This document shows positions 1-64,000 of a stretch of DNA of 64,000 bases, piece after piece. The DNA comes from Chitinophaga agri. GTDB taxonomy: Bacteria; Bacteroidota; Bacteroidia; Chitinophagales; Chitinophagaceae. Positions within the stretch are counted from its first letter, which is position 1, and every line of letters begins with the position of its first letter. The notes below the pieces were generated by a model. The model was given only the letters and a program-made list of their open reading frames with translations. It was not told where the DNA came from and searched no databases. Made by a program: the position numbers and the translations under genes. The stretch is taken from NCBI RefSeq assembly GCF_010093065.1, contig NZ_CP048113.1:62001-126000 (forward strand). The letters are read 5' to 3'.

Positions 1-889
1 CATTGGCCATATAATGGACAGGTACAGCGGCAGTTGTCAGTTGCTGCATAGCTTCCCAGCAGGAGGCGTCCTCCGGTAGCGTGCTGGTGCCTGGGTGCGC
101 AGCCGGATGATCAGGCAGCCAGGACAGGATGGTGGCCAGTTTCACTGCGTTCAGTTCCAGCAGCAACCGCTGATCCTGGAAAAACTGGCGCACAAAGTCA
201 TTGGCAGGGAAGAACAACAGCTCCGCCGGCGTACCGGTCTGTTGTACAGCACCTTTGTCCATCAGGCAGATCCTGTCACCCAGTTCGAATGCTTCCTGTA
301 CGTCATGTGTCACCATGATCACGGTTTTATTGCTGATCTCGTCCAGGGTGCGGAACTGTTTTCTGACACTGGCACGCGTAACAGGATCCAGTGCGCCAAA
401 GGGCTCGTCCATCAGTAAGACAGGCGGGTCGGCGGCCAGTGCACGGGCCAGTCCCACGCGCTGCTGTTGTCCGCCACTCAGTTGCTGCGGATAAGCGTCG
501 TAATATTCTGCAGGTGACAGGTGCAGTTTTTCCATCAGTACGCGTATCCTATCTTCTATACGTTTTTTATCCCATTTGAGTAAAGCAGGGACAATACCGA
601 TATTTTCCGCAACTGTATAGTGCGGAAAAAGCCCGTTATCCTGTAAAACATAACCGATATTACGACGGAAGGAAGTGATCTCTTGTATGTTCACTGCTTC
701 GCCATTCACATATATATTTCCGCTATCAGGAGCTATCAGCCGGTTGATCATCCGGAGCGTCGTTGTTTTCCCGCTTCCGCTGGTACCCAGCAATACGAGT
801 GTTTCTCCTGTGTTGACCTCGAAAGACACATCACTGACAGCTGGCTTGCCGTTTTGGAACGATTTGTTGACACGTTCAAGCTTAATCAT
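1..889 (-). CDS. ABC transporter ATP-binding protein, osmoprotectant (OpuCA/ProV) type, partial
   Basis: Cytoplasmic ATPase subunit of an importer, most like the glycine betaine/choline/carnitine ATPases (OpuCA, OsmV, ProV). Reading the minus strand from ATG at 889 gives an open frame to the window edge, so the C-terminus is missing. Seen: Walker A GTSGSGKT at residues 35-42, Q-loop Gln83, signature LSGGQ at 137-141, Walker B VLLMDEP at 157-163, switch His195. The stretch TTTLRMINRLIAPDSG and FRRNIGYVLQ are typical of the osmoprotectant branch. After the ATPase core the protein continues past residue 230 with a poorly conserved region rather than a clear CBS pair. It is the last visible gene of a minus-strand run with the oxidoreductase (45 nt gap) and DUF427 protein. 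The permease and binding-protein genes would be expected beyond position 1. The substrate is inferred from family resemblance only. Confidence 0.87.
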   Translation of the reverse strand, partial: MIKLERVNKSFQNGKPAVSDVSFEVNTGETLVLLGTSGSGKTTTLRMINRLIAPDSGNIYVNGEAVNIQEITSFRRNIGYVLQDNGLFPHYTVAENIGIVPALLKWDKKRIEDRIRVLMEKLHLSPAEYYDAYPQQLSGGQQQRVGLARALAADPPVLLMDEPFGALDPVTRASVRKQFRTLDEISNKTVIMVTHDVQEAFELGDRICLMDKGAVQQTGTPAELLFFPANDFVRQFFQDQRLLLELNAVKLATILSWLPDHPAAHPGTSTLPEDASCWEAMQQLTTAAVPVHYMAN

Positions 890-934
890 GGTCGGGATTC
901 ATTGAGGATTTTAATCCGCATTTTGTGCAACTGG

Positions 935-2317
935 TTATTTATCAAGTGTCATGAATAAATTGTTGATGGATTCCGAATACAGCGGATGTGCAAATACCAT
1001 TTCTCTCAGCTGTGTTGCTGTCATCCCTCCGAGCATTGCCATCTGCAAAACAGACATGATTTCACCACCTTCAGGCCCCAAGATAGCAACTCCCAGTAAC
1101 TTATCATCGTTTGCATCCACAACCGCTTTCATAAATCCCTGGGTATTGCCGGTTTCGATGGCCCGGGCCACGCGCGTCATATCGAGACAGGCCACTTTGA
1201 TAGTATGCCCTGCTTCTTTCGCTTCTTTTTCTGTCATTCCCACGCGTCCCAGCTGAGGGTCTGTAAACATGCAGTAAGGTACGGGTCTATCCTGGATAGA
1301 TGTATCCTGTTTACCTACCAGATTCTTGTACAAAATCAGGTAATCGTTGTACGAAATGTGGGTAAATGCAGGGCCGCCCTTCACATCGCCCAGGGCATAT
1401 ATACCTGGTACGTTCGTCTCAAGCTTGTCATTCACTCTGATAAAGTCTTTGTCATCAAGCGCGAGGCCGGTTTTTTCGGGCTGTAAAGACTTCGATTGTG
1501 GTGTACGGCCAACTGCCACCAGGAGGTGAGAGCCGGTGATGACCTGATGCTGGCCGTTGGCAGTGAACTGCAGTCTGATGGTCTCTCCGGTCTGCTCCAC
1601 TTTCTGGATGCTCGCGTCCGTATGCATCATTACACCAGCAGTCTCCATTACTTTTTTAACAGCAGCGGCGACGTCTTCGTCTTCATGTTTCAATAACTGT
1701 TTGCCCTTGTCAATGATAGTCACCTGGCTTCCCAGTCTGCGGAACAGCTGACCAAATTCCAGTCCGATATATCCGCTTCCCATGATCACAAGATGGGAGG
1801 GAAGTTGGGTGAGTTCCAGGATGGAAGTATTCGTCAGGTAAGGCACTGCATCCAGCCCGGGAATAGGAGGTATTTTAGGCAGGGTGCCGGTATTGAGGAA
1901 GATATGTTCAGCGGTGATCTCTTCTTCTCCGCCATCCTTTAGTGCTACTTTGAGGGTTTTGTGGCCGGAAAATACAGCTTCTCCGTAAAGGATGGATACC
2001 CCATCTGTTTTTTCCAGCCCTTTGGTGGCGCCGCCGCGGAAGGACTCCACTACTTTATTCTTACGGGCAACGATCTTTTCCAGATCTACCTTAAAATCAC
2101 TGACGGTAATACCCCATTCCTGGCTGTTAGCAATTACATGTGCTGCAGCACCACAGGCGATCATTGATTTGGTAGGCGTACAGCCGTCATTGATACACGT
2201 TCCACCTATCCATCTTTTCTCCACGATGACTGTCTGCCATCCTGCCTTAGCCAACTTTTTAGCCAAAGGAACACCACCTTGGCCGGAGCCAATAACAATT
2301 GCATCAAATTTTCTCAT
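935..2317 (-). CDS. FAD-dependent pyridine nucleotide-disulfide oxidoreductase (dihydrolipoamide dehydrogenase/mercuric reductase-like)
   Basis: Class I flavoprotein disulfide reductase of 460 aa, a usual length for the family. FAD-binding motif GSGQGG at residues 10-15; redox-active pair in GGTCINDGC (Cys41, Cys46), the CxxxxC arrangement of the family; NAD(P)-binding GSGYIGLEFG near residue 180; second FAD motif GIYALGD near 310; C-terminal AHPLYSE provides the His-Glu base of the partner subunit. It lacks the N-terminal HMA domain and the C-terminal Cys pair of true MerA, so mercuric reduction is unlikely; the variant CINDGC (Asp instead of Val) marks it as one of the mercuric-reductase-like proteins of unknown substrate. 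ATG at 2317 is preceded by AGAAG. It sits 28 nt after the DUF427 gene and 45 nt before the ABC ATPase, probably one operon. Confidence 0.9.
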   Translation of the reverse strand: MRKFDAIVIGSGQGGVPLAKKLAKAGWQTVIVEKRWIGGTCINDGCTPTKSMIACGAAAHVIANSQEWGITVSDFKVDLEKIVARKNKVVESFRGGATKGLEKTDGVSILYGEAVFSGHKTLKVALKDGGEEEITAEHIFLNTGTLPKIPPIPGLDAVPYLTNTSILELTQLPSHLVIMGSGYIGLEFGQLFRRLGSQVTIIDKGKQLLKHEDEDVAAAVKKVMETAGVMMHTDASIQKVEQTGETIRLQFTANGQHQVITGSHLLVAVGRTPQSKSLQPEKTGLALDDKDFIRVNDKLETNVPGIYALGDVKGGPAFTHISYNDYLILYKNLVGKQDTSIQDRPVPYCMFTDPQLGRVGMTEKEAKEAGHTIKVACLDMTRVARAIETGNTQGFMKAVVDANDDKLLGVAILGPEGGEIMSVLQMAMLGGMTATQLREMVFAHPLYSESINNLFMTLDK

Positions 2318-2345
2318 AATTCTTCTTTTGTTTTTACTTTATACC

Positions 2346-2627
2346 TTAATCGACGACTTCTACTCCTTTCCAGAATGCGATATACCCTTTGATGTTTTCG
2401 GCTGCCGATTTAGGTGCAGGGTAGTACCAGGCAGCATCATGGTTAACCTTTCCCTTGACATTGACATCATAATAGGAGGCTTCTCCTTTCCATGCGCAAT
2501 GTGTGTGGGTATGGGAAGGGTTCAGGAAGCCCAGCTTTACAGATGCTGGCGGGAAATAATGATTGTTTTCGACTACCACTGTTGTGTCGCTTTCCGCAAT
2601 GATCTCATTCTGCCAGATTGCCTTCAT
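2346..2627 (-). CDS. DUF427 domain protein
   Basis: Small cytoplasmic protein of 93 aa that is essentially one DUF427 domain, a beta-rich fold of unknown biochemical role. Typical family features are visible: the opening AIWNxxxIAES-like strand (AIWQNEIIAES), the YFPP motif near residue 25, the CAWKGEASYYDV segment near 44-55, the AWYYPAP motif near 65 and the closing IKGYIAFWKGVEV. No signal peptide. First gene of the minus-strand run with the flavoprotein and ABC ATPase. No function can be assigned beyond the family; the neighbours do not settle it. Confidence 0.88.
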   Translation of the reverse strand: MKAIWQNEIIAESDTTVVVENNHYFPPASVKLGFLNPSHTHTHCAWKGEASYYDVNVKGKVNHDAAWYYPAPKSAAENIKGYIAFWKGVEVVD

Positions 2628-2725
2628 CGTGTTGTCGTTTAATAAGTTATAATTACAGGACCAAATATTATACCACGGGGTTCGTTGTGGAAGCTCAGAA
2701 GTTAGGACTTTTTTTTCAAATGGAA

Positions 2726-2757
2726 TTTGCAGGGATCAATTTCTTTTGGTTACTTTG
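2726..2757 (+). promoter_or_regulatory. Bacteroidota-type promoter for the xrtN pair
   Basis: TTTG (2726-2729), a 20-nt spacer and TTACTTTG (2750-2757) match the Bacteroidota sigma factor consensus TTTG-N19/20-TAnnTTTG at all but one position. Transcription would begin near 2764, which makes the ATG at 2771 almost leaderless and favours the downstream ATG at 2846 for the VIT gene. Confidence 0.5.
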
Positions 2758-2845
2758 TATCTCAAAGTGAATGTGTTTTGATGTAATGCCCTACAGGGCT
2801 TTTTTTAGCGGAATATTCTTTGTAATTCAAAGTGCTTTATTTATT

Positions 2846-5359
2846 ATGAACGAACGTCTTATACCTCTGAGACTCCTGAAAATCCAGCTGATGGACGGGA
2901 TGTACCGTCTGGGATTAGTGATGCTGATATTTACGTTGATATTTTTCTGTATAGGAGAGGTGTATCCCCCGAAAGACGGCGATTACATGAGCTGGTTTAT
3001 CGTGAATCATTTTGTGACCGGCATTTATTTCCTGGCATTAATGCTGAGTGGCAGATTAAGAAAAGGCAGGCAGGGACTACCTTTGATGCTACTGTTCCTG
3101 CTCATATCATTGGTGAGCGCCTATTCACTGAACAGGGTGATTCCTGTGTTTGCTGCACACCCTCTTTGGTTTAAACTTACACTTATCTGCTGTGGGGTTA
3201 ATTATCTGCTATTTGCCTATCAACGTATCCTTCCTATCCCCGTGCGTTGGTTACAGTTTTTTATCCTGGGGATGGCATTTTGCTGTTTCCTGTATTTAGC
3301 CATTTATGTACTTCCTTTTACCGGCTATGGGTTGATTGCTTTCTTTTTCTTTGGTATTTCTCTACACGCAATGGTCCCGCTTTTGTTTTGTATCTATACG
3401 ATCGTTCTATGGAGAAAGAGCCGCCGGGGCAGGCATTTCTATGATACCGGATTTTTTAGTGGGATAGGCACCGTGGTACTAATCGTAGCGATTTATTCAT
3501 TGATCTGGCGGGTGAATGTAGTGGAAATCGGCAAGTTGTACGCGAATGCAGATAATAAAAACGGACTGCCAGGTTGGGTAAATCTTCTGAAGAATATTCC
3601 TACAGGTCCCATTGCGAATCAAGTGCTGGTAGGACGTGCTGCCTATGCAATGCCCGATAGATGGGATGATGGTCCCTCATTAAATCGTTGGAGCGTACGA
3701 AACCTGCTACACGATCCCCTGGTAATGACGGCCGCATTTCTGGCAGGGACAGTCGATGTTCCCTGGGATGAACGTGCACATGTACTCGAAGCATTATCTG
3801 CCTACAAATATGACGACGAACTGCACCTCTGGGATGATGAAGATCTGAAGACCACACATGTACAGACGGTGGCGCACATATGGCCTGCACTCAGACTAGC
3901 CTATACCGAAAAGACGCTCAACATCAGGAACAGGAATAGTGACTGGGAAAACAGACAGGAGGCGATCTATAAATTTCAACTTCCCGAAGGGGCCTTTGTC
4001 TCCTCGCTCTCTCTATGGATCAATGGAAAAGAAGAGAAGAGTATCCTCACTACAAAGGCAAAGGCTGATAGTGCCTATACTGACATCGTTGATGTGCAAC
4101 AAAGAGACCCGTCCGTCGTGCATTGGCGGGAAGGTAACAGCGTGGCCGTCCGCGTGTTCCCTGTATTCGGGGGCGAAGAACGTCAGTTTAAGATTGGCAT
4201 CACGGCCCCATTGTCCATGGAGCATGGAAAACAGACTTACAGGAACATTGGGTTTGAGGGACCACAGGCCGATGATGCACGTGAAAAGATAGATATCAGT
4301 TTTGAGACAGCTCCTGCTGATCTGAACTATTCCAAGGTACTGCATAAAGACAAAGACAACCGGTTGACAGCTACCGGTGAGTACCGAGAGGATTGGGAGT
4401 TATCTTTTCATGATGAAGGTCTGAATCATCAGGTATTCAGTAATAATGGTACACTTTATACTGCGGTACCGTACCGTAAAGAAATGGGAAATACAGCTGT
4501 CAGAACTATCTATCCGGATGTCAATAGCGCCTGGAGCACCACTGAATGGAATGCTTTGCTGGCGATGTCCCGTCAATTTCAGGTGAAGGTCTGCGTAGAC
4601 GGTAAGTTTGTGGACGTGACGACTAACAATCAGGAACAGTTATTTGATCAGTTGTCAGCCGATAGATTTAGTATTTTCCCTTTTCATCTGATTCAGGATG
4701 CCGCCACATCAATGGTTGTTACTAAAGGCGCAGGTAAATCTCCGCGTATAGCGGATCTGGAACATAGTTCATTTCTGGTTTACCTGAAACAGTGGCTGGG
4801 TGAAGGGCACCAGATAATGTTATATAACCTGGGGGGTGAATTATCTCCATATCTGCGTACATTAAAAGAATGCCGCACCTTCCGCTATGGAAAGGGAGAT
4901 GCAGCTGGATTACGTACATTACTGGATGCACACCAGTTCCCACTGAATATAGAGAATGACGAGCGTATCATCATAGAATCCGCAAAAATGGCCATACTGG
5001 CCAACAGCGGTACAGGATCTTCCACAGCGCCTGATCATCTGCAGCGTTTATTTGCTTACAATCATATTATGCATGCCATGGGACCACATCTGCTAACAGG
5101 TGGCGAGACCACAGATACATTAGTCGCAGAAGCCAAAGCAGCACATATTGTTACACCGTTGTCCAGTCTGATCGTATTGGAAACGCAGCAGGATTATGAG
5201 CGTTTTGATATCAAGGAAAGTAATAACAGTCTGAATAATGCCGGCATGAAAAATAATGGTGCAGTGCCTGAACCGCATGAATGGTTGCTGATAATAGGCG
5301 GCATATTACTGATCATCTGGCTGAAATACAGACCGGCGTTCATTAAACGATTTGCATAA
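2846..5359 (+). CDS. XrtN-system VIT domain protein with C-terminal PEP-type sorting signal
   Basis: Large membrane protein, 837 aa from the ATG at 2846 (an in-frame ATG at 2771 would add 25 residues but lies at the likely transcription start). Order: about seven hydrophobic membrane segments in the first 250 residues; then a soluble region with a VIT-like domain around residues 360-470 (YKFQLPEGAFVSSLSLWING ... VAVRVFPVFGGEERQFKI); a further soluble domain; and a C-terminal tripartite tail of VPEPHEW, a hydrophobic helix (LLIIGGILLIIWL) and a basic end (KYRPAFIKRFA). That tail is a PEP-CTERM-like exosortase signal. The exosortase N gene starts 8 nt downstream. Known of the family: such VIT proteins are found beside exosortase N in Bacteroidota. 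Inferred: this protein is the dedicated substrate. Its function is unknown. Confidence 0.87.
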   Translation: MNERLIPLRLLKIQLMDGMYRLGLVMLIFTLIFFCIGEVYPPKDGDYMSWFIVNHFVTGIYFLALMLSGRLRKGRQGLPLMLLFLLISLVSAYSLNRVIPVFAAHPLWFKLTLICCGVNYLLFAYQRILPIPVRWLQFFILGMAFCCFLYLAIYVLPFTGYGLIAFFFFGISLHAMVPLLFCIYTIVLWRKSRRGRHFYDTGFFSGIGTVVLIVAIYSLIWRVNVVEIGKLYANADNKNGLPGWVNLLKNIPTGPIANQVLVGRAAYAMPDRWDDGPSLNRWSVRNLLHDPLVMTAAFLAGTVDVPWDERAHVLEALSAYKYDDELHLWDDEDLKTTHVQTVAHIWPALRLAYTEKTLNIRNRNSDWENRQEAIYKFQLPEGAFVSSLSLWINGKEEKSILTTKAKADSAYTDIVDVQQRDPSVVHWREGNSVAVRVFPVFGGEERQFKIGITAPLSMEHGKQTYRNIGFEGPQADDAREKIDISFETAPADLNYSKVLHKDKDNRLTATGEYREDWELSFHDEGLNHQVFSNNGTLYTAVPYRKEMGNTAVRTIYPDVNSAWSTTEWNALLAMSRQFQVKVCVDGKFVDVTTNNQEQLFDQLSADRFSIFPFHLIQDAATSMVVTKGAGKSPRIADLEHSSFLVYLKQWLGEGHQIMLYNLGGELSPYLRTLKECRTFRYGKGDAAGLRTLLDAHQFPLNIENDERIIIESAKMAILANSGTGSSTAPDHLQRLFAYNHIMHAMGPHLLTGGETTDTLVAEAKAAHIVTPLSSLIVLETQQDYERFDIKESNNSLNNAGMKNNGAVPEPHEWLLIIGGILLIIWLKYRPAFIKRFA

Positions 5360-5367
5360 ATAAAGAT

Positions 5368-6729
5368 ATGAGTAAAGGAATATTGCTCTTCCTGCTGAAA
5401 TTGCTACAGGCCGGAAGATGCTGGCCACTGCTGGTGATGGCCTGTTATGTAGTGGTAATGTTCTATGGTCTCGGACAATATATTCCGTGGAATAGCCCGG
5501 CGACGATCTTAGGTGTGCTGGCCCTTTGTATGGTCACCACTTTTAACCGCAGTGAAAAGGGGAGCCTGCGGTTCTTCCTGCCCGCAGTACTGGCGTTGCT
5601 GTTATATATGCTGCTGCCAGGTAAGACATTACTTTGTACGGCGGTTGTCTGTGGTATATTGTTCATGGCGGAAGCTTTTTTCGGCAGGGTGAATCTGTTG
5701 CCAGGTGTCGTCCTCGTCATCATGTCACCGCTGTTTGAATATGTCTCTAATGTGTTTAGCTTTCCGATCCGGTTACAGCTCACCACCTTAGCAGGTCGCA
5801 TGATCGGATTAATGGGGCAGGACGTGTACGTGCAGGGTAATATGATCAGCTGTAACGGAAATGAGTTTTCCGTTGATCCGGCTTGCATGGGACTGCAGAT
5901 GATGGTCACCTCATTATTATGTGGCATCATACTGATCGGCTATTACCAGCGCCAGCAAGGGAAGGAACTACGCTTACCGGTATTATTACCTTTACTCAGT
6001 GTATTCCTCCTGCTCAATATCCTATCCAACCTGTTACGAATCATTTTCCTGGTATGGATGCATATACTGCCGGAGACAGCCATGCACGATGTGTCCGGGC
6101 TGATGTGTCTGGGGCTGTATGTTATTACGCCGGCCGTATTCCTGTCCCGCTGGACAGTAAGCCGGTATGGCCATGCGGTGCAATCACACAGGAAACAATA
6201 TGTATTACGTTCTGCTGTGAAGATGTTCCTGCTGAATACGATATTGCCTGTGGCGATGTTGATCAGCTGTATACTGCACTCGCCGCAGGGGGCAAACGGG
6301 CAGCTGCCATCACATGTGCCTGCGCTGGCAGGATTTGCTGTGCAACCTTTGCCAGGTAATATTATCCGGTTGCAGAGCGATAGTCTGCTCATTTATATCA
6401 AACATATTCCTGCCAGCTATTATACAGAACACCACCCGATGATCTGCTGGAGAGGGAGTGGGTACAACTTTTATAAAGTGCAGGAGACGCCTGTGTCAGG
6501 TCATACGATCTATACAGCCCTGTTACAACAGGAGCAGGACGTGTTGTATACCGCCTGGTGGTATGATAATGGGTCGGTAATTACCAATAGCCAGTTACAA
6601 TGGCGCTGGGATGTGCTTTTCGGAGCGCATCCCTATTCCCTGGTAAATGTGACCGCAGGTACTGAGCAGGAACTGACGGTGGCCGTGCAGGAGATGCTAA
6701 ATAAGAAAAAGCTGTCCGTCTATTTGTAA
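5368..6729 (+). CDS. xrtN: exosortase N (XrtN), membrane transpeptidase
   Basis: Polytopic inner-membrane cysteine protease/transpeptidase of 453 aa that should cleave and re-attach proteins bearing a PEP-type C-terminal signal. The three catalytic residues of the exosortase/archaeosortase family are visible: Cys173 in DPACMGLQMM, Arg224 in NLLRIIF, His240 in AMHDVSG, set between hydrophobic helices. About eight membrane segments fill residues 1-310; the last 140 residues form an extracytoplasmic domain (roughly 310-453), as in exosortases with an EpsI-like tail. The gene follows the VIT protein by 8 nt and must be co-transcribed. No other protein in the window carries a matching tail, so this looks like a one-enzyme, one-substrate unit. 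Confidence 0.88.
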   Translation: MSKGILLFLLKLLQAGRCWPLLVMACYVVVMFYGLGQYIPWNSPATILGVLALCMVTTFNRSEKGSLRFFLPAVLALLLYMLLPGKTLLCTAVVCGILFMAEAFFGRVNLLPGVVLVIMSPLFEYVSNVFSFPIRLQLTTLAGRMIGLMGQDVYVQGNMISCNGNEFSVDPACMGLQMMVTSLLCGIILIGYYQRQQGKELRLPVLLPLLSVFLLLNILSNLLRIIFLVWMHILPETAMHDVSGLMCLGLYVITPAVFLSRWTVSRYGHAVQSHRKQYVLRSAVKMFLLNTILPVAMLISCILHSPQGANGQLPSHVPALAGFAVQPLPGNIIRLQSDSLLIYIKHIPASYYTEHHPMICWRGSGYNFYKVQETPVSGHTIYTALLQQEQDVLYTAWWYDNGSVITNSQLQWRWDVLFGAHPYSLVNVTAGTEQELTVAVQEMLNKKKLSVYL

Positions 6730-6761
6730 CCCAGCCGTTTGTCCCCCCTGCTGAAAAATAA

Positions 6762-6793
6762 TTTCCGTAACAAAATGGGTTCTGCTATATTTG
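6762..6793 (+). promoter_or_regulatory. Bacteroidota-type promoter of the SRPBCC gene
   Basis: TTTC (6762-6765), 20-nt spacer, and a perfect TATATTTG (6786-6793). The ATG at 6850 lies 57 nt beyond. The -7 element is followed directly by a perfect palindrome. Confidence 0.55.
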
Positions 6794-6807
6794 TAACCGA
6801 TCGGTTA
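6794..6807. promoter_or_regulatory. candidate repressor operator, 14-bp perfect palindrome
   Basis: TAACCGATCGGTTA is a perfect palindrome starting at the base after the -7 box TATATTTG and covering the expected transcription start. This is where a homodimeric repressor (TetR-like or similar) would block initiation. The cognate regulator is not identified; the adjacent MarR gene is one candidate. Confidence 0.5.
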
Positions 6808-6849
6808 TATAATGTAATGTCTTCCTTAATAGCTTAAAACCATTTGTTT

Positions 6850-7281
6850 ATGCAAACTGCACCATTTGTCATTGAGCGAACTTACAATGCGCCTGTAGAA
6901 AAGGTATGGGCCGCCATTACCGACAAGGACCAGATGAAACAGTGGTACTTCGATATTGCTGATTTCAGGGCGGAGCTGGGGGCCGAATTCTTCTTTTACG
7001 GTCTTGGTCCGGAAGGACAACAGTTTAAACATCTTTGTCAGGTAACTGAACTGGAACCCGGCATTAAACTGACCTATAGCTGGCGATATGAAGGTTTCGA
7101 AGGCAACTCCTTTGTGACCTTCGAACTATTCCCGGAAGGGGATAAAACCAGGGTTAAACTCACCCATGCAGGGCTGGAGACATTCCCGCAAGAGAATGCC
7201 AGCTTCAGAAAGGAGAACTTCATGGCTGGCTGGGAACAACTCATAGGTACTTCTCTGAAGGAATTCGTCGAAAAAGTATAG
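6850..7281 (+). CDS. SRPBCC domain protein (AHSA1-like)
   Basis: Cytoplasmic START-like fold protein of 143 aa with a hydrophobic ligand cavity; the family includes the C-terminal domain of the Hsp90 co-chaperone Aha1, but most bacterial members have unknown ligands. Seen: opening FVIERTYNAPVEKVWAAITD, the WYFD segment near residue 37, LTYSWRYEG near 77, FELFPEGDKTRVKLTHAG near 95-112 and the terminal GWEQLIGTSLKEF helix. The open frame begins at a TTG (6844), but the ATG two codons later is chosen. It has its own promoter and a palindromic operator, and ends 2 nt from the convergent MarR gene. In many genomes such proteins pair with ArsR/MarR/TetR regulators. Confidence 0.88.
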   Translation: MQTAPFVIERTYNAPVEKVWAAITDKDQMKQWYFDIADFRAELGAEFFFYGLGPEGQQFKHLCQVTELEPGIKLTYSWRYEGFEGNSFVTFELFPEGDKTRVKLTHAGLETFPQENASFRKENFMAGWEQLIGTSLKEFVEKV

Positions 7282-7283
7282 TG

Positions 7284-7916
7284 TTAATCGAGCAGTTCAT
7301 CCAGTTTGGAAAGATTGTCCATAAAGATGGGATGGTGGTAATCATCCAGCTTCTGTAATATCACTACCAGCTGATACTGTTCCAGGGGGCTCAGGTCCCC
7401 CAGTATCAGCCGGGAAATTTTATCCATATTCACATACATCCCTGCCAGTAGTTCCCGTCCCTGCTCGCTCACGCGAAGCGCCTTGCTGCGCTTATCTTCA
7501 CTATGCACGGTCTCTTCCATGTATCCCAGTCTGACCAGCCTTTTAATGATCTCCATCCCCGTCGGTTTTTCATGCCTGTTCTGCTGGATCAGCTCCGTCT
7601 TGTTCATGGGCTCATACTGCAGCAGCGAGACCATATATCCGAATTCGTCCATAGACTGTAATGATGTACCTTCCAGGGCTTTCTTAATATATAATTTGGC
7701 ATAACGGTACATATATACGATCAGTTTACTGACCAGTCCCGGTGTATGCGAATCACCATATCCCTCTTTGGTAAGCGGAGCATCATGAAAGGGAACGGGC
7801 GGCAGTTCTTTGGTCTGCAGCCAGGCAATGAAGTCATGGGTGCGCGGTGCTTTCCCCGTGGAATGTTCGTACTCTTCTGCTAATACAATGAGGTCTTTCA
7901 GGAATGTATAATCCAA
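7284..7916 (-). CDS. MarR family transcriptional regulator
   Basis: Winged-helix regulator of 210 aa, longer than the usual 140-160 because of a roughly 70-residue N-terminal helical extension. The wHTH covers residues 90-160: EFGYMVSLLQYEPMNKTEL (helix 2-3), NRHEKPTGMEIIKRLVRLGYM (recognition helix) and the wing HSEDKRSKALRVSEQG. The C-terminal helices would form the dimer interface. The start must be the TTG at 7916, because an in-frame TAG lies three codons upstream and there is no nearby ATG. The gene is divergent from crtY across a 177-bp region containing the palindrome ACTAATTTAGT, so autoregulation and control of crtY are plausible but inferred. It converges on the SRPBCC gene with 2 nt between stops. 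Confidence 0.87.
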   Translation of the reverse strand: MDYTFLKDLIVLAEEYEHSTGKAPRTHDFIAWLQTKELPPVPFHDAPLTKEGYGDSHTPGLVSKLIVYMYRYAKLYIKKALEGTSLQSMDEFGYMVSLLQYEPMNKTELIQQNRHEKPTGMEIIKRLVRLGYMEETVHSEDKRSKALRVSEQGRELLAGMYVNMDKISRLILGDLSPLEQYQLVVILQKLDDYHHPIFMDNLSKLDELLD

Positions 7917-8006
7917 CGAAAACTATTTTCAACAATAATAACAAGTTTATCCAGTAAAAGTGGTATAAAAACATTTCATACTTCACTGATAATGATATAT
8001 AATTGT

Positions 8007-8017
8007 ACTAATTTAGT
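8007..8017. promoter_or_regulatory. candidate MarR-type operator between marR and crtY
   Basis: ACTAATTTAGT (5-bp arms about one central base) lies just upstream of a weak promoter TGTG-N20-TTGCTTTG (8017-8048) for crtY and in the divergent MarR/crtY intergenic region. AT-rich short palindromes are usual MarR sites. Confidence 0.3.
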
Positions 8018-8093
8018 GTGAAAACATACTGATACCCTAATTGCTTTGCGTTTTATCAACTGAACCCCCCATCGGAATTGAAAAACTTCAAGA

Positions 8094-9257
8094 ATGGAAC
8101 ATTTCGACTACATTATTGCCGGTGCAGGATGCGCTGGAAGAAGCCTGGCTGTACACCTTGCCCATACCCGAAAGCTTGCTGGTAAAGAAATACTCCTGAT
8201 AGAGGATAGTACTGAAACAACACCCCATCAACCCTGGTGTTTCTGGGAAAAAGATCCCGGCCTGTTCGATGAGATTGTAACTCATTACTGGTCTAAACTC
8301 GCTTTTACCGGTAGTGAAGGACAACAGGTCCTCAACATCGCCCCCTATCATTATAAGATGATCCCTGCTGATCAGTTCTATACATTCACCGATAAGATCA
8401 TTACGGCTGCTCCCAATGTCAGTGTCAGAAAAGGGCTGATCGGGAGCACCTTTCTTACCAGGGGTAAGCCGTCTATTATACTTGACGGGAAACGCCTGAC
8501 GGCCGACTATGTCTTTAAAGGCGGTATGCCGCCTGTAGCGCCCTGGTCAGCGCATACACTCGTACGGTCTTTCAGAAGCTGGCATGTGGAAGCCGCTATC
8601 CCCTGTTTTAATCCCGATGTCGCTACGCTAATGGACTTTAAAGGTGCACCACACCATGACAGCGGTTTCTTCTATACATTACCTTACTCTTCTACGAAGG
8701 CAGTGGTGACTTATACGCTTATTGCGGCAAAGGCGGCAGCATCACAACTGTATGACGATGTATTACAACGATACATGCAGCAACAGCTGAAATGCCGGGC
8801 ATATCGTATCACGAACTCTGAAGCCGGCAATATCCCTATGTACGAGTATCTACGCACGCAGCCCGGTGACAGGATTATCTACCTGGGTGCAGACGTGCAC
8901 GATATCAGGGCTACCGGTGGATATACGTTCCGCTTCATACAAAGGCACTCGCAGCACATCGCGCGACAGCTGCTTAAAGGCGCCCCCCCCATGGAAGCAG
9001 GGAAGGTATTTGACCGGTTCCGCTTCTATGATAGTGTCTTTCTTCGTTTACTCGCACTACCCGGTATATCCGGAAAAGGGCTTTTTTCACGCCTATTCCA
9101 GAAGAACCCGCCCACCAGGATACTTAAATTCCTTGATCATGAAACTTCCTGTTGGGAAGAATTGCGTATCTTCACTACACTACACAAACGGGCTTTTGCA
9201 ACAGAAACATTCAGGAAATTGAAAGGATATATTTCATCCACGGTCAAAAGTTTTTAG
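8094..9257 (+). CDS. crtY: lycopene beta-cyclase family protein
   Basis: FAD-containing enzyme of 387 aa that cyclises the ends of lycopene to beta-ionone rings in carotenoid biosynthesis, acting at the membrane. Seen: N-terminal Rossmann motif DYIIAGAGCAGRSLA (residues 4-18) with the acidic second strand end LLIEDS; the family motif HQPWCFWEK near residue 45; and the C-terminal block DVHDIRATGGYTFRFIQRHS near 270-290, matching the R-x-T-x-G-Y-x-F region of CrtY. Length is normal for CrtY (about 380-390). No other carotenoid gene (crtB, crtI, crtZ) is in the window, so this is an isolated cyclase. It is divergent from a MarR gene and is followed after 3 nt by a hybrid histidine kinase, suggesting co-transcription. 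Confidence 0.87.
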   Translation: MEHFDYIIAGAGCAGRSLAVHLAHTRKLAGKEILLIEDSTETTPHQPWCFWEKDPGLFDEIVTHYWSKLAFTGSEGQQVLNIAPYHYKMIPADQFYTFTDKIITAAPNVSVRKGLIGSTFLTRGKPSIILDGKRLTADYVFKGGMPPVAPWSAHTLVRSFRSWHVEAAIPCFNPDVATLMDFKGAPHHDSGFFYTLPYSSTKAVVTYTLIAAKAAASQLYDDVLQRYMQQQLKCRAYRITNSEAGNIPMYEYLRTQPGDRIIYLGADVHDIRATGGYTFRFIQRHSQHIARQLLKGAPPMEAGKVFDRFRFYDSVFLRLLALPGISGKGLFSRLFQKNPPTRILKFLDHETSCWEELRIFTTLHKRAFATETFRKLKGYISSTVKSF

Positions 9258-9260
9258 TTT

Positions 9261-12200
9261 TTGAATGCACTACTACACCAGGAATTAAATAGATTGACTG
9301 AATTAGCCGCTCTGGCTTGTAATGTACAGGTAGCAACGATCTCTATCAGTGATGATCAACAGCCATCCGCTGTCATTACGAACGCTATTCCTGTTGTTAT
9401 AACGGAAGCAGACTTCCAGTGCACATACGAGTTACAGACTGATAGCGGCCGTATGCTCGGTACGCTGACCCTTTCCGATAGCCGGTCGTTTCAGTTTGAT
9501 ACCTCGCAGGAACAGATACTCGCGCTTATTATCAAAGAGATCGTCTCTCATATTACAGATCATTATCATTATGAAGAATTGCTGGATAGTGAGCGTAATT
9601 TCCGGGCTTTCTTTGAACATTCCCATGGATTGATGTGTACACATGATCTGGATGGCAGGCTGCTCACGGTTAATAATGCCTGTGCGTCCATCCTCGGCTA
9701 CACATGTGAGGAAATGAAAGGGATGGCCATCGCTGATATCGTACCTGTTCAGTTTCATGAAGATCTCAAAGGTTATCTGCATAAGATCCGTTCGGAAGGG
9801 AAAGCCCACGGCATGATGGCGACTATCCATAAGGACCGGTCAATCGGTTCCGTATTATATAACAATGTACTCTTCCGCAGCCTGAAAGGGGAGACTTACG
9901 TCATCGGCAACGCTATAGATGTAACGGAAAGGCAGGTACTCGAACGTGACCTTAAACTGACCCGTGAGATCCTGGAACGTACCAGTGAGCTATCCCGTAT
10001 CGGTGGATGGGAGGCTAATCTTACCACCAACGAATTATTCTGGTCTGACGTTACCAAAGCTATTCATGAAGTACCGGCTTCCTTCCAGCCCACAATGGCG
10101 GCTGCCATCGCTTTTTACAAGGAAGGACTTAGCCGGGATATGATCACAGCGGCCCTGCAGAATATTGTGGAATCAGGCATCCCCTGGGACCTGGAATTAC
10201 AGATTATTACGGCCAAAGGGAAAGAGATCTGGGTCCGGGCTATCAGTAATGCCGAATTTGAAAATGGGGTCTGTAAAAGGCTGTATGGTACCTTTCAGGA
10301 TATCTCTGCGTCCAAGGAGGCAGAAAGACAGCTGATCTCCCAGAAATCCAGCCTCGCCGCTGCCAAGCAACAGGCCGAACAAGCCAACCTCGCCAAGTCA
10401 GAATTCCTGGCGAATATGAGCCATGAGATCCGGACGCCGCTGAACGGGGTGATCGGATTCACAGAACTGCTACTAAAGACAGAACTCAACGAGACACAGC
10501 ACCAATATCTGTCTATAGTTAATCAGTCAGCCAACGCCCTGCTAAGTATCATCAACGATATTCTCGATTTCTCCAAGATAGAATCCGGTAAACTCGAGCT
10601 GGATATTGACAAATATGACCTGTACGAATTCAGTAGCCAGGTCAGTGATATCGTTAGCTATCAGGCGCAGCATAAAGGACTGGAGATGTTACTCAACGTC
10701 TCTACCCGCCTGCCCAGGTTTGCCTGGTTTGATGAAGTCCGGTTGAAACAGATCCTGATCAACCTTCTTGGCAATGCCGTAAAATTCACGGGTAATGGAG
10801 AAATTGAACTCAAGGTGAGTCCGCTGGAGTTCCTGCCAGATAACAAGACCGGTATCCGCTTTGAAGTCCGCGATACGGGTATCGGTATCAAACCTGAAAA
10901 GCAACTGAAGATCTTTGAAGCCTTCCGCCAGGAAGATGCTTCTACCACCAAGAAATATGGTGGTACCGGACTGGGACTGACCATTTCCAACAAACTCCTT
11001 GCCCTGATGGGCAGTGAATTGCATATCACCAGTAATGTAGGTACCGGCAGCACCTTTTATTTTGATATCGTTTTGCCTACGGCGGATGCACCCCCTGACG
11101 ACTGGGAAAGCCTTAGAAGAATTAACAATGTGCTCATTGTAGATGACAATGACAATAACCGCCATATCCTGAAAGAGATGCTGCTGATGAAGGGCATCAA
11201 CTGCACAGAAGCCCGCAGTGGCTTTGAAACCCTCGAACTGCTCGCAAAGGATGACAGTTATGATGTCATCCTGATGGACTATCACATGCCTTACATGGAC
11301 GGACTCGCAACTGTCCGGAAGATGCGGCACCACTTTGGCGTCAGGGTCCGCGAACAGGGAATTATCCTGCTGCATAGTTCTTCTGATGATGACCGTCTCG
11401 TAAACGCCTGTGAGCAACTGGACATCGCACAGCGGATGGTGAAACCGATCAAGATCCATGAACTATATAATAGTCTCTCTTTACTGATCAAAAAGGAAAA
11501 ACGGCACAGGCGTCAGCAGGAACAGGTACCCGAACAGTGGATAGGGGGGCGCCTCAATATCCTGATCGTGGAAGACAATCCGGTGAATATGCTGCTTGCC
11601 ACAACGGTGGTAAAACGTATCGCACATGACGCCCGTATATATGAAGCACAGGATGGTATAGAGGCGATCAGGATCTGTCGTGGTCAGTTACCTGACCTGA
11701 TCCTGATGGATATACAGATGCCTGTTATGAATGGCTATGAAGCTACCGCCAGGATCCGTGAGATCAGCGGTGGACAGCGTATCCCGATCATTGCCCTGAC
11801 TGCCGGTAACCTGAAGGGTGAAAGGGAGAAATGTATGGAAGCCGGTATGAATGACTTTATTTCCAAACCCCTGATCCAGGAGAAGCTGTTGGAGCTGTTC
11901 CGCAAATGGCTGACTGTGATCCCCGAAGAAGATGATGATCCTATGACCACAGAACAGGAGATCAAGGAAGAACATTTCAATATCGCCACACTGGAGGCTT
12001 ATCTGTCGGGAGAGGACAAGGCAGTTTTAAAACAATTACTGAAACTGACGATCGACGAACTCAGGGTATCAGTCGCGGACTTACAGATGGCTGCGGCAGC
12101 TGTGGACATCCGGAAGCTGAACCGTATCGGACATAAGATACGCGGTACTTCCCAGATAATAGGGCTGGGTAAATTAGCCCGTATTGCCGACCAGCTGGAC

Positions 12201-12317
12201 GGACTGGCCGTGAAACGGGAGCCGGAATTCAGCCAGCTGATGGAAGCCATGCAGACGGAAGCTGCATTGACTATACAGCTGATGGAAGAGCAGATGCAGA
12301 AATATGAGGGGAATTAG
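9261..12317 (+). CDS. hybrid sensor histidine kinase: GAF-like, PAS-PAS, HisKA, HATPase, two receivers, Hpt
   Basis: Soluble multidomain phosphorelay protein, 1018 aa. Order: GAF-like segment (1-105), PAS (about 115-225), PAS with PAC (235-355), HisKA with phospho-acceptor His388 in [12 protein letters not shown], HATPase (about 495-610; DTGIGI and [10 protein letters not shown]), receiver 1 with Asp673 (ILMDYHMP), receiver 2 with Asp817 (ILMDIQMP), and a C-terminal Hpt with His958 (NRIGHKIRG). No membrane segment, so it senses a cytoplasmic signal. All parts of a four-step relay are on one chain; the output regulator must be elsewhere. The start is a TTG 3 nt after the crtY stop; the next in-frame ATG would delete half of the GAF-like segment. 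This spacing suggests translational coupling to crtY. Confidence 0.9.
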
Positions 12318-12431
12318 TCATTAGGAATTGAAAGGCAGCGGAGATAAGATGTTTGATATCGATAGTTTGACTGGAAACAGGGGGCCATAAAGAATGTCGT
12401 ATTTTTCCAAACAGCGCATCTCCTGGAAGTG

Positions 12432-12439
12432 TAGCTTTG
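12432..12439 (+). promoter_or_regulatory. -7 promoter element of the VOC gene
   Basis: TAGCTTTG matches TAnnTTTG exactly, 29 nt before the ATG at 12469. No good TTTG lies at the expected distance upstream, so only the -7 element is claimed. Confidence 0.4.
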
Positions 12440-12468
12440 TATCCGGATAACATTTAAAAAATAGCAAG

Positions 12469-12864
12469 ATGGTAAAATTCGGATATCTTATTCTGACTGT
12501 AGAAGATGTAGCAAAGGCAGTGGCTTTTTATGAGGCTTCATTCGGTTTCTTGAAGAAGTTTATCTCTCCTGACAATGATTATGCTGAATTACAAACTGGC
12601 GAAACTGCGATTGCCTTTATTTCTAAGGAGCTTGGACGTTCCAATTTAAAGAACGGCTTTATAGAAAGTAGCCTGCAGAATAAACCATTCGGCATTGAAT
12701 TAGCACTTGTTACTGAAACGGTCGATGAAACTATTCAGCGATCTGTAGAAAACGGTGCTGTGCTGGTAGAAGCGCCGGTGCAAAAGCCATGGGGGCAAAC
12801 AGTTGCCTACATCCGCGATATCAATGGTTTCCTGATTGAACTCTGTACACCCATGTCCGCATAA
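12469..12864 (+). CDS. VOC (glyoxalase/bleomycin resistance) superfamily protein
   Basis: Cytoplasmic 131-aa protein with the paired beta-alpha-beta-beta-beta modules of the vicinal oxygen chelate fold. Seen: FGYLILTVEDVAKAVAFYE at residues 3-21 and LGF-like SFGFLKKF; YAELQTGETAIAFIS near 38-52; the second module FGIELALVTETVDETIQ near 75; and the ending WGQTVAYIRDINGFLIELCTP, where the final Glu (IEL) is the usual metal ligand. The first-module metal ligand (often His or Gln near residue 5) is not obvious, so activity as a metalloenzyme is uncertain. It has its own -7 box and is followed by a strong terminator, so it is a single-gene unit. Confidence 0.88.
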   Translation: MVKFGYLILTVEDVAKAVAFYEASFGFLKKFISPDNDYAELQTGETAIAFISKELGRSNLKNGFIESSLQNKPFGIELALVTETVDETIQRSVENGAVLVEAPVQKPWGQTVAYIRDINGFLIELCTPMSA

Positions 12865-12879
12865 GCAAACACTTATCAT

Positions 12880-12920
12880 AATAAAACAGCCGGCTCATTT
12901 TTTGAGCCGGCTGTTTTATT
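12880..12920. terminator. bidirectional intrinsic terminator
   Basis: Perfect 18-bp stem (12880-12897 with 12903-12920) closed by a five-T loop; core CAGCCGGCTCA, A-rich on the left and T-rich on the right, so it can act on both the VOC gene and the convergent lipoprotein gene. Confidence 0.85.
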
Positions 12921-13014
12921 ATAATGCCGCCACAACTGTAACAGCAGCAGGATTCACATTGTAAGACAGATATCTGCCCAATTCTTAATCCGCAATTACC
13001 AATTCCTGCTATCC

Positions 13015-13869
13015 TCAGTCTGCTGCGTTCACAAACTCATTAAACTTCTTTACATAACTCTTCTTCAACTGCTCCTCCGTATCTGCAAAGAAGTACCCAT
13101 TATACCCACGGTCCAGCTGAACGAATTTTGTACTTTCCAGTTGCAGTTTCCTGGAATCCATCACGCCGATCAGTTTATCTTTATGAAAGGCCAGGACAGT
13201 ACGGAATCCAGGAGACGGATCATCTGCAGCGCTTTCGTAGTTATAGTAATTAATGAAGGGAGCTATATTGTCCATAGATTCCAGCTGAAACTGTTTGATA
13301 AACGGTTTCATAGTTGCCAGTGTATGCTCCGGATGTTCTTTCAGGTACGCCGCCAGTGCGTTTTCAATAATAGAACCAGGTTTGAGTTTACTTTGTGCAA
13401 CAGCCGCACGGATGATACCGGTGTTCACACCCTTATCATTTTTGTAGGTTGTCTCGATCTCAACATCCTGCAGCAGTTTTCCGACAGTTTTACCATTAGC
13501 TACAATGGGCGTTCCTTTCTTCAGCACAGTGCCTTCCTGTTGAGTGCTTTTGAGTTCAGTAGTCAACAGCGTGGCAGACCATCCCTTGTTCGGAATACCG
13601 GCTTCCAGTTCTACGTTGTCATCCACCTGCGCGATAGGTTTGCCGTTGATGCCATCCAGCAGTGTAACGGTACCGGCTGCCCTTTCTCTGAGGATCTTTT
13701 CAGGAAGGGTGTTGCCAGCTTCCGGAACAGGTGTTGCCGGTTGAGGCTTATCTTCCTTTACAGGCTTTTCTTCCTGCTGGACAGTGCTGTCTGCGTGTTG
13801 TTCGTGCTGCTGGTTCTCAACACAACCAGCCAGCAATAATGCTAACAAAAAGTAGGTATGATTTCTCAT
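13015..13869 (-). CDS. lipoprotein of unknown function
   Basis: 284 aa with a lipoprotein signal peptide: YFLLALLLAGC, with lipobox LAGC and lipid-bearing Cys at residue 16, followed by a Gln/Glu/Pro-rich linker to about residue 55. The folded part (60-280) has no motif I recognise; a segment with LDGINGKPIAQVDDNVELEA ... KGWSATLLT resembles a bacterial SH3-like strand pattern, but this is weak. It is encoded 11 nt after the alpha-2-macroglobulin family gene and surely co-transcribed, so it may be a partner at the cell surface or periplasm. A terminator lies downstream at 12880-12920. Gene call is firm, function unknown. Confidence 0.82.
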   Translation of the reverse strand: MRNHTYFLLALLLAGCVENQQHEQHADSTVQQEEKPVKEDKPQPATPVPEAGNTLPEKILRERAAGTVTLLDGINGKPIAQVDDNVELEAGIPNKGWSATLLTTELKSTQQEGTVLKKGTPIVANGKTVGKLLQDVEIETTYKNDKGVNTGIIRAAVAQSKLKPGSIIENALAAYLKEHPEHTLATMKPFIKQFQLESMDNIAPFINYYNYESAADDPSPGFRTVLAFHKDKLIGVMDSRKLQLESTKFVQLDRGYNGYFFADTEEQLKKSYVKKFNEFVNAAD

Positions 13870-13880
13870 GATCGCTAAAA

Positions 13881-16800
13881 TTAATAAATATAAACCTGTT
13901 TCAAAGTTTCCCTGCCCATAAATACCGGAAAGTACTGCATTTCTGCTTTCGCCGGATTCAGGTAGTAGTGTCCGGAGTAGCGTGGCAGTAAGGAAATGGT
14001 GAAGGTATGTTTACCCGCGGTCAGCTGCGTGCAGAAAATACTCACCTTGTCTTTGAAATGTTCACGATGTACTTCATTATTCAGATTATTCCAGTAGTTA
14101 ACCTGTGATTTATCCTGATAGGAACAGCCAGCGGGGATAGGGATCTCCACCAGTACATAGTCAGCTGTCTGTTTTGCATCGACCGTTACTTCCAGTTGAA
14201 TAGGCTGACCCGCCTGTAATGCTTCCTTGCGAAGGAGGCCGTCGGTAAGTACCGCTGTTACATCAAAAAGCCCGGTCTCTTTTTCCGGTTGCCTGTTCCG
14301 GAAACGCTGATAGGCGGTGAAATAAACTGGCAGTTTTCCCTGTTTGCTGATCTCGATCTTGCCGGCAGGAAGTGTATCCGTATACGGGAATCGGGTGATG
14401 TGTTTACCATTAATAGTGAGGGTTGCAGTGCCCTGAGCGGCATCTTCCATCACATCCGGCAGGATGGTTTCGAGTATCAGTGCCGACTGATAGGTGTTGT
14501 TCCAGTGACCATCCTTTCGTTTTTCCAGGAAGTAGTTGCGCATCTTTTGCAATAATGCATCGTGCCCTCCTGCCTGGCGTAGGATCTTATAGACCAGTAA
14601 GGTTCTTTCGATACTGTTGCTGAACATTTGCAGGGTGTCTTTGCCCCAGAAGGCATTGCCAAAAACAGTCTGCTGCTGTGTTTTAAGTAATGGGGTTATA
14701 TTGACCGGTAATGCGGCTTTCTGCTGTAATGCAGTTACCCTGATGGTATCATATCCGTCTTTGTCTGCATGGGCTATAAGCGTGTCTATGTAAGTCTTAT
14801 AGTCGATCTTTGCTTTCATTGTCGCCAGTACTTCGAGTATGCTGAGCGTATCCACACGGTCACTGGTATTGAGTGCTGTAGTGAAGTAACTGATAGCAGA
14901 TGATTCCATGGCAGTCTGCACATATCCCTGCTCTTTAGCCATGAGCATTGCTTCCATCACGTGTCTGGTGACCCACGGCGACGGAGCCGCTTTTTTCCAC
15001 CATCCCCACGCAGCACCTTCTCTGCTTTGTTGCAGCATACCGATGATGGTACGGATGTCCTTGTCTTTTTTAAACGGCTGTCGCTGGAACCCGGCTATTG
15101 TCTTCTCCAGCAGGAACGCTTTGAGTTTAGAGGCCAGTTGCTCATTACAGAGGTACCTGTAGTGCTGTACGTGTGCGATTTCATCCATCAATACCGGCAA
15201 TACTGCTGTTTCCGCGTAAATGGTGACAGGCGTATTTTGTGGCGTGCGATAGGAGAGGGTGGTATCTCCGTTCAGGGCAGCGAATAGTCCGGCAGTTTCT
15301 GTTGTTCCCCGGGGGATTATTGGTATTTTCCTGTCTTCGCCATCCAGGTAATTGTCCCTGTTAACCGTGTACTGGATCCGGAGGCTGTCGCCGGACTTTA
15401 CAGGTAGGAGCAAGGTGTCAATAAGCGCATTGCGGAAGCCGTCGGTGGCTGTCATATACAGACTGTCATTTACGGAGAATTTCCGTTGTACTGTAATGCT
15501 GTCAGTCGTATAGTTGATCGTTTTGCCGAATAGCTGTATTGTATCTCCATCTACTGCAAACGCTGGCATAGCAAGTGTGCCACTTAGTGTTTTAAAGGAC
15601 CGGATCCAAGTCTGATCAATACCTGCCTGACGTTTGCCGCTCATGGCGATGGTCACTGCATTCCATCTGGTAACATCATCCGGGAAGGTGACCGTGAAGG
15701 ATGTCTTACCATGGGCATCTGTTTTCAGCGCAGGCTGCCAGTAGCCTTCGTCTTTGAAGTTACTGCGAACAGCACTTTCCGGAATGCCGGTTGGAAGCTC
15801 CGCTGCGGACGGTAGCATAAAAGTATCCGGAAGTACAGGCTTTGGTAGTCTCATATGGTGAGCACCGTCCAATGATCCGGGATCGGCAATGATCTTCACA
15901 CCTGCGGCTTTACCATACAATGCGGTTGCAAAATTTGTACTTATGCTCTCTGATGAGATAGTACTGATTGCATATCCGAGCGGCTTTTGTTCTCTTCTTA
16001 TGCCCAGGGCGGTGACAACCACTTCATTCATCCTCAATTCGTTAGCAAGCATTCTTATCAGGAGGAGATCTTCTCCGTTCAATTGTTGCTCGACAGTTTT
16101 AAATCCTACGTAGGAGAATCTCAACGTGCTTCCGGCAGGTGCGGCGATTGAGAAGTCGCCGTTTTCATCCGTGAAGGTTGCCAAACTTGTTCCTTTTACA
16201 ATCACCGGAACACCAATCAATGGTTCATTGTTGTCGTCGACTATTGTCCCCGTTACAACGTTCTTTCTATTGTCCGCGCCGGCTTTTAACCGGTCATAAC
16301 GTAACAACAGCAGCTTGTGCATATCCTTATCGCTGGAAGGATCATATCTTACTGCTTGGCGCAGCTCCGCATCAAGATGTTTACTTTCCTTGTTAGGAGG
16401 ATGGATCCGTAACGAGTCAAACCGGTAGTAATGTAAATAACCTTGTTTTACAGCTAAATGATCGAGTTGTACATAACTGTTGTCTTTCAGGAGGATGAGT
16501 AATCTGTAATAGCCTGTATTGATGCCCACAAATTTCCGTTGCACTGGACTCAGCATATACTTCTGCATGATGTCATGCTCGTTAAACAGGAAAAATTTTT
16601 GTATCCTGTTTTTCAATGTGTCTTCGTATTTCGCCAGGTCTATCTCAAGGTTATTCTCTCCGTTACTGCCGTTACGACGTTCAAACTGGTCAAGCCGGGC
16701 CAGTTCTTTATTTTCCTGTTCTCTTGTCAGGCTGTCAATAAGCGTTTCAGTCAGCACTTCATCAGAAAAATCTGTGTCATGGGTATTGTGGGACATGCGA

Positions 16801-19547
16801 TACAGTCTATTTAAAGCCCGGGTCTGTTCCTTTTCTTTGATCACGCCGTCGTGGATATTGAATACGTAACCACGTTCCCTTTCGAACAACTGTGTGAAAT
16901 GACCTTTTGCTTTGAGCATTGCCGGCGCCGCTATCATCGGACCAATCAGCAGTTCCTTACCATCGGTACCTGGGGTACTGCTGATATAATTGACATTGTA
17001 TAATTTATTGCCTTGTTCGATATACACATGATCCTTATCGAACGTATTCTGTAACTGCAGCATATACCGGTTCACCATATCAAGTTCCTCTTTAGTGAGT
17101 GTATCAGGCATTGGGGTAATAGTGTATGCTTTCTCCTGTACCGCACTATCCACGCTGATAAATGATTTTACGCCCTTGGGTATATCCAGCTCAAAGCTGA
17201 TCAGCTGGTGTTTTGTACGCATTTTTATAGCATGATGTCCTGCCTTGACCCGGAAGCTGTAAGGCGGCGCTGGTCTGGACATGCTGTAATATACAGGTAC
17301 CTCATCAACATACAGGATGTGTACAGATTGCATACTACCACGCGCAAACACAAATGGCGCCATCTGCGTAATGCTATCTTTTGCCGGCTGTGTAGTGGTA
17401 AACAGCGGCGAAGGATGGGTAAAACGGAAGAACAGCATGCTGTCCAGTCCCATTCTGCGTCCATACTTCTCCCACTCCAGCGCCAGTTGCTTATTACCAT
17501 AGGTATTACGACTCGCTGTAAGTGATAATTCACCATAAAACTTTAATCGCTTCAATGGTAATGAGAAGGTGGGTATATTGGGTGTATTGTTATCAAATTT
17601 ACTGGTGTAGGCATAAGCCGTAATATCAGCGTTGGCTACCGGCTTGAGGTATTTATCCTTTACATCGATATTAATCGTGGTGGTTTGCCCGGGGAAGACG
17701 CTTGCCGGTATGTCTGTTGATACATGCAGCATGCCGCCTGGATCTGTCAGGAAGGCCGTTCTTTTAATGACTTTTCCTCCCCATACATATTGTACGTACA
17801 CATGATATTGCTGGTGATGCTTTGTAGACGCCTGCCAGTCAAAAGACCTGTCATATCCGCGGAGCAATGTCTTACGACCTTTCACTACCGTGTACCAGAA
17901 TGGTAGTTGTAACGGGTTCTCAATATGTAAGCTGGCGGTATCGTTAGACCAGTTTGTGTGTAGTCTTACTCCATCGTCTGCATCGCTGAGGTCATATCTG
18001 TTTCTGGCGTCCTGACCCGGGATGAGATAGAAGGATGAACGTGGATTGATCTTTATTGCCGCAGGTAGCGTAGTATGATGTCGCTCAATTGTATCAAACG
18101 GACTAATGATACCGTATATCCACACCCGTACTGATTGCTGCCCTTCATCTTTAGCGGTGATGTACAGGGTATCTTTTTTTGCGGCAAAACTATACCTGTT
18201 GTTGTTGTAGCTGTATTCGGCCTGCAGTGTTTGTGTCTTCCGCTCATTATTGCTATTGGTGAAAGTGCAGGATATCTCGTAGGTGAGGTCAGCCGCGGGG
18301 AAAATGGAATCCGGCAGCGTGATCTTTGTTTCTCCGATCTTGTCCATAGGACCGCTGTATTCCCAGAGCGTTTTTGGAATGAACACATCCTGTCCGTAAA
18401 ATTTCGTGATCCCTGTTTTTTCCACTTTCAGTTGTAGCTGTCCATCCATTACGGGCAGTTTATTCTCATCCGTGGCCTTGCAATACACAGAGAGTGGTTC
18501 ACCGCTATAATGGACTTTTTTATCCGTTCTTGCTTCAAATGTCAGTTGCTGTAGTTCATAATCTTCCAGTTTAAAACTACTTTGAAGATATACGCTACGT
18601 TTGCTGGCATATTCATCATCGCTCAGGGTGCCCTCATATGTAGAAAGGTCGTATTTACGACTGCCTAATGTCTCAAGGGATATGCTGTAGTCCCTGTCGA
18701 TCCTGAGATTCATTTCGGGAGACAGTACAAACTGATAGTTATAACTGCCGGGATTTGCGGGAGAAAGTGTCGTGAGGATAGTGTCGACGTCATATGAATA
18801 GTCCATCAGCCTTACCAGTACCTGTTTATTTACAGGAGCGCCTTTCCTGTTGCTCAGAAAAGCTTTGAGCCGTACAGTATCTCCTGGCTTATATATCGGT
18901 TTGCTGTATACCACATAGCTGCCGTACCTGTTCCTTAGCGTATAATTATCCCGTTCTCTCCTGTGAAATAATGTAACGTAGCGGACCTTGTTAAAAAGCC
19001 TTGCCGGGAGGTGTTCACGGTAGCGGCTAACACGTTCGAGGTTGGCGCAGGTCAATATTCCCTGATACCTGACCTGCAATATACCGGGTTGGCTGTATTT
19101 TTCCAGCATCCATGATTGTGCCGCCGGATTGTAATGCAGCCTGCGTTTACCGACGCGCACATCTGCATCCCTGATGAGATCTCCCTTGAGATCGTGTAGC
19201 AGGATGATCAGATCTCTGCCGTTGTTCATGCTTTTTATCAGCACATTCCCGGCGTGCCTGAAGCTTGTTTGCAGCATGTCATTCTCTGCATATACCTGCA
19301 GGTAGTTTCCGGGGGGAAGGTTATTGTGGGGTTGGCCGTCATGCAGTACAGAATCTTTCAGTGTATGCAGATAAGAACCATTGACAGTATTAACACCATA
19401 TTTATAAATACGGCATGTTTCTTTGTCGTTCAGCTCATATAAGTACTCATAAATGCTGGAACGACGGGCTTCCGATAGCGGACGTTGGGCTGTTGCAGAC
19501 AAACAGGCTAGCAACAGTAACAACAGTGTTACTGGTTTCAAAGGCAA
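13881..19547 (-). CDS. alpha-2-macroglobulin family protein with embedded SusC-like regulatory/plug segment
   Basis: Exported 1888-aa protein of the bacterial alpha-2-macroglobulin type, thought to trap or inhibit proteases. Signal peptide at 1-21 (KPVTLLLLLLACLSATAQ). The MG2-like domain near 190-300 has YSKPIYKPGDTVRLKAFL. A carboxypeptidase-like regulatory domain occupies about 1095-1170 (VVTGTIVDDNNEPLIGVPV), followed by NEVVVTALGI and ATALYGKAAGVKI (about 1175-1210), hallmarks of SusC N-termini. Next comes the A2M domain (SFTVTFPDDVTRWN, near 1280), then CNEQ at 1467-1470, the CxEQ form of the thioester motif, at the start of the helical thioester domain. The MG10 region closes the chain. 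Start is TTG at 19547; no in-frame ATG precedes the signal peptide. Co-transcribed with the 13015-13869 lipoprotein. Family known; insertion role unknown. Confidence 0.88.
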   Translation of the reverse strand: MPLKPVTLLLLLLACLSATAQRPLSEARRSSIYEYLYELNDKETCRIYKYGVNTVNGSYLHTLKDSVLHDGQPHNNLPPGNYLQVYAENDMLQTSFRHAGNVLIKSMNNGRDLIILLHDLKGDLIRDADVRVGKRRLHYNPAAQSWMLEKYSQPGILQVRYQGILTCANLERVSRYREHLPARLFNKVRYVTLFHRRERDNYTLRNRYGSYVVYSKPIYKPGDTVRLKAFLSNRKGAPVNKQVLVRLMDYSYDVDTILTTLSPANPGSYNYQFVLSPEMNLRIDRDYSISLETLGSRKYDLSTYEGTLSDDEYASKRSVYLQSSFKLEDYELQQLTFEARTDKKVHYSGEPLSVYCKATDENKLPVMDGQLQLKVEKTGITKFYGQDVFIPKTLWEYSGPMDKIGETKITLPDSIFPAADLTYEISCTFTNSNNERKTQTLQAEYSYNNNRYSFAAKKDTLYITAKDEGQQSVRVWIYGIISPFDTIERHHTTLPAAIKINPRSSFYLIPGQDARNRYDLSDADDGVRLHTNWSNDTASLHIENPLQLPFWYTVVKGRKTLLRGYDRSFDWQASTKHHQQYHVYVQYVWGGKVIKRTAFLTDPGGMLHVSTDIPASVFPGQTTTINIDVKDKYLKPVANADITAYAYTSKFDNNTPNIPTFSLPLKRLKFYGELSLTASRNTYGNKQLALEWEKYGRRMGLDSMLFFRFTHPSPLFTTTQPAKDSITQMAPFVFARGSMQSVHILYVDEVPVYYSMSRPAPPYSFRVKAGHHAIKMRTKHQLISFELDIPKGVKSFISVDSAVQEKAYTITPMPDTLTKEELDMVNRYMLQLQNTFDKDHVYIEQGNKLYNVNYISSTPGTDGKELLIGPMIAAPAMLKAKGHFTQLFERERGYVFNIHDGVIKEKEQTRALNRLYRMSHNTHDTDFSDEVLTETLIDSLTREQENKELARLDQFERRNGSNGENNLEIDLAKYEDTLKNRIQKFFLFNEHDIMQKYMLSPVQRKFVGINTGYYRLLILLKDNSYVQLDHLAVKQGYLHYYRFDSLRIHPPNKESKHLDAELRQAVRYDPSSDKDMHKLLLLRYDRLKAGADNRKNVVTGTIVDDNNEPLIGVPVIVKGTSLATFTDENGDFSIAAPAGSTLRFSYVGFKTVEQQLNGEDLLLIRMLANELRMNEVVVTALGIRREQKPLGYAISTISSESISTNFATALYGKAAGVKIIADPGSLDGAHHMRLPKPVLPDTFMLPSAAELPTGIPESAVRSNFKDEGYWQPALKTDAHGKTSFTVTFPDDVTRWNAVTIAMSGKRQAGIDQTWIRSFKTLSGTLAMPAFAVDGDTIQLFGKTINYTTDSITVQRKFSVNDSLYMTATDGFRNALIDTLLLPVKSGDSLRIQYTVNRDNYLDGEDRKIPIIPRGTTETAGLFAALNGDTTLSYRTPQNTPVTIYAETAVLPVLMDEIAHVQHYRYLCNEQLASKLKAFLLEKTIAGFQRQPFKKDKDIRTIIGMLQQSREGAAWGWWKKAAPSPWVTRHVMEAMLMAKEQGYVQTAMESSAISYFTTALNTSDRVDTLSILEVLATMKAKIDYKTYIDTLIAHADKDGYDTIRVTALQQKAALPVNITPLLKTQQQTVFGNAFWGKDTLQMFSNSIERTLLVYKILRQAGGHDALLQKMRNYFLEKRKDGHWNNTYQSALILETILPDVMEDAAQGTATLTINGKHITRFPYTDTLPAGKIEISKQGKLPVYFTAYQRFRNRQPEKETGLFDVTAVLTDGLLRKEALQAGQPIQLEVTVDAKQTADYVLVEIPIPAGCSYQDKSQVNYWNNLNNEVHREHFKDKVSIFCTQLTAGKHTFTISLLPRYSGHYYLNPAKAEMQYFPVFMGRETLKQVYIY

Positions 19548-19621
19548 GGAATTAAATATAAGGTTAGGTATAGTCCCGGCGGCTAAGATAGGAGAAATAT
19601 AGATATCTTAATTTTATCAGC

Positions 19622-19629
19622 TAACTTTG
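19622..19629 (+). promoter_or_regulatory. -7 promoter element of the copper regulator gene
   Basis: TAACTTTG fits TAnnTTTG exactly, 19 nt before the ATG at 19648. The same octamer precedes copA (20279-20286), so both transcripts may use the same kind of promoter. Confidence 0.4.
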
Positions 19630-19647
19630 ACAGATCAAATTGGATCA

Positions 19648-20211
19648 ATGCACCTGTTTATAAAAAATATGGTTTGTAATCGCTGTATCCTCGTGGTACA
19701 GCAGGAACTGGAGAAACTGGATATACCTTACGCGAACATTCAGCTGGGAGATGTGGAGCTACAACAGGTGCCTGCACCTCAGCAGCTCGATGCACTGGGT
19801 AAGCAACTGGAGGCATTGGGGTTTGAGTTACTGGATGATAAGAAAAGCGCGCTCATAGAAAAGATAAAGACGACTATCATCCGCCTGATACACGGGAGTG
19901 ATAATGAAGCGCTGAATACGAAGTTGTCCGTTATATTGCAGGAAGCATTAGCAGTTGATTATCATTATCTTTCAACGTTGTTCTCTTCTACAGAAGGCCT
20001 GACGATAGAGAAATACGTCATTCTGCAGCGTATTGAAAGAGTGAAGGAGCTCTTACAGTATGACGAAATGAACCTGAGTGAAATTGCCGACGATATGGGC
20101 TATAGCAGTGTGCAGCACTTGTCCCAGCAGTTTAAGAAGATCACGGGCATGACGCCTACGGGTTACCGCCAGCTGAAACAGAATGACCGGAAGCCACTTG
20201 ATCAGGTATGA
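19648..20211 (+). CDS. HMA-like/AraC-type transcriptional regulator of the copper island
   Basis: 187-aa DNA-binding protein. The first 65 residues look like a heavy-metal-associated (ferredoxin-like) module with the Cys pair in NMVCNRCILVV, in the position of the CxxC copper site of HMA domains. The C-terminal half (about 85-180) is an AraC DNA-binding domain: NLSEIADDMGYSSVQHLSQQF and the closing KKITGMTPTGYRQ. It lacks the cupin domain of classical AraC. The frame opens at a TTG (19627) that is part of the -7 box, so the ATG at 19648 is chosen. Immediately downstream are a Cu ATPase and an HMA chaperone, so a copper-sensing activator is inferred. Metal specificity (Cu, Ag or other) is not shown by sequence. 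Confidence 0.85.
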   Translation: MHLFIKNMVCNRCILVVQQELEKLDIPYANIQLGDVELQQVPAPQQLDALGKQLEALGFELLDDKKSALIEKIKTTIIRLIHGSDNEALNTKLSVILQEALAVDYHYLSTLFSSTEGLTIEKYVILQRIERVKELLQYDEMNLSEIADDMGYSSVQHLSQQFKKITGMTPTGYRQLKQNDRKPLDQV

Positions 20212-20240
20212 ACACATCCCGTCATAATTATATACATATT

Positions 20241-20266
20241 CCCCATTATTGTATAACAATCCCCAT
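20241..20266. promoter_or_regulatory. candidate regulator site upstream of copA
   Basis: Two CCCCAT copies (20241-20246 and 20261-20266) spaced exactly 20 nt start to start, enclosing a palindrome ATTGTATAACAAT (20248-20260). The pair is 13 nt upstream of the -7 box of copA. Direct repeats two helical turns apart are typical AraC-family sites. Confidence 0.4.
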
Positions 20267-20278
20267 CTGATGCCGTTG

Positions 20279-20286
20279 TAACTTTG
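20279..20286 (+). promoter_or_regulatory. -7 promoter element of copA
   Basis: TAACTTTG, an exact TAnnTTTG, 15 nt before the ATG at 20301. No recognisable -33 element; this fits a promoter that needs an activator. Confidence 0.4.
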
Positions 20287-20300
20287 TCAAAAGTTTGGAC

Positions 20301-22538
20301 ATGGCTACAGCAAACGGACATATAACAAAAGAGATCTTTCCTGTACTGGAGATGAGCTGTGCGGCATGTGCAGCCAGCGTGGCTACTATGTTGCAATCAA
20401 CACCAGGCGTACAGGAGGCATCCGTCAACTACGCTGATCAGACGGCCCGCGTCGTCTATAACAGTGATAGCGTGACGCCTGAAGGCCTGCGGAACGTTAT
20501 ACGCAGCATTGGTTACGACCTGGTGATAGACACGCATAATCGCGAACAGGTGCAGGAGCAGGCGCAAAAAGACCATTACAGGGCATTGCAGCAGCGTACA
20601 ATCGCCTCACTCATATTATCAGCACCGGTGGTATTGATTGGCATGTTCTTCATGGATATGCCTTATGCAAACTGGATCATGCTGCTTTTATCTACGCCCG
20701 TTATCTTTTACCTGGGGCGTTCTTTCTTCGTTAATGCATGGAAGCAGGCCCGTCACAGGAAAGCCAACATGGATACATTGGTGGCACTGAGTACAGGGAT
20801 TGCCTGGCTATTCAGTGTATTTAATACCGTTTACCCTGCTTACTGGCATGCCAGAGGTTTGCATGCGCATGTATACTTTGAAGCAGCAGCTGTGGTAGTG
20901 GCATTTATATCACTGGGCAGACTACTGGAAGAGAAGGCGAAATCAAATACTTCCGCTGCACTGAAAAAGCTGATGGGGCTACAACCTGCGACAGCCTTTG
21001 TGGTAAGGGCAGGAAGTGCTACCGAGATACCGCTGAGTGATGTACAGAAAGGAGATGTGCTGCTGGTAAAACCAGGAGCGCGTATACCGGTGGATGGGCA
21101 GGTAGTCAGCGGCAGTTCATGGGTGGATGAAAGTATGATCACCGGAGAACCGGTACCTGCACTGAAAGAAACAGGAGGAGCGGTATTTGCCGGTACCATT
21201 AATCAGCAGGGCAGCTTCCACTTTACAGCAGAAAAGGTAGGTGGAGATACGGTGTTAGCGCAGATCATCCGCATGGTCAGAGAAGCGCAGGGCAGCAGGG
21301 CGCCTGTGCAGCAGTTGGTAGATAAGATCGCAGGTATCTTTGTGCCTGTTGTTATTGGTATTGCTATACTCACGTTTGTCATCTGGATGGTGGCAGGAGG
21401 AGAGAATGCATTTACGCATGGCTTACTCTCGGCTGTGACGGTGCTGGTCATTGCATGTCCTTGTGCATTAGGGCTGGCAACGCCTACGGCTATTATGGTC
21501 GGTGTGGGGAAAGGAGCAGAGCACAACATGCTGATCCGTGATGCGGAGAGTCTTGAACTGGCACATAAGGTAAATGCGCTGGTGCTGGATAAGACCGGAA
21601 CTATTACCGAAGGAAGGCCCACCGTGACAGACAGTTACTTTGTAACTGTGGATGAGGCGGAAGCAGCTCAGCGTATCCTGTTGAGTATAGAACAGCAGTC
21701 GGAACATCCGCTGGCGGCGGCAATTGTACAGGCATTACAGGAGAAGGGCGTGACGCCGTTGCCTGCGGCTGCATTATCCGCAGTAGAAAGTATTACAGGC
21801 AAAGGTATCCAGGCAGTGTATCAGGGTGTGAAATACCTCGCGGGTAATCTGGTATTGCTACAGGAGAATAATATTATACCGGAACCGGCCCTGGCAAAAA
21901 AGATCAGCGAGTGGCAGTCAGCTGCCCGAACGGTGATCGCGTTTGCGGGAGAGAAAAAGATACTGGCAATCGTAGCCATAGAAGATAAAATGAAGGCTAC
22001 TTCTCCGGCAGCGGTGGCCGCTTTACAGCAGCAAGGTATTACGGTATACATGCTGACGGGAGATAATGAGCATACAGCCGCAGCAGTAGCACGTCAGGCC
22101 GGTATAAAGCATTATAAGGCTGGAGTATTACCTGCGGAAAAAGCGGCATTTGTGAAGGCTTTGCAGGAAGAGGGTAAGGTAGTCGCGATGGCTGGAGACG
22201 GTATTAATGACAGTCATGCACTGGCGCAGGCAGATGTCAGTATTGCGATGGGAAAGGGAACTGACATAGCAATGGATGTGGCAAAAATGACACTGATCAC
22301 TTCCGATCTGAATGTGATCCCGAAGGCACTGCAACTATCCTGCAAGACAGTCCGCACGATCCGTCAGAACCTTTTCTGGGCGTTTATCTACAATGTTATC
22401 GGTATTCCGCTGGCAGCGGGCGTACTGTTCCCAGTCAACGGATTTCTGCTGAACCCGATGATTGCAGGCGCAGCGATGGCATTGAGCTCCGTGTCAGTGG
22501 TGAGTAACAGTTTACGGTTAAAATGGTCAAAACTTTAA
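20301..22538 (+). CDS. copA: Cu(+)-exporting P1B-type ATPase CopA
   Basis: Inner-membrane copper efflux ATPase, 745 aa from ATG at 20301 (an in-frame TTG at 20295 is ignored). One N-terminal HMA domain with Cys20 and Cys23 (MSCAACAAS); eight membrane helices expected; TGEP actuator motif near residue 284; the transport motif CPC (Cys386, Cys388) in ACPCALGLATPTA, diagnostic of Cu(I)/Ag(I) pumps; phosphorylated Asp430 in DKTGTITEG; HP motif in SEHPLAAAI; hinge MAGDGINDSHALAQADVSIAMG. The Asn/Tyr and Met residues of the last helices (FWAFIYNVIGIPLAAG, MIAGAAMALSSVSVVSNSLRL) agree with Cu(I) specificity. It follows the HMA-AraC regulator and precedes a CopZ-like chaperone by 10 nt. Confidence 0.95.
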   Translation: MATANGHITKEIFPVLEMSCAACAASVATMLQSTPGVQEASVNYADQTARVVYNSDSVTPEGLRNVIRSIGYDLVIDTHNREQVQEQAQKDHYRALQQRTIASLILSAPVVLIGMFFMDMPYANWIMLLLSTPVIFYLGRSFFVNAWKQARHRKANMDTLVALSTGIAWLFSVFNTVYPAYWHARGLHAHVYFEAAAVVVAFISLGRLLEEKAKSNTSAALKKLMGLQPATAFVVRAGSATEIPLSDVQKGDVLLVKPGARIPVDGQVVSGSSWVDESMITGEPVPALKETGGAVFAGTINQQGSFHFTAEKVGGDTVLAQIIRMVREAQGSRAPVQQLVDKIAGIFVPVVIGIAILTFVIWMVAGGENAFTHGLLSAVTVLVIACPCALGLATPTAIMVGVGKGAEHNMLIRDAESLELAHKVNALVLDKTGTITEGRPTVTDSYFVTVDEAEAAQRILLSIEQQSEHPLAAAIVQALQEKGVTPLPAAALSAVESITGKGIQAVYQGVKYLAGNLVLLQENNIIPEPALAKKISEWQSAARTVIAFAGEKKILAIVAIEDKMKATSPAAVAALQQQGITVYMLTGDNEHTAAAVARQAGIKHYKAGVLPAEKAAFVKALQEEGKVVAMAGDGINDSHALAQADVSIAMGKGTDIAMDVAKMTLITSDLNVIPKALQLSCKTVRTIRQNLFWAFIYNVIGIPLAAGVLFPVNGFLLNPMIAGAAMALSSVSVVSNSLRLKWSKL

Positions 22539-22548
22539 TACGATAAAA

Positions 22549-22755
22549 ATGGAACAGCAATTTAAAACGAATATCAAGTGTGGTGGTTGTATTGCAACTA
22601 TAACACCTTTTCTGAATCAGGCAGCAGGAGAAAATGCCTGGAAAGTAGATACAGCAATACCAGAGAAGGTACTGACCGTATCTGCCGCAGGTGTGCCTGC
22701 AGATGCGATTATCGAGGCAGTACAAAAAGCCGGATTTAAGGCCGAAAAATTATAA
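22549..22755 (+). CDS. HMA-domain copper chaperone, CopZ-like
   Basis: 68-aa soluble heavy-metal-associated protein, a single ferredoxin-like domain that would deliver Cu(I) to the adjacent CopA. The metal site is IKCGGCIAT (Cys11, Cys14); Gly-Gly between the cysteines is less common than the TCxxC of classical CopZ. The ending AIIEAVQKAGFKAEKL is the typical last helix and strand. It starts 10 nt after the copA stop and is followed by a terminator, so it is the last gene of the copper operon. Confidence 0.9.
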   Translation: MEQQFKTNIKCGGCIATITPFLNQAAGENAWKVDTAIPEKVLTVSAAGVPADAIIEAVQKAGFKAEKL

Positions 22756-22778
22756 TCAGCGATAGTTTGTGTGTTTTA

Positions 22779-22809
22779 CCGGACTGATAGTTATCAGTCC
22801 GGTTTTTTT
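22779..22809 (+). terminator. intrinsic terminator of the copper operon
   Basis: 11-bp stem CCGGACTGATA / TATCAGTCCGG (22779-22789 with 22792-22802) followed by a run of seven T. Confidence 0.88.
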
Positions 22810-22852
22810 ATGTTACTGGGAAGAGGTTGGTACGAGTGTTTTGGATTAGGTG

Positions 22853-22942
22853 TAGTATTCATAAGGTAAGCTTTCTCCTCCGTTTCTCCTCCGTTTTAAA
22901 ACGGAGGAGAAACGGAGGAGAAAGCTTACCTTATGAATACTA
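22853..22942. repeat. 90-bp perfect palindrome without spacer
   Basis: Left arm 22853-22897 and right arm 22898-22942 are exact reverse complements over 45 bp, joined at TTTTAAAA with no loop. Each arm holds two tandem copies of an 11-mer (TCTCCTCCGTT type; GGAGGAGAAAC on the other strand) next to GGTAAGC. It stands 44 nt beyond the copper-operon terminator and has no T-run. Confidence 0.9.
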
Positions 22943-23581
22943 TAGCGGTACTTCACACATACTGCCGGAACTGAGTGTTTTGCCTCGTTTGACGGAAATA
23001 ACAGTAAAAGTACCGGTTGGCTCTTGCGATAGGCGGTGAGGTGTGAAGCTAGTACAGTAGGGCGTTTTACAGGATTATTGTCTGGTTGAAAATGCGTATT
23101 TTCCGCATCATTTTTTGGTGTAAATTCGAATTGTAAATATAAAGGCAGGAGCCAGTCGTTCGCTGCAACCATATCTGTAGACGTTAATTCCCTTCGCCGG
23201 TAAGCAAGCTTACCTGTTTCATTTAACCAGATGGATATTGTTTGAGTATTCGCGTCGTAAAGACGGGCGAATAAGACACGCTTTGTGTAGTCTTTTTATT
23301 AAACTTCCTAAAAATTGAAACATGGAAAAGATTTTATACATGATTTTCTTATTGCTGATGATAGCCGGGGGAGGAACAGGGCTGCTGTCCCGAAAGGCCC
23401 CGTTGCAGGTCCGCGCGCTGGGTGTTTCCTGCAATGGGAATTGTCTGTCGAACGCCGTGAACAATTTGATACCGACACTGGTTTTTGTGAAAATACGCCA
23501 TATGGCATGCTTACAGCGACATCATCGGTATAATAATTGCACTGGGGTAACGTTATTTAACCGGACAGTAAACCCAGGACT
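22943..23581. other. gene-poor stretch after the palindrome; no confident gene
   Basis: About 640 bp with only short open frames. A minus-strand frame (22846-23172, 108 codons) runs through the palindrome and matches nothing I know. A plus-strand frame from ATG 23322 (102 codons) starts with a membrane-like helix (KILYMIFLLLMIAGGG), but the rest is not convincing. A small hairpin GGTAAGC-AA-GCTTACC (23199-23214) repeats the GGTAAGC/GCTTACC found in the big palindrome. No tRNA or terminator seen. Confidence 0.5.
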
Positions 23582-23950
23582 ATGTTACACTCCACCTGGA
23601 ATAAATCTAAAAAACCTGCCAGCAGGATAAGCAGTTACTGCATGCTGGCAGGTATTGTTGCGATGGTAGCCTGCAGGACAAACCGTGGCTATGATCCGGC
23701 TCCGAGAATGGGAGCAGAATATCGTTTTGAAGAGGGACTACGTAAGGAAAAGAAACCTCAATATCTCTTCGATAGAAAGTCGCGTAAGGAAATGGCACAG
23801 ATGGGATATCCTACTGGAGAGCCAAATCATGCACCTGCAGATGCAGGAGCCGCCAGGTCTGCGACAAATGCACCGGCAGCAGGTACGCCGGGGGCGATGC
23901 CGAAGGACAGTCTGCGTATGGATACCGTATTTAAGGTGAAACCCCAATAA
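23582..23950 (+). CDS. small putative lipoprotein, unknown function
   Basis: 122 aa. A basic N-terminus is followed by a short hydrophobic segment MLAGIVAMVAC with a possible lipid Cys near residue 31, then a charged region (YRFEEGLRKEKKPQYLFDRKS) and an Ala/Pro/Gly-rich low-complexity region before the end. The lipobox (MVAC) is weak, and the true start might be the internal ATG at the hydrophobic segment (Met21). It lies 63 nt before the beta-barrel gene on the same strand. Coding potential looks reasonable but there is no family support. Confidence 0.55.
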   Translation: MLHSTWNKSKKPASRISSYCMLAGIVAMVACRTNRGYDPAPRMGAEYRFEEGLRKEKKPQYLFDRKSRKEMAQMGYPTGEPNHAPADAGAARSATNAPAAGTPGAMPKDSLRMDTVFKVKPQ

Positions 23951-24013
23951 CAAGCCCGAATACATCTCTCCGGTTTAATCTGAATTAATTACGTTTTTAG
24001 GAATTTTAAAAAA

Positions 24014-24565
24014 ATGTCCTCTATGTTAAAGACCTTGTACGCCACTGGCCTTTTCATGGCAGCTACTGCTATGTTTGCAGGTAAGGCAAATGCGCAATTG
24101 AAACGTTTCAGCATTGGTCCTTATGCTGAAATTGGTTCTCCAGTGGGAGATTTTAAGGACACACATAACACGGGTTTTGGTGGAGGTTTGAATGCCGACA
24201 TCAAGCTGATCGCAGGACTTGGGGTAACAGGTTCGGCGGGATTCATGTATTTCTCCGGCAAGACGTATACGATCGATGATGGGCAGGGAGGACGACTATC
24301 TGTCAAGTCTGAAGCGATCAAGGCGTTGCCGGTAAGAGTAGGTCTGAAATATAAGTTCAGCATTCCGTTGTTGTATGCGAAAGTGGAAGGAGGTACGGCT
24401 ACATTTGTCGGCGGAGATGCGGAAGCCTATAAGGGTACGGCGGGTATTTTCGCGCCCGGTATTGGTATTCGTGTATTGGGACTGGATGTACAGGCGAAGT
24501 ACGAGATGTGGTTTAAAGATGGAACCAACAGTTTCTGGGGGCTGAAAGCCGGCTACAATTTTTAA
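24014..24565 (+). CDS. outer membrane beta-barrel protein
   Basis: 183 aa with a cleavable signal peptide (about 1-27, ending GKANAQ). The remainder alternates hydrophobic and polar residues in about eight strands with Gly-rich turns: FSIGPYAEIGSPVGDF, GFGGGLNADIKLI, GVTGSAGFMYFSG, ALPVRVGLKYKFSI, LLYAKVEGGTATF, GIFAPGIGIRVLGLDVQAKYEMWF, ending FWGLKAGYNF with the C-terminal Phe expected of outer-membrane barrels. This size fits an eight-stranded PorT/OmpA-like barrel. Function unknown. A terminator follows, shared with the convergent heptad-repeat gene. Confidence 0.85.
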   Translation: MSSMLKTLYATGLFMAATAMFAGKANAQLKRFSIGPYAEIGSPVGDFKDTHNTGFGGGLNADIKLIAGLGVTGSAGFMYFSGKTYTIDDGQGGRLSVKSEAIKALPVRVGLKYKFSIPLLYAKVEGGTATFVGGDAEAYKGTAGIFAPGIGIRVLGLDVQAKYEMWFKDGTNSFWGLKAGYNF

Positions 24566-24592
24566 ATCGAAAAGGTAGTTGTACATAAAACG

Positions 24593-24619
24593 AAAGGCCC
24601 CGCTTCTGGCGGGGCCTTT
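24593..24619. terminator. bidirectional intrinsic terminator
   Basis: AAAGGCCCCGC - TTCTG - GCGGGGCCTTT, a perfect 11-bp stem with a 5-nt loop, between convergent genes ending at 24565 and 24635. Confidence 0.88.
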
Positions 24620-24634
24620 ACATTAGACCTGTAA

Positions 24635-25297
24635 TTATTTTTTGTTCACTTTTACGGCTTTGGATTTCTTCGCGGAGGAAGTATCAGCCGGTAGGGCGGT
24701 AGCAGTATCCTTCTTAATAACTGCTGTGTCGCGTTTGGCAGCGGCAGTATCACTTACTGCGGTTGCTGAATCCAGTCTAGCTGCGAAACTGGTGGTGTCC
24801 CTGGTAGTAGCAGTGTCTGCTTTGATCGCTACTGTGTCTGCAGTCCTGAATGTTGCGGTGTCTGCTTTAAAAGCAAAGCTGGCCGTGTCTTTCAGTAATG
24901 CAGTGTCTTTTGAAAAGCTGACAGTGTCCTTGCCGAAGGCGGCCGTGTCACTTACAAAGCTGGCAGTGTCTAATCTGAAATTAGCTGTGTCCATTTTGAA
25001 GTTGGCCGTGTCTGGTGAGAAGTTAGCCGTATCTGCTTTGAAGTCAGCAGTATCCAGTTTGAAGTTAGCCGTGTCCATTTTGAAGTTGGCAGTGTCAAGG
25101 CTGAAATTTGCTGTGTCCATTGCAAAGTGCGCGGTGTCCGGTGTAAAGTTTGCCGTGTCTCTTACAAAGTTCGCGGTATCCAGTGCGAAGTTAGCAGTGT
25201 CTGCTTTTGTTTCCATTGCATTTACTGCGTTTGTCTGAGCCAGTGCGATTACTCCAAGGCCTGCCGCGAGGCCGAATCTCAATAATTGCTTTTTCAT
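24635..25297 (-). CDS. exported heptapeptide-repeat protein (DTANFxx repeats)
   Basis: 220 aa, signal peptide MKKQLLRFGLAAGLGVIALAQTNAVNA then almost entirely repeats. From about residue 33 there are some 14 consecutive seven-residue units of consensus D-T-A-N-F-x-x, the last two positions varying (AL, VR, TP, AM, SL, KM, KL, KA, SP, KM, RL, VS, GK). Toward the C-terminus the units lose the Phe and vary in length (DTALLK, DTVAIKA, DTAVIKK), ending in a Lys/Ala/Ser-rich tail. No cysteine. The regular DT at one face and Phe/hydrophobic at another suggest either a beta-solenoid-like coil or an extended wall-bound chain; I know no named family. The gene is monocistronic, with a terminator downstream and 436 bp of non-coding DNA upstream. 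Confidence 0.8.
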   Translation of the reverse strand: MKKQLLRFGLAAGLGVIALAQTNAVNAMETKADTANFALDTANFVRDTANFTPDTAHFAMDTANFSLDTANFKMDTANFKLDTADFKADTANFSPDTANFKMDTANFRLDTASFVSDTAAFGKDTVSFSKDTALLKDTASFAFKADTATFRTADTVAIKADTATTRDTTSFAARLDSATAVSDTAAAKRDTAVIKKDTATALPADTSSAKKSKAVKVNKK

Positions 25298-25733
25298 GGT
25301 TTTTCAATTTAAAATGGTTAAAAAATGAAAGATCTCAATAAAAGATGGTTGACTAGAATTCATCCAAAATCTTGCGAGAATACTCTAATGAAATGTTAAA
25401 GTGATTTAACTGTTTTGTATAGTATTGGTTATTAATTAATTATGTGATTTTCTTGTTTGAGTAGTTTTTATAAGCGCATTAAACTTTACTGGAAAAAGTA
25501 AGTCGCTATTAAATTGTTGATGTGGAGCAGTAGTAACAATACCGGGTACACGTTTTCACAATTTATAGATGTCCGTTATCTCGTTCGTAAAACGTTAACA
25601 TTTCTCCGAAGCAAATGTTATTGTGTATTGCTTTTCTGCAGGCATGAAAATAAATGTCATTTAAACACAAAAAGTGCTTATAATTGTTGTAGATATTGAT
25701 TATACAATGTATATTGTTCTAACAAATCCCGTT
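25298..25733. other. AT-rich intergenic region between divergent genes
   Basis: 436 bp, clearly richer in A+T than its neighbours, holding the upstream regions of the heptad-repeat gene (minus) and the GH51 gene (plus). I saw no convincing TAnnTTTG pair, no RNA gene and no real open frame. In-frame ATGs at 25674 and 25707 upstream of the GH51 start are judged not used. Confidence 0.5.
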
Positions 25734-27716
25734 ATGAAACGAATAAGCAAACTTGTGACCACAGCATTTCTTCTGATGACAGGGCATGTCTCCATTTCTC
25801 AGACGATGACACTTAAGGTAAACGGTCCGCAGTCGGAGGTACAGCCTACGATGTGGGGGATCTTTTTCGAAGACATTAACTTTTCGGCGGATGGTGGTAT
25901 CTACGCGGAACTGGTAAAGAACCGCTCTTTTGAATTTACGGAGCCTATGATGGGCTGGAAAGAAGTGAAGAAAGAGGGGACAGGTAATGTGCTGATCGTG
26001 AACAGGGAATCGGGGCATGATGCGAATCCCCGGTACGCACATATCACGGTAGATGCCGCAAAGGGCAGCTACGGGCTGTTCAACGAAGGGTTCCGTGGGA
26101 TGGGATTTAAAAAAGAAACGTTATATAATTTTTCCATACTTGCCCGCAGTACCGGCGGACAGTTAGTGGGTAAGCTGCTCCTGCTGGATGATAAGGGAGT
26201 GGTGATCGGTCAGACGACCCTTCCGGCAGTAGGCAAAGAATGGAAACAATATACAGCTACTGTGAAGACAGACCGCACTGTCGCCAAGGGGGGCATACAG
26301 CTGTTATTTGCCGGTAACGGTGCCCTGGATATAGATATGGTGTCTTTATTCCCGCAGGATACCTGGAAACAGCGTCCGGGAGGATTACGGAATGACCTGG
26401 TACAGTTGCTGGCAGACCTGCATCCGGGATTCGTTCGTTTTCCGGGTGGTTGTATAGTGGAAGGCCGTGATCTGGCGAACAGGTATCAATGGAAAAAGAC
26501 AGTTGGTAAGGTAGAAGATCGTACGCTGATCGTTAACCGCTGGAATACCGAGTTCGCGCACCGTGCACCAGGCGACTACTTCCAGAGCTACGGATTGGGG
26601 TTCTATGAATATTTCCAGTTGTCAGAAGATATCGGTGCAGCACCACTGCCTATTATTAACTGCGGTATGGCATGTCAGTTCAACACAGGAGAGGTCGCTG
26701 CGGATGAAGACGTGGCTGTTTATATACAGGACGCCCTTGATCTGATAGAATTTGCAAATGGCAGTACTGCTACCAAATGGGGTGGACTGAGGGCAGAAAT
26801 GGGGCATCCGGCACCATTTAATCTGAGACACCTGGGAGTAGGTAATGAACAGTGGGATAGTCAATATGTGGCCCGTTACCAGCGCTTTGAAGAAGTGCTG
26901 AAGGCGAAACATCCTGAGATAAAACTGGTATCCAGTGTAGGGCCATTTTCCAGTGGTGAACGGTTTGACTACCTATGGTCTAAACTGAAGCCTTCCAAAG
27001 CCGATCTGGTAGATGAACATTATTATATGCCGCCGGAGTGGTTCCTTAAGAATGCGGATCGTTATGATAATTACGAGCGTAAAGGGCCGAAGATCTTTTC
27101 AGGTGAATATGCGGCACATGTGAAAACGCCGAAAGGGCAAAAAGAGACAGATACCGCAGAAGGCCGTAATACATGGGAGAGCGCACTGGCGGAAGCCGCA
27201 TTTATGACAGGCCTGGAAAGGAATGCAGATATCGTACAGATGGCATCCTATGCGCCGTTACTGGCACACGTCGATGCATGGCAATGGCGTCCTGACCTGA
27301 TCTGGTTCGATAATCTCCGTTCTGTAGGAACACCTAACTATTACGTGCAGCGCTTGTTTTCTAATAACAAAGGTACACATACGATCCCGGTCACGTCGGA
27401 TGGTCAGCCACTTACCGGACAGGAAGGCATCTATGCCAGTGCTACCATTGATAAAGCGGAACATAGGATTTTGCTGAAAGTAGTGAATGCGACAGATAGG
27501 GCGGTGACGTATAAAGTGGCACTGGAAGGTGCGGTTACCGCAAAAGGGGCGGCTAAGCAAACAGTATTGACAGCAAAGAACAAAACAGATTTCAATACAT
27601 TGGAGGCGCCTTCTGTGGTCGTACCGGAAGAGCAGATCATCACGCCCGGAAAGAACAATGTATCCGTGTCCGTGAAAGCAAATTCATTGAATATAATTCA
27701 GGTACCGTATAAATAA
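25734..27716 (+). CDS. GH51 alpha-L-arabinofuranosidase, exported
   Basis: Retaining glycosidase that removes terminal alpha-L-arabinofuranosyl groups from arabinoxylan, arabinan or similar polymers. 660 aa from ATG 25734, chosen because a signal peptide follows at once (KRISKLVTTAFLLMTGHVSISQ). A short N-terminal catalytic segment (WGIFFEDINFSADGGIYAELV) is followed by a CBM4/9-like beta-sandwich (about 70-210), then the (beta/alpha)8 barrel with the acid/base Glu372 in GVGNEQWD and the nucleophile Glu458 in FSGEYAAH, and a C-terminal beta domain. FPGGCIVEGRDLANRYQWK is a strong GH51 signature. It stands alone, with a terminator behind it and no SusCD pair, so it is not part of a visible polysaccharide utilisation locus. 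Confidence 0.93.
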   Translation: MKRISKLVTTAFLLMTGHVSISQTMTLKVNGPQSEVQPTMWGIFFEDINFSADGGIYAELVKNRSFEFTEPMMGWKEVKKEGTGNVLIVNRESGHDANPRYAHITVDAAKGSYGLFNEGFRGMGFKKETLYNFSILARSTGGQLVGKLLLLDDKGVVIGQTTLPAVGKEWKQYTATVKTDRTVAKGGIQLLFAGNGALDIDMVSLFPQDTWKQRPGGLRNDLVQLLADLHPGFVRFPGGCIVEGRDLANRYQWKKTVGKVEDRTLIVNRWNTEFAHRAPGDYFQSYGLGFYEYFQLSEDIGAAPLPIINCGMACQFNTGEVAADEDVAVYIQDALDLIEFANGSTATKWGGLRAEMGHPAPFNLRHLGVGNEQWDSQYVARYQRFEEVLKAKHPEIKLVSSVGPFSSGERFDYLWSKLKPSKADLVDEHYYMPPEWFLKNADRYDNYERKGPKIFSGEYAAHVKTPKGQKETDTAEGRNTWESALAEAAFMTGLERNADIVQMASYAPLLAHVDAWQWRPDLIWFDNLRSVGTPNYYVQRLFSNNKGTHTIPVTSDGQPLTGQEGIYASATIDKAEHRILLKVVNATDRAVTYKVALEGAVTAKGAAKQTVLTAKNKTDFNTLEAPSVVVPEEQIITPGKNNVSVSVKANSLNIIQVPYK

Positions 27717-27734
27717 TTACGTTAGCTGGTCATA

Positions 27735-27776
27735 ACCGGAAGGCGCGCTTTCTATGCAGAAAGCGGGTCTTCCGGT
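27735..27776 (+). terminator. intrinsic terminator after the GH51 gene
   Basis: Two-step hairpin: ACCGGAAG / CTTCCGGT outer stem and CGCTTTC / GAAAGCG inner stem around a TATGCA loop, followed by TTGTTATT. Confidence 0.75.
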
Positions 27777-28400
27777 TTGTTATTCTCGTGCAGAGAAATT
27801 TTTTAAAAAATTTGCAGAAAGTATTTTTGTTTTCGAAAAAGACGTAATATTGCTGGAATAGAAACGTTGTTTGTTAGCAGTTTCTTTAACGCTTGAAAGT
27901 TGATGTGACCAGTTCTACGGTGTTAGTTTCAGGTATAATTTATCTCCCCTTATTTTACTGTTTGTTTTGCGCGAAAACGCGGTTGATAACAATGATCATA
28001 TACTGATCAGTATGACTTTGTTATTTCATAATTGCTATGCCTTCAGCGAGTTGTAGTAAAAAAGCCGGTATTGTTATAAGTAATGCCTGCATTATTGTTA
28101 ACTCATTATTTGATTTGCAGTGAAGCGTTATAAGTATGATTTAGTAGAAGTGATGAGAATGAATAAGGTTAGTTATTATTCATTTCATCTTAATATGCCT
28201 GACCACGAAGCATACTGGATTTACGATGGATCTTAAACCATCTTCCATCCGGATATAACCACTATGGCACGTTTATCAGCGACCGGCCTACCGGAAACGC
28301 AAGTATAACAGGTGTCTTCTTCGGATACGATCCCGCAGAGAAAGCATTGCGACCGGGCCCGGTCGAGGCGTTGCGGTATGAGTAGCATATCTCTGACGGA
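27777..28400. other. long intergenic region with a palindrome and a possible gene remnant
   Basis: About 620 bp without a normal gene. A perfect 14-bp palindrome ATACTGATCAGTAT lies at 28002-28015, next to GACTTTG. From 28195 a short ATG frame reads MPDHEAYWIYDGS and stops; the overlapping frame 28203-28385 has no start but reads 60 codons, including NHYGTFISDRPTGNAS and VFFGYDPAEKAL, that look protein-like. This may be a frameshifted remnant or chance. Confidence 0.4.
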
Positions 28401-28958
28401 TCAGGGCCTACCCGTCGCCGCTGCAAGCTGCTGTTCCACCAGTTCATTGGCCCGCTGCCTCAATACCGGATCTCCATTGGTCATTACCTTTAATAGCTGG
28501 CGGCACTCGTGCAGAAAGGTAGGTACGAAGTCATCCTCCGCCTTTGCAATATCGTTGGCATTATCGATGATGTCAGCGTATTTGATAATCTGGCCTTCCG
28601 GGCTGATATTACCCAGACGTGTCGCTTCTTTTTGTTTGCGTGCACGCCTGTTCAATGTTGGAAAGTTCTTTTTTACATAAACATCTGTCAACTCAATGGT
28701 GAGTGTCAGCGTCCTGGCAGCGTCTTCAGGAGATAATATGCTATGCAGGAAGACCGACAGCTCTTCCGCTGTTATGGCAGTATCTTCCAGTACGTCATGC
28801 AGCAGTGCCGCATAAAGTACCGGAAGGGCTGACGTATATTCCCTGCATAGTTCCATGACCCTGACAGGATGATTGATGTAAGGTTCGTCGGCAAATTTAC
28901 GCCGCTGGTCGCCATGCGCTTCGCTGGCAAAGTGTTTAATCTGAATAAGTTGGTCCAT
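28401..28958 (-). CDS. HD-domain (p)ppGpp hydrolase-like protein (SpoT/MESH1 family)
   Basis: 185-aa single-domain metal-dependent phosphohydrolase. Seen: FASEAHGDQRRKFADEPYINHPVRV with His30, LLHDVLEDT with His54-Asp55 and Glu58-Asp59, and IIKYADIIDNANDI (Asp near 127); these are the HD and ED motifs of the ppGpp hydrolase domain. There is no synthetase, TGS or ACT domain, so it is a small alarmone hydrolase or a relative acting on another nucleotide. A longer open frame starts at 29177, but the ATG at 28958 is chosen because it overlaps the stop of the upstream Cys-rich gene as TAATG and gives exactly the family N-terminus. The two genes are translationally coupled. Confidence 0.87.
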   Translation of the reverse strand: MDQLIQIKHFASEAHGDQRRKFADEPYINHPVRVMELCREYTSALPVLYAALLHDVLEDTAITAEELSVFLHSILSPEDAARTLTLTIELTDVYVKKNFPTLNRRARKQKEATRLGNISPEGQIIKYADIIDNANDIAKAEDDFVPTFLHECRQLLKVMTNGDPVLRQRANELVEQQLAAATGRP

Positions 28959-29296
28959 TAGGATATAAGCATTTTTCTGCAGGCGGCAGCGCATTGTTTG
29001 CAGGCCTCCGCACATTCCTGGCAATGCGGATTGCTGTGTTGACTGCATTCGGCCGCGCACGCTTCGCAAATATCGGCACAAATTGAACACATTTGTACAG
29101 CGCTGGTACTTCCGAGGCTCATTAACTGGGCAGCAGCGTAACAGGCCGTCGCACATTCCATATCCAGCCGGATACATTTGGCCATCATTGTTACATCCTT
29201 TTCCGCTGTACAGGATGATGCGCAGTGATTACAGATGGCGGCACAACGAAGGCACATATCAATACAGTCTTTGTAAAAATGATAACCTGTTTGCAT
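28958..29296 (-). CDS. Cys-rich four-helix protein (DUF326/copper-storage-protein-like)
   Basis: 112 aa containing 19 cysteines in repeated CxxC/CxxxC patterns on amphipathic helices (DCIDMCLRCAAICNHCASSC, CATACYAAA, CSICADICEACAAEC, CQECAEACKQCAAAC). This is the pattern of DUF326 and of copper storage proteins (Csp), four-helix bundles whose inward cysteines bind many Cu(I) ions. No signal peptide is seen, so it would be a cytosolic Csp3-like member. Its stop overlaps the ATG of the HD hydrolase by one base. Metal storage is known for close relatives and inferred here. The copper efflux operon lies 6 kb away, not adjacent. Confidence 0.88.
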   Translation of the reverse strand: MQTGYHFYKDCIDMCLRCAAICNHCASSCTAEKDVTMMAKCIRLDMECATACYAAAQLMSLGSTSAVQMCSICADICEACAAECSQHSNPHCQECAEACKQCAAACRKMLIS

Positions 29297-29415
29297 AGTA
29301 GATATTTATTGTGGTTAAGAATCTAAAAGCTTCTGTGCTAACTACTTCAAATACCGTACAAATCTTAGCAGGCATGCTCAGCCTATATTGTGAGAGAATT
29401 TGCTAATTTGCGCCG

Positions 29416-30309
29416 ATGAAACATATATTTCTTTTCCATTGTTTGATCATAATGGGGCTTTCAGGCCTTGCGCAGCAACGCGCATTGGTGTTTCAGACTG
29501 ATTTTGGTCTGAAAGACGGGGCGGTTGCTGAAATGAAAGGTGTTGTCTACTCCCTGTCGCCCGATGTTCCTATGTTCGACCTCACACACGAAATACCCCC
29601 GTATAATATCTGGGAGGCGGCTTATCGCCTCCAGCAAACCGCTCCTTACTGGCCACCCGGGACTGTATTTGTATCCGTGGTAGATCCGGGAGTGGGGTCA
29701 GCACGAAAGTCCGTCGTGTTAAAGACCAGGACAGGACACTACTTCGTGACACCGGATAACGGTACACTCACCCTGGTAGCAAAACAAATGGGGATCGCGG
29801 AAGTCCGGGAGATCAATGAGGCCGTGAACCGAAGGAAGAACTCCGGCGCCTCTTACACCTTTCATGGCCGCGACGTCTATGCATATACAGCCGGGAAACT
29901 GGCTGCCGGTAAGATCACTTTCGGGCAGGTAGGCCCCAGACTGCCGGATACAGTAGTGACTATTCCATTCCAGCGGCCGGAATATGCCCGTGATACGCTG
30001 AGGGGAAATATTCCAGTATTGGATGTTCAATATGGAAATGTATGGACGAATATCGATCAGCAGACCTTTGCCAGGTTACAGGCTGAACCCGGGGATGTGC
30101 TGAAAGTGGTGATCAGCAGCGGAGGCGAACAGGTGTACAGTGGCACCATGCCCTTTGTAAATACCTTTGCTGCAGTGCCGGAAGGAAAAGAATTATTGTA
30201 CCTGAACAGCCTGCTCAATGTGTCATTCGCAGTGAATATGGGAGACTTCTCCTCCCGCCATCATGTGAAAAGCGGACCAGCATGGACAGTAGTGATCTGT
30301 CGGCAGTAG
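29416..30309 (+). CDS. SAM hydroxide adenosyltransferase (DUF62/chlorinase-fluorinase family), exported form
   Basis: 297 aa. The family uses S-adenosylmethionine with water or halide; most members hydrolyse SAM to adenosine and methionine. Seen: QTDFGLKDGAVAEMKG (Asp29, Asp34), DLTHEI near 56-61, VSVVDPGVGSARKS near 93-106, VTPDNGTLTLV near 117-127 and FHGRDVYAYTAGKLA near 155-169, all core motifs. It has no obvious chlorinase/fluorinase specificity loop, so hydroxide is the likely nucleophile. Odd point: the chain begins with a hydrophobic segment KHIFLFHCLIIMGLSGLAQ that looks like a cleavable signal peptide, unlike cytosolic relatives. Monocistronic by spacing; the helicase gene starts 54 nt later. 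Confidence 0.87.
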   Translation: MKHIFLFHCLIIMGLSGLAQQRALVFQTDFGLKDGAVAEMKGVVYSLSPDVPMFDLTHEIPPYNIWEAAYRLQQTAPYWPPGTVFVSVVDPGVGSARKSVVLKTRTGHYFVTPDNGTLTLVAKQMGIAEVREINEAVNRRKNSGASYTFHGRDVYAYTAGKLAAGKITFGQVGPRLPDTVVTIPFQRPEYARDTLRGNIPVLDVQYGNVWTNIDQQTFARLQAEPGDVLKVVISSGGEQVYSGTMPFVNTFAAVPEGKELLYLNSLLNVSFAVNMGDFSSRHHVKSGPAWTVVICRQ

Positions 30310-30363
30310 CCGGATTTTTGCTTATTTTTACCGCTTATTTTTTCTTAATCTTACAAAATTCAG

Positions 30364-32601
30364 ATGCCACAACCGGATACTACAAATACGATGTTTCATC
30401 TGGCGGCAGACTTTATCAATCATACCAACCGCCACATTTTCCTTACCGGTAAAGCCGGAACAGGTAAAACCACCTTTCTCAAATATATAAAGGAACATAC
30501 TACAAAAAGTACTGTGGTGGTGGCCCCGACAGGAGTCGCTGCAATCAATGCCGGAGGTGTGACGATGCACTCCTTTTTTCAACTGCCCTTCGGACCTTAT
30601 GTACCTTCCGGTGCACATCTGTTCGGTGTGGATAACGGGGTGACTGATACCCATGCACTGTTCCGCAATATTCGCTTCAATCACGATAAAAAAGCACTCC
30701 TTCGTGAAATGGAGCTGCTCATTATAGATGAAGTCAGTATGGTACGGGCGGATACGCTCGATGCTATCGACGCCATTCTCAGGCATTTCCGTGGACAGCC
30801 CCTGCTGCCTTTTGGTGGTGTGCAGGTACTCTATATCGGAGACCTATACCAGTTGCCGCCTGTCATGCCGGATGATCAGTGGCAGTTCCTGAAGGACCAT
30901 TATGAAAGCGTATTCTTCTTTCATGCAAGGGTCATGCGGCAAACGGCCCCGCTGTTCATAGAACTGAATAAGATCTATCGTCAGAATGAAGCTACCTTCA
31001 TCAATCTGCTGAATGGTGTGCGTAACAGCACCCTGGACTGGGATGACCTGGAAGTACTGAACCAGCGCTACCTGCCGCACTTTACGGGCGATGATGAACA
31101 ATATATCGTGCTGACCACTCACAACCGCCGCGCGGATGAGATCAATAATGCCCGTCTGGCAGCAATGCCAGGACAAATGTATACGTTCACCGGCGAGATA
31201 AAAGGAGACTTTAGCGATAAGGCGCTACCTACGGATATGGACCTTCGTATCAAACTCGGCGCGCAGGTCATGTTTATCAAAAATGATGTGGCAGAGGTCC
31301 GCCGTTACTTTAACGGTAAACTTGGTACAGTGACCGATATCCTGCCGGACGACAAAATCGTTGTAAAGCTGGCAGGTGGAGAAGATACACTCGTATTAGA
31401 GAAGGAAACCTGGAGAAATATCCGCTATTCCTGGAATAAAATGGAGGAATCAGTGGATGAAGAAGAACTGGGTAGTTTTAAACAATATCCGATCAGACTG
31501 GCCTGGGCCATCACTATTCATAAAAGCCAGGGCTTGACATTTGAAAAGGCGATCATTGATGCGGGTAATGCGTTTGCCCCCGGACAGGTATATGTGGCGC
31601 TGAGTCGCTGTACCTCTCTTGACGGACTGGTACTACATTCCCGCATACATCCCGGCGCCATCCGGACAGACCAGCAGGTGCAACAGTTTTCAGAGAACTT
31701 TCATAAGGAAGAGGAGCTGGAACTGCTGCTGGAAGGTGACAAGCTGGTTTTCTGGGCTGAGCAGTTGCTAAAGTTGTTCAGTGCGGAAAAGATGCTGGGA
31801 GAGTTGCAGCTGCATGCTGTCTGGCTGAAGGATAAGAAAATGACCGGGATGGAGAGTGCAGGGAACCTCAGTCGTAACATGCAGCAGAAAGCAGCGCAAC
31901 TCCATGACGTCGGACTAAAGTTCCGTCAGCAACTGGAGCCTTTGCTGAAAGAGGTCCTGAGCACTGGTAATACTGCTGCGCTGAAGGAACGCATGGGAAA
32001 GGCTGTCGCCTATTTTACCAATGAGATCTATGAAGGATTAATTCAACCACTCAGAAGAGAAAGAGAACTGGTAAAAGGTATCGCCAAAGTAAAGAAATAC
32101 GTGCTGCAGCTGTCTGGTATAGAACATTTCCTGTGGAACAGGTTACAGTTATTCGCTGACGCCAGCTATGGTAATGTGAAGTTTAACGAAGGGCTGCCCG
32201 ACTATGGAAAGCTGCGCTGGCCTGTAGCGGAAGAGAAAGCCAAAGAAAAGGAGAAGGAAAAAGACAAAGAGAAGGAGAAGCCGGCAAAGAAACCCCGGGA
32301 AGCAGGAGATAGCAGAAGAGGAACGCTGGAGTTATACCTTTCAGGAAAAACGCTGGCTGAAATTGCAGAAGAAAGGGGACTGGCAGTCAGCACAGTGGAA
32401 AGCCACCTGGCAGATTGTGTGGCACACGATGAGCTAAAGATAGACCGCTTCATAGACGAAAAGAAGATCTCAAAGATATTGGTCCTGGTGAAGGAACTGG
32501 GAGTAACCGCTTCAGCGCCTATAAAGGCAAGGTTGGGAGATGAGGTGAGCTGGGGCGAGATCCGGGCCGTGCAGGCTCATTATCGCAAGGTAATGGAATA
32601 A
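30364..32601 (+). CDS. Pif1-like superfamily 1 DNA helicase with C-terminal HTH domain
   Basis: 745-aa ATP-dependent 5'-3' DNA helicase relative. Walker A GKAGTGKTT at residues 29-37; motif Ia VVVAPTGVAAINAGG; Walker B LLIIDEVSMV near 120-129; motif III GDLYQLPPV; C-terminal helicase motifs with TIHKSQGLTFEKAI near 382 and YVALSRCTSLDGLVL near 413-427 (motif VI). After the core (to about 450) comes a helical region, then a Lys/Glu-rich linker (AKEKEKEKDKEKEKPAKK, about 622-640) and an HTH_40/RQC-like winged helix (LYLSGKTLAEIAEERGLAVSTV) at the end. This architecture is common in Bacteroidota. Likely role in replication or repair of structured DNA, inferred. Confidence 0.9.
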   Translation: MPQPDTTNTMFHLAADFINHTNRHIFLTGKAGTGKTTFLKYIKEHTTKSTVVVAPTGVAAINAGGVTMHSFFQLPFGPYVPSGAHLFGVDNGVTDTHALFRNIRFNHDKKALLREMELLIIDEVSMVRADTLDAIDAILRHFRGQPLLPFGGVQVLYIGDLYQLPPVMPDDQWQFLKDHYESVFFFHARVMRQTAPLFIELNKIYRQNEATFINLLNGVRNSTLDWDDLEVLNQRYLPHFTGDDEQYIVLTTHNRRADEINNARLAAMPGQMYTFTGEIKGDFSDKALPTDMDLRIKLGAQVMFIKNDVAEVRRYFNGKLGTVTDILPDDKIVVKLAGGEDTLVLEKETWRNIRYSWNKMEESVDEEELGSFKQYPIRLAWAITIHKSQGLTFEKAIIDAGNAFAPGQVYVALSRCTSLDGLVLHSRIHPGAIRTDQQVQQFSENFHKEEELELLLEGDKLVFWAEQLLKLFSAEKMLGELQLHAVWLKDKKMTGMESAGNLSRNMQQKAAQLHDVGLKFRQQLEPLLKEVLSTGNTAALKERMGKAVAYFTNEIYEGLIQPLRRERELVKGIAKVKKYVLQLSGIEHFLWNRLQLFADASYGNVKFNEGLPDYGKLRWPVAEEKAKEKEKEKDKEKEKPAKKPREAGDSRRGTLELYLSGKTLAEIAEERGLAVSTVESHLADCVAHDELKIDRFIDEKKISKILVLVKELGVTASAPIKARLGDEVSWGEIRAVQAHYRKVME

Positions 32602-32733
32602 GACGGGCTTTTCATTGCGAGCTTTGTCAGGTGACCGAACATCCTTATTTACACACGAGGGTGTATCAAAAATAAGCGAACGTTCTCGGCATCGCCTGAA
32701 TGACCAACCGGTTCCATCGGTTCCCCGAATAAA

Positions 32734-32768
32734 AAGAGGGTGTATTATACCTTTGGGTACACCCTCTT
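32734..32768. terminator. hairpin terminator after the helicase gene
   Basis: AAGAGGGTGTA / TACACCCTCTT, an 11-bp perfect stem with a 13-nt loop, A-rich before and CTTAT after; 130 nt downstream of the helicase stop. Confidence 0.6.
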
Positions 32769-33005
32769 CTTATCTGCATGAACTACTTCCTATGCCTGTC
32801 AAAGCGCGCCGTCTGATCGCTTTAACAGAGACCGTAGATTACTTAACGAAAGTCCACCACAGGCCTTTTCATCCTGTCTTCCTGCTCGTCACCTGTCAAT
32901 AATCATCTCCCGACTGCATAAAAATCATTTTTCGATGGTGGTGTCCCTGTACATTTCCTTCCTGTCAAAAATGCCCTGCTAACCCGCTATATCACAATTG
33001 TTTTG

Positions 33006-33013
33006 TAATTTTG
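33006..33013 (+). promoter_or_regulatory. -7 promoter element of the LLM gene
   Basis: TAATTTTG, an exact TAnnTTTG, 27 nt before the ATG at 33041; no clear -33 element. Confidence 0.4.
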
Positions 33014-33040
33014 GAACAATCATTCTAAAAAGAAGAGCAT

Positions 33041-34069
33041 ATGGCCGACAGGAAATTAAGTCTCAGCGTATTAGACCAATCGCCCATCAGAAAGGGCAGC
33101 AACGCAGTGGAATCCCTGCAGGAAAGTGTAAAGCTGGCACAGCTGGCGGATCGCCTGGGTTTCACCCGGTACTGGCTTTCCGAACATCATAATACCCGTT
33201 CTCTGGCAGGCGCATCGCCGGAGATCCTGATAGCAAGACTGGCAGCAGCTACTAAACACATCCGCCTGGGATCAGGTGGCGTGATGCTGCCTAACCATAG
33301 CACATTGAAAGTGGCGGAGAACTTCCGTTTGCTGGAGGCCCTGTATCCGGGACGTATTGACCTGGGAATAGGCAGGGCGCCGGGCGGAGACCGGCTGACG
33401 GCGCATGTGCTTAATCCGTCCAATACCTTTGAGCCCAGGGATTTTGTGCAGCAGGTGAATGACCTTGAAGGATATTTATCCGACTCCAGTGAGCCCGGTA
33501 CCGTGCATGAGAAGGTGAAAGCAATCCCGCATATTGATACGGTTCCGCAGCTATGGATGCTGACATCCAGCGGAGAGAGTGGTTTACTCGCTGCACGGCA
33601 GGGCTGGGCGTTGTCTTTTGCACATTTTATTTATCCTGTAGGGGGCCCGCAGGCGGTGAGAACATACCGGGAGAAATTCAAACCATCTCAGTTCCTAAGT
33701 GAACCAGCTGCCAGTGTGGGCATTTTTGTATTCTGTGCAGATACACAGGAAAAGGCAGATGAGCTACAGGCAATGATGGATTACCGGCTACTGAGTTTTG
33801 AAAAAGGCAGATTCGATCAGTTTCCTTCTTACGAAGAGGTGCGCGACTACGAATATTCAGATATGGAATGGCAGCGCGTGATGCAGAACAGGGGGCGTAT
33901 GATCGCAGGAACACCTGAACAGGTAAAGCAGCGTATGCTAAAGCTTGCTGACGATTATGGTGTGAATGAGATCGTGGCAGCCACCATGGCCGAGAAGGTG
34001 GAAGATTGGTTCCGATCATATGAGCTGCTGGCAGACATATTCAACCTCGAACCGCGGGATGTTTCATAA
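33041..34069 (+). CDS. LLM class flavin-dependent oxidoreductase (luciferase-like)
   Basis: 342-aa cytoplasmic TIM-barrel enzyme of the bacterial luciferase superfamily, using FMN or F420; in this subgroup FMNH2 from a partner reductase is expected. Seen: LSVLDQSPIRKG at the N-terminus, YWLSEHHNTRSLAGASPEILIARLAAATKHIRLGSGGVMLPNHSTLKVAENF (residues about 46-97, the most conserved block), LYPGRIDLGIGRAPGG near 105-120 and ESGLLAARQGWALSFAHF near 178-195. The closest pattern is the YhbW/alkanal-monooxygenase-like group with unknown substrates. It has its own -7 element; the PAS kinase follows 95 nt later with no clear link. Confidence 0.9.
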   Translation: MADRKLSLSVLDQSPIRKGSNAVESLQESVKLAQLADRLGFTRYWLSEHHNTRSLAGASPEILIARLAAATKHIRLGSGGVMLPNHSTLKVAENFRLLEALYPGRIDLGIGRAPGGDRLTAHVLNPSNTFEPRDFVQQVNDLEGYLSDSSEPGTVHEKVKAIPHIDTVPQLWMLTSSGESGLLAARQGWALSFAHFIYPVGGPQAVRTYREKFKPSQFLSEPAASVGIFVFCADTQEKADELQAMMDYRLLSFEKGRFDQFPSYEEVRDYEYSDMEWQRVMQNRGRMIAGTPEQVKQRMLKLADDYGVNEIVAATMAEKVEDWFRSYELLADIFNLEPRDVS

Positions 34070-34164
34070 AAAGGTGCTGACATTTACGTAGTATTTGCGG
34101 ATATTGCGAATTGTTGTTCTTTTACTTACACGAACAGCAATTTAAATTCGTCTGTTTTTACCGC

Positions 34165-36144
34165 ATGGAACAAAAAGATAAGGGAGTAGATCCGGTGACC
34201 TACCGGGAAGAATATCAGGAGTGGATGCGCTTTGCGTTGCAGGCTGCCGGTTTGGGTACCTGGGACATGGATCCGATCAACAAGCGTGTTATATGGGATG
34301 ACCGTTGCCGTGAGTTGTATGGCTTTCCGGAAGGAAACGTCACCACCTATGAAAGTGTACTCACGTACGTACATCCCGACGATAAGGAGCTGGTGAACAC
34401 CGCTGTAGAGAAAGCGATGGCAGGAGATGCCGGCGGTAAATATGATATAGAATTCCGTACCATTGGTGCGGCTGACAATAAATTACGCTGGCTGAGATGT
34501 ATCGGACAGGCTTACTTCAATGAACAGCAAGTCGCTTACCGCTTTGCAGGAACAGCCCAGGATATCACCAAACAGCGCAAAAGCCGGGAAAGACAGGCGA
34601 TGTTATTTTCCCTGGTAGAAAGTGGTTCAGATTGTATGGCGGCGTCAGATATCGATGGCCGTCTGTTCTATATAAACCCGTCTGGCCGGAAACTCCTGGG
34701 CATTCCATTGGATCTGGATGTATCGCTCCTGGAAGACAAAGACTTCTATGTAACAGATAGCTATCAGACCTTCAGCACAGATATCCTTCCCCTGCTTAAA
34801 GAAGGCCGGAAATGGGCTGGCAGGATCTACCTGAAACATTATCTCACAAAAGAAACGATTCCTTTTCACGCAGATTATACCGCTATCCGGGATCCCAGGA
34901 CCCATCACATTATTGGCCGCGGAGCATCCCTGCGCGATCTCCGCCCGGAGCTGGAAGCCAAGAGAGAGCAGCAGAAACTGCTGGCGTTACTCGAGAACAG
35001 CCGCGACTTCGTAAGCCTTTCAAGTGATGATGGTTATGTGTCTTATGTGAATGCTGCGGGTCTCAAACTGCTCGGCCTGCAGACACTTGAAGAGGCAAAA
35101 AGGCACAACAGCGAATACCTGATGCCGGAGGAACGGGAGCGTCTGAAGGAGGTGGTGAACAAAGACCTCTTCAGCCGGGGACAATGGTCGGGCGAAATAT
35201 TATACCGTCATTTCCGTACAGGAGAAGCCATCCCCGTTCATGGCACGACGATGCTGGTATACGATCCGGTAACGGGTATGTCGCAGGGGCGGGCCACTAT
35301 TTCCCGCGATCTGAGAGAAGAGAAAGCATTGCGTCAGCGCATGATAGACAACGAGCAGGAACTGGAAAAGCTCGTAGAACAGCGCACCGGCGAACTGAAA
35401 AAAGCTAACATCGACCTGAATATCGTCAATCAGAACCTGGAGCAGTTTGCCTATGTAGCCAGCCATGACCTGCAGGAGCCGCTGCGGAAGATCAACATGT
35501 TCTCCGCACTGTTACAGGATAAGTATGCGAATGAACTGAATGAAGCGGGCGTACGCAATCTCGGTATCATCCGGAATGCGGCGACCAGGATGACCACCCT
35601 GATCCAGGACCTGCTGGCCTTTTCAAGAGTGTCCCGCCAGGATCACTTATTTGAAAAGGTAGACCTTCGGCAAACATTGGAGCAGGTCGTTGCAGACCTT
35701 GACCTGCTGATCCAGCAGAAAAGCGCGACGATCAACTACGATAGCCTTTGCACAGTGAACGCTATCCCGCTGCATATGACACAGCTGTTCCAGAACTTAC
35801 TGAGTAACGCGCTGAAGTTCAGTAAGGCAGATGTGCCGCCGGTGATCAGTCTCACTTCCCGGATGATGGCGCCACAGGAAGTGGCCGAACATCCGCAGCT
35901 GCAGAATGGTACGCCTTATTGCGAAATAAAGGTACAGGACAACGGTATCGGATTTGCCGCAACATATGCGCGTAAGATCTTCGTGATCTTCCAGCGCCTG
36001 CATGGAAGGGGAGAATATGAAGGAAGTGGCATCGGACTGGCACTCTGTCAGAAAATAGTGATCGCCCACCATGGTATTATCTACGGAGAATCAGTCGAAA
36101 AGGAGGGCGCCACCTTTACAGTTATATTACCGGCGTACACTTGA
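34165..36144 (+). CDS. cytoplasmic PAS-domain sensor histidine kinase
   Basis: 659 aa from ATG 34165; the open frame begins 18 codons earlier at a TTG but MEQKDKG gives a normal soluble N-terminus. Order: PAS/PAC 1 (about 15-130; GTWDMDPINKRVIWDD), PAS 2 (135-255; DGRLFYINPSGRKLLG), PAS 3 (260-385; DGYVSYVNAAGLKLLG), a coiled coil (LEKLVEQRTGELKKANIDL), HisKA with His434 in YVASHDLQEPLRKI, and HATPase (NLLSNALKFSK, DNGIGF, GSGIGLALCQKI). The DLQEPLRKI phospho-site is typical of phytochrome-like and orphan kinases. No membrane helix, no receiver domain and no adjacent response regulator, so an orphan kinase. Confidence 0.9.
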   Translation: MEQKDKGVDPVTYREEYQEWMRFALQAAGLGTWDMDPINKRVIWDDRCRELYGFPEGNVTTYESVLTYVHPDDKELVNTAVEKAMAGDAGGKYDIEFRTIGAADNKLRWLRCIGQAYFNEQQVAYRFAGTAQDITKQRKSRERQAMLFSLVESGSDCMAASDIDGRLFYINPSGRKLLGIPLDLDVSLLEDKDFYVTDSYQTFSTDILPLLKEGRKWAGRIYLKHYLTKETIPFHADYTAIRDPRTHHIIGRGASLRDLRPELEAKREQQKLLALLENSRDFVSLSSDDGYVSYVNAAGLKLLGLQTLEEAKRHNSEYLMPEERERLKEVVNKDLFSRGQWSGEILYRHFRTGEAIPVHGTTMLVYDPVTGMSQGRATISRDLREEKALRQRMIDNEQELEKLVEQRTGELKKANIDLNIVNQNLEQFAYVASHDLQEPLRKINMFSALLQDKYANELNEAGVRNLGIIRNAATRMTTLIQDLLAFSRVSRQDHLFEKVDLRQTLEQVVADLDLLIQQKSATINYDSLCTVNAIPLHMTQLFQNLLSNALKFSKADVPPVISLTSRMMAPQEVAEHPQLQNGTPYCEIKVQDNGIGFAATYARKIFVIFQRLHGRGEYEGSGIGLALCQKIVIAHHGIIYGESVEKEGATFTVILPAYT

Positions 36145-36157
36145 TTATATTTTTTTA

Positions 36158-36165
36158 TATTTTTG
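36158..36165 (+). promoter_or_regulatory. -7 promoter element of the 36189 lipoprotein gene
   Basis: TATTTTTG, an exact TAnnTTTG, 23 nt before the ATG; no -33 element identified. Confidence 0.35.
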
Positions 36166-36188
36166 CCTGAAATAACCGATCCTATCCT

Positions 36189-36797
36189 ATGAGAAGATAC
36201 TTCCTGCTGATGGCAGTCATAGCACTGAGCTTCGCTGCCTGTACAAAAGAATCAGGCGTTGGCGGTGGAACCACAAATCCGGGTGATACAACTACTACGC
36301 CCGGTTCCGGAAACGGAACAGGCGGAAACAAGGCTGATAGCGTAGTGACCTTTACCGATCTGAAATTCTCCCTGACTCCGGCCAGCGAAAGTTATGGTCG
36401 TGCATTCTCCTCCTTCAAGGGAAATGTATACCTGGACAACCGCATCCCGGATTCTATCGGTAAGTATATCGATATCTTTTTCAACAATTTCGGGTCAAAC
36501 TCTATGTTCTTTGCCAGCCCGAATGATGAAACTGTTGACCTGAAGATACCTGGTACACTGACTACCCTGATACGTAACAAAGTGCCGTTAGACACCTTCG
36601 ACGTAAGCGCTTTCGACACGATAATGCATGCTTCAACGATCAAGAAGCTGACCGTAAAGAATGACAATGAAAGCTTCGGTACCGGCGACCTGCCATGGAT
36701 CGTATTCTTCCAGAATGGTTTTGCGAAAAAAGGCATCATCAAGGTAAAATCGATGAGTGCTGACTATATCGTGGCTGACGTGAAAGTAATGTACTGA
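36189..36797 (+). CDS. lipoprotein of unknown function
   Basis: 202 aa. Lipoprotein signal peptide RRYFLLMAVIALSFAAC with lipid Cys at residue 18, then a flexible Gly/Thr/Pro-rich linker (about 22-48) that would tether a domain away from the membrane. The folded part (50-202) is rich in beta-strand patterns (FTDLKFSLTPASESYGRAFSSFKG, IDIFFNNFGSNSMFFASPN) and matches no family I can name. It has its own -7 box and a terminator, so it is a single-gene unit, probably on the outer membrane as usual for Bacteroidota. Confidence 0.83.
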   Translation: MRRYFLLMAVIALSFAACTKESGVGGGTTNPGDTTTTPGSGNGTGGNKADSVVTFTDLKFSLTPASESYGRAFSSFKGNVYLDNRIPDSIGKYIDIFFNNFGSNSMFFASPNDETVDLKIPGTLTTLIRNKVPLDTFDVSAFDTIMHASTIKKLTVKNDNESFGTGDLPWIVFFQNGFAKKGIIKVKSMSADYIVADVKVMY

Positions 36798-36823
36798 TAG
36801 TAAGATATTTATGCAGAGAGAAT

Positions 36824-36857
36824 AAAGGCTGTTCACACACGGTGAACGGCCTTTTCT
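36824..36857 (+). terminator. intrinsic terminator
   Basis: AAAGGCTGTTCAC / GTGAACGGCCTTT, a 13-bp stem with one T-G wobble around a short ACACG loop, followed by TCTTATTTT. Confidence 0.8.
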
Positions 36858-36899
36858 TATTTTAACCCAGTAGGAGTGTGTAGGATAGTTGCCCCATGG

Positions 36900-36940
36900 T
36901 GTTTGTTTAAATTTGAAAGGTTCCACGATTAAAACAAACA
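36900..36940 (+). promoter_or_regulatory. rhaT promoter region with inverted repeat
   Basis: TGTTTGTTT (36900-36908) and AAACAAACA (36932-36940) are a 9-bp inverted repeat bracketing an exact -7 box TAAATTTG (36908-36915). The arms could be an operator for the rhamnose regulon or a 5' UTR hairpin. The ATG of rhaT is at 36952. Confidence 0.35.
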
Positions 36941-36951
36941 ATTCCACATTT

Positions 36952-38004
36952 ATGCAAGCTATTTTAGGAGTCTTCTTTCATTTCGTCGGAGGGTTCGCCT
37001 CCGGCAGCTTTTATATCCCTTTCAAGAAAGTAAAGAACTGGGCATGGGAAAGCTACTGGATCGTCGGTGGTTTCTTTTCCTGGCTGATCGTACCTTTCCT
37101 CGCCGCCTGGCTGACTGTTCCCAACTTCCTGAGCATTATCACAGCAACGGATAGCACCACGCTATTCTGGACTTACTTTATGGGCATATTATGGGGTATC
37201 GGCGGATTGACCTTCGGACTCGCTATGCGCTACCTGGGTATGTCACTGGGAATGTCAGTAGCACTGGGCTATACATCTGCCTTTGGATCACTGATCCCGC
37301 CAATTTACAGAGACCTGTTCACCAACGATACCTCCACCACATTTACTGCCATGATCCAGAGCCAGGGCGGTCTGCTTGTACTGGCGGGCGTTGTGGTTTG
37401 TCTGCTGGGTATTGCTATCTGTGGTGCTGCTGGTGTGATGAAAGAAAGAGAATTGTCAGATGATCAGAAGAAGGAAAGTATACAGGAGTTCAATCTGCGC
37501 AAGGGCCTGATCGTGGCCACTGTCTCCGGCATCCTGAGTGCGTGCTTCAACTTCGGTATCGAGGCGGGTAAACCTATGGCCGCCATCGCAGTAGAACAGG
37601 GCAGCAATCCCTTATTTCAGAACAATGTCATCTTCGTGGTACTGTTGTGGGGCGGCCTCACAACTAACCTCTTATGGTGCCTGCTCCTCAACGCAAAGAA
37701 TAAAACGTTCGGAGACTATACAAATAAAAACACGCCGTTACTGGGCAACTATATTTTCGCTGCCCTGGCAGGCACTACCTGGTTCTTCCAGTTCTTCTTC
37801 TACGGTATGGGTGAAAGTAAGCTGGGAAATGGTGCCAGCTCATGGATACTCCACATGGCATTTATCATCATGATATCCAGCCTGTGGGGTATTACGCTGA
37901 GAGAATGGAAAGGGGTAAGCCGGAAGACTTTCGCTACAATAGTTGCCGGTGTAGCAACCATCATGCTATCCGTGATGTTGGTAGGATATGGCAACTCGAT
38001 TTAA
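36952..38004 (+). CDS. rhaT: L-rhamnose/proton symporter RhaT
   Basis: Inner-membrane sugar:H+ symporter, 350 aa, about ten membrane helices, the first gene of the rhamnose cluster. Seen: AILGVFFHFVGGFASGSFYIPFKKVKNWAWESYWIVGGFFSW at the start, matching RhaT with its KVK-WxWExxW motif; GILWGIGGLTFGLAMRYLGMSLGMSVALG near 80-108; FNFGIEAGKPMA near 205; and GTTWFFQFFFYGMGESKLG near 280. Length equals E. coli RhaT (344). The open frame begins at a TTG at 36889, but the ATG at 36952 fits the family start. The aldolase/dehydrogenase fusion gene follows after 42 nt. Confidence 0.92.
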   Translation: MQAILGVFFHFVGGFASGSFYIPFKKVKNWAWESYWIVGGFFSWLIVPFLAAWLTVPNFLSIITATDSTTLFWTYFMGILWGIGGLTFGLAMRYLGMSLGMSVALGYTSAFGSLIPPIYRDLFTNDTSTTFTAMIQSQGGLLVLAGVVVCLLGIAICGAAGVMKERELSDDQKKESIQEFNLRKGLIVATVSGILSACFNFGIEAGKPMAAIAVEQGSNPLFQNNVIFVVLLWGGLTTNLLWCLLLNAKNKTFGDYTNKNTPLLGNYIFAALAGTTWFFQFFFYGMGESKLGNGASSWILHMAFIIMISSLWGITLREWKGVSRKTFATIVAGVATIMLSVMLVGYGNSI

Positions 38005-38046
38005 CAATATAAGCGCATCGTTGTAATTCAATTTAAATAAGATAAT

Positions 38047-40170
38047 ATGTCGGTTTCTTCCTTAACAAACTTTAAACATGTAAGCTATCTCTGGGATGAG
38101 CAGAAAGCCGCTGAACTGGCGGGTGATGAAGTAGCATTGCTGATCTACCGTTCAAATTTGCTGGGAGCTGACCTACGGCTCACCAATTATGGTGGTGGCA
38201 ATACTTCCTGCAAAGTGATGGCCAAAGATCCGCTTACTGGTAAACAAACGGAAGTCATGTGGGTAAAAGGTTCCGGGGGAGATCTCGGAACATTGAAACG
38301 TAGCGGACTGGCTGCGTTGTATGTAGACAGACTGCATAGCCTGGAGAATATCTACAGAGGTATTGCGCATGAAGATGAGATGGTGGAATTGTTCAATCAC
38401 TGCATCTTCGATCTGAGCTCAAAAGCCCCTTCAATTGATACACCATTACACGGTTTCCTGCCGTTCAAACACATTGATCACCTGCATCCGGATGCAGCTA
38501 TTGCAATTGCTGCCGCAAAGGATGGTAAACGTATCACGCAGGAACTGTTTGGAGGTACCATCGGTTGGGTACCCTGGCAGCGCCCTGGGTTTGATCTGGG
38601 TTTACAACTCAGACAATGTCTGCAGGATAATCCGGGTATCAGAGGTATTATGTTAGGCTCACATGGTTTGTTCACCTGGGGAGATACCGCATATGAAAGC
38701 TATATCAATACACTCGAGGTAATTGAGCGTTGTGCCGCTTACCTGGAAGATCATTATGGTAAAAAAGGGCCAATATTCGGTGGCGCCCGTATCACTTCTC
38801 CCGCGCCGGAAGTCCGTAAGAAACAGGCCGCTGCACTGGCGCCTGTGCTGCGCGGTCTGTGTGCTGCTCATACCCGCATGGTTGGTCATTTTACTGATGA
38901 TCCGCGTGTGCTGGAATTTATTAATTCCAAAGATCTGGAAAGGCTGGCGCCATTAGGCACCAGTTGCCCTGACCACTTCCTGCGTACAAAGATCAGTCCA
39001 TTGGTATTGCCGTTAGAGCCGCAGGCTTCACTGGACGATGCTGCAGCCGTTAAACAGCAACTGGAGCCATTATTTGCGGCTTACCGGGAGATGTATACCG
39101 ACTATTACAACACCTGCCGGCATCCGAATAGTCCGGCGTTACGCGATCCTAATCCGGTAGTGATCCTCTATCCGGGTATTGGTATGTTCACCTTCTCAAA
39201 AGATAAACAAACGGCCAGGGTAGCGGCAGAGTTTTATACCAATGCGATCAATGTCATGAAAGGTGCGGAAGCGATCTCTGAATATACGGCATTGCCCAGA
39301 CAGGAAGCGTTTGATATTGAGTACTGGTTGCTCGAAGAGGCGAAACTGCAACGTATGCCAAAGCCGAAAGCATTATCCGGCCGCATCGCCCTGATCACCG
39401 GTAGTGCGGGTGGTATTGGTAAAGCCATCGCTAAGAAATTTGCGGATGAAGGTGCAGTAGTCGTGATCAATGATAATGATGCCGGCCGTCTGCAATCTGC
39501 AAAAGAAGAATTTGCAAAACAATATGGTAATGATGTATTCACTACTGCCATTCTCGATGTGACAAAAAGCGCCGATATACAGGCTGCCTACGATACAGCC
39601 AGCCTGGCTTTCGGTGGCGTGGACATGGTGGTGAACTGTGCCGGTCTTTCGATATCGAAACCGTTGGAAGCGCATACGGAGAAAGACTGGGACCTGCTGT
39701 ACGATGTGCTGGTAAAGGGCCAGTTCCTCGTGACACAGGCAGGCGTGGAAGTGATGCGTAAACAGGACCTGGGGGGAGATGTCATTAACATCGTCAGCAA
39801 AAATGCCCTGATGAGTGGTCCGAACAATGCGGGCTATGGTTCTGCGAAAGCAGCACAGTTACACCTGAGCCGCCTGAATGCAGCGGAACTGGGTAAAGAC
39901 GGTATCCGGGTGAACGTTGTTAATCCGGATGCGGTAATTGCAGATAGCAAAATATGGGAAGGCGACTGGGCTGCCGGCCGTGCGAAAGCTTACGGTGTCT
40001 CTGTAGAAGAATTACCTGGCTACTATGCCAAACGTACCCTGCTGAACCAGGTGATATTACCGGAAGATATCGCCAATGCCTGTTTCGCGGTAACCGGAGG
40101 ATTACTTGGTAAGTCTACCGGCAACGTGATCAATGTAGACGGTGGGGTTGCTGCCGCCTTCGTAAGATAA
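38047..40170 (+). CDS. rhaEW: bifunctional rhamnulose-1-phosphate aldolase / L-lactaldehyde dehydrogenase
   Basis: 707-aa fusion. The N-terminal class II aldolase/adducin domain (about 1-430) has the zinc and catalytic His cluster in DTPLHGFLPFKHIDHLHPDA and GSHGLFTWG; it splits L-rhamnulose-1-phosphate into DHAP and L-lactaldehyde. The C-terminal short-chain dehydrogenase (about 440-707) has the NAD motif TGSAGGIGKAIA, NCAG near 540, catalytic Tyr-x-x-x-Lys in GYGSAKAA near residue 597 and the DGGVAAAF end. In characterised relatives (B. subtilis RhaEW, formerly YuxG) this half oxidises L-lactaldehyde to L-lactate. The LutABC genes downstream, which oxidise L-lactate, fit that product. Linked to rhaT (42 nt) and rhaI (149 nt, with a hairpin between). 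Confidence 0.92.
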   Translation: MSVSSLTNFKHVSYLWDEQKAAELAGDEVALLIYRSNLLGADLRLTNYGGGNTSCKVMAKDPLTGKQTEVMWVKGSGGDLGTLKRSGLAALYVDRLHSLENIYRGIAHEDEMVELFNHCIFDLSSKAPSIDTPLHGFLPFKHIDHLHPDAAIAIAAAKDGKRITQELFGGTIGWVPWQRPGFDLGLQLRQCLQDNPGIRGIMLGSHGLFTWGDTAYESYINTLEVIERCAAYLEDHYGKKGPIFGGARITSPAPEVRKKQAAALAPVLRGLCAAHTRMVGHFTDDPRVLEFINSKDLERLAPLGTSCPDHFLRTKISPLVLPLEPQASLDDAAAVKQQLEPLFAAYREMYTDYYNTCRHPNSPALRDPNPVVILYPGIGMFTFSKDKQTARVAAEFYTNAINVMKGAEAISEYTALPRQEAFDIEYWLLEEAKLQRMPKPKALSGRIALITGSAGGIGKAIAKKFADEGAVVVINDNDAGRLQSAKEEFAKQYGNDVFTTAILDVTKSADIQAAYDTASLAFGGVDMVVNCAGLSISKPLEAHTEKDWDLLYDVLVKGQFLVTQAGVEVMRKQDLGGDVINIVSKNALMSGPNNAGYGSAKAAQLHLSRLNAAELGKDGIRVNVVNPDAVIADSKIWEGDWAAGRAKAYGVSVEELPGYYAKRTLLNQVILPEDIANACFAVTGGLLGKSTGNVINVDGGVAAAFVR

Positions 40171-40209
40171 TGACATAAGTTGTTCAGTACATACCCCTAA
40201 TCATTGAGA

Positions 40210-40249
40210 CAACACATGCCGCTGGCTCCTGCCGGTAAGGCATGTGTTG
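40210..40249. other. intercistronic hairpin between rhaEW and rhaI
   Basis: CAACACATGCC (40210-40220) pairs perfectly with GGCATGTGTTG (40239-40249) around an 18-nt loop containing GCTGGC and GCCGG; flanking CATTG/CAATG may extend it. There is no T-run, so an mRNA-processing or stability element is more likely than a terminator. Confidence 0.5.
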
Positions 40250-40319
40250 ACAATGATGGGCAAGATGCTGCCACTTAGCAAAACTTTTCCTAATTTACTT
40301 AAGACCCAAACCACCCGTT

Positions 40320-41594
40320 ATGAATATAGAAAAATTCCAGATCGCTGCTTTCAACGATTCCCACATACAGGCGCATGCGCGCAACTTTGAGCATATTGCG
40401 GAAAATGTTTCTGACATCCAGGATATTATCCAGAAGCTGCAGGATTTTCAGGTAGCGATCCCGAGCTGGGCGCTGGGTACGGGCGGCACGCGTTTCGGCC
40501 GTTTTTCCGGTGGTGGAGAGCCCCGTAATATCGAAGAAAAGATCACAGACGTTGGTTTGCTGCACGCCCTCAACAGGAGCAGCGGCGCTATTTCTCTGCA
40601 TATTCCCTGGGATATCCCCGAGAATGCTGCCAGCATCAGGGCATTGGCTGCACAGCATGACATTCGTTTTGATGCGGTGAACTCCAATACTTTCCAGGAC
40701 CAGCCAGACCAGCAGTTCAGCTATAAATACGGATCCCTGCATCACACTGATAAAGGTGTGCGCAGACAGGCCGTGGAACACAATATAGAGGTGATCAGAT
40801 ACGGTGTGGAACTGGGCTCCAGTGCCCTTAGCCTGTGGCTGGCAGACGGCTCCTGTTTTCCCGGTCAGCTGAATTTCAGAGGCGCATTCAAACGGACACT
40901 GGACAGTCTGCAGGAGATTTATGCCGCCCTGCCTGATGCCTGGAAACTCTTTATCGAATACAAAGCGTTTGAACCTAATTTCTACTCTACCACGATTGGC
41001 GACTGGGGGCAGTCCCTGTTGTTCGCCAATAAACTCGGCCCCAAAGCATTTACTCTTGTTGACCTGGGGCACCACCTGCCAAATGCCAATATCGAGCAGA
41101 TCGTCTCCTTATTGCTTATGGAAGGTAAACTGGCCGGATTCCATTTCAATGATTCAAAATACGGGGATGATGACTTAACGGTAGGCAGCATCAATCCTTA
41201 TCAGCTTTTCCTGATCTTCAATGAACTGGTAGAAGGCATGGATGCCCGCGGCATGAACCATGCAACGGACCTCGGCTGGATGATAGACGCCTCGCATAAT
41301 GTGAAAGACCCGCTGGAAGACCTGCTGCAATCTGTAGAAGCGATCATGATCGCTTATGCACAGGCACTACTGGTAGATACCAAAGCATTACAGGCCGCAC
41401 AGTTGAATAATGATGCCGTAGCTGCACAGGAGATCCTGCAGGCAGCCTACCGTACGGATGTTCGTCCGTTGGTGGCACAGGCACGCTTACTATCAGGAGG
41501 TGTTTTACAACCAGTGGCGTTCTACCGTGAGCATAAGGTAAGAGAAGGACTGATAAAAGAGAGAGGGCTTAAAACCGTAGCCACAGGACTTTAA
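40320..41594 (+). CDS. rhaI: L-rhamnose isomerase, RhaI type
   Basis: 424-aa cytosolic metal-dependent isomerase converting L-rhamnose to L-rhamnulose. It is of the Pseudomonas/Bacillus-like RhaI group rather than E. coli RhaA. Seen: IPSWALGTGGTRFGRF near residues 46-61, ISLHIPWDIPE near 91-101, WLADGSCFPGQLNFRGAF near 173-190, FIEYKAFEPNFYST near 207-220 (metal-binding Glu), VDLGHHLPNANIEQIV near 246-261 and GFHFNDSKYGDDDLTVGSI near 274-292 (His and Asp ligands). Length is typical (about 420-430). Sits between the aldolase fusion and the kinase of the same pathway. Confidence 0.9.
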   Translation: MNIEKFQIAAFNDSHIQAHARNFEHIAENVSDIQDIIQKLQDFQVAIPSWALGTGGTRFGRFSGGGEPRNIEEKITDVGLLHALNRSSGAISLHIPWDIPENAASIRALAAQHDIRFDAVNSNTFQDQPDQQFSYKYGSLHHTDKGVRRQAVEHNIEVIRYGVELGSSALSLWLADGSCFPGQLNFRGAFKRTLDSLQEIYAALPDAWKLFIEYKAFEPNFYSTTIGDWGQSLLFANKLGPKAFTLVDLGHHLPNANIEQIVSLLLMEGKLAGFHFNDSKYGDDDLTVGSINPYQLFLIFNELVEGMDARGMNHATDLGWMIDASHNVKDPLEDLLQSVEAIMIAYAQALLVDTKALQAAQLNNDAVAAQEILQAAYRTDVRPLVAQARLLSGGVLQPVAFYREHKVREGLIKERGLKTVATGL

Positions 41595-41716
41595 ACAATC
41601 TGGAATTAAAGCCGCCATTTATAGGTATCCAGCTTTGTAAATGCTGGTTTTATTCTAATGAGCATACACAATTCATAATTGCTGCTTCTTAGCCAGTGGT
41701 CCGTCTTTTCATACAG

Positions 41717-41744
41717 CCCAATTCTTAATTTCTAATTCCTGATT
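41717..41744. repeat. AATTCC-type dispersed intergenic repeat
   Basis: CCCAATTCTTAATTTCTAAT followed by TCCTGATT, ending 4 nt before the rhaB ATG. Related copies: 12320-12332, 12978-13007, 43886-43905, 43985-44023. Confidence 0.5.
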
Positions 41745-41748
41745 ATTC

Positions 41749-43131
41749 ATGCGTTGCATTGCCGTACTTGATATTGGTAAGACGAATAAGAAGATCTTCC
41801 TCATTGATGAACACTACCGCATCGTCAGGGAGAGTGGCACCACTTTCCCGGAAACAACCGATGAAGACGGCGATCCGTGTGAGAATATTACGCTGCTGAC
41901 CGCCTGGGTAAAGGAAAGCCTCTGCGAGCTGGTGCGGCTCCCGGAATACACGGTCGTCGCCATTAATTTCAGTACTTACGGCGCCAGTATGGTCTATCTG
42001 GATGAAGAAGGACAGGTACTGGCGCCCCTTTATAACTACCTGAAGCCATATCCCGCAGGCATGCAGGAGCAGCTGTGCGAAGGTAGCGGCGGACTGGAAC
42101 AGGTGTGTAGTGATACCGCCTCTCCGGCATTAGGCAGTCTGAACGCCGGATTACAGTTATATCGGATCAAACAGACCCGACCTGCCCTTTTTGAAAAGAT
42201 ACGCTATGCCCTGCATCTGCCGCAGTATGTCAGCTTCCTCGTAACAGGCCAGCCGCTGGCCGATATCACCAGTATCGGATGCCATACCATGTTGTGGGAC
42301 TTTGCCAGGCAGCGGTACCATGAGTGGGTCGTGAGAGAAGGACTGGCAGATAAGTTTGCCGCAGTATTTCCTGGTAACCGCGTACTGCCGGCGTCCATTG
42401 CCGGAAAAAATTATATGGCAGGTGTCGGATTGCACGACAGTTCAGCAGCACTGATACCTTACCTGTCGAGCTTTTCAGCGCCCTTTGCGCTGATCTCCAC
42501 CGGTACCTGGTGTATCACCCTTAACCCCTTCAATGATAGTCCTTTAACACCGGCCGAACTGGCGTCAGACTGCCTCTGTTACCTTACATATGAAAATCGA
42601 CCGGTGAAGGCGGCAAGACTCTTCGCCGGCAATGAACATGAGCAGCAGGTCAAAAGGCTGGCAGAATATTATCAAACACCGGTAAATTACTACCAGCAAG
42701 TCGTATTTGACCCCGCTATATTTGCTCAATTGCTCGTGGTATCTCCGCAACAGGAAACGCCCGTACCTGGTATGGGACTGTTGCAGGCTTCCCGCTTTGC
42801 AGAAAGGTCAATGACGGACTTTGCCAGCTATGAGATCGCTTACCACCGTTTGATGATGGATATTATGGAACAGCAACAGTTTTCTGCATCGCTGGTGATA
42901 ACAGGCACACCGGTAAAGCGGATCTTTGTAGACGGTGGCTTCAGCAGGAATACGGTATATATGCATCTGCTGGCGGCAGCTTTCCCTCACATGGAAGTGT
43001 ACGCCGCCTCTGTAGCCCAGGCTACCGCAGTAGGCGCCGCTCTCGCTATACACCGGCACTGGAATACGCAACCGTTACCAGCCGATCTCGTAGAGATGAG
43101 ACATTACAGCCACGGCTCGATTTATATTTGA
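41749..43131 (+). CDS. rhaB: FGGY family carbohydrate kinase, probable rhamnulokinase
   Basis: 460-aa sugar kinase of the hexokinase-actin fold. Seen: phosphate-1 motif VLDIGKTNKKIFLID (residues 5-19); FSTYGASMVYLDEEG near 74-88; SIGCHTMLWDF near 181-191; ALISTGTWCITL near 247-258 (adenosine/phosphate-2 region); and FVDGGFSRNTVYMHLLAAAFP near 394-414. The last catalytic base Asp is expected in the second domain near GVGLHDSSAALIPY (Asp near 227). Substrate L-rhamnulose is inferred from position between rhaI and lutA and from the pathway; the family also includes xylulose and fuculose kinases. Its stop is 5 nt upstream of the lutA ATG. A short AATTCC-type repeat ends just before the start codon. 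Confidence 0.87.
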   Translation: MRCIAVLDIGKTNKKIFLIDEHYRIVRESGTTFPETTDEDGDPCENITLLTAWVKESLCELVRLPEYTVVAINFSTYGASMVYLDEEGQVLAPLYNYLKPYPAGMQEQLCEGSGGLEQVCSDTASPALGSLNAGLQLYRIKQTRPALFEKIRYALHLPQYVSFLVTGQPLADITSIGCHTMLWDFARQRYHEWVVREGLADKFAAVFPGNRVLPASIAGKNYMAGVGLHDSSAALIPYLSSFSAPFALISTGTWCITLNPFNDSPLTPAELASDCLCYLTYENRPVKAARLFAGNEHEQQVKRLAEYYQTPVNYYQQVVFDPAIFAQLLVVSPQQETPVPGMGLLQASRFAERSMTDFASYEIAYHRLMMDIMEQQQFSASLVITGTPVKRIFVDGGFSRNTVYMHLLAAAFPHMEVYAASVAQATAVGAALAIHRHWNTQPLPADLVEMRHYSHGSIYI

Positions 43132-43136
43132 ACAAG

Positions 43137-43877
43137 ATGAAAGTAGGACTATTCATACCATGTTACATTGATCAGTTTTATCCGCAGGTAGGTATCGCCA
43201 CGCTATCACTACTGGAGAAACTGGGATGTGAGGTGGTATACCCGCAGGGTCAGACCTGCTGTGGTCAACCCATGGCCAATTCAGGATTTGAACACCTGAC
43301 CTCCGGATGTAACACGCTCTTCGTAGATCATTTTCAGGATTTTGATTACATCGTAGGACCCTCCGGCAGTTGTGTATTGCATATCAAAGATCATCTGCAT
43401 GTACATGGCCGCGAGGACAAGGCTACGCATATCCGTCAGCGTATTTATGAGCTGTCAGAGTTCCTGACCGATGTGCTCAAAGTGGAACACCTGCAGGCCA
43501 GATTTCCGCATAGGGTGGGTATTCACCAGAGCTGCCACGGTCAGCGCGGATTAGGTATTTCCCAGATGAGTGAACTGGTGGCCGCTCCGTTCTCCAAGCC
43601 GCAGCAGCTGCTGAAGATGGTAGAAGGACTGGAACTGGTAGAGCTGAAACGAACGGATGAATGTTGCGGTTTTGGCGGTACCTTCTGTGTCTTTGAAGAA
43701 GCAGTATCCGTGAAAATGGGTAAAGACCGTATTGCAGATCACGTTAATAATGGCGCAGAATATATCACCGGAAACGATGTCAGTTGCCTGATGCACCTGG
43801 AAGGGATCTTGAAACGGCAGCAGAGCAATGTGAAAGTATTGCACATCGCAGAAATATTAAACGCCAGCATAAACTAA
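43137..43877 (+). CDS. lutA: L-lactate oxidation complex subunit LutA (CCG-domain Fe-S protein)
   Basis: 246-aa cytosolic subunit with two CCG domains, part of the LutABC (LldEFG) iron-sulfur complex that oxidises L-lactate to pyruvate. Seen: VGLFIPCYIDQFYPQVG at the N-terminus, QTCCGQPMANSGF near 41-53, HQSCHGQRGLG near 125-136 and DECCGFGGTFCVFEEAVSVKMG near 176-197. Length matches LutA (about 240). The frame opens at a TTG overlapping the rhaB stop; the ATG at 43137 is preferred. Its place in the rhamnose cluster explains the use of L-lactate made by the aldolase/dehydrogenase fusion. Confidence 0.92.
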   Translation: MKVGLFIPCYIDQFYPQVGIATLSLLEKLGCEVVYPQGQTCCGQPMANSGFEHLTSGCNTLFVDHFQDFDYIVGPSGSCVLHIKDHLHVHGREDKATHIRQRIYELSEFLTDVLKVEHLQARFPHRVGIHQSCHGQRGLGISQMSELVAAPFSKPQQLLKMVEGLELVELKRTDECCGFGGTFCVFEEAVSVKMGKDRIADHVNNGAEYITGNDVSCLMHLEGILKRQQSNVKVLHIAEILNASIN

Positions 43878-43893
43878 TTAAGTAGGAATTAGC

Positions 43894-44022
43894 ATTAGGA
43901 ATTGGTAAGTCGTCAGATGGAAGCAGACTTTAGACAATCTACATGGTCGCATGCTATTCATCAATTTGATGACGCTCTCTACGCTATTCCTGATTCCTGA
44001 TTCCCGATTCCCAATTCCTAAT
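43894..44022. repeat. 129-bp element with inverted AATTCC ends between lutA and lutB
   Basis: ATTAGGAATTGG (43894-43905) and CCAATTCCTAAT (44011-44022) are exact inverted repeats. Inside the right end are tandem variants of ATTCCTG/ATTCCCG. The element fills most of the lutA-lutB gap and ends 8 nt before the lutB ATG. Confidence 0.6.
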
Positions 44023-44030
44023 TTTTTCGA

Positions 44031-45404
44031 ATGGAACATAAACATCAGGAACACGCCGCTCTTGCAGATACCTTTAACGCCAACGAACCCCGCGTGAACT
44101 GGCATGACGAAACCCTCTGGTGGGTACGTCAGAAACGCGACCGTATGGCCTGGAGTCTTCCGGAGTGGGAGGAACTGAGAGAAGCGGCTTCCCGTATCAA
44201 GCATAATGTGCTGGGTAACCTGCATGACTATCTGCTGGAGTTTGAAAAGAACGCTGTGGCCAATGGTGCAGTGGTGCACTGGGCGGCAGATGCAGCCGAA
44301 CATAACAAGATCGTACTGCAGCTGTTACAGGAGCAGGGCGTGAAACGGATGGTGAAGAGCAAATCCATGCTAACCGAAGAATGTCATCTGAATCCTTACC
44401 TGGCAGAACATGGTATTGAAGTGGTGGACACCGACCTGGGCGAGCGTATCGTACAGCTGGCCAAGGAACCTCCCAGTCATATCGTGCTGCCCTGTATCCA
44501 TAAAAAGAAAGAGGAGATAGGAGAGCTGTTCCATGAACATCTTGGCACGCCTGCGGGTAACGCCGATCCCAAATTCCTTACCGCGGCTGCCCGCCAGCAC
44601 CTGAGAAAAGAGTTTATCCAGTCAAGGGTGGCGATCACCGGTGTGAATTTCGCGGTAGCAGAGACAGGTGAGATGGTAGTTTGTACCAACGAAGGGAATG
44701 CCGATATGGGTGCACATCTGGCAGATGTACACATTGCCTGTATGGGACTCGAAAAGATCATCCCGCAGCGTAAACACCTCGGGGTATTCCTGCGTCTCCT
44801 GGCGAGAAGTGCTACGGGGCAACCCATTACCACTTACAGCAGCCATTTCCGCAAACCTAAAGCCGGACAACAGTTACATATTGTACTCGTAGATAACGGT
44901 CGTAGCCGTCAGCTGGGCAGGGAAGATTTCCGCAACTCACTGAAATGTATCCGTTGCGGGGCCTGTATGAATACCTGTCCTGTATACCGCCGGAGCGGAG
45001 GCCATAGCTATCATAATGCTATCGCAGGACCTATCGGCTCTATCCTGGCGCCTAACCTGGACATGAAGGAATATGCCGATCTCCCTTTTGCTTCAACCTT
45101 ATGTGGCTCCTGCTCAAATGTATGTCCGGTAAAGATCGACATCCATCAGCAGCTCTATAAATGGCGGCAGGTGATCACCAAGGAAGGATATACCGGGAAA
45201 ACCAAGGCTGCCGGTATGCATGCCATGAATATAGTCTTGTCTAAACCAGGATTGTATAAAACTGCTGGTGGTGTAGGCCGCTGGGTCATGCGTACTTTCC
45301 CTGCTGTGGTGAATAATGGCATGAATCCCTGGTACAAACAGCGCGAAATGCCTGCGCCTCCGAAAGACTCATTTGCCGACTGGTACAAGAAGAACAGGAA
45401 GTAA
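44031..45404 (+). CDS. lutB: L-lactate oxidation complex subunit LutB
   Basis: 457-aa Fe-S protein. N-terminal LUD domain (about 60-300: HIVLPCIHKKKEEIGELF, VAITGVNFAVAETGEMVVCTNEGNADMG) followed by a ferredoxin-like domain with two 4Fe-4S motifs, CIRCGACMNTCPVYRRSGG (about 305-323) and LCGSCSNVCPVKIDIHQ (about 358-374). This is the usual LutB (LldF, YkgF) layout and length. Works with LutA and LutC, probably membrane-associated through quinone reduction. It is separated from lutA by a repeat element of about 150 bp but lies on the same strand with no terminator. Confidence 0.93.
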   Translation: MEHKHQEHAALADTFNANEPRVNWHDETLWWVRQKRDRMAWSLPEWEELREAASRIKHNVLGNLHDYLLEFEKNAVANGAVVHWAADAAEHNKIVLQLLQEQGVKRMVKSKSMLTEECHLNPYLAEHGIEVVDTDLGERIVQLAKEPPSHIVLPCIHKKKEEIGELFHEHLGTPAGNADPKFLTAAARQHLRKEFIQSRVAITGVNFAVAETGEMVVCTNEGNADMGAHLADVHIACMGLEKIIPQRKHLGVFLRLLARSATGQPITTYSSHFRKPKAGQQLHIVLVDNGRSRQLGREDFRNSLKCIRCGACMNTCPVYRRSGGHSYHNAIAGPIGSILAPNLDMKEYADLPFASTLCGSCSNVCPVKIDIHQQLYKWRQVITKEGYTGKTKAAGMHAMNIVLSKPGLYKTAGGVGRWVMRTFPAVVNNGMNPWYKQREMPAPPKDSFADWYKKNRK

Positions 45405-45452
45405 CCGTTCATCAGGGCGTCATTCCAAATTGATCATTTTTTAATTACACTT

Positions 45453-46034
45453 ATGTCACGCGAAGCGATACTCGCCGCTATAAAGAATAATCAGCCTGCA
45501 TACCAGGAATTACCTGACCTGTCTGGCTTCAGCCATGCAGGCGCAGGAGATCCTGCCGCTTTTAAAAAAGTGGTGGAGTCCCTCGGCGGACAGGTATTCG
45601 AGATTGCTTCATTCACAGAAATACAACCGCTGGTAGCGGAACATTATACCGACCTGAGTAAGGTAGTGGCCATTGAGGATGCGTATCTTCCGGGTGCAGC
45701 TACCGGCTGGCAGACAGGCGACGGCCGTCAGCTGGAACAGGTGGACCTGGCTATCATTCCCGGGCAGCTGGGCGTCGCTGAGAACGGGGCTATCTGGGTG
45801 ACGGAAAAGGAGATGGAAGTAAGAGTACTGCCATTCATTACCCAGCACCTGGCCCTGGTGATCAGCAAAGATGCGATCCTGCCTACAATGCACGATGCCT
45901 ATGCGCGTATCGGAGGACCGGAGAACGGTTTCGGTGCATTCATTGCTGGTCCGTCAAAAACAGCCGACATTGAGCAGTCGCTGGTCCTCGGTGCGCATGG
46001 CGCAAAGAGCCTGACTGTCTTTATCATCGGATAA
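45453..46034 (+). CDS. lutC: L-lactate oxidation complex subunit LutC (LUD domain)
   Basis: 193-aa protein made of one LUD domain. Seen: [13 protein letters not shown] at the N-terminus; [20 protein letters not shown] near 108-127, the core LUD motif; [28 protein letters not shown] near 131-158; and the ending [31 protein letters not shown], where GPSxTADIE is the family signature. Third subunit of the LutABC complex. Follows lutB by 48 nt and precedes rhaM by 16 nt. Confidence 0.93.
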
Positions 46035-46050
46035 CCCATTATTCCATGTT

Positions 46051-46362
46051 ATGAAGATCGCTTTTAAAATGCAGCTCAAACCAGGCTGCAAAGAAGAGTA
46101 CCGTAAGCGCCACGATACCATATGGCCCGAACTGAGCGTATTGCTGAAAGACAATGGCGTCAGCGACTATACCATCTTCCTCGACGAAGAAACAAACACC
46201 CTGTTTGGCGTGCAGCAACAGGCAGGGGGACGGTCATCGCAGGATCTGGGTGCCTTGCCTGTTGTGCAACGCTGGTGGGCCTATATGGCCGACCTGATGG
46301 AGACCAATGAAGACAATTCACCGGTGACGAAACCGTTGGTACAGGTATTTCATATGGACTGA
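46051..46362 (+). CDS. rhaM: L-rhamnose mutarotase RhaM
   Basis: 103-aa dimeric alpha-beta barrel protein that interconverts alpha- and beta-L-rhamnose so that the isomerase gets its preferred anomer. Seen: [23 protein letters not shown] (His near residue 24 is the catalytic His), [20 protein letters not shown], and [29 protein letters not shown], matching the WxxxMADIM...P...EVFHL end of the family. Last gene of the rhamnose/lactate cluster. Its stop directly abuts the stop of the convergent usher-like gene, with no base between. Confidence 0.93.
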
Positions 46363-49005
46363 TCATCTCCTTTCCAGTATAAACTGGATATCGTCTATCA
46401 CATCACCTTCCCGCTTGGCGCTGATATGGATATCATAAGCTGCCTGCTGTGGTTTCATCTTCAGTTTCTTCATCTGTGCCGGGTCAGGCTGAATAACATA
46501 ATCGCCCGGCGGTAGTCCCATATAGTTGAAATACCCGTCCGATTCCGTCAGGATACATTTTACCAGCGTACTGTCTGATTTATAAATGCAGATCTTAATA
46601 CCCGACTGCTCCTTCAGCAGGGTATCTTCCCGCAAACGTACCGTACCTGCCACTTCTCCCATTACAGATACGGGTACATCTACACGGCGCAGCTGATTCG
46701 GCTCTATGGTGACGCGTATGGTGGGTTTGCTGATCTGCCAGGATACACTCTCAAAGCCTTTGGATTCCAGTTCGAACAGGTACGCGGCGTAAGGCTCCAT
46801 ATCCATGATGCAGATGCTGGTATCCTTGAGATTACGCATCATTCTGCCGCCGTTATATTTTAACTGCAGGCCTTCCACTCTGGGCTCTCCTTTATCAAAC
46901 CGTTCATTGTTGTTGAGGTCGAGGAATGGCACAAATACAATACCTCCTGAGCCAACGCTGGAGCGGTGATATGCACCGGAATAACCCGAATTCCCATCAT
47001 GGATGATACTGCCTCTGGCTGATTCCACCAGTGTGGTCAGGTTGTTATTGCGCCACAGCGAAAAGCCGATCTGTGCAAAGGAAAAATCATAGCGCAGCCC
47101 TATGCCATAGTTAGTGATATTGTTACGGTAGTTCTTCTCATAGGAGACGTTCAGATAGCCGTTCTTAAAGAGATATTTTCCTGCCTCTGCACGTACCGCC
47201 ATGAAGCGCTGACTGTTGTAATCATATTGTACCTGTGGCGTGAACAGGATATTGCCGGGCACCCGGAATGTCAGGGCCAGATTGCTGTATACAAACGGGT
47301 CCTCGTCTTTCATAAAGATCGCGTAGGTGGACAGACTGGTTCCGATCCTGTACACTGCACCTGATACCAGCCATTCTGTAGTCGTATAATGGGATCCGGG
47401 CAGGATGATCTGGTCGACGGTGAACCGGTTGAAGACAGAGAAATTCTTCGAAGTGAACGGTTTGGATATAACCGCTTTCCGTTCCTCCAGCCAGTTATAG
47501 ATGATGGCCGTCTGTCCTTTTTTAAACTTCGAATAACTTAGTTCTGCCTGCCAGTTGTTCTGGCTGCGGTAACTCAGGATGCCTCTTCCCCTGACACCAT
47601 AGGTGTATTCCCCCGAGAACAGCAGGTTGGCTACAAGGCGGATGGAGGTCGTCACGAAGGGCAGCGTATTGGCCTTTCTGATGGACGAGAGGTACTCAAC
47701 GCCTGCGCCGACGGTAATGGTATTGGTGATGCCGTAGCTGGCCTGAATACGGCCTAATTTGCTGTTTACAGAGTCTTCTGCCACACCTGCACTGGCGGTG
47801 TACTCAAATTCACGGGCGGGCAGGAAATTGAAAGGAATATTGATGTTCTCTTCGAGGAATCGCTCCTCCCCCCACGGACCGTAGAATCGCAGCCTGATCT
47901 GTGAATTTCCGTATACCAGCGGTACCTGGAAGGTATAAAAACCAGCGGCATCAGCTACGGTATAATCAACCAGGGCATTATTGATATAGAGCTCCACTGT
48001 CCACCCGGGATCTGTAAAGTTACTGAGGGTGTAGGTGCCATAGGAACGACGGTATGTAGTTGGGGCATTGGTGACCTGTACACCAACCACCGGCGCATAC
48101 AGCGAGGAGATGGTAGGGGTGAAGATCTTACCGGCAACCACCTGTCGCAGCCACTTTCTGTCATTGTTAACGAACCGTAACCGGTAGTACTGCTGCCGCT
48201 GATCGAAAGGACGGATGATACTACTGTCAGGATGTATTGCTTTTAACTGCTGCCGCGCATAGTTGTTGTAGTTCAGTGATACGGTAGCTTCCCCTCCGGC
48301 AAACGTACCTCCCATGGTCAGGTTCAGCCAGGTGTCATTGACACTCTGTAAACGCTGGGTAGATACGACCGACCAGTCTGCCATACCGAATTTGAACAAC
48401 TTTTTGCTTCGTCCGATGGTCGTGTCAGCAACAATATTCCCCTTCAGTTTATTCAGGTTGCGATAAATGAGCTGTTGCCGCATCTCCCGGATGGCAGGTA
48501 ACTCTACCTTGGAACTTACCTTAACAGATAAGCTCCGGAAACTGAACTGACAGTCCAGGTTAAACACGCTGGTGAAATAGTCTGTACGCAGGTAAAGCCC
48601 TGTTTCCATTTTCACCAGGTCGTCAGGCTTTACGTTGAAGACTTTATCCCGGAAGCGGATCACGTTATTCTTTTTATCGATCAGGAACCCGGCATCCTGG
48701 GTGATGAAGAAACCGGATAACGAGTCCAGTGTTTCCGACGTCATATTACGGATCTTCAGAAAGTTGAATACATCCGTAATCGAGAGATAGGCAATTTCAT
48801 CTTTCACCACAGCAGGTATCTCAGCACCGCCTAAGCCCTGCAATATCACCATGATGGAAGTTTCGTCATATTTGGGGTCTTCGTCATTATCACCTTCTTT
48901 GTCTTTTGCATACATGGGGAGTGCACACGCTGCCAGCAGCAGTATACAGACTGCTTTGCCGCAATGCCGCAACAATGGAATAATATGGATAGTAATGCCT
49001 GTCAT
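46363..49005 (-). CDS. usher-like outer membrane protein
   Basis: 880 aa with signal peptide (about 1-33, ending LPMYA). Residues 40-200 form a periplasmic-type N-terminal region (VVKDEIAYLSITDVFNFLKIRN); 210-330 enter a beta-barrel (YYRLRFVNNDRKWLRQVVAGKI); 340-415 hold a plug-like Ig module (GWTVELYINNALVDYTVADAAGFYTFQVPLVYG and RLRFYGPWGEER), as in fimbrial ushers; 415-710 are further alternating strands; then VPFLDLNNNERFDKGEPRVEG, a Ca-binding-type motif seen in usher-like proteins; and a C-terminal Ig/SdrD-like module. It closes an operon with a PapD-like chaperone and two DUF4402 proteins, which supports a role as the subunit-exporting pore. It diverges strongly from classical FimD/PapC, so the name usher-like is an inference. 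Confidence 0.78.
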   Translation of the reverse strand: MTGITIHIIPLLRHCGKAVCILLLAACALPMYAKDKEGDNDEDPKYDETSIMVILQGLGGAEIPAVVKDEIAYLSITDVFNFLKIRNMTSETLDSLSGFFITQDAGFLIDKKNNVIRFRDKVFNVKPDDLVKMETGLYLRTDYFTSVFNLDCQFSFRSLSVKVSSKVELPAIREMRQQLIYRNLNKLKGNIVADTTIGRSKKLFKFGMADWSVVSTQRLQSVNDTWLNLTMGGTFAGGEATVSLNYNNYARQQLKAIHPDSSIIRPFDQRQQYYRLRFVNNDRKWLRQVVAGKIFTPTISSLYAPVVGVQVTNAPTTYRRSYGTYTLSNFTDPGWTVELYINNALVDYTVADAAGFYTFQVPLVYGNSQIRLRFYGPWGEERFLEENINIPFNFLPAREFEYTASAGVAEDSVNSKLGRIQASYGITNTITVGAGVEYLSSIRKANTLPFVTTSIRLVANLLFSGEYTYGVRGRGILSYRSQNNWQAELSYSKFKKGQTAIIYNWLEERKAVISKPFTSKNFSVFNRFTVDQIILPGSHYTTTEWLVSGAVYRIGTSLSTYAIFMKDEDPFVYSNLALTFRVPGNILFTPQVQYDYNSQRFMAVRAEAGKYLFKNGYLNVSYEKNYRNNITNYGIGLRYDFSFAQIGFSLWRNNNLTTLVESARGSIIHDGNSGYSGAYHRSSVGSGGIVFVPFLDLNNNERFDKGEPRVEGLQLKYNGGRMMRNLKDTSICIMDMEPYAAYLFELESKGFESVSWQISKPTIRVTIEPNQLRRVDVPVSVMGEVAGTVRLREDTLLKEQSGIKICIYKSDSTLVKCILTESDGYFNYMGLPPGDYVIQPDPAQMKKLKMKPQQAAYDIHISAKREGDVIDDIQFILERR

Positions 49006-49012
49006 TAGCGTT

Positions 49013-49516
49013 TTATTCCTGTATAAATGTGACCGAAAACACGCCGCTGTAATTGCCCGCCGGATTCGCCGGTGGCGGCCCTACGGTAAGTGTACCTCCG
49101 ATGCGCACAATCGTGCGTGCAGGGGTGGTTGCTGTTGCTATAAAAGGGGAGCCTGTACTGGACGTTCCAATATGTAAGGCTAAAGTGCCACCGTTGCTGC
49201 CGGTGAGCGTAACATCCGGTCCGTTCAGGATGGAGACCAGTGTACCGGGATTTGCATCTACTTCAAATATGGCCGGTGAGAACGGAAAACCGAGATTCGC
49301 CTGTACGATACTACCCGTCACGGAGCGGGATCCGTCAGGAAAGATGGTGACCGTTCCCCCGGTAACACCCTGGAAGAATGCGCCGAAGATCAATCCCTGT
49401 GCGGGATTAACATACACTGATATCGGCCTGGGGGGCTGTTCCTGACCGTATAACACGGCCGGGGTCAGTAGCAGTCCGATACAGAATAGACGATATATAC
49501 GCTTGATTACTTTCAT
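49013..49516 (-). CDS. DUF4402 protein, second putative fimbrial subunit
   Basis: 167 aa from ATG 49516; a longer frame from 49537 would overlap the giant gene, while this start leaves 7 nt and gives a clean signal peptide (KRIYRLFCIGLLLTPAVLYGQ). DUF4402 features are visible: PAQGLIFGAFFQGVTGGTVTIFPDGSRSVTG near 25-55, FEVDANPGTLVSIL, and the closing NYSGVFSVTFIQE strand, which resembles the donor/acceptor-type last strand of pilin subunits. Family DUF4402 is beta-sandwich and often found with chaperone-usher-like genes. Short and single-domain, so a minor or tip subunit; inferred. Confidence 0.83.
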   Translation of the reverse strand: MKVIKRIYRLFCIGLLLTPAVLYGQEQPPRPISVYVNPAQGLIFGAFFQGVTGGTVTIFPDGSRSVTGSIVQANLGFPFSPAIFEVDANPGTLVSILNGPDVTLTGSNGGTLALHIGTSSTGSPFIATATTPARTIVRIGGTLTVGPPPANPAGNYSGVFSVTFIQE

Positions 49517-49523
49517 CAGATAA

Positions 49524-52500
49524 TTATTGGTTCGCAATGAAGACTTTCTTCGACACCTGTTGTCTGTTCGCCGAGAACGTCACGATATAAATGCCGCCAG
49601 TATAATGTGATCCCAGCAAGTAGCGGCCGTTGCCGGTAAAGTCTTTCCGTAGTAATACCTGTCCGGATACGTTGCTGACGGTGATCGTACATTTTTCTCC
49701 CGGCACCTTGTCAAACTGTCCATACAAACTGTTACCCACAGCAAACGCATGGTAGTTCATATTTCCGTCAGCCGGGGTGTTATCCTCACCTTCTCTTAGT
49801 ACCAGGAAGAAACGGTCATCAAAACTGCCTTTACGCAGGAACAGTCGGTAGGGAGTCGACTGCTGCAGATCATGTGTCACATTTGCTTCCCTGTCATACA
49901 GGTAAAAATGCCTGTTTAATGGCATACGTTCGATCACCGGAAGTGTAAAGCTTACATAGCCTTCTCTTTCCGTCGTGATGCCCAGTGGTATCATCTCAGT
50001 ACTGTCTATATCGTTCGGCCATGCAGCAATGGACTGGCGCTGCGTACCCGCCATGACATAGAGGTTGGGTATAAATTCATCTGTGTTGAAAAGTTTCAGC
50101 GCATCAATATCTACTTCAAATGCTCTCGCATAACTGTTGTCAAAGTAGATCACCGCCGGGTCAGCAGGGTACCCTTCATCTGTATAACCAGCACTTATGC
50201 GCAGCAGTGGTTCTGTCAGGGGGCGTTCCCTGTGAAAATTAGGTGCCAGGTTGTTCACCCTGGCAGCATTGGTCACGCGGAGTAAACCAGATACCGGGTA
50301 GGCGCCATCGCTGACATGTACGAAGAATCCCTGCATCGCGGGGATGATATTATTTGCTATACCATCACTGGAAACCCCGTTGATATAAGAGGCGTAGGTA
50401 CCTGTATATTGATTAGTGCTACCCGCGTTGAAGAAGTAGATGGCATTGTCAATATTGGTCCGCGTCCAGGCACTCGTAGCATCCCAGTCGACAGGAGAGG
50501 GGTATGGATTGCCTACCAGGTTGAACCCTTTGGTATACGGCTGGTTATTGTTGGTCAGCGTAGGAGCGGTGATCGTACCATTATTCACGGTGCCGGTCAT
50601 GTCTATGACAACAGGGGAGGTGCTCGTACCCAGATTCCCTGCATATCCCAGCATAGGTGTCAGAATATTAGATGTGGCCGTGTAGGACACCCAGCCCGAA
50701 GAAGTACGGTTTTCTACATACCGGTAGAATCTCGGGAAGGTTGCACTCAGGTTAATATCATTGGAAAACTCATCCACTGTGGCTGCATTGAACGGAGAAC
50801 TCAGATAAGTATATCCGAAACCGGTCGGACGATAACGCTGAATCTTTACGCTGCCCGTTACAGCGCCATTACCACTGCCGTCAATAAGTGCCGTACGTGT
50901 GGCAGTTGATAATAGTGTGAGGAACGTAGAGGTGGAGAATGCTCCTGTGCTGGCTTTCAGTACGCCAGAGATGTTCAGTGTACCGAGCAGTGATACGCCG
51001 AACGTATTGTTCGTTGTCAGATTGAGTATCGTATTACCTGCAAATACATTCGCAGGAATGGCCTGCGCAGCGGTTGTACTGGTCATTTCAATGGTGCCAT
51101 TGCTGGCGGTGAATGTGCCGCTGTTGGTGATGGCTCCGTATATCTGCATGGTACCACCGTTCACCGTGACAGCAGCACCACTTTGTATGATCAGGTTGTT
51201 CGTCACAGCGGTACCTGTAGTGATCAGCGGATAATTGGTCAGACCAGTTGGAATGGTCGCATTTGTAGTACTGATAGGTACAATGTTGTTTGACCAGTTC
51301 CCATCCAGGAACCAGTTCACATTTACCGCCCCTGTCCAGGTATTGTCGATGATAGATTCTCCTACCGCCAGTGCTACATTAAGATTTGTAATACCGGTAG
51401 CAATGATGGAAGTTGGGAGCGGCGTATTAGATGCCGGCGCGCTCCAGGTAGTCCCGTTATATGCGCCTGCTTTGAAATTGGCCGTATTGGAACCGGCATC
51501 TACATCTGCGGCATTCCAGTTCAGTGTAACGGATGCACTGGTAAAGGCCAGTCCTGTATTGGCAAACGTCCAATACCTGTTGACACTTTTATTCGGATTC
51601 AGATTGGAAGTAGCAATATTGGGATGGTCAGGCGTAGCAACCGTCGTCAGTATACTACCGGATGTGGTGACATTGGGAATCGTGATCACAGCGGGCGTGT
51701 AGTAAGATACACCTCCTACTTCAAACGTGCGTGTGGCACTGCCGGTAGGAAATGCTTTTTGGAGTCGGCCAACCACCCAGCCGGTAGACTGTGAAGCCCC
51801 GGTAACAGTACCTGTCGCCGGCTGTATCAGGGCGAATGTGTTGCCGGTTGTTATCTTGCCCCGCAAGAAGTTCAGTACACTGTTGATCGTCACATTCGAA
51901 CCGAGTGTAATACCATTCGTCAGTTTATTTACCGTCAGGTTATTGAAAGCACCAGTAGAAGTGATCGTCTGCGTGCCGGCACCATTGAAGTAAACAGTCG
52001 CTCCTGTATTATTGTAGGTGCCACTTGTCATTGTCCAGTTGCCACCAATTGTGTCAGTAAAGCTGCCCTGTACAAAGGTGCCGTTAGACAGGGTAAAGTC
52101 ATTTAATATTTTCAGTATCGCGGATGCAGTTTTGCTGCCGGAAGTGGAGATCACCAGGTTACCGTAAGGAGTAACTGCTGATACAGCCTGCGTACTACCG
52201 CCGTATTCAACTGTACTGAATGTGTCCACCGTGTATGACGTAAAGGTCGGTAAGGTTTGTGTACCCCTGAGGATCAGTCGTGCATTGTCTTCTATGGCCA
52301 GTGAGCTGGCCGCGGTCGCAGTAATGGCGAAGCCGGCGGCATCAAATATGCCCGTATTGACCGTGATATCGTCCACTGCAGTAATGGCTTTTGCAAGGAA
52401 GACTGTTACACCTGCGTCCTTTTGGATAGTCACCTGAGACAGGTTAAATGAAGCCGCAGCACCCGAGATATTACCAGCCACGCTACCCACCATGGTCAGG

Positions 52501-55500
52501 GTACCCACTGTGCCATCATAGGTGCCGTTATTGGTAAAATTACGGGCCACGTTATAGTCAGAGATTGCCGTTGTGGATCCGGTGATGGTAAGGTCGTAGA
52601 ATGTGGTGCCGGGACTACCTGTTAATTGCGCATCTGCGGCGGTCATGACAAAGGTGGAGGTGCCGCCGTTCAGCGTACCGTTGCTTTCCACGTCACCGGC
52701 TACCGTATAGGTGTAGCTGCCCGCATTGAAGATGGCATTATTGGCAATCATGAAGTCGCCGTTAACAGGCCAGTTAGCGGAAGGGGTGACGCCGCTGGTG
52801 TTCGTGATCAGTACGTTGCCCAGTGCGGTTGGTGCACCCACGACACTGATGGCGCCGGTCCCACCGAATAATAAAGTACCCGTGCTGGTAAATGCTGTAC
52901 CGCTTAGTCTGATCGTTTGTGCTGCGGAAGGAAGAAAGTTCATGGTTCCGCTACTGGTAACAGTGCCATTGTTGGTAAAAGATCCAAAGATGTTATGTGT
53001 GGAAGGACCTCCGTTGAACGTGGCGCCGTTAGCTATGTTAAAGGCAATGCCCACATTCCATCCTACGCTGGCGGTAACGCCCCCCGTATTATTGATGTTC
53101 AGTGTGGCATACGTAGGTGTACTGGTCGAGTTGAGCACCGGTGGAATGGTGCCGTTGAAATTGATAACGCCACTGGAATTAGATACCAGTGCATTGACAA
53201 ACCGGATCGTTTGCTGTGCCGTTCCGGTGAAAGTCGTAACACCATTGCTGGTGAGTGAACCATTATTGGTCAGATCTCCATTTATAGTAGCGGTGCCGCT
53301 GCCCCCGTTAAAGGAACCGCCAGTCGCGATCGTCAGCAAAGTGTTGTACGTAATATTACTGCCACTCACCACGTAGCTACCATATGCAGTGAGACGGTTG
53401 AAAGTAGTATTACCGTTGATGGTTTTGTTCGCCCCGTTCAACGTAACGGTGCTGGTCGCAGGTGCAAAGGTGCCGCTGTTATTCCAGTTGCCAAACAGGT
53501 TGATGGTGTAGGTTGCGCCATTGAGCGTCGCACCGCTGTTGATCGTGATGTCTCCATTCACAATGGAGGTCGCAGCCAGTGTTTTGGTTCCGCCGTTACT
53601 GAATATCAGGTTACCATAAGAGATACCCGCTACCGACTGCGCAACACTGCCATTATAGTTGGTCGTACTGGTACTGCCCAGGGTATTGGTGGAATAACCA
53701 CCAGGGAAGTTGCTGGTGCCACCTGCAAGCAACGTAGCACCATTCGCCAGCGTAAATGTACCCCCTGCTGACGCTCTGGAAGCGGTAAAAGTAGAAAGGT
53801 TCAATGTCCCACTGTTAACAGATAGATTTCCATTGATAGGGCAATTGCCTGTCAGCGTAACCGATCCACCAGTGTTACTTACAATAAGATTATTAAAAGT
53901 GGTAGCAGCTACCGTTTGTGTACCTGTACCATTTAATGTTACCGTACCACCGGAAGAGGAGAATGTACCACTGTTATTCCAGTTGCCGCCAACTGTTAAT
54001 CCGACTACGCCACTGTTCAGAATAGCGCCCGGCGATATGTTTACGTCACCTGTTACGTTCGTCGCTCCGTTCATCGTCATAGAGCCTCCGGTGACGCTCA
54101 GGGTACCTGCGGCACTGGCAGCACTGCTAAGTAAAGCGTCGCCCGCACTTTTGCCGATCAGGAGATTGTAATAGGAGAGCCCTGCAATATTCTGTGCGCC
54201 ACTACCATTGTAGTTGACCGTACCCGTACCGGGTGTGAATGTGCCATTTGTATAGTTGTAGTTACTACCGATGTTCAGTCTGCCTGCACCGGAGAATACG
54301 ACATTGGCCCCGCCTGATTGTGTAAGGGAACCGCCTACAGTAACCGTGCCTGCGCCTATATTCAGGTTAATAGCATGTGCGGCTGTACCATCACTTAAAG
54401 GCAGGTCGCCATTGACGGTAAGCGTCTGAGCGCCTACGTTGATGTTATGCGTCACATTCGCGGACCATTTACCCGCTATATTACCCTGTGTGGTCAGTGA
54501 ACCACCGGAAGCAACTGTCAGATTAACTGCCTGCACACTACCGAGGGAGATCGCTTTTACAGATGCAGTGGTGCTGATAGTTGGTTGATTGGTGAAGGCG
54601 ATCGTACCTATTTCAGCGACATCATTTACACCTGGCGGGCGGGAAGGAGACCCCTGCAGGACGGTCCAGTTATTGGCATTGGACCAGTCGCTGCTGACTG
54701 AACCATTCCAGCGTACCACATTGGAATTATCTGATAATGTCCAGCGGCCGTTGATCGCTAATTGCCCGCTGATTTCAACATAATTGTCCGTCGTGTTATT
54801 CCCTGATTTACCAACAGCCCCCCAGCCGGCCCCACTGTTATACCAGAGTCCCATCGTGGATTCATTGTTACCATTCAGTTCTCCGTCTTCATAGTGAAGT
54901 CTCACGGTAGTAAGCCCAAGCGTAAGGCCGGTATTGATCGTATATACGCGGTTGATAGCACTTCCCTGCGGGAAATCACCGATAGGGCCGATGGCCACAG
55001 ATACAGTGATTGATCCCGTCAAAGGAAGCCCCAGAATAGATAACGAGTTATTGGGACTTTCAAACGCATAGGTCCCGCCCAGTCCGAACGATTGGGTACG
55101 CCGGATATTTCCCAGGATAACACCTGGACCGGTCCTGTCTACTGTCATGTTCACGACGTTGGTACCTGTGTTCATGGTACCAACGGTCATGTTGATGGTT
55201 GCGGCATTCACATCATTGTTCAGGTTCACCTGTGTGGACTGCGCGCCTTTATTGAGTGTGAGTATGTTAAAGGTGGTGACACCTGTGATCGTAGAGATAT
55301 TACTGCCAATGAATGCGAACGTACTGGTAGCAGCATTAAAAGTACCATTGTTGGTAAAGTCCAGCAGTACCTGGTGCGTAAAACTGCCTGCATTAAAAGT
55401 TGTGCCGGATGCCAGCGTAAAATAGCTGGAAGTGATGGCGCCGGCAGCCGTTTTCGCGGACCCGCCGGAGAGTAATAGTCTGTTGTAGGTGAGGGCGTTA

Positions 55501-57482
55501 ATAGTCTGTGCAGCAGTACCGTTGAAGTTAACCGTATTGGGTGTAGTGGAGGTGACATTTAAAGTACCCGCAGTAACAGTGAAAGTATTGGCAATGCCCA
55601 GCACGGCATTGGTAGACAATTGCAGGGATGTACCATTCAAAGCTACATTAAAAAGATTAGCGGTACCATTGAGGGTGCTGGTACCCGCGAATGTAGCGGT
55701 ACCGGCAGTCGCAGAAAAGGACCCGCTGACATCCAGTGTCGTGCTGACGGAGAAGGGGACCGCTGTTGTGACAGTACCCGGTATGATCAGTGAGCCGAAT
55801 GCGATCGTACCCGCTCCTGAAATGGTCTTGCTGGCGCCCTGCATAGAGATGGTGCCACCTGTACCGGTAAGCGTGCCACTAACAACGAGGTTACCTGTCA
55901 GTATCACGCTGCTCGTTGTACTCATACTTCCTGAAACCGTGAGGTTATCAAGTGTAATACTAGCCCCTGTAATAGTTTTCGTGGCCCCTGTCATGGTCAC
56001 TGTTCCCCCCGGTGCATGTGTGAATGCGCCCGGACCTGTCGTGGCAAAGTTACCCACAATCGTAATAGAAGCGGTAGCGGCAGCTGAGATATTAGTGGCT
56101 GTGACGTTCAGGTTATTGAATCCGTGTGTACCGGTACCACTGATGCTGGTGCCGGGACCGTTCATATTGACAGTACCGGTGCCTCCGGCAAAGGTGCCGG
56201 TATTCACCCAGTTACCGCTGATATCTATAGTGAAGCTTCCACCGTTGAAGGTAGTGCCGGTATTAATAGTCGTATTACCCGAGATAACGATATTAGCCGC
56301 CGCGGTGAACGTAACTGATGTGCCGGCACCCGGTGTACTGGTGAGGTTACCGGCTACGGTAAATGCGGTAGCAGGCATGGTCTTCACGACGGCGCCGCTG
56401 CTACTGGAAAGGGTCAGGTTACCGTAGGTCTCTGCTGATACATTCTGCGCCAGACCGTTGTATTCAACAGTGCTTGAAAGCGCAAATGAACGGGTGACAA
56501 AGTTGGCCGGCATGGTACCTGTCCCTCCGATCCGCAGGGTGGCGCCATTCGCAATAGAGATGGTGCCACCGGCAACAGTTGTACCCCTGTTGGCTGTGAA
56601 GGAGGAAAGATCCAGTATACCGGCATTTACCACGATCATTCCGGCTGCGCTGGTACTCGAGTTCATGGCATTGAGATTACCGGCAAGTGTCTTCACGAGC
56701 GCCCCGCTGATGCGCAATGTCGAATAGGTCAGGTCATTACGCACCGTTTGATTACTGAGGCTGGCGCTGTATTCCACCGTGCTGCCTGCACTCAGTGTAG
56801 TAGTGCCTGTGAGTGCATAGTTGGTGGCAAAAGTAGCGCCCTTCACATGTAGCACGCCTGTAGCTGTTACGCTGAGCGTGCCTGCACCGGAGATCAGGGT
56901 GGTGGTGCTTTCGGAGGGGAGAAGGGTACCGCTGACTGACAACGCAATCGTGACCGCAAAACTGGCTGCTGGTGTTACAGTGGCGCCGGCACTGATCGTC
57001 AGGCGTCTGAAAGAGATACCGCTACCATTAATACTCTGCGTAATACCTGCCCCTGCCATAGTGATACGCGATGAATTGCTGGTGGCTGTGTAGGTGCCGT
57101 TATTGATAAAGTCGCCTTTTACAGTGACAGTGACCCCTCTGTGGGAAATCGTACAGCCGCTTCCAATCGTGAGCGTGCCGGATACAGTCAGTCCCTTGGA
57201 GACGGTCAGTACGGGGTTCTTCGCGCTGGTGACAAGTGTAAGCGTCCGGCATGCGGCAGTAACAGAACTGATAGTGGGCTGAAAGGAACCTGTGAACGAA
57301 GCATCTCCGATGACAGCATCAACAGATGCTGTCGGAATACCCGCCGTCCAGTTGTTGGCATCATTCCATGTAGTGCTAACAGTGCCTTTCCAGCTTGTCT
57401 GGCACCATACCGTAACCGGCAGACTAAGTAACAGGATGAGGAGTGTAAAACAAACAGGGGTAAATTTGCTGTCAGTATTCAT
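49524..57482 (-). CDS. giant repeat adhesin with T9SS type A sorting domain
   Basis: 2652 aa, signal peptide FTPVCFTLLILLLSLPVTVWC. Mostly a Thr/Ser/Gly/Asn-rich beta-solenoid-like chain of recurring units (FNNLTVS, GNWNNSGTF, TVTLNGTGTQTV), with three WN..NNW modules: near residues 30-60 (WNDANNWTAGIP), 925-960 (WSNANNWTVLQG) and 2047-2080 (WFLDGNWSNNIVP). These resemble the modules of large T9SS surface proteins. After about residue 2290 a non-repetitive region follows, and the last 65 residues are a T9SS type A sorting domain: CTITVSNVSGQVLLRKDF and GGIYIVTFSANRQQVSKKVF. So it should leave by T9SS and be anchored or released at the surface. It lies between the PapD-like chaperone (61 nt upstream) and the second DUF4402 gene. 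Reverse-strand open frames here are composition artefacts. Confidence 0.9.
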   Translation of the reverse strand: MNTDSKFTPVCFTLLILLLSLPVTVWCQTSWKGTVSTTWNDANNWTAGIPTASVDAVIGDASFTGSFQPTISSVTAACRTLTLVTSAKNPVLTVSKGLTVSGTLTIGSGCTISHRGVTVTVKGDFINNGTYTATSNSSRITMAGAGITQSINGSGISFRRLTISAGATVTPAASFAVTIALSVSGTLLPSESTTTLISGAGTLSVTATGVLHVKGATFATNYALTGTTTLSAGSTVEYSASLSNQTVRNDLTYSTLRISGALVKTLAGNLNAMNSSTSAAGMIVVNAGILDLSSFTANRGTTVAGGTISIANGATLRIGGTGTMPANFVTRSFALSSTVEYNGLAQNVSAETYGNLTLSSSSGAVVKTMPATAFTVAGNLTSTPGAGTSVTFTAAANIVISGNTTINTGTTFNGGSFTIDISGNWVNTGTFAGGTGTVNMNGPGTSISGTGTHGFNNLNVTATNISAAATASITIVGNFATTGPGAFTHAPGGTVTMTGATKTITGASITLDNLTVSGSMSTTSSVILTGNLVVSGTLTGTGGTISMQGASKTISGAGTIAFGSLIIPGTVTTAVPFSVSTTLDVSGSFSATAGTATFAGTSTLNGTANLFNVALNGTSLQLSTNAVLGIANTFTVTAGTLNVTSTTPNTVNFNGTAAQTINALTYNRLLLSGGSAKTAAGAITSSYFTLASGTTFNAGSFTHQVLLDFTNNGTFNAATSTFAFIGSNISTITGVTTFNILTLNKGAQSTQVNLNNDVNAATINMTVGTMNTGTNVVNMTVDRTGPGVILGNIRRTQSFGLGGTYAFESPNNSLSILGLPLTGSITVSVAIGPIGDFPQGSAINRVYTINTGLTLGLTTVRLHYEDGELNGNNESTMGLWYNSGAGWGAVGKSGNNTTDNYVEISGQLAINGRWTLSDNSNVVRWNGSVSSDWSNANNWTVLQGSPSRPPGVNDVAEIGTIAFTNQPTISTTASVKAISLGSVQAVNLTVASGGSLTTQGNIAGKWSANVTHNINVGAQTLTVNGDLPLSDGTAAHAINLNIGAGTVTVGGSLTQSGGANVVFSGAGRLNIGSNYNYTNGTFTPGTGTVNYNGSGAQNIAGLSYYNLLIGKSAGDALLSSAASAAGTLSVTGGSMTMNGATNVTGDVNISPGAILNSGVVGLTVGGNWNNSGTFSSSGGTVTLNGTGTQTVAATTFNNLIVSNTGGSVTLTGNCPINGNLSVNSGTLNLSTFTASRASAGGTFTLANGATLLAGGTSNFPGGYSTNTLGSTSTTNYNGSVAQSVAGISYGNLIFSNGGTKTLAATSIVNGDITINSGATLNGATYTINLFGNWNNSGTFAPATSTVTLNGANKTINGNTTFNRLTAYGSYVVSGSNITYNTLLTIATGGSFNGGSGTATINGDLTNNGSLTSNGVTTFTGTAQQTIRFVNALVSNSSGVINFNGTIPPVLNSTSTPTYATLNINNTGGVTASVGWNVGIAFNIANGATFNGGPSTHNIFGSFTNNGTVTSSGTMNFLPSAAQTIRLSGTAFTSTGTLLFGGTGAISVVGAPTALGNVLITNTSGVTPSANWPVNGDFMIANNAIFNAGSYTYTVAGDVESNGTLNGGTSTFVMTAADAQLTGSPGTTFYDLTITGSTTAISDYNVARNFTNNGTYDGTVGTLTMVGSVAGNISGAAASFNLSQVTIQKDAGVTVFLAKAITAVDDITVNTGIFDAAGFAITATAASSLAIEDNARLILRGTQTLPTFTSYTVDTFSTVEYGGSTQAVSAVTPYGNLVISTSGSKTASAILKILNDFTLSNGTFVQGSFTDTIGGNWTMTSGTYNNTGATVYFNGAGTQTITSTGAFNNLTVNKLTNGITLGSNVTINSVLNFLRGKITTGNTFALIQPATGTVTGASQSTGWVVGRLQKAFPTGSATRTFEVGGVSYYTPAVITIPNVTTSGSILTTVATPDHPNIATSNLNPNKSVNRYWTFANTGLAFTSASVTLNWNAADVDAGSNTANFKAGAYNGTTWSAPASNTPLPTSIIATGITNLNVALAVGESIIDNTWTGAVNVNWFLDGNWSNNIVPISTTNATIPTGLTNYPLITTGTAVTNNLIIQSGAAVTVNGGTMQIYGAITNSGTFTASNGTIEMTSTTAAQAIPANVFAGNTILNLTTNNTFGVSLLGTLNISGVLKASTGAFSTSTFLTLLSTATRTALIDGSGNGAVTGSVKIQRYRPTGFGYTYLSSPFNAATVDEFSNDINLSATFPRFYRYVENRTSSGWVSYTATSNILTPMLGYAGNLGTSTSPVVIDMTGTVNNGTITAPTLTNNNQPYTKGFNLVGNPYPSPVDWDATSAWTRTNIDNAIYFFNAGSTNQYTGTYASYINGVSSDGIANNIIPAMQGFFVHVSDGAYPVSGLLRVTNAARVNNLAPNFHRERPLTEPLLRISAGYTDEGYPADPAVIYFDNSYARAFEVDIDALKLFNTDEFIPNLYVMAGTQRQSIAAWPNDIDSTEMIPLGITTEREGYVSFTLPVIERMPLNRHFYLYDREANVTHDLQQSTPYRLFLRKGSFDDRFFLVLREGEDNTPADGNMNYHAFAVGNSLYGQFDKVPGEKCTITVSNVSGQVLLRKDFTGNGRYLLGSHYTGGIYIVTFSANRQQVSKKVFIANQ

Positions 57483-57542
57483 GCGTTTTGGTTAATGTTC
57501 TGCGATTACGCGTTACGCAGGCCGGAATAATACTATCAGTGA

Positions 57543-58370
57543 TCAGTGTAGCTGTAATTCTGTTTGTGCTATCGGTTCGGGTGCAGCATCTTTTGATTGT
57601 GGGGTATAGGAGATCCGTAGTTTTCCATTATGGTAGTCGATACCCGGTTTTTTATCCAGTTCCATGTGAAATTGTCTGAATGATGTAGGGGTGTAAACCG
57701 CCAGTCCTCTCACATTCGCCACATTCGTGATCTTACCTTTTTCAGATACATACTCAACATTGATGTCCCCATACACAGAGTGATTCCCCGAACGGCGTAC
57801 CACCATCTTCAGCGAGGCGGGTGCATTTTCAGGGGCATCCAGGGCGACGTCAGTCAGGTTCACCTTTATATCAGGAGTACCGGTCCTGATGATCACAGGT
57901 ATACTGATACCAAATACGGGTGTAAGGGTGACAGATATGCTGGTCGAGTCTTTCAGTTTTGGGGCCTCACCCTGTATCCTTGTATCTGGTACTGCTCTGA
58001 AATAAATGTGCGAACGGTATTCGCCAGGTTGCAGTTGCCCGGTTTTCACCAGCTGCACTTTCACCAGTTGTGCCTCACCAGGGGCGAGTGTTACACTTCT
58101 TGGAAAGAGACGGAGAAAGCCACTGGCGAACAATTGTCCCGAATCAGGTTCCGTGATCTTTTCAAAAGTGCCATTGTTGTTCATGCGGATTTCGATAACA
58201 GAGATCAGATACCTGGCAGTGTCCTGTCCGGTATTGGCAAGATTAAGTTCCTGTATTTTCTTTTGCCCGTCAAAGATGACCCTCATAGGTGTGATCAGCA
58301 GATTGCCCTGTGCGAATGTGTTAAACGGGAGTAAGAGTGGAATGAATTTCAGTAAATGGATGATGCGCAT
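57543..58370 (-). CDS. PapD-like periplasmic fimbrial chaperone
   Basis: 275 aa from ATG 58370 (the TTG two codons upstream is ignored). Signal peptide RIIHLLKFIPLLLPFNTFAQ. The mature protein shows the two Ig domains of PapD-type chaperones: domain 1 (about 20-140) with LLITPMRVIFDGQKKIQELNLANTG, LFPRSVTLAPGEAQLVKVQL, and the G1-like YRSHIYFRAVP segment; domain 2 (150-270) with GISIPVIIRTG and LKMVVRRSGNHSVYGDINVEYV. The chaperone binds nascent subunits and delivers them to an usher. Neighbours are two DUF4402 subunits, a large adhesin and an usher-like barrel, all on the same strand. Divergent from classical members, but the fold assignment is good. Confidence 0.85.
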   Translation of the reverse strand: MRIIHLLKFIPLLLPFNTFAQGNLLITPMRVIFDGQKKIQELNLANTGQDTARYLISVIEIRMNNNGTFEKITEPDSGQLFASGFLRLFPRSVTLAPGEAQLVKVQLVKTGQLQPGEYRSHIYFRAVPDTRIQGEAPKLKDSTSISVTLTPVFGISIPVIIRTGTPDIKVNLTDVALDAPENAPASLKMVVRRSGNHSVYGDINVEYVSEKGKITNVANVRGLAVYTPTSFRQFHMELDKKPGIDYHNGKLRISYTPQSKDAAPEPIAQTELQLH

Positions 58371-58399
58371 AAACAATGTTGAAAAAATGAATGCCCAAT

Positions 58400-58436
58400 A
58401 AGGCCCTTCCGGCCGTTCTCATACCGGGAGGGCCTT
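58400..58436 (-). terminator. hairpin after the first DUF4402 gene, possible attenuator
   Basis: 13-bp stem (58400-58412 with 58424-58436; one T-G wobble) with an 11-nt loop, between the DUF4402 stop and the chaperone start. Read on the minus strand it is followed by ATTGGGC, not a T-run, so it may limit rather than stop transcription. Confidence 0.55.
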
Positions 58437-58456
58437 TGGGTGAAGTCAGCCTGATC

Positions 58457-58972
58457 TTAGTTGTAGTTCACAGTAACGTCGAAAGGCGTACCTGAAACAT
58501 ACACACCGGCAGGCTGGCCGGCACTTACATTAAGGGTAGCTCCTACATTCAATACCTGAGAACCACCTGTCAGTGTGCCAGTACCTGAAGGATCACTGGT
58601 AAACGCAGTAACGGTCATGGTATTGGCACCACTGGTGATCGTCAGCGGAGTAGTAGGCAGTGTGATCGTGTACGTATAACCGGTTGTACCAGCTACCGTA
58701 AATGAAGCGGCCGTTACTGTTCCTGCAGTTGTCGGTAATGTTACGCCGCCTGTACGCGTACGTGTGCCGGCAGGGGTCAGTACCACTGTACCTGCCGTTG
58801 TAGACTGTACGGCCACATTGCCGAAGTTCATATCAACGTCTTTCGTGATACTGATAGGCGTGACAATCGTCGCCGTCACCGTTGCCGATGCCGTCTCCTG
58901 TGCCCGCACTGTTGTTGTTGCTGCGCATGCTAATGCAAACGAAGCAACGAAAAGCAGTCGTGTTCTTTTCAT
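58457..58972 (-). CDS. DUF4402 protein, putative major fimbrial subunit
   Basis: 171 aa, signal peptide KRTRLLFVASFALACAATTTVRAQ. The mature part is one DUF4402 beta-sandwich: ASATVTATIVTPISITKDVDMNFGNVAV (the standard family opening), TVVLTPAGTRTRTGGVTLP, ASFTVAGTTGYTYTITLP and the closing VYVSGTPFDVTVNYN strand. Such proteins are pilin-like in size and fold. It is the first gene of the minus-strand operon and is followed by a hairpin, a layout often used to make the main subunit more abundant than the chaperone and usher. Polymer formation is inferred. Confidence 0.87.
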   Translation of the reverse strand: MKRTRLLFVASFALACAATTTVRAQETASATVTATIVTPISITKDVDMNFGNVAVQSTTAGTVVLTPAGTRTRTGGVTLPTTAGTVTAASFTVAGTTGYTYTITLPTTPLTITSGANTMTVTAFTSDPSGTGTLTGGSQVLNVGATLNVSAGQPAGVYVSGTPFDVTVNYN

Positions 58973-59395
58973 TTGTACTTTTTTAGATTATAAATAGTAA
59001 ATATGTTAGTGCATGATATGTCATTACGCCGATTGAGTGAGACGAGGTTAAAGGAAATGGACCTGTGCTTCCCGGCACAGGATACTTATTGCATTTAGAT
59101 TGACAGGTCTACCGTTATAGCGGTGGATTAATTGAAATCTTAACGAATATAGAAAAAAAGGCAGTCATTAATTCTTTCATGCATGACTTTTTTTGACTGC
59201 GGTAAGGGCAGCGTTAATAACGTTCTGTCCCGTCTGGTAAACAATTCTGCTACAGTTCCTGTTAGATGGAATGGTATCCCCCCCGGTTGTCAGAAGTGCC
59301 CCGCTAGGTTGTCCTGTTTACACCTTCAGATCATGAGATCGTATCAATAATTTAGCAGGATCAATCCGCTTTTTATCATGTAAAACTGGTATGAT
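58973..59395. other. intergenic region upstream of the fimbrial-type operon
   Basis: 423 bp between divergent genes. It must contain the operon promoter on the minus strand, but I found no exact TAnnTTTG close to the start. A 7-bp inverted repeat GCAGTCA / TGACTGC occurs near 59161-59201 around an AT-rich loop. No gene or RNA seen. Confidence 0.45.
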
Positions 59396-59893
59396 ATGAC
59401 CAACGAGCCTACCATTGAACATCGGGATGAACAACCTTACGTAGCTATCCGGACAAGAGTAAAAATGTCCGATATTCCGGCTGTACTACCTCCACTGGTG
59501 CCACAGATCATTCACTGGCTTGACCAGCATCACGTAGTACAGGCAGGTCCTGTGTTTTTCCGCTATCTCTTATTTGATCATGAAGATCATCTCCTGGTAG
59601 ATGTAGGGGTGCCTACGCAGCTACCCCTACAGGTGCATGGCAGGGTTGTAGCCGGCTCGTTTCCGGCAGCCAGTTATGTGACAGTGACCTATAAGGGCGA
59701 TTACCGTCACCTGAAAGATGTACACATGGGACTGGAATCCTGGATGAAGGAGAAGGGACTCCGGGAGGGTACTCAGCATGTAGAAGGTGCTGAGTACGCC
59801 GCGCGGACAGAATTCTATATTACAGATCCGGACGAGGTGAAAGATCCGCAGGAGTGGCGGACGGATGTGACGATCTTACTAGCGGAGAAGTGA
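59396..59893 (+). CDS. GyrI-like/AraC effector-binding domain protein
   Basis: 165-aa stand-alone small-molecule-binding domain (SHS2/GyrI-like). Seen: the opening HRDEQPYVAIRTRVKMSDIPAVLPPLVPQIIHWLDQH, where YVAIRT and the LPPL...W helix are typical; GPVFFRYLLFDHEDHLLVDVGVP near 51-73; GRVVAGSFPAASYVTVTYKGDYRHL near 82-106; and the ending FYITDPDEVKDPQEWRTDVTILL, with the D-P-xx-W-xTD-I motif of the family. No DNA-binding domain. Ligand unknown; relatives bind drugs or inhibit gyrase. Single gene, not linked to neighbours. Confidence 0.87.
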   Translation: MTNEPTIEHRDEQPYVAIRTRVKMSDIPAVLPPLVPQIIHWLDQHHVVQAGPVFFRYLLFDHEDHLLVDVGVPTQLPLQVHGRVVAGSFPAASYVTVTYKGDYRHLKDVHMGLESWMKEKGLREGTQHVEGAEYAARTEFYITDPDEVKDPQEWRTDVTILLAEK

Positions 59894-59970
59894 TAAATTG
59901 CTCCGCCAGTATAGGGCCAGCAGGCACCGCCTTCACCTGCGAACAGCTATCTGCATAGATCATCCGGTGC

Positions 59971-61524
59971 TTAAAGCGCATTGATCGCGGTGTCCATCCA
60001 CTTCACCCGTTTGGATAACCACTCTTTCATATATTGTACCTCTGACGCATAGGAACCAGCTGGAACTGCGTATGGCCAGGTATAATTATACAATACATCC
60101 CATTTATTAAAATTCTCCTGCTGCGAATATTTTAATTGCGCTGCGGTTTCATTTATGAATGTATATAAGGTGTTTACCTGTGTCGATTTCAGCATATTCC
60201 ATCTGTCCTTCACCTGTTGCACAAAAGCGGGATCATCAAAGAGCCTGTTTATCCATACCGCATTTTTCACCCACCATCCCTGCGGCAGGTTATTCCCATT
60301 GTAACTGATATTCCCGAGCGCCAGGTCAAAGTCCCATATTGGTCCCATAGACAGTTTCGCATTACGGTCCTTATACAGAAATACACTACTGAAAAAGATC
60401 GCATCATTGTTCTTGAGCAGTTCATTTACCAGGAACCAGTTGATGAATGTTGCTGTATTGATATATTTAGTATATCCCTCAACAGGATCATTAAACGAAG
60501 GGCTATATAATACATTCTCTATCTGCTGCATATAGTTACTGATGTACGCCAGTTGCGCGGCAGTAATGTTTTCAGGTGATTTAACTGTGAAGGGCACTTG
60601 TAGCAGGCTCCTGAACCAGACTGTCTCATCCAGCCGTTCATCAACTTCCAGCAAATAGCCTCCGCTGATGTCACTCGCAGGGGATGTTGGTTTTAACTCC
60701 GGAATATTAACACGGGTAGGACCGATCTCTACCTGATCAGTTAGCAGGTAGTTGCCCAGATATTCACCATTCAGAATGACTTCGACGAACCGTGCCCGTG
60801 GTGTAAATGCCGCTTCAAAGCGTTTGCCTATTTCCAGTGCCACATAATTTCTTAGCAGCGTTTTATCGGCGAAGTTGGCCAGGAGCACCCACTTTTTGGC
60901 AGCTGGCATGCCGAGTAGCTCTGTTTTGTTGCTGAACTTTATCCGGTAAGGTTTTTTAGGCATCATCCAGGTGCTGCTGCCCCGGCCTCTCATTTCGAGG
61001 GCCAGATCAGTCACCGTTTGCGGATATTGTGTATTAGCGTCGATGGTCAGCTTTCCTTTTACGTAGTCCTCTTTTGATATAACGGGTGCTTCCGTTTCAA
61101 TATAAAAAATAGGCAGACCTGTGAAGGTATGCAGCTGTACCGTATAGCTTTTCGTGGTATTGTCAGCAGCTTTCACAACGAAGGTCACGGGTTTACTGAA
61201 GTCGTTGATGGTCGTGTCGCTGACCTGTGGTACGCCATCGACGGTCACGCTGATGCCGCTGGTCTTAAAAGTGGCGATCAGTGATTTATTGGTACTCAGA
61301 TAGGGGATGCAACCCGTGACGTGATCATCATAGACGTGGCATTCCACATCCTTTATCAACTGTTCAGCATTGTTGCTCGCCTTAAATGTAAATGACAATA
61401 TTTCTTTCGAAGCAGAAGGGATCACATCAGCTATATGCTGGTCTATCAGGGGCGATGCTTCTTTTTTACAGGCGTATAAAGCTACGCATAGCAGTAACAG
61501 TAGGAGGTAGTTGGTCCTGGTCAT
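59971..61524 (-). CDS. CotH kinase family lipoprotein
   Basis: 517 aa. Lipoprotein signal peptide RTNYLLLLLLCVALYAC (lipid Cys at residue 19). An Ig-like segment (about 40-135: ILSFTFKASNN, SYTVQLHTF) is followed by the CotH kinase domain (about 140-500): LALEMRGRGSSTWMMPKKPYRIKF with the nucleotide-loop RGxSS and catalytic-type Lys residues, LGMPAAKKWVLLANFADKTLLRNYVAL, GEYLGNYLLTDQVEI, and GPIWDFDLALGN, which holds the metal-binding Asp pair (WDFD). Spore CotH phosphorylates coat proteins; surface-located Bacteroidota members have unknown targets. An ATP-using kinase outside the cytoplasm is the notable feature. Single gene. Confidence 0.9.
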   Translation of the reverse strand: MTRTNYLLLLLLCVALYACKKEASPLIDQHIADVIPSASKEILSFTFKASNNAEQLIKDVECHVYDDHVTGCIPYLSTNKSLIATFKTSGISVTVDGVPQVSDTTINDFSKPVTFVVKAADNTTKSYTVQLHTFTGLPIFYIETEAPVISKEDYVKGKLTIDANTQYPQTVTDLALEMRGRGSSTWMMPKKPYRIKFSNKTELLGMPAAKKWVLLANFADKTLLRNYVALEIGKRFEAAFTPRARFVEVILNGEYLGNYLLTDQVEIGPTRVNIPELKPTSPASDISGGYLLEVDERLDETVWFRSLLQVPFTVKSPENITAAQLAYISNYMQQIENVLYSPSFNDPVEGYTKYINTATFINWFLVNELLKNNDAIFFSSVFLYKDRNAKLSMGPIWDFDLALGNISYNGNNLPQGWWVKNAVWINRLFDDPAFVQQVKDRWNMLKSTQVNTLYTFINETAAQLKYSQQENFNKWDVLYNYTWPYAVPAGSYASEVQYMKEWLSKRVKWMDTAINAL

Positions 61525-61836
61525 AAATACGAGGTGTTATCCGGCGCCGCCGGGTTAAAGTGGATTGTACAGATAAAAGATGGTTATTATTTGTGTCTTT
61601 CTTCGTGTCAGTATTACTCCCAGACTGGCAGTCCTGATTCCTCTTGTTGCGTAATTATGGTTCTGTCTGATGGCAATAATGGACATCCTTTATTGGCAGC
61701 ACATGACGGTCATCATGGACATGGAATAGTTAGCCGATGATTTTGGCAAAATTTCAGATGATAACGCTGGTTAATATGGGGGCCTAAATGGTTATAAGCG
61801 AAGCGAATGTACTTATTTTTTCATAACCTACGCCGA
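61525..61836. other. intergenic region, no gene seen
   Basis: 312 bp upstream of the CotH lipoprotein gene and downstream of the phosphatase gene. A 68-codon plus-strand frame (61534-61740) ending in a His/Gly-rich stretch (HDGHHGHG) has no support. No terminator or RNA recognised. Confidence 0.4.
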
Positions 61837-62322
61837 TTAAATCTGCAGCAGGTTCGTCCAGTATTTCTCCATATAGCCCTCGATGCCTTTGCCCGGGCTG
61901 TACGCAGTATAAATAGTACTGAACTGATGTCTGGCTATCTCATAAGTATCACTGCTTATTGCTTTTTTGCGTGCCATGTATAACAGGGCGATAGAAGGGG
62001 AGCGGGAGATACCCCAGTTACAGTGTACCAGTACCTTCTTGTCCGTTAGATGACGGTCCATGAACAGCATGCACCTTTCAATGATAGGGTGGGTATATTG
62101 CGGCATCAGCTCCTGGTCCATGTCCACCATATTGAGGTATAAATGACGATCGCCATGCAGATGCATCAGGTAGGAAGGGTGACTGGATTTCAGGTTGCCT
62201 TTGTATCCAACCGCCTGACGATGACAGGGTTCCTTACACGCATGAATGATGGCAAAGCCGGCGGATTCCTGTTGGCAGTCTCTATTCGTTCCCACGTATA
62301 GCTTATTATATACCTCTATCAT
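61837..62322 (-). CDS. dual-specificity protein phosphatase family protein
   Basis: 161-aa cytoplasmic phosphatase. The active-site loop HCNWGISRSPS gives Cys101 and Arg107 in the HCx5R motif; NMVDMDQELMPQY upstream supplies the general-acid Asp (MVDMD, as in many DSPs), and the helix after the loop (IALLYMARKKAI) is normal. The N-terminus IEVYNKLYVGTNRDCQ resembles the substrate-recognition strand of small atypical DSPs. It could act on phosphoproteins or on nucleotides/sugars. Single gene; no linked kinase except the CotH-type lipoprotein next door, which is in another compartment. Confidence 0.88.
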   Translation of the reverse strand: MIEVYNKLYVGTNRDCQQESAGFAIIHACKEPCHRQAVGYKGNLKSSHPSYLMHLHGDRHLYLNMVDMDQELMPQYTHPIIERCMLFMDRHLTDKKVLVHCNWGISRSPSIALLYMARKKAISSDTYEIARHQFSTIYTAYSPGKGIEGYMEKYWTNLLQI

Positions 62323-62664
62323 GTGTAATTTATCTTCGCTTATTGCGGCCTAAAAATACAGAAACTGTACATACAATTGTACATTTTCCGCTGGATATTT
62401 AGCGGAAAACAATGTACGGATCGCATTTGGATGCTGCATGTATTGCACAAATAGGATGTCTCGCGCAGCATTATAGACGCCTCGTACCGAATACCTGGAT
62501 ATAAATATTTCTGTTGCTGTATGCATTATAAATAAAAAGGATGGGACAATTCCAGGTAAGCAGTCCATGTTAGTGTTGGTTGTAGCCTGCCTTTCGACCT
62601 TGCCACTTATCGTATGTTGTGTAGCTGAGGGAGGCTGGGCGCGGTGAAATGGCCGTTTTTAGCC
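62323..62664. other. intergenic region, no confident gene
   Basis: 342 bp between the phosphatase and nucleotidyltransferase genes. Two TGTACAT direct repeats 12 nt apart occur near 62366-62385, just upstream of the phosphatase gene, and might be a regulator site. A 72-codon minus-strand frame (62350-62568) lacks any family features. Confidence 0.4.
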
Positions 62665-63771
62665 TTATTCCTGCCGTTTCAGCATATTCGCCGCTAGTCT
62701 CACCGGTTTAGTGAAATAATACAGGAAATAGGGCAGTTTAAGCCCTTTTACGTCGTTCCCATTCGGACGGACCAGGTGCGCCAGGTGCTGTCTTACAATA
62801 TGCACCTTACCCGATAAGGGCCGCGCTGAAATAAGATGGAGATACGCCTGTTCCAGGAACGTGTATTTCCCCTGCATGGCAGGATGCTGTAAACGTTTGA
62901 GTAGCAGTTTACCGGCGCGAGTGGTCATAGCGGCCTGCCCCCCTGTATCAATGCCCAGTGATGTAGCTGCCAGCTGTTTCCAGAGGATGTCAAATGGCTG
63001 CAATGCCCCGGGAACGGTTGCGGGTCCTTTCCGGTATAACAAAACCATGTCCAGCAGTGACCGCAGATGCGGATAGAAATCGCTGGCCCCGTTGTTCAGC
63101 AGCATGAGGGAATAGTAGTCCTGGCTGGTATAGCTCCGCGACAGGTAATCCTCTCCCAGCAGTTCCGTAAAGCTATATGGAAAGCCTGTTAAAGCACGGG
63201 TCGGCCGGTAATGAAATTCAAAGCTGAACCGCTTTCCCCGCGAACAACGTTTCCCGAAGGAAAGATCTTTCAGATGCTTGCTGAAATGTGCCGGATACCG
63301 GCTGAAATAATCCGCCTGGTCCATTTCGTACCCTTCTCCCTCCATGGTCGCTTTCACCCGTAGCAGCGCATCCTCCGGTATGATAATATCCATGTCGGTA
63401 AACTCCCGCATACTGATATCATTGTACAACAGCAGTGAGAAGTCCGTTCCTTTATACAAACGCGCTTTGATACCCTGCTGCTGAAGTAACTCTATAATGC
63501 GGGCAGCTTCTATCTGCCGGTCGGCAGCAAACACAAACAGATTGCGGCAGTATTGCTTAAACTGTTGCCAGGTGTCTTTGGGTACTGCTTCCGGTATTCG
63601 ACTCAATACATGGAATACGACGGGCCTGACCCTATGCCGGGCACAGAGTTCATATACCGCCTGCCACCGGATCGTATGCCCGTGTATGAAGGTCTTAAGA
63701 TCGGAAATGGTGCTTGTTTGCAGGTATACCCTGCAGCATAGGAATACTACAGTGACTTCGTTGTGTAACAT
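62665..63771 (-). CDS. nucleotidyltransferase family protein (NTP_transf_5-like)
   Basis: 368 aa from ATG 63771; the frame opens four codons earlier at a TTG that would overlap the PqqD gene. Residues 90-215 form a nucleotidyltransferase-like core: LLQQQGIKARLYKGTDFSLLLYND, EFTDMDIIIPEDAL with the paired Asp (DMDI) of the metal site, and RFSFEFHYRP. The rest is helical (SYTSQDYYSLMLLNNG, HLRSLLDMVLLYRKG). This family is often encoded in RiPP and polysaccharide clusters, next to PqqD-like proteins, asparagine synthase-like and transglutaminase-like enzymes; its substrate is unknown. Here it follows the PqqD-like gene by 4 nt, so the pair is an operon whose upstream part lies beyond the window. 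Confidence 0.85.
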   Translation of the reverse strand: MLHNEVTVVFLCCRVYLQTSTISDLKTFIHGHTIRWQAVYELCARHRVRPVVFHVLSRIPEAVPKDTWQQFKQYCRNLFVFAADRQIEAARIIELLQQQGIKARLYKGTDFSLLLYNDISMREFTDMDIIIPEDALLRVKATMEGEGYEMDQADYFSRYPAHFSKHLKDLSFGKRCSRGKRFSFEFHYRPTRALTGFPYSFTELLGEDYLSRSYTSQDYYSLMLLNNGASDFYPHLRSLLDMVLLYRKGPATVPGALQPFDILWKQLAATSLGIDTGGQAAMTTRAGKLLLKRLQHPAMQGKYTFLEQAYLHLISARPLSGKVHIVRQHLAHLVRPNGNDVKGLKLPYFLYYFTKPVRLAANMLKRQE

Positions 63772-63775
63772 ATGA

Positions 63776-64000
63776 TCAGTCAACGATCAGCATCCTGTGC
63801 TGCATCATCTTTTGAAGAAAAAGAAGGGTTTCCTGCTCGCAGAGCTGCATGCTGATCGCATACTCCTGCATCAAAGCATGTACTACATCATGGACCGCTA
63901 CAGGCTGTTCCAGTTTTTCCCAGATAACGCTGCCCACAGCATTGAGACCTATATATTCCCCATTGTGGATGTCCATCAGGACGACTTCTTCTCCTACCCG
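63776..64000 (-). CDS. PqqD family peptide-binding protein, partial
   Basis: Small RiPP-recognition protein cut by the window edge: the frame is open from 63776 to 64000 on the minus strand, so the N-terminus is missing. An internal ATG at 63976 is not the start, since the eight codons before it (RVGEEVVL) continue the family pattern. Seen: VVLMDIHNGEYIGLNAVGSVIWEKLEQP, the core PqqD motif (DxxxGxxxxLNxxGxxIWxxL), followed by the helices HDVVHALMQEYAI and EQETLLFLQKMMQHRML. PqqD proteins bind leader peptides and present them to modifying enzymes. Together with the nucleotidyltransferase this suggests the end of a lasso-peptide-like or other RiPP cluster. Confidence 0.85.
   Translation of the reverse strand, partial: RVGEEVVLMDIHNGEYIGLNAVGSVIWEKLEQPVAVHDVVHALMQEYAISMQLCEQETLLFLQKMMQHRMLIVD

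Follow-up and report, generated by a model that had tools for sequence, protein, structure and literature searches.

A block of five minus-strand genes in Chitinophaga agri could encode a divergent fibre system of the chaperone-usher kind whose tip adhesin is split, a reading to which we give even chances. The window, that is, the whole stretch of DNA that was analysed, comprises 64,000 nucleotides (contig NZ_CP048113.1, positions 62,001 to 126,000), and the block encodes in order a DUF4402 subunit (D1), a chaperone, a protein of 2652 aa (X), a second DUF4402 subunit (D2) and an usher. The features are as follows, in window coordinates.

58457..58972, minus strand: D1, DUF4402 subunit of 171 aa, presumed fibre shaft subunit (DUF4402, 104 bits).
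58853..58897, minus strand: N-terminal extension of D1, residues 26-40, candidate donor strand (alternating small and hydrophobic residues).
57543..58376, minus strand: PapD-like periplasmic chaperone of 277 aa (PapD_N 18.4 bits, under the cut-off of 23).
49524..57482, minus strand: X, repeat protein of 2652 aa with a T9SS type A sorting domain (TIGR04183), presumed adhesin.
51216..57482, minus strand: variable repeat body of X, about residues 1-2089, absent from or different in many other X proteins (blastp).
49524..51215, minus strand: conserved C-terminal core module of X, about residues 2090-2652, which makes up about the whole of a minimal X elsewhere.
49527..49751, minus strand: sorting domain (CTD) of X, PNP-less variant (TIGR04183 and PF18962 matches).
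49013..49537, minus strand: D2, DUF4402 subunit adjoining the usher, with 49516 as the probable ATG start (PF14352, 68.6 bits).
49424..49444, minus strand: proline-rich N-terminal arm of D2, replacing the donor strand.
46363..49005, minus strand: divergent usher of 880 aa.
48511..48867, minus strand: predicted N-terminal domain of the usher, residues 47-165 (secondary structure of the model; outside the structural matches).
46996..48396, minus strand: predicted 24-strand barrel of the usher, residues 204-670 (strands counted on the model, and structural matches).
47839..48045, minus strand: predicted plug domain of the usher, residues 321-389, lying between strands 6 and 7 of the barrel (model).
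46363..46947, minus strand: two predicted C-terminal beta domains of the usher, residues 687-880, the last one SdrD_B-like (model, profiles and structural matches).

All five open reading frames lie at the coordinates, on the strand and in the order that a preliminary description of this DNA had given. The gaps measure 80 nt between D1 and the chaperone, 60 nt between the chaperone and X, and 7 nt between D2 and the usher; with the ATG at 49516 as its start, D2 also lies 7 nt from X, while a longer D2 reading frame, starting at a TTG at 49537, overlaps X. In most loci the distance from the end of X to the start of D2 falls between -13 and +14 nt. Conservation of the gene order in Chitinophagaceae had been proposed as a check, and the order recurs both there and in Bacteroidales, which rules out a chance run of genes. 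The preliminary description had also named absence of the giant gene from this locus in all relatives as a refutation; X adjoins D2 at 77 of the 108 related ushers, and the idea of a gene private to this strain was rejected. A DUF4402 gene is found directly upstream of the usher gene at 101 of these 108 loci. The C. agri genome holds a single usher of this family and two DUF4402 genes, both at this locus, and among the candidates scored there are at least 2192 usher and at least 5519 chaperone relatives (E ≤ 0.001). A search with a Bacteroidetes promoter pattern gave 0 matches, and sigma-70-type promoters occurred at chance level (18 observed, 17.6 expected). Terminator-like sites numbered 19, with 11.0 expected.

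By its predicted fold, the 880-aa protein is an usher. The model shows a 24-strand barrel with a plug between strands 6 and 7, and its 15 best structural matches, obtained with one aligner only, are all FimD/PapC; the alternative that the barrel belongs to an unrelated transporter was therefore rejected. At the sequence level, Pfam Usher (PF00577) failed to hit the window's protein at E ≤ 1 and matched two of eight remote relatives weakly (E 0.01 and 0.14). Alignment of the usher family to FimD with hhalign, using a single-sequence template, returned a probability of 0.2%, and the sole pilus protein among the matches listed in the PDB sequence searches was CFA/I subunit E (E 1.0-1.4). Pfam and NCBIfam scans found no POTRA family in the usher at E ≤ 1. 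As for the chaperone, 27 of 44 homologues matched PapD_N and 30 of 44 matched fn3_5 (E ≤ 0.01), and some sources name its relatives "P pilus assembly chaperone PapD". Family alignments compared with E. coli K-12 FimC, FimD and FimA, again as single-sequence templates, stayed below 1% in hhalign.

Both small subunits score above the DUF4402 (PF14352) cut-off of 25.2 bits, in agreement with the preliminary description, which nevertheless missed that their N-termini differ: D1 carries the putative donor-strand extension and D2 the proline-rich arm. In the predicted structure of D1, residues 26-40 form a coil and the first strand begins at residue 41; in structural comparison this model ranks among pilins. 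The Q-to-FG distance was 25-30 residues in all 38 measurable D1 proteins (42 examined), and an arm of the PPxP or PGDP type occurred in none of 44. D2 probably lacks a donor strand, judging by sequence length alone. Each subunit consists of a single domain with no adhesin domain fused to it.

The T9SS signal that had been reported on X holds, its TIGR04183 score of 27.8 bits exceeding the curated cut-off of 23, although the Pfam Por_Secre_tail (PF18962) scores of 18.6 to 26.1 bits stay under theirs of 27. At E ≤ 0.001 the genome has 44 matches to the sorting domain; 43 exceed the cut-off, and X is one of these. What had gone unnoticed is that the domain of X is a variant: its match begins at position 17 of 72, while 42 of the 44 begin at positions 1-3, and the PNP motif, which is absent from the window's X and from 61 of 65 X proteins overall, was found in 4 of 65 compared with 29 of the 30 best-scoring other sorting domains of the same genome. 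At the start of the domain this motif is common in T9SS type A without formally defining it. TIGR04183 and PF18962 match 65 of 68 candidate X tails (E ≤ 0.1), and a chance match was thus rejected; the three remaining tails (L072, L088, L108), which the X tail profile also missed, were taken as unrelated genes caught by the neighbour rule. That X need not be giant had likewise been missed: it has 2652 aa here, and X proteins of 568-598 aa exist elsewhere. In blastp comparisons limited to two segments each, the core of the window's X was about 40-56% identical to that of distant PPxP-type X proteins, these short ones among them.

The type of arm on D2 and the type of tail on X go together. A PPxP arm on D2 accompanies an adjacent PNP-less X at 73 of 108 ushers, a PGDP arm accompanies a PNP-type X at four, and an armless D2 occurs without any X at 20. 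The other 11 cases comprise two PPxP arms without adjacent X, two contig ends and seven loci with no recognised D2. No mismatch was seen among these 108 ushers, counts behind which stand few independent evolutionary events; they were obtained with an arm motif rule revised after five errors of the first rule (L026, L037, L053, L077, L078), and the second architecture of a distant clade (L155-L200) was excluded from them. At L041, with a PPxP D2, X lies directly downstream of the usher. At L024 (genome G011), D2 is also PPxP with no X beside it, and a PNP-less X of 74.3 bits, not among the sequences that built the profile, is encoded on another contig. Within 117 genomes of the family, the PNP-less domain (at least 74 bits) was detected in 9 of 15 usher-bearing versus 0 of 102 usher-less genomes, the next-best match reaching 48.9 bits, and these nine are the genomes with a PPxP D2. 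Two loci with PGDP arms share only part of X with the window: L026 the repeat body and not the core, L018 the sequence up to residue 2489 and not the sorting domain. A distance-correlation test was suggestive only. Regarding the T9SS itself, the window's genome encodes SprA (TIGR04189, 2948 bits), as do all 33 X-bearing genomes tested, while 0 of 15 X-less Bacteroidales genomes, which retain the usher genes, encode it.

In the mechanism that we propose, the chaperone would escort D1 and D2, as pilin-like subunits, to the usher, through which they would be polymerised, with D1 forming the shaft by means of its donor-strand extension. Others can be added after a subunit that lacks a donor strand, but it cannot itself follow another; D2 would therefore be the first subunit out and sit at the tip, its proline-rich arm free. 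X would cross the outer membrane separately through the T9SS by way of its modified sorting domain and would dock with its C-terminal core onto the arm of D2; the usher would thus build a fibre that carries an adhesin delivered by the T9SS. Small matching features in both halves suggest separate export and joining outside the cell. The full version, in which the two are reunited by the proline-rich arm and the PNP-less, perhaps retained, T9SS domain, we put forward tentatively, and we know of no other case in which a CTD has a fibre as its destination. Of what had been proposed earlier, two exit routes are supported, the usher route by the fold of the barrel protein and the pilin-like model of DUF4402, the T9SS route by the sorting domain, SprA and its co-occurrence with X. 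The idea of one surface structure has indirect support from the arm/tail matching, but physical contact between D2 and X is something we infer, together with donor-strand exchange, the tip position of D2 and adhesion.

The matching might also arise in two independent surface features that are merely co-expressed, D1 and D2 forming an usher fibre and X being an ordinary, normally anchored T9SS adhesin. The agreement of arm and tail would then reflect joint movement of the X 3′ end and the neighbouring D2 5′ end as one DNA segment, which suits their close spacing here and elsewhere, and usher genes do persist in genomes without X. Nevertheless, the matching X on another contig in G011 or after the usher at L041, both with PPxP D2, does not sit with such a segment, the arm is lost where X is lost, and in the family sample the PNP-less domain is confined to usher-bearing genomes; we consider this explanation rather unlikely.

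Alternatively, X could, helped by D2, anchor or cap the fibre at the cell surface, with D2 serving as its base or terminator subunit. The D2 gene adjoins that of the usher and the missing donor strand of D2 is read from length, but a subunit without donor strand fits the first, tip subunit of known systems, and we regard this arrangement as improbable. Least probable is that X leaves through the usher, its sorting domain merely docking it on the usher or D2. Although X is encoded among usher genes, and a TpsA-like protein, CupB5, is described within the chaperone-usher cluster CupB (PMC3031594), the usher shows no POTRA match, the T9SS domain is present on every candidate X tail other than the three unrelated genes, and the 15 genomes without SprA showed no X.

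Compared with Fim/Pap and Csu pili, the proposed split-adhesin system has the same usher architecture by prediction (24-strand barrel whose plug lies between strands 6 and 7, and N- and C-terminal domains), as well as pilin-like subunits with and without an N-terminal extension and a putative PapD-like chaperone. It differs in that usher similarity to FimD escapes Pfam and hhalign (single-sequence template), in its single-domain D1 and D2 and in the T9SS protein within the operon. Type V fimbriae of Bacteroidetes (FimA/Mfa1) are likewise surface fibres of the same phylum, and are made from proteolysed lipoprotein precursors with no usher. Like the block described here, Pseudomonas CupB is reported to hold a large non-pilin surface protein in a chaperone-usher cluster, where the P-usher CupB3, with its POTRA domain, is held to export CupB5 (PMC3031594); in the present usher no POTRA domain was detected, and the large protein has a T9SS signal. 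Type B CTDs are described as matched to a dedicated, often linked PorP/SprF-like partner that decides the final location of the protein (PMC9143113; PMC12618676), whereas X has a type A-like tail, for which the partner proposed here is a subunit of a pilus instead of a barrel in the outer membrane. CTDs are reported to stay on PorA, PorU and PorZ after secretion (PMC11285876); those are parts of the T9SS machinery, while X is a putative adhesin that may keep its tail.

Although the family is large, searches of the titles and abstract openings of open-licence papers gave no description of a chaperone-usher system tied to the T9SS, nor one of DUF4402. If the proposal is true, two outer-membrane export machines would jointly build one organelle. 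This would account for an adhesin on a fibre of single-domain subunits and for the placement on a pilus of a protein probably too large for the usher, and T9SS tails would gain a new role as fibre addresses.

The preliminary description had placed five consecutive genes on the minus strand at 46363..58972, and all were present there: a DUF4402 subunit (D1, the presumed shaft subunit), a PapD-like chaperone, the 2652-aa repeat protein X, a presumed adhesin carrying a type A sorting domain of the type IX secretion system (T9SS), a second DUF4402 subunit (D2) and a divergent usher. The C. agri genome, a single 7.97-Mb contig, encodes one usher of this family, two DUF4402 genes (both inside the block) and the T9SS translocon protein SprA, and X is one of its 44 type A sorting-domain matches. 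In the usher tree the window's usher falls among Chitinophaga; across 80 named loci the closest usher is that of Chitinophaga sp. YR627 (87%). The usher gene and a convergent plus-strand gene terminate at abutting bases (46362-46363).

The order D-chaperone-(X)-D-usher was found again in Chitinophagaceae and Bacteroidales. The usher family was present in 15 of 117 Chitinophagaceae genomes (one a fragment), 17 of 396 Chitinophagales genomes (E ≤ 1e-30) and 70 of 395 Bacteroidota genomes (E ≤ 1e-20, the weakest matches being partial). An initial neighbour rule assigned a candidate X to 68 of 94 ushers, and 65 of these candidates carried a sorting domain; the other three were unrelated genes picked up by that rule, and a later, laxer rule recovered X genes that it had overlooked. 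X is modular, with a variable repeat body and a conserved C-terminal part of ∼560 residues, about 40-56% identical in distant X of loci whose D2 has a PPxP-type N-terminus; the short fragments at loci L062 and L093 fall under this range. Minimal X (568-598 aa) consists almost entirely of this part. At L017, L023 and L038 a second large ORF (1155, 995 and 848 aa) lies between the chaperone and a minimal X; it contains no recognised sorting domain, and its start presumably resembles tail-fibre-type surface proteins. Tandem operon duplications occur in Chitinophaga filiformis DSM 527 (L033/L034) and genome G447 (L143/L144). In Chitinophaga pinensis YS-16 the usher (L045:1894-4531) is broken into three ORFs and the X tail is carried only by a short ORF, perhaps owing to sequencing errors.

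At the beginning of the X sorting domain, around strands 1 and 2, the PNP motif (motif A in an excerpt of one study, PMC4804311) is missing. PNP was present in 4 of 65 X versus 29 of 30 other sorting domains of the C. agri genome, the latter being the best-scoring of 43, a choice that favours the motif. The match of X begins at position 17 of the profile and that of one further domain at 15, whereas the remaining 42 of the genome's 44 matches begin at positions 1-3. A glycine taken by eye for that of the strand 3-4 loop is invariant in X sorting domains; the loop glycine is one of two secretion-relevant motifs in Porphyromonas, according to the part of the source consulted (PMC11285876). A profile built from 55 PNP-less X tails gave nine strong matches (at least 74 bits) in the 117 Chitinophagaceae genomes, all in usher-bearing genomes, eight being profile members by construction and the ninth (genome G011) not; the next-best match, with at most 40 candidates per genome scored, reached 48.9 bits. 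The remaining six usher-bearing genomes had PNP-type X (G049, G077), a PGDP-type D2 N-terminus at a contig end (G074), neither type of N-terminus (G055), no D2 (G104) or an usher fragment (G087). Among 15 genomes with all candidates scored, the PNP-less tail was not found in G055, which bears a T9SS, or in five Chitinophaga without an usher match. A weak partial match in G118 (39.7 bits) was actually a PNP-type domain.

These tail types were matched with the proline-rich N-terminal arm of D2. The 108 ushers comprised 73 with a PPxP arm and PNP-less X, 4 with a PGDP arm and PNP-type X, 20 with neither arm nor X, where 11 are reduced D-usher loci with a D1-kind D, so that the informative armless D2 number nine, 2 with a PPxP arm and no adjacent X, 2 at contig edges and 7 without recognised D2 (60, 4, 20, 2, 2 and 6 after clustering at 90% identity, n = 94). 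Two of the seven (L047, L096) sit at a contig end; for L076 and for the second of the L066 ushers, a D2 with a PPxP arm exists but lies beyond the distance rule used. X adjoined an armless D2 at none of the 108 ushers, and neither arm type occurred in any D1 (0/44). In a distance-correlation test on 28 loci, D2-X was favoured over D1-X, though not decisively.

The tip subunit of known pili has no N-terminal extension and is exported first. We read the whole system as a split tip adhesin: D2 would take the place of the tip subunit with its arm left free, and X, marked for the T9SS and probably too large to pass through an usher, would reach the outside separately and then dock. Excerpts of published work indicate that retention of the sorting domain after export is possible, as for PorA, PorU and PorZ (PMC11285876), and that type B domains pair the tail with a dedicated, often linked partner and work as targeting signals (PMC12618676; PMC9143113); counter to the split adhesin, all type A tails are said, in the part consulted, to use PorV (PMC12618676). 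The chief competing explanation is a simple swap, as one unit, of the adjoining ends of X and D2. Both loci with a PPxP arm and no adjacent X oppose such joint exchange, although they are two cases: at L041 X lies directly after the usher, and at L024 a PNP-less X is on another contig of the same genome (G011).

Usher relatives also showed other architectures. Bacteroidales ushers of this family (L061:9875-13543, L099:9971-13654, L053:9920-13165) carry two or three C-terminal SPOR domains, which bind peptidoglycan (54-90 bits, cut-off 21); some sources label SPOR-bearing ushers of this family 'cell division protein FtsN'. A distant clade (L155-L200, e.g. L165, L183, L192) has the order D-D-D-D-chaperone-usher, with an upstream protein of ∼1630-1880 aa and PNP-type tail in some members (several cut by the stretch) and an upstream cassette of small pseudopilin-looking proteins in others. 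L170:8665-12480, a remote relative, has TPR repeats behind the usher part.

The individual parts of the Chitinophaga system are of known kinds, and, as far as our searches of the open-licence literature show, coupling of a chaperone-usher system to the T9SS has not been described. Pseudomonas CupB comes closest among known arrangements: there, according to the part of the source consulted, a TpsA-like protein of the cluster needs a POTRA-bearing usher for secretion (PMC3031594), whereas the second route here is the T9SS. Among X-bearing loci, a subset was tested: all 33 of their genomes encode SprA, as do four further genomes without X before D2 (G055, G011, G117, G118). SprA was found in none of 15 X-less Bacteroidales genomes (of unstated completeness), which keep their usher genes and fall in one clade of the usher tree, so that the comparison amounts to about one event. 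This distribution is consistent with X requiring the T9SS, and says that the usher part is able to persist without it.
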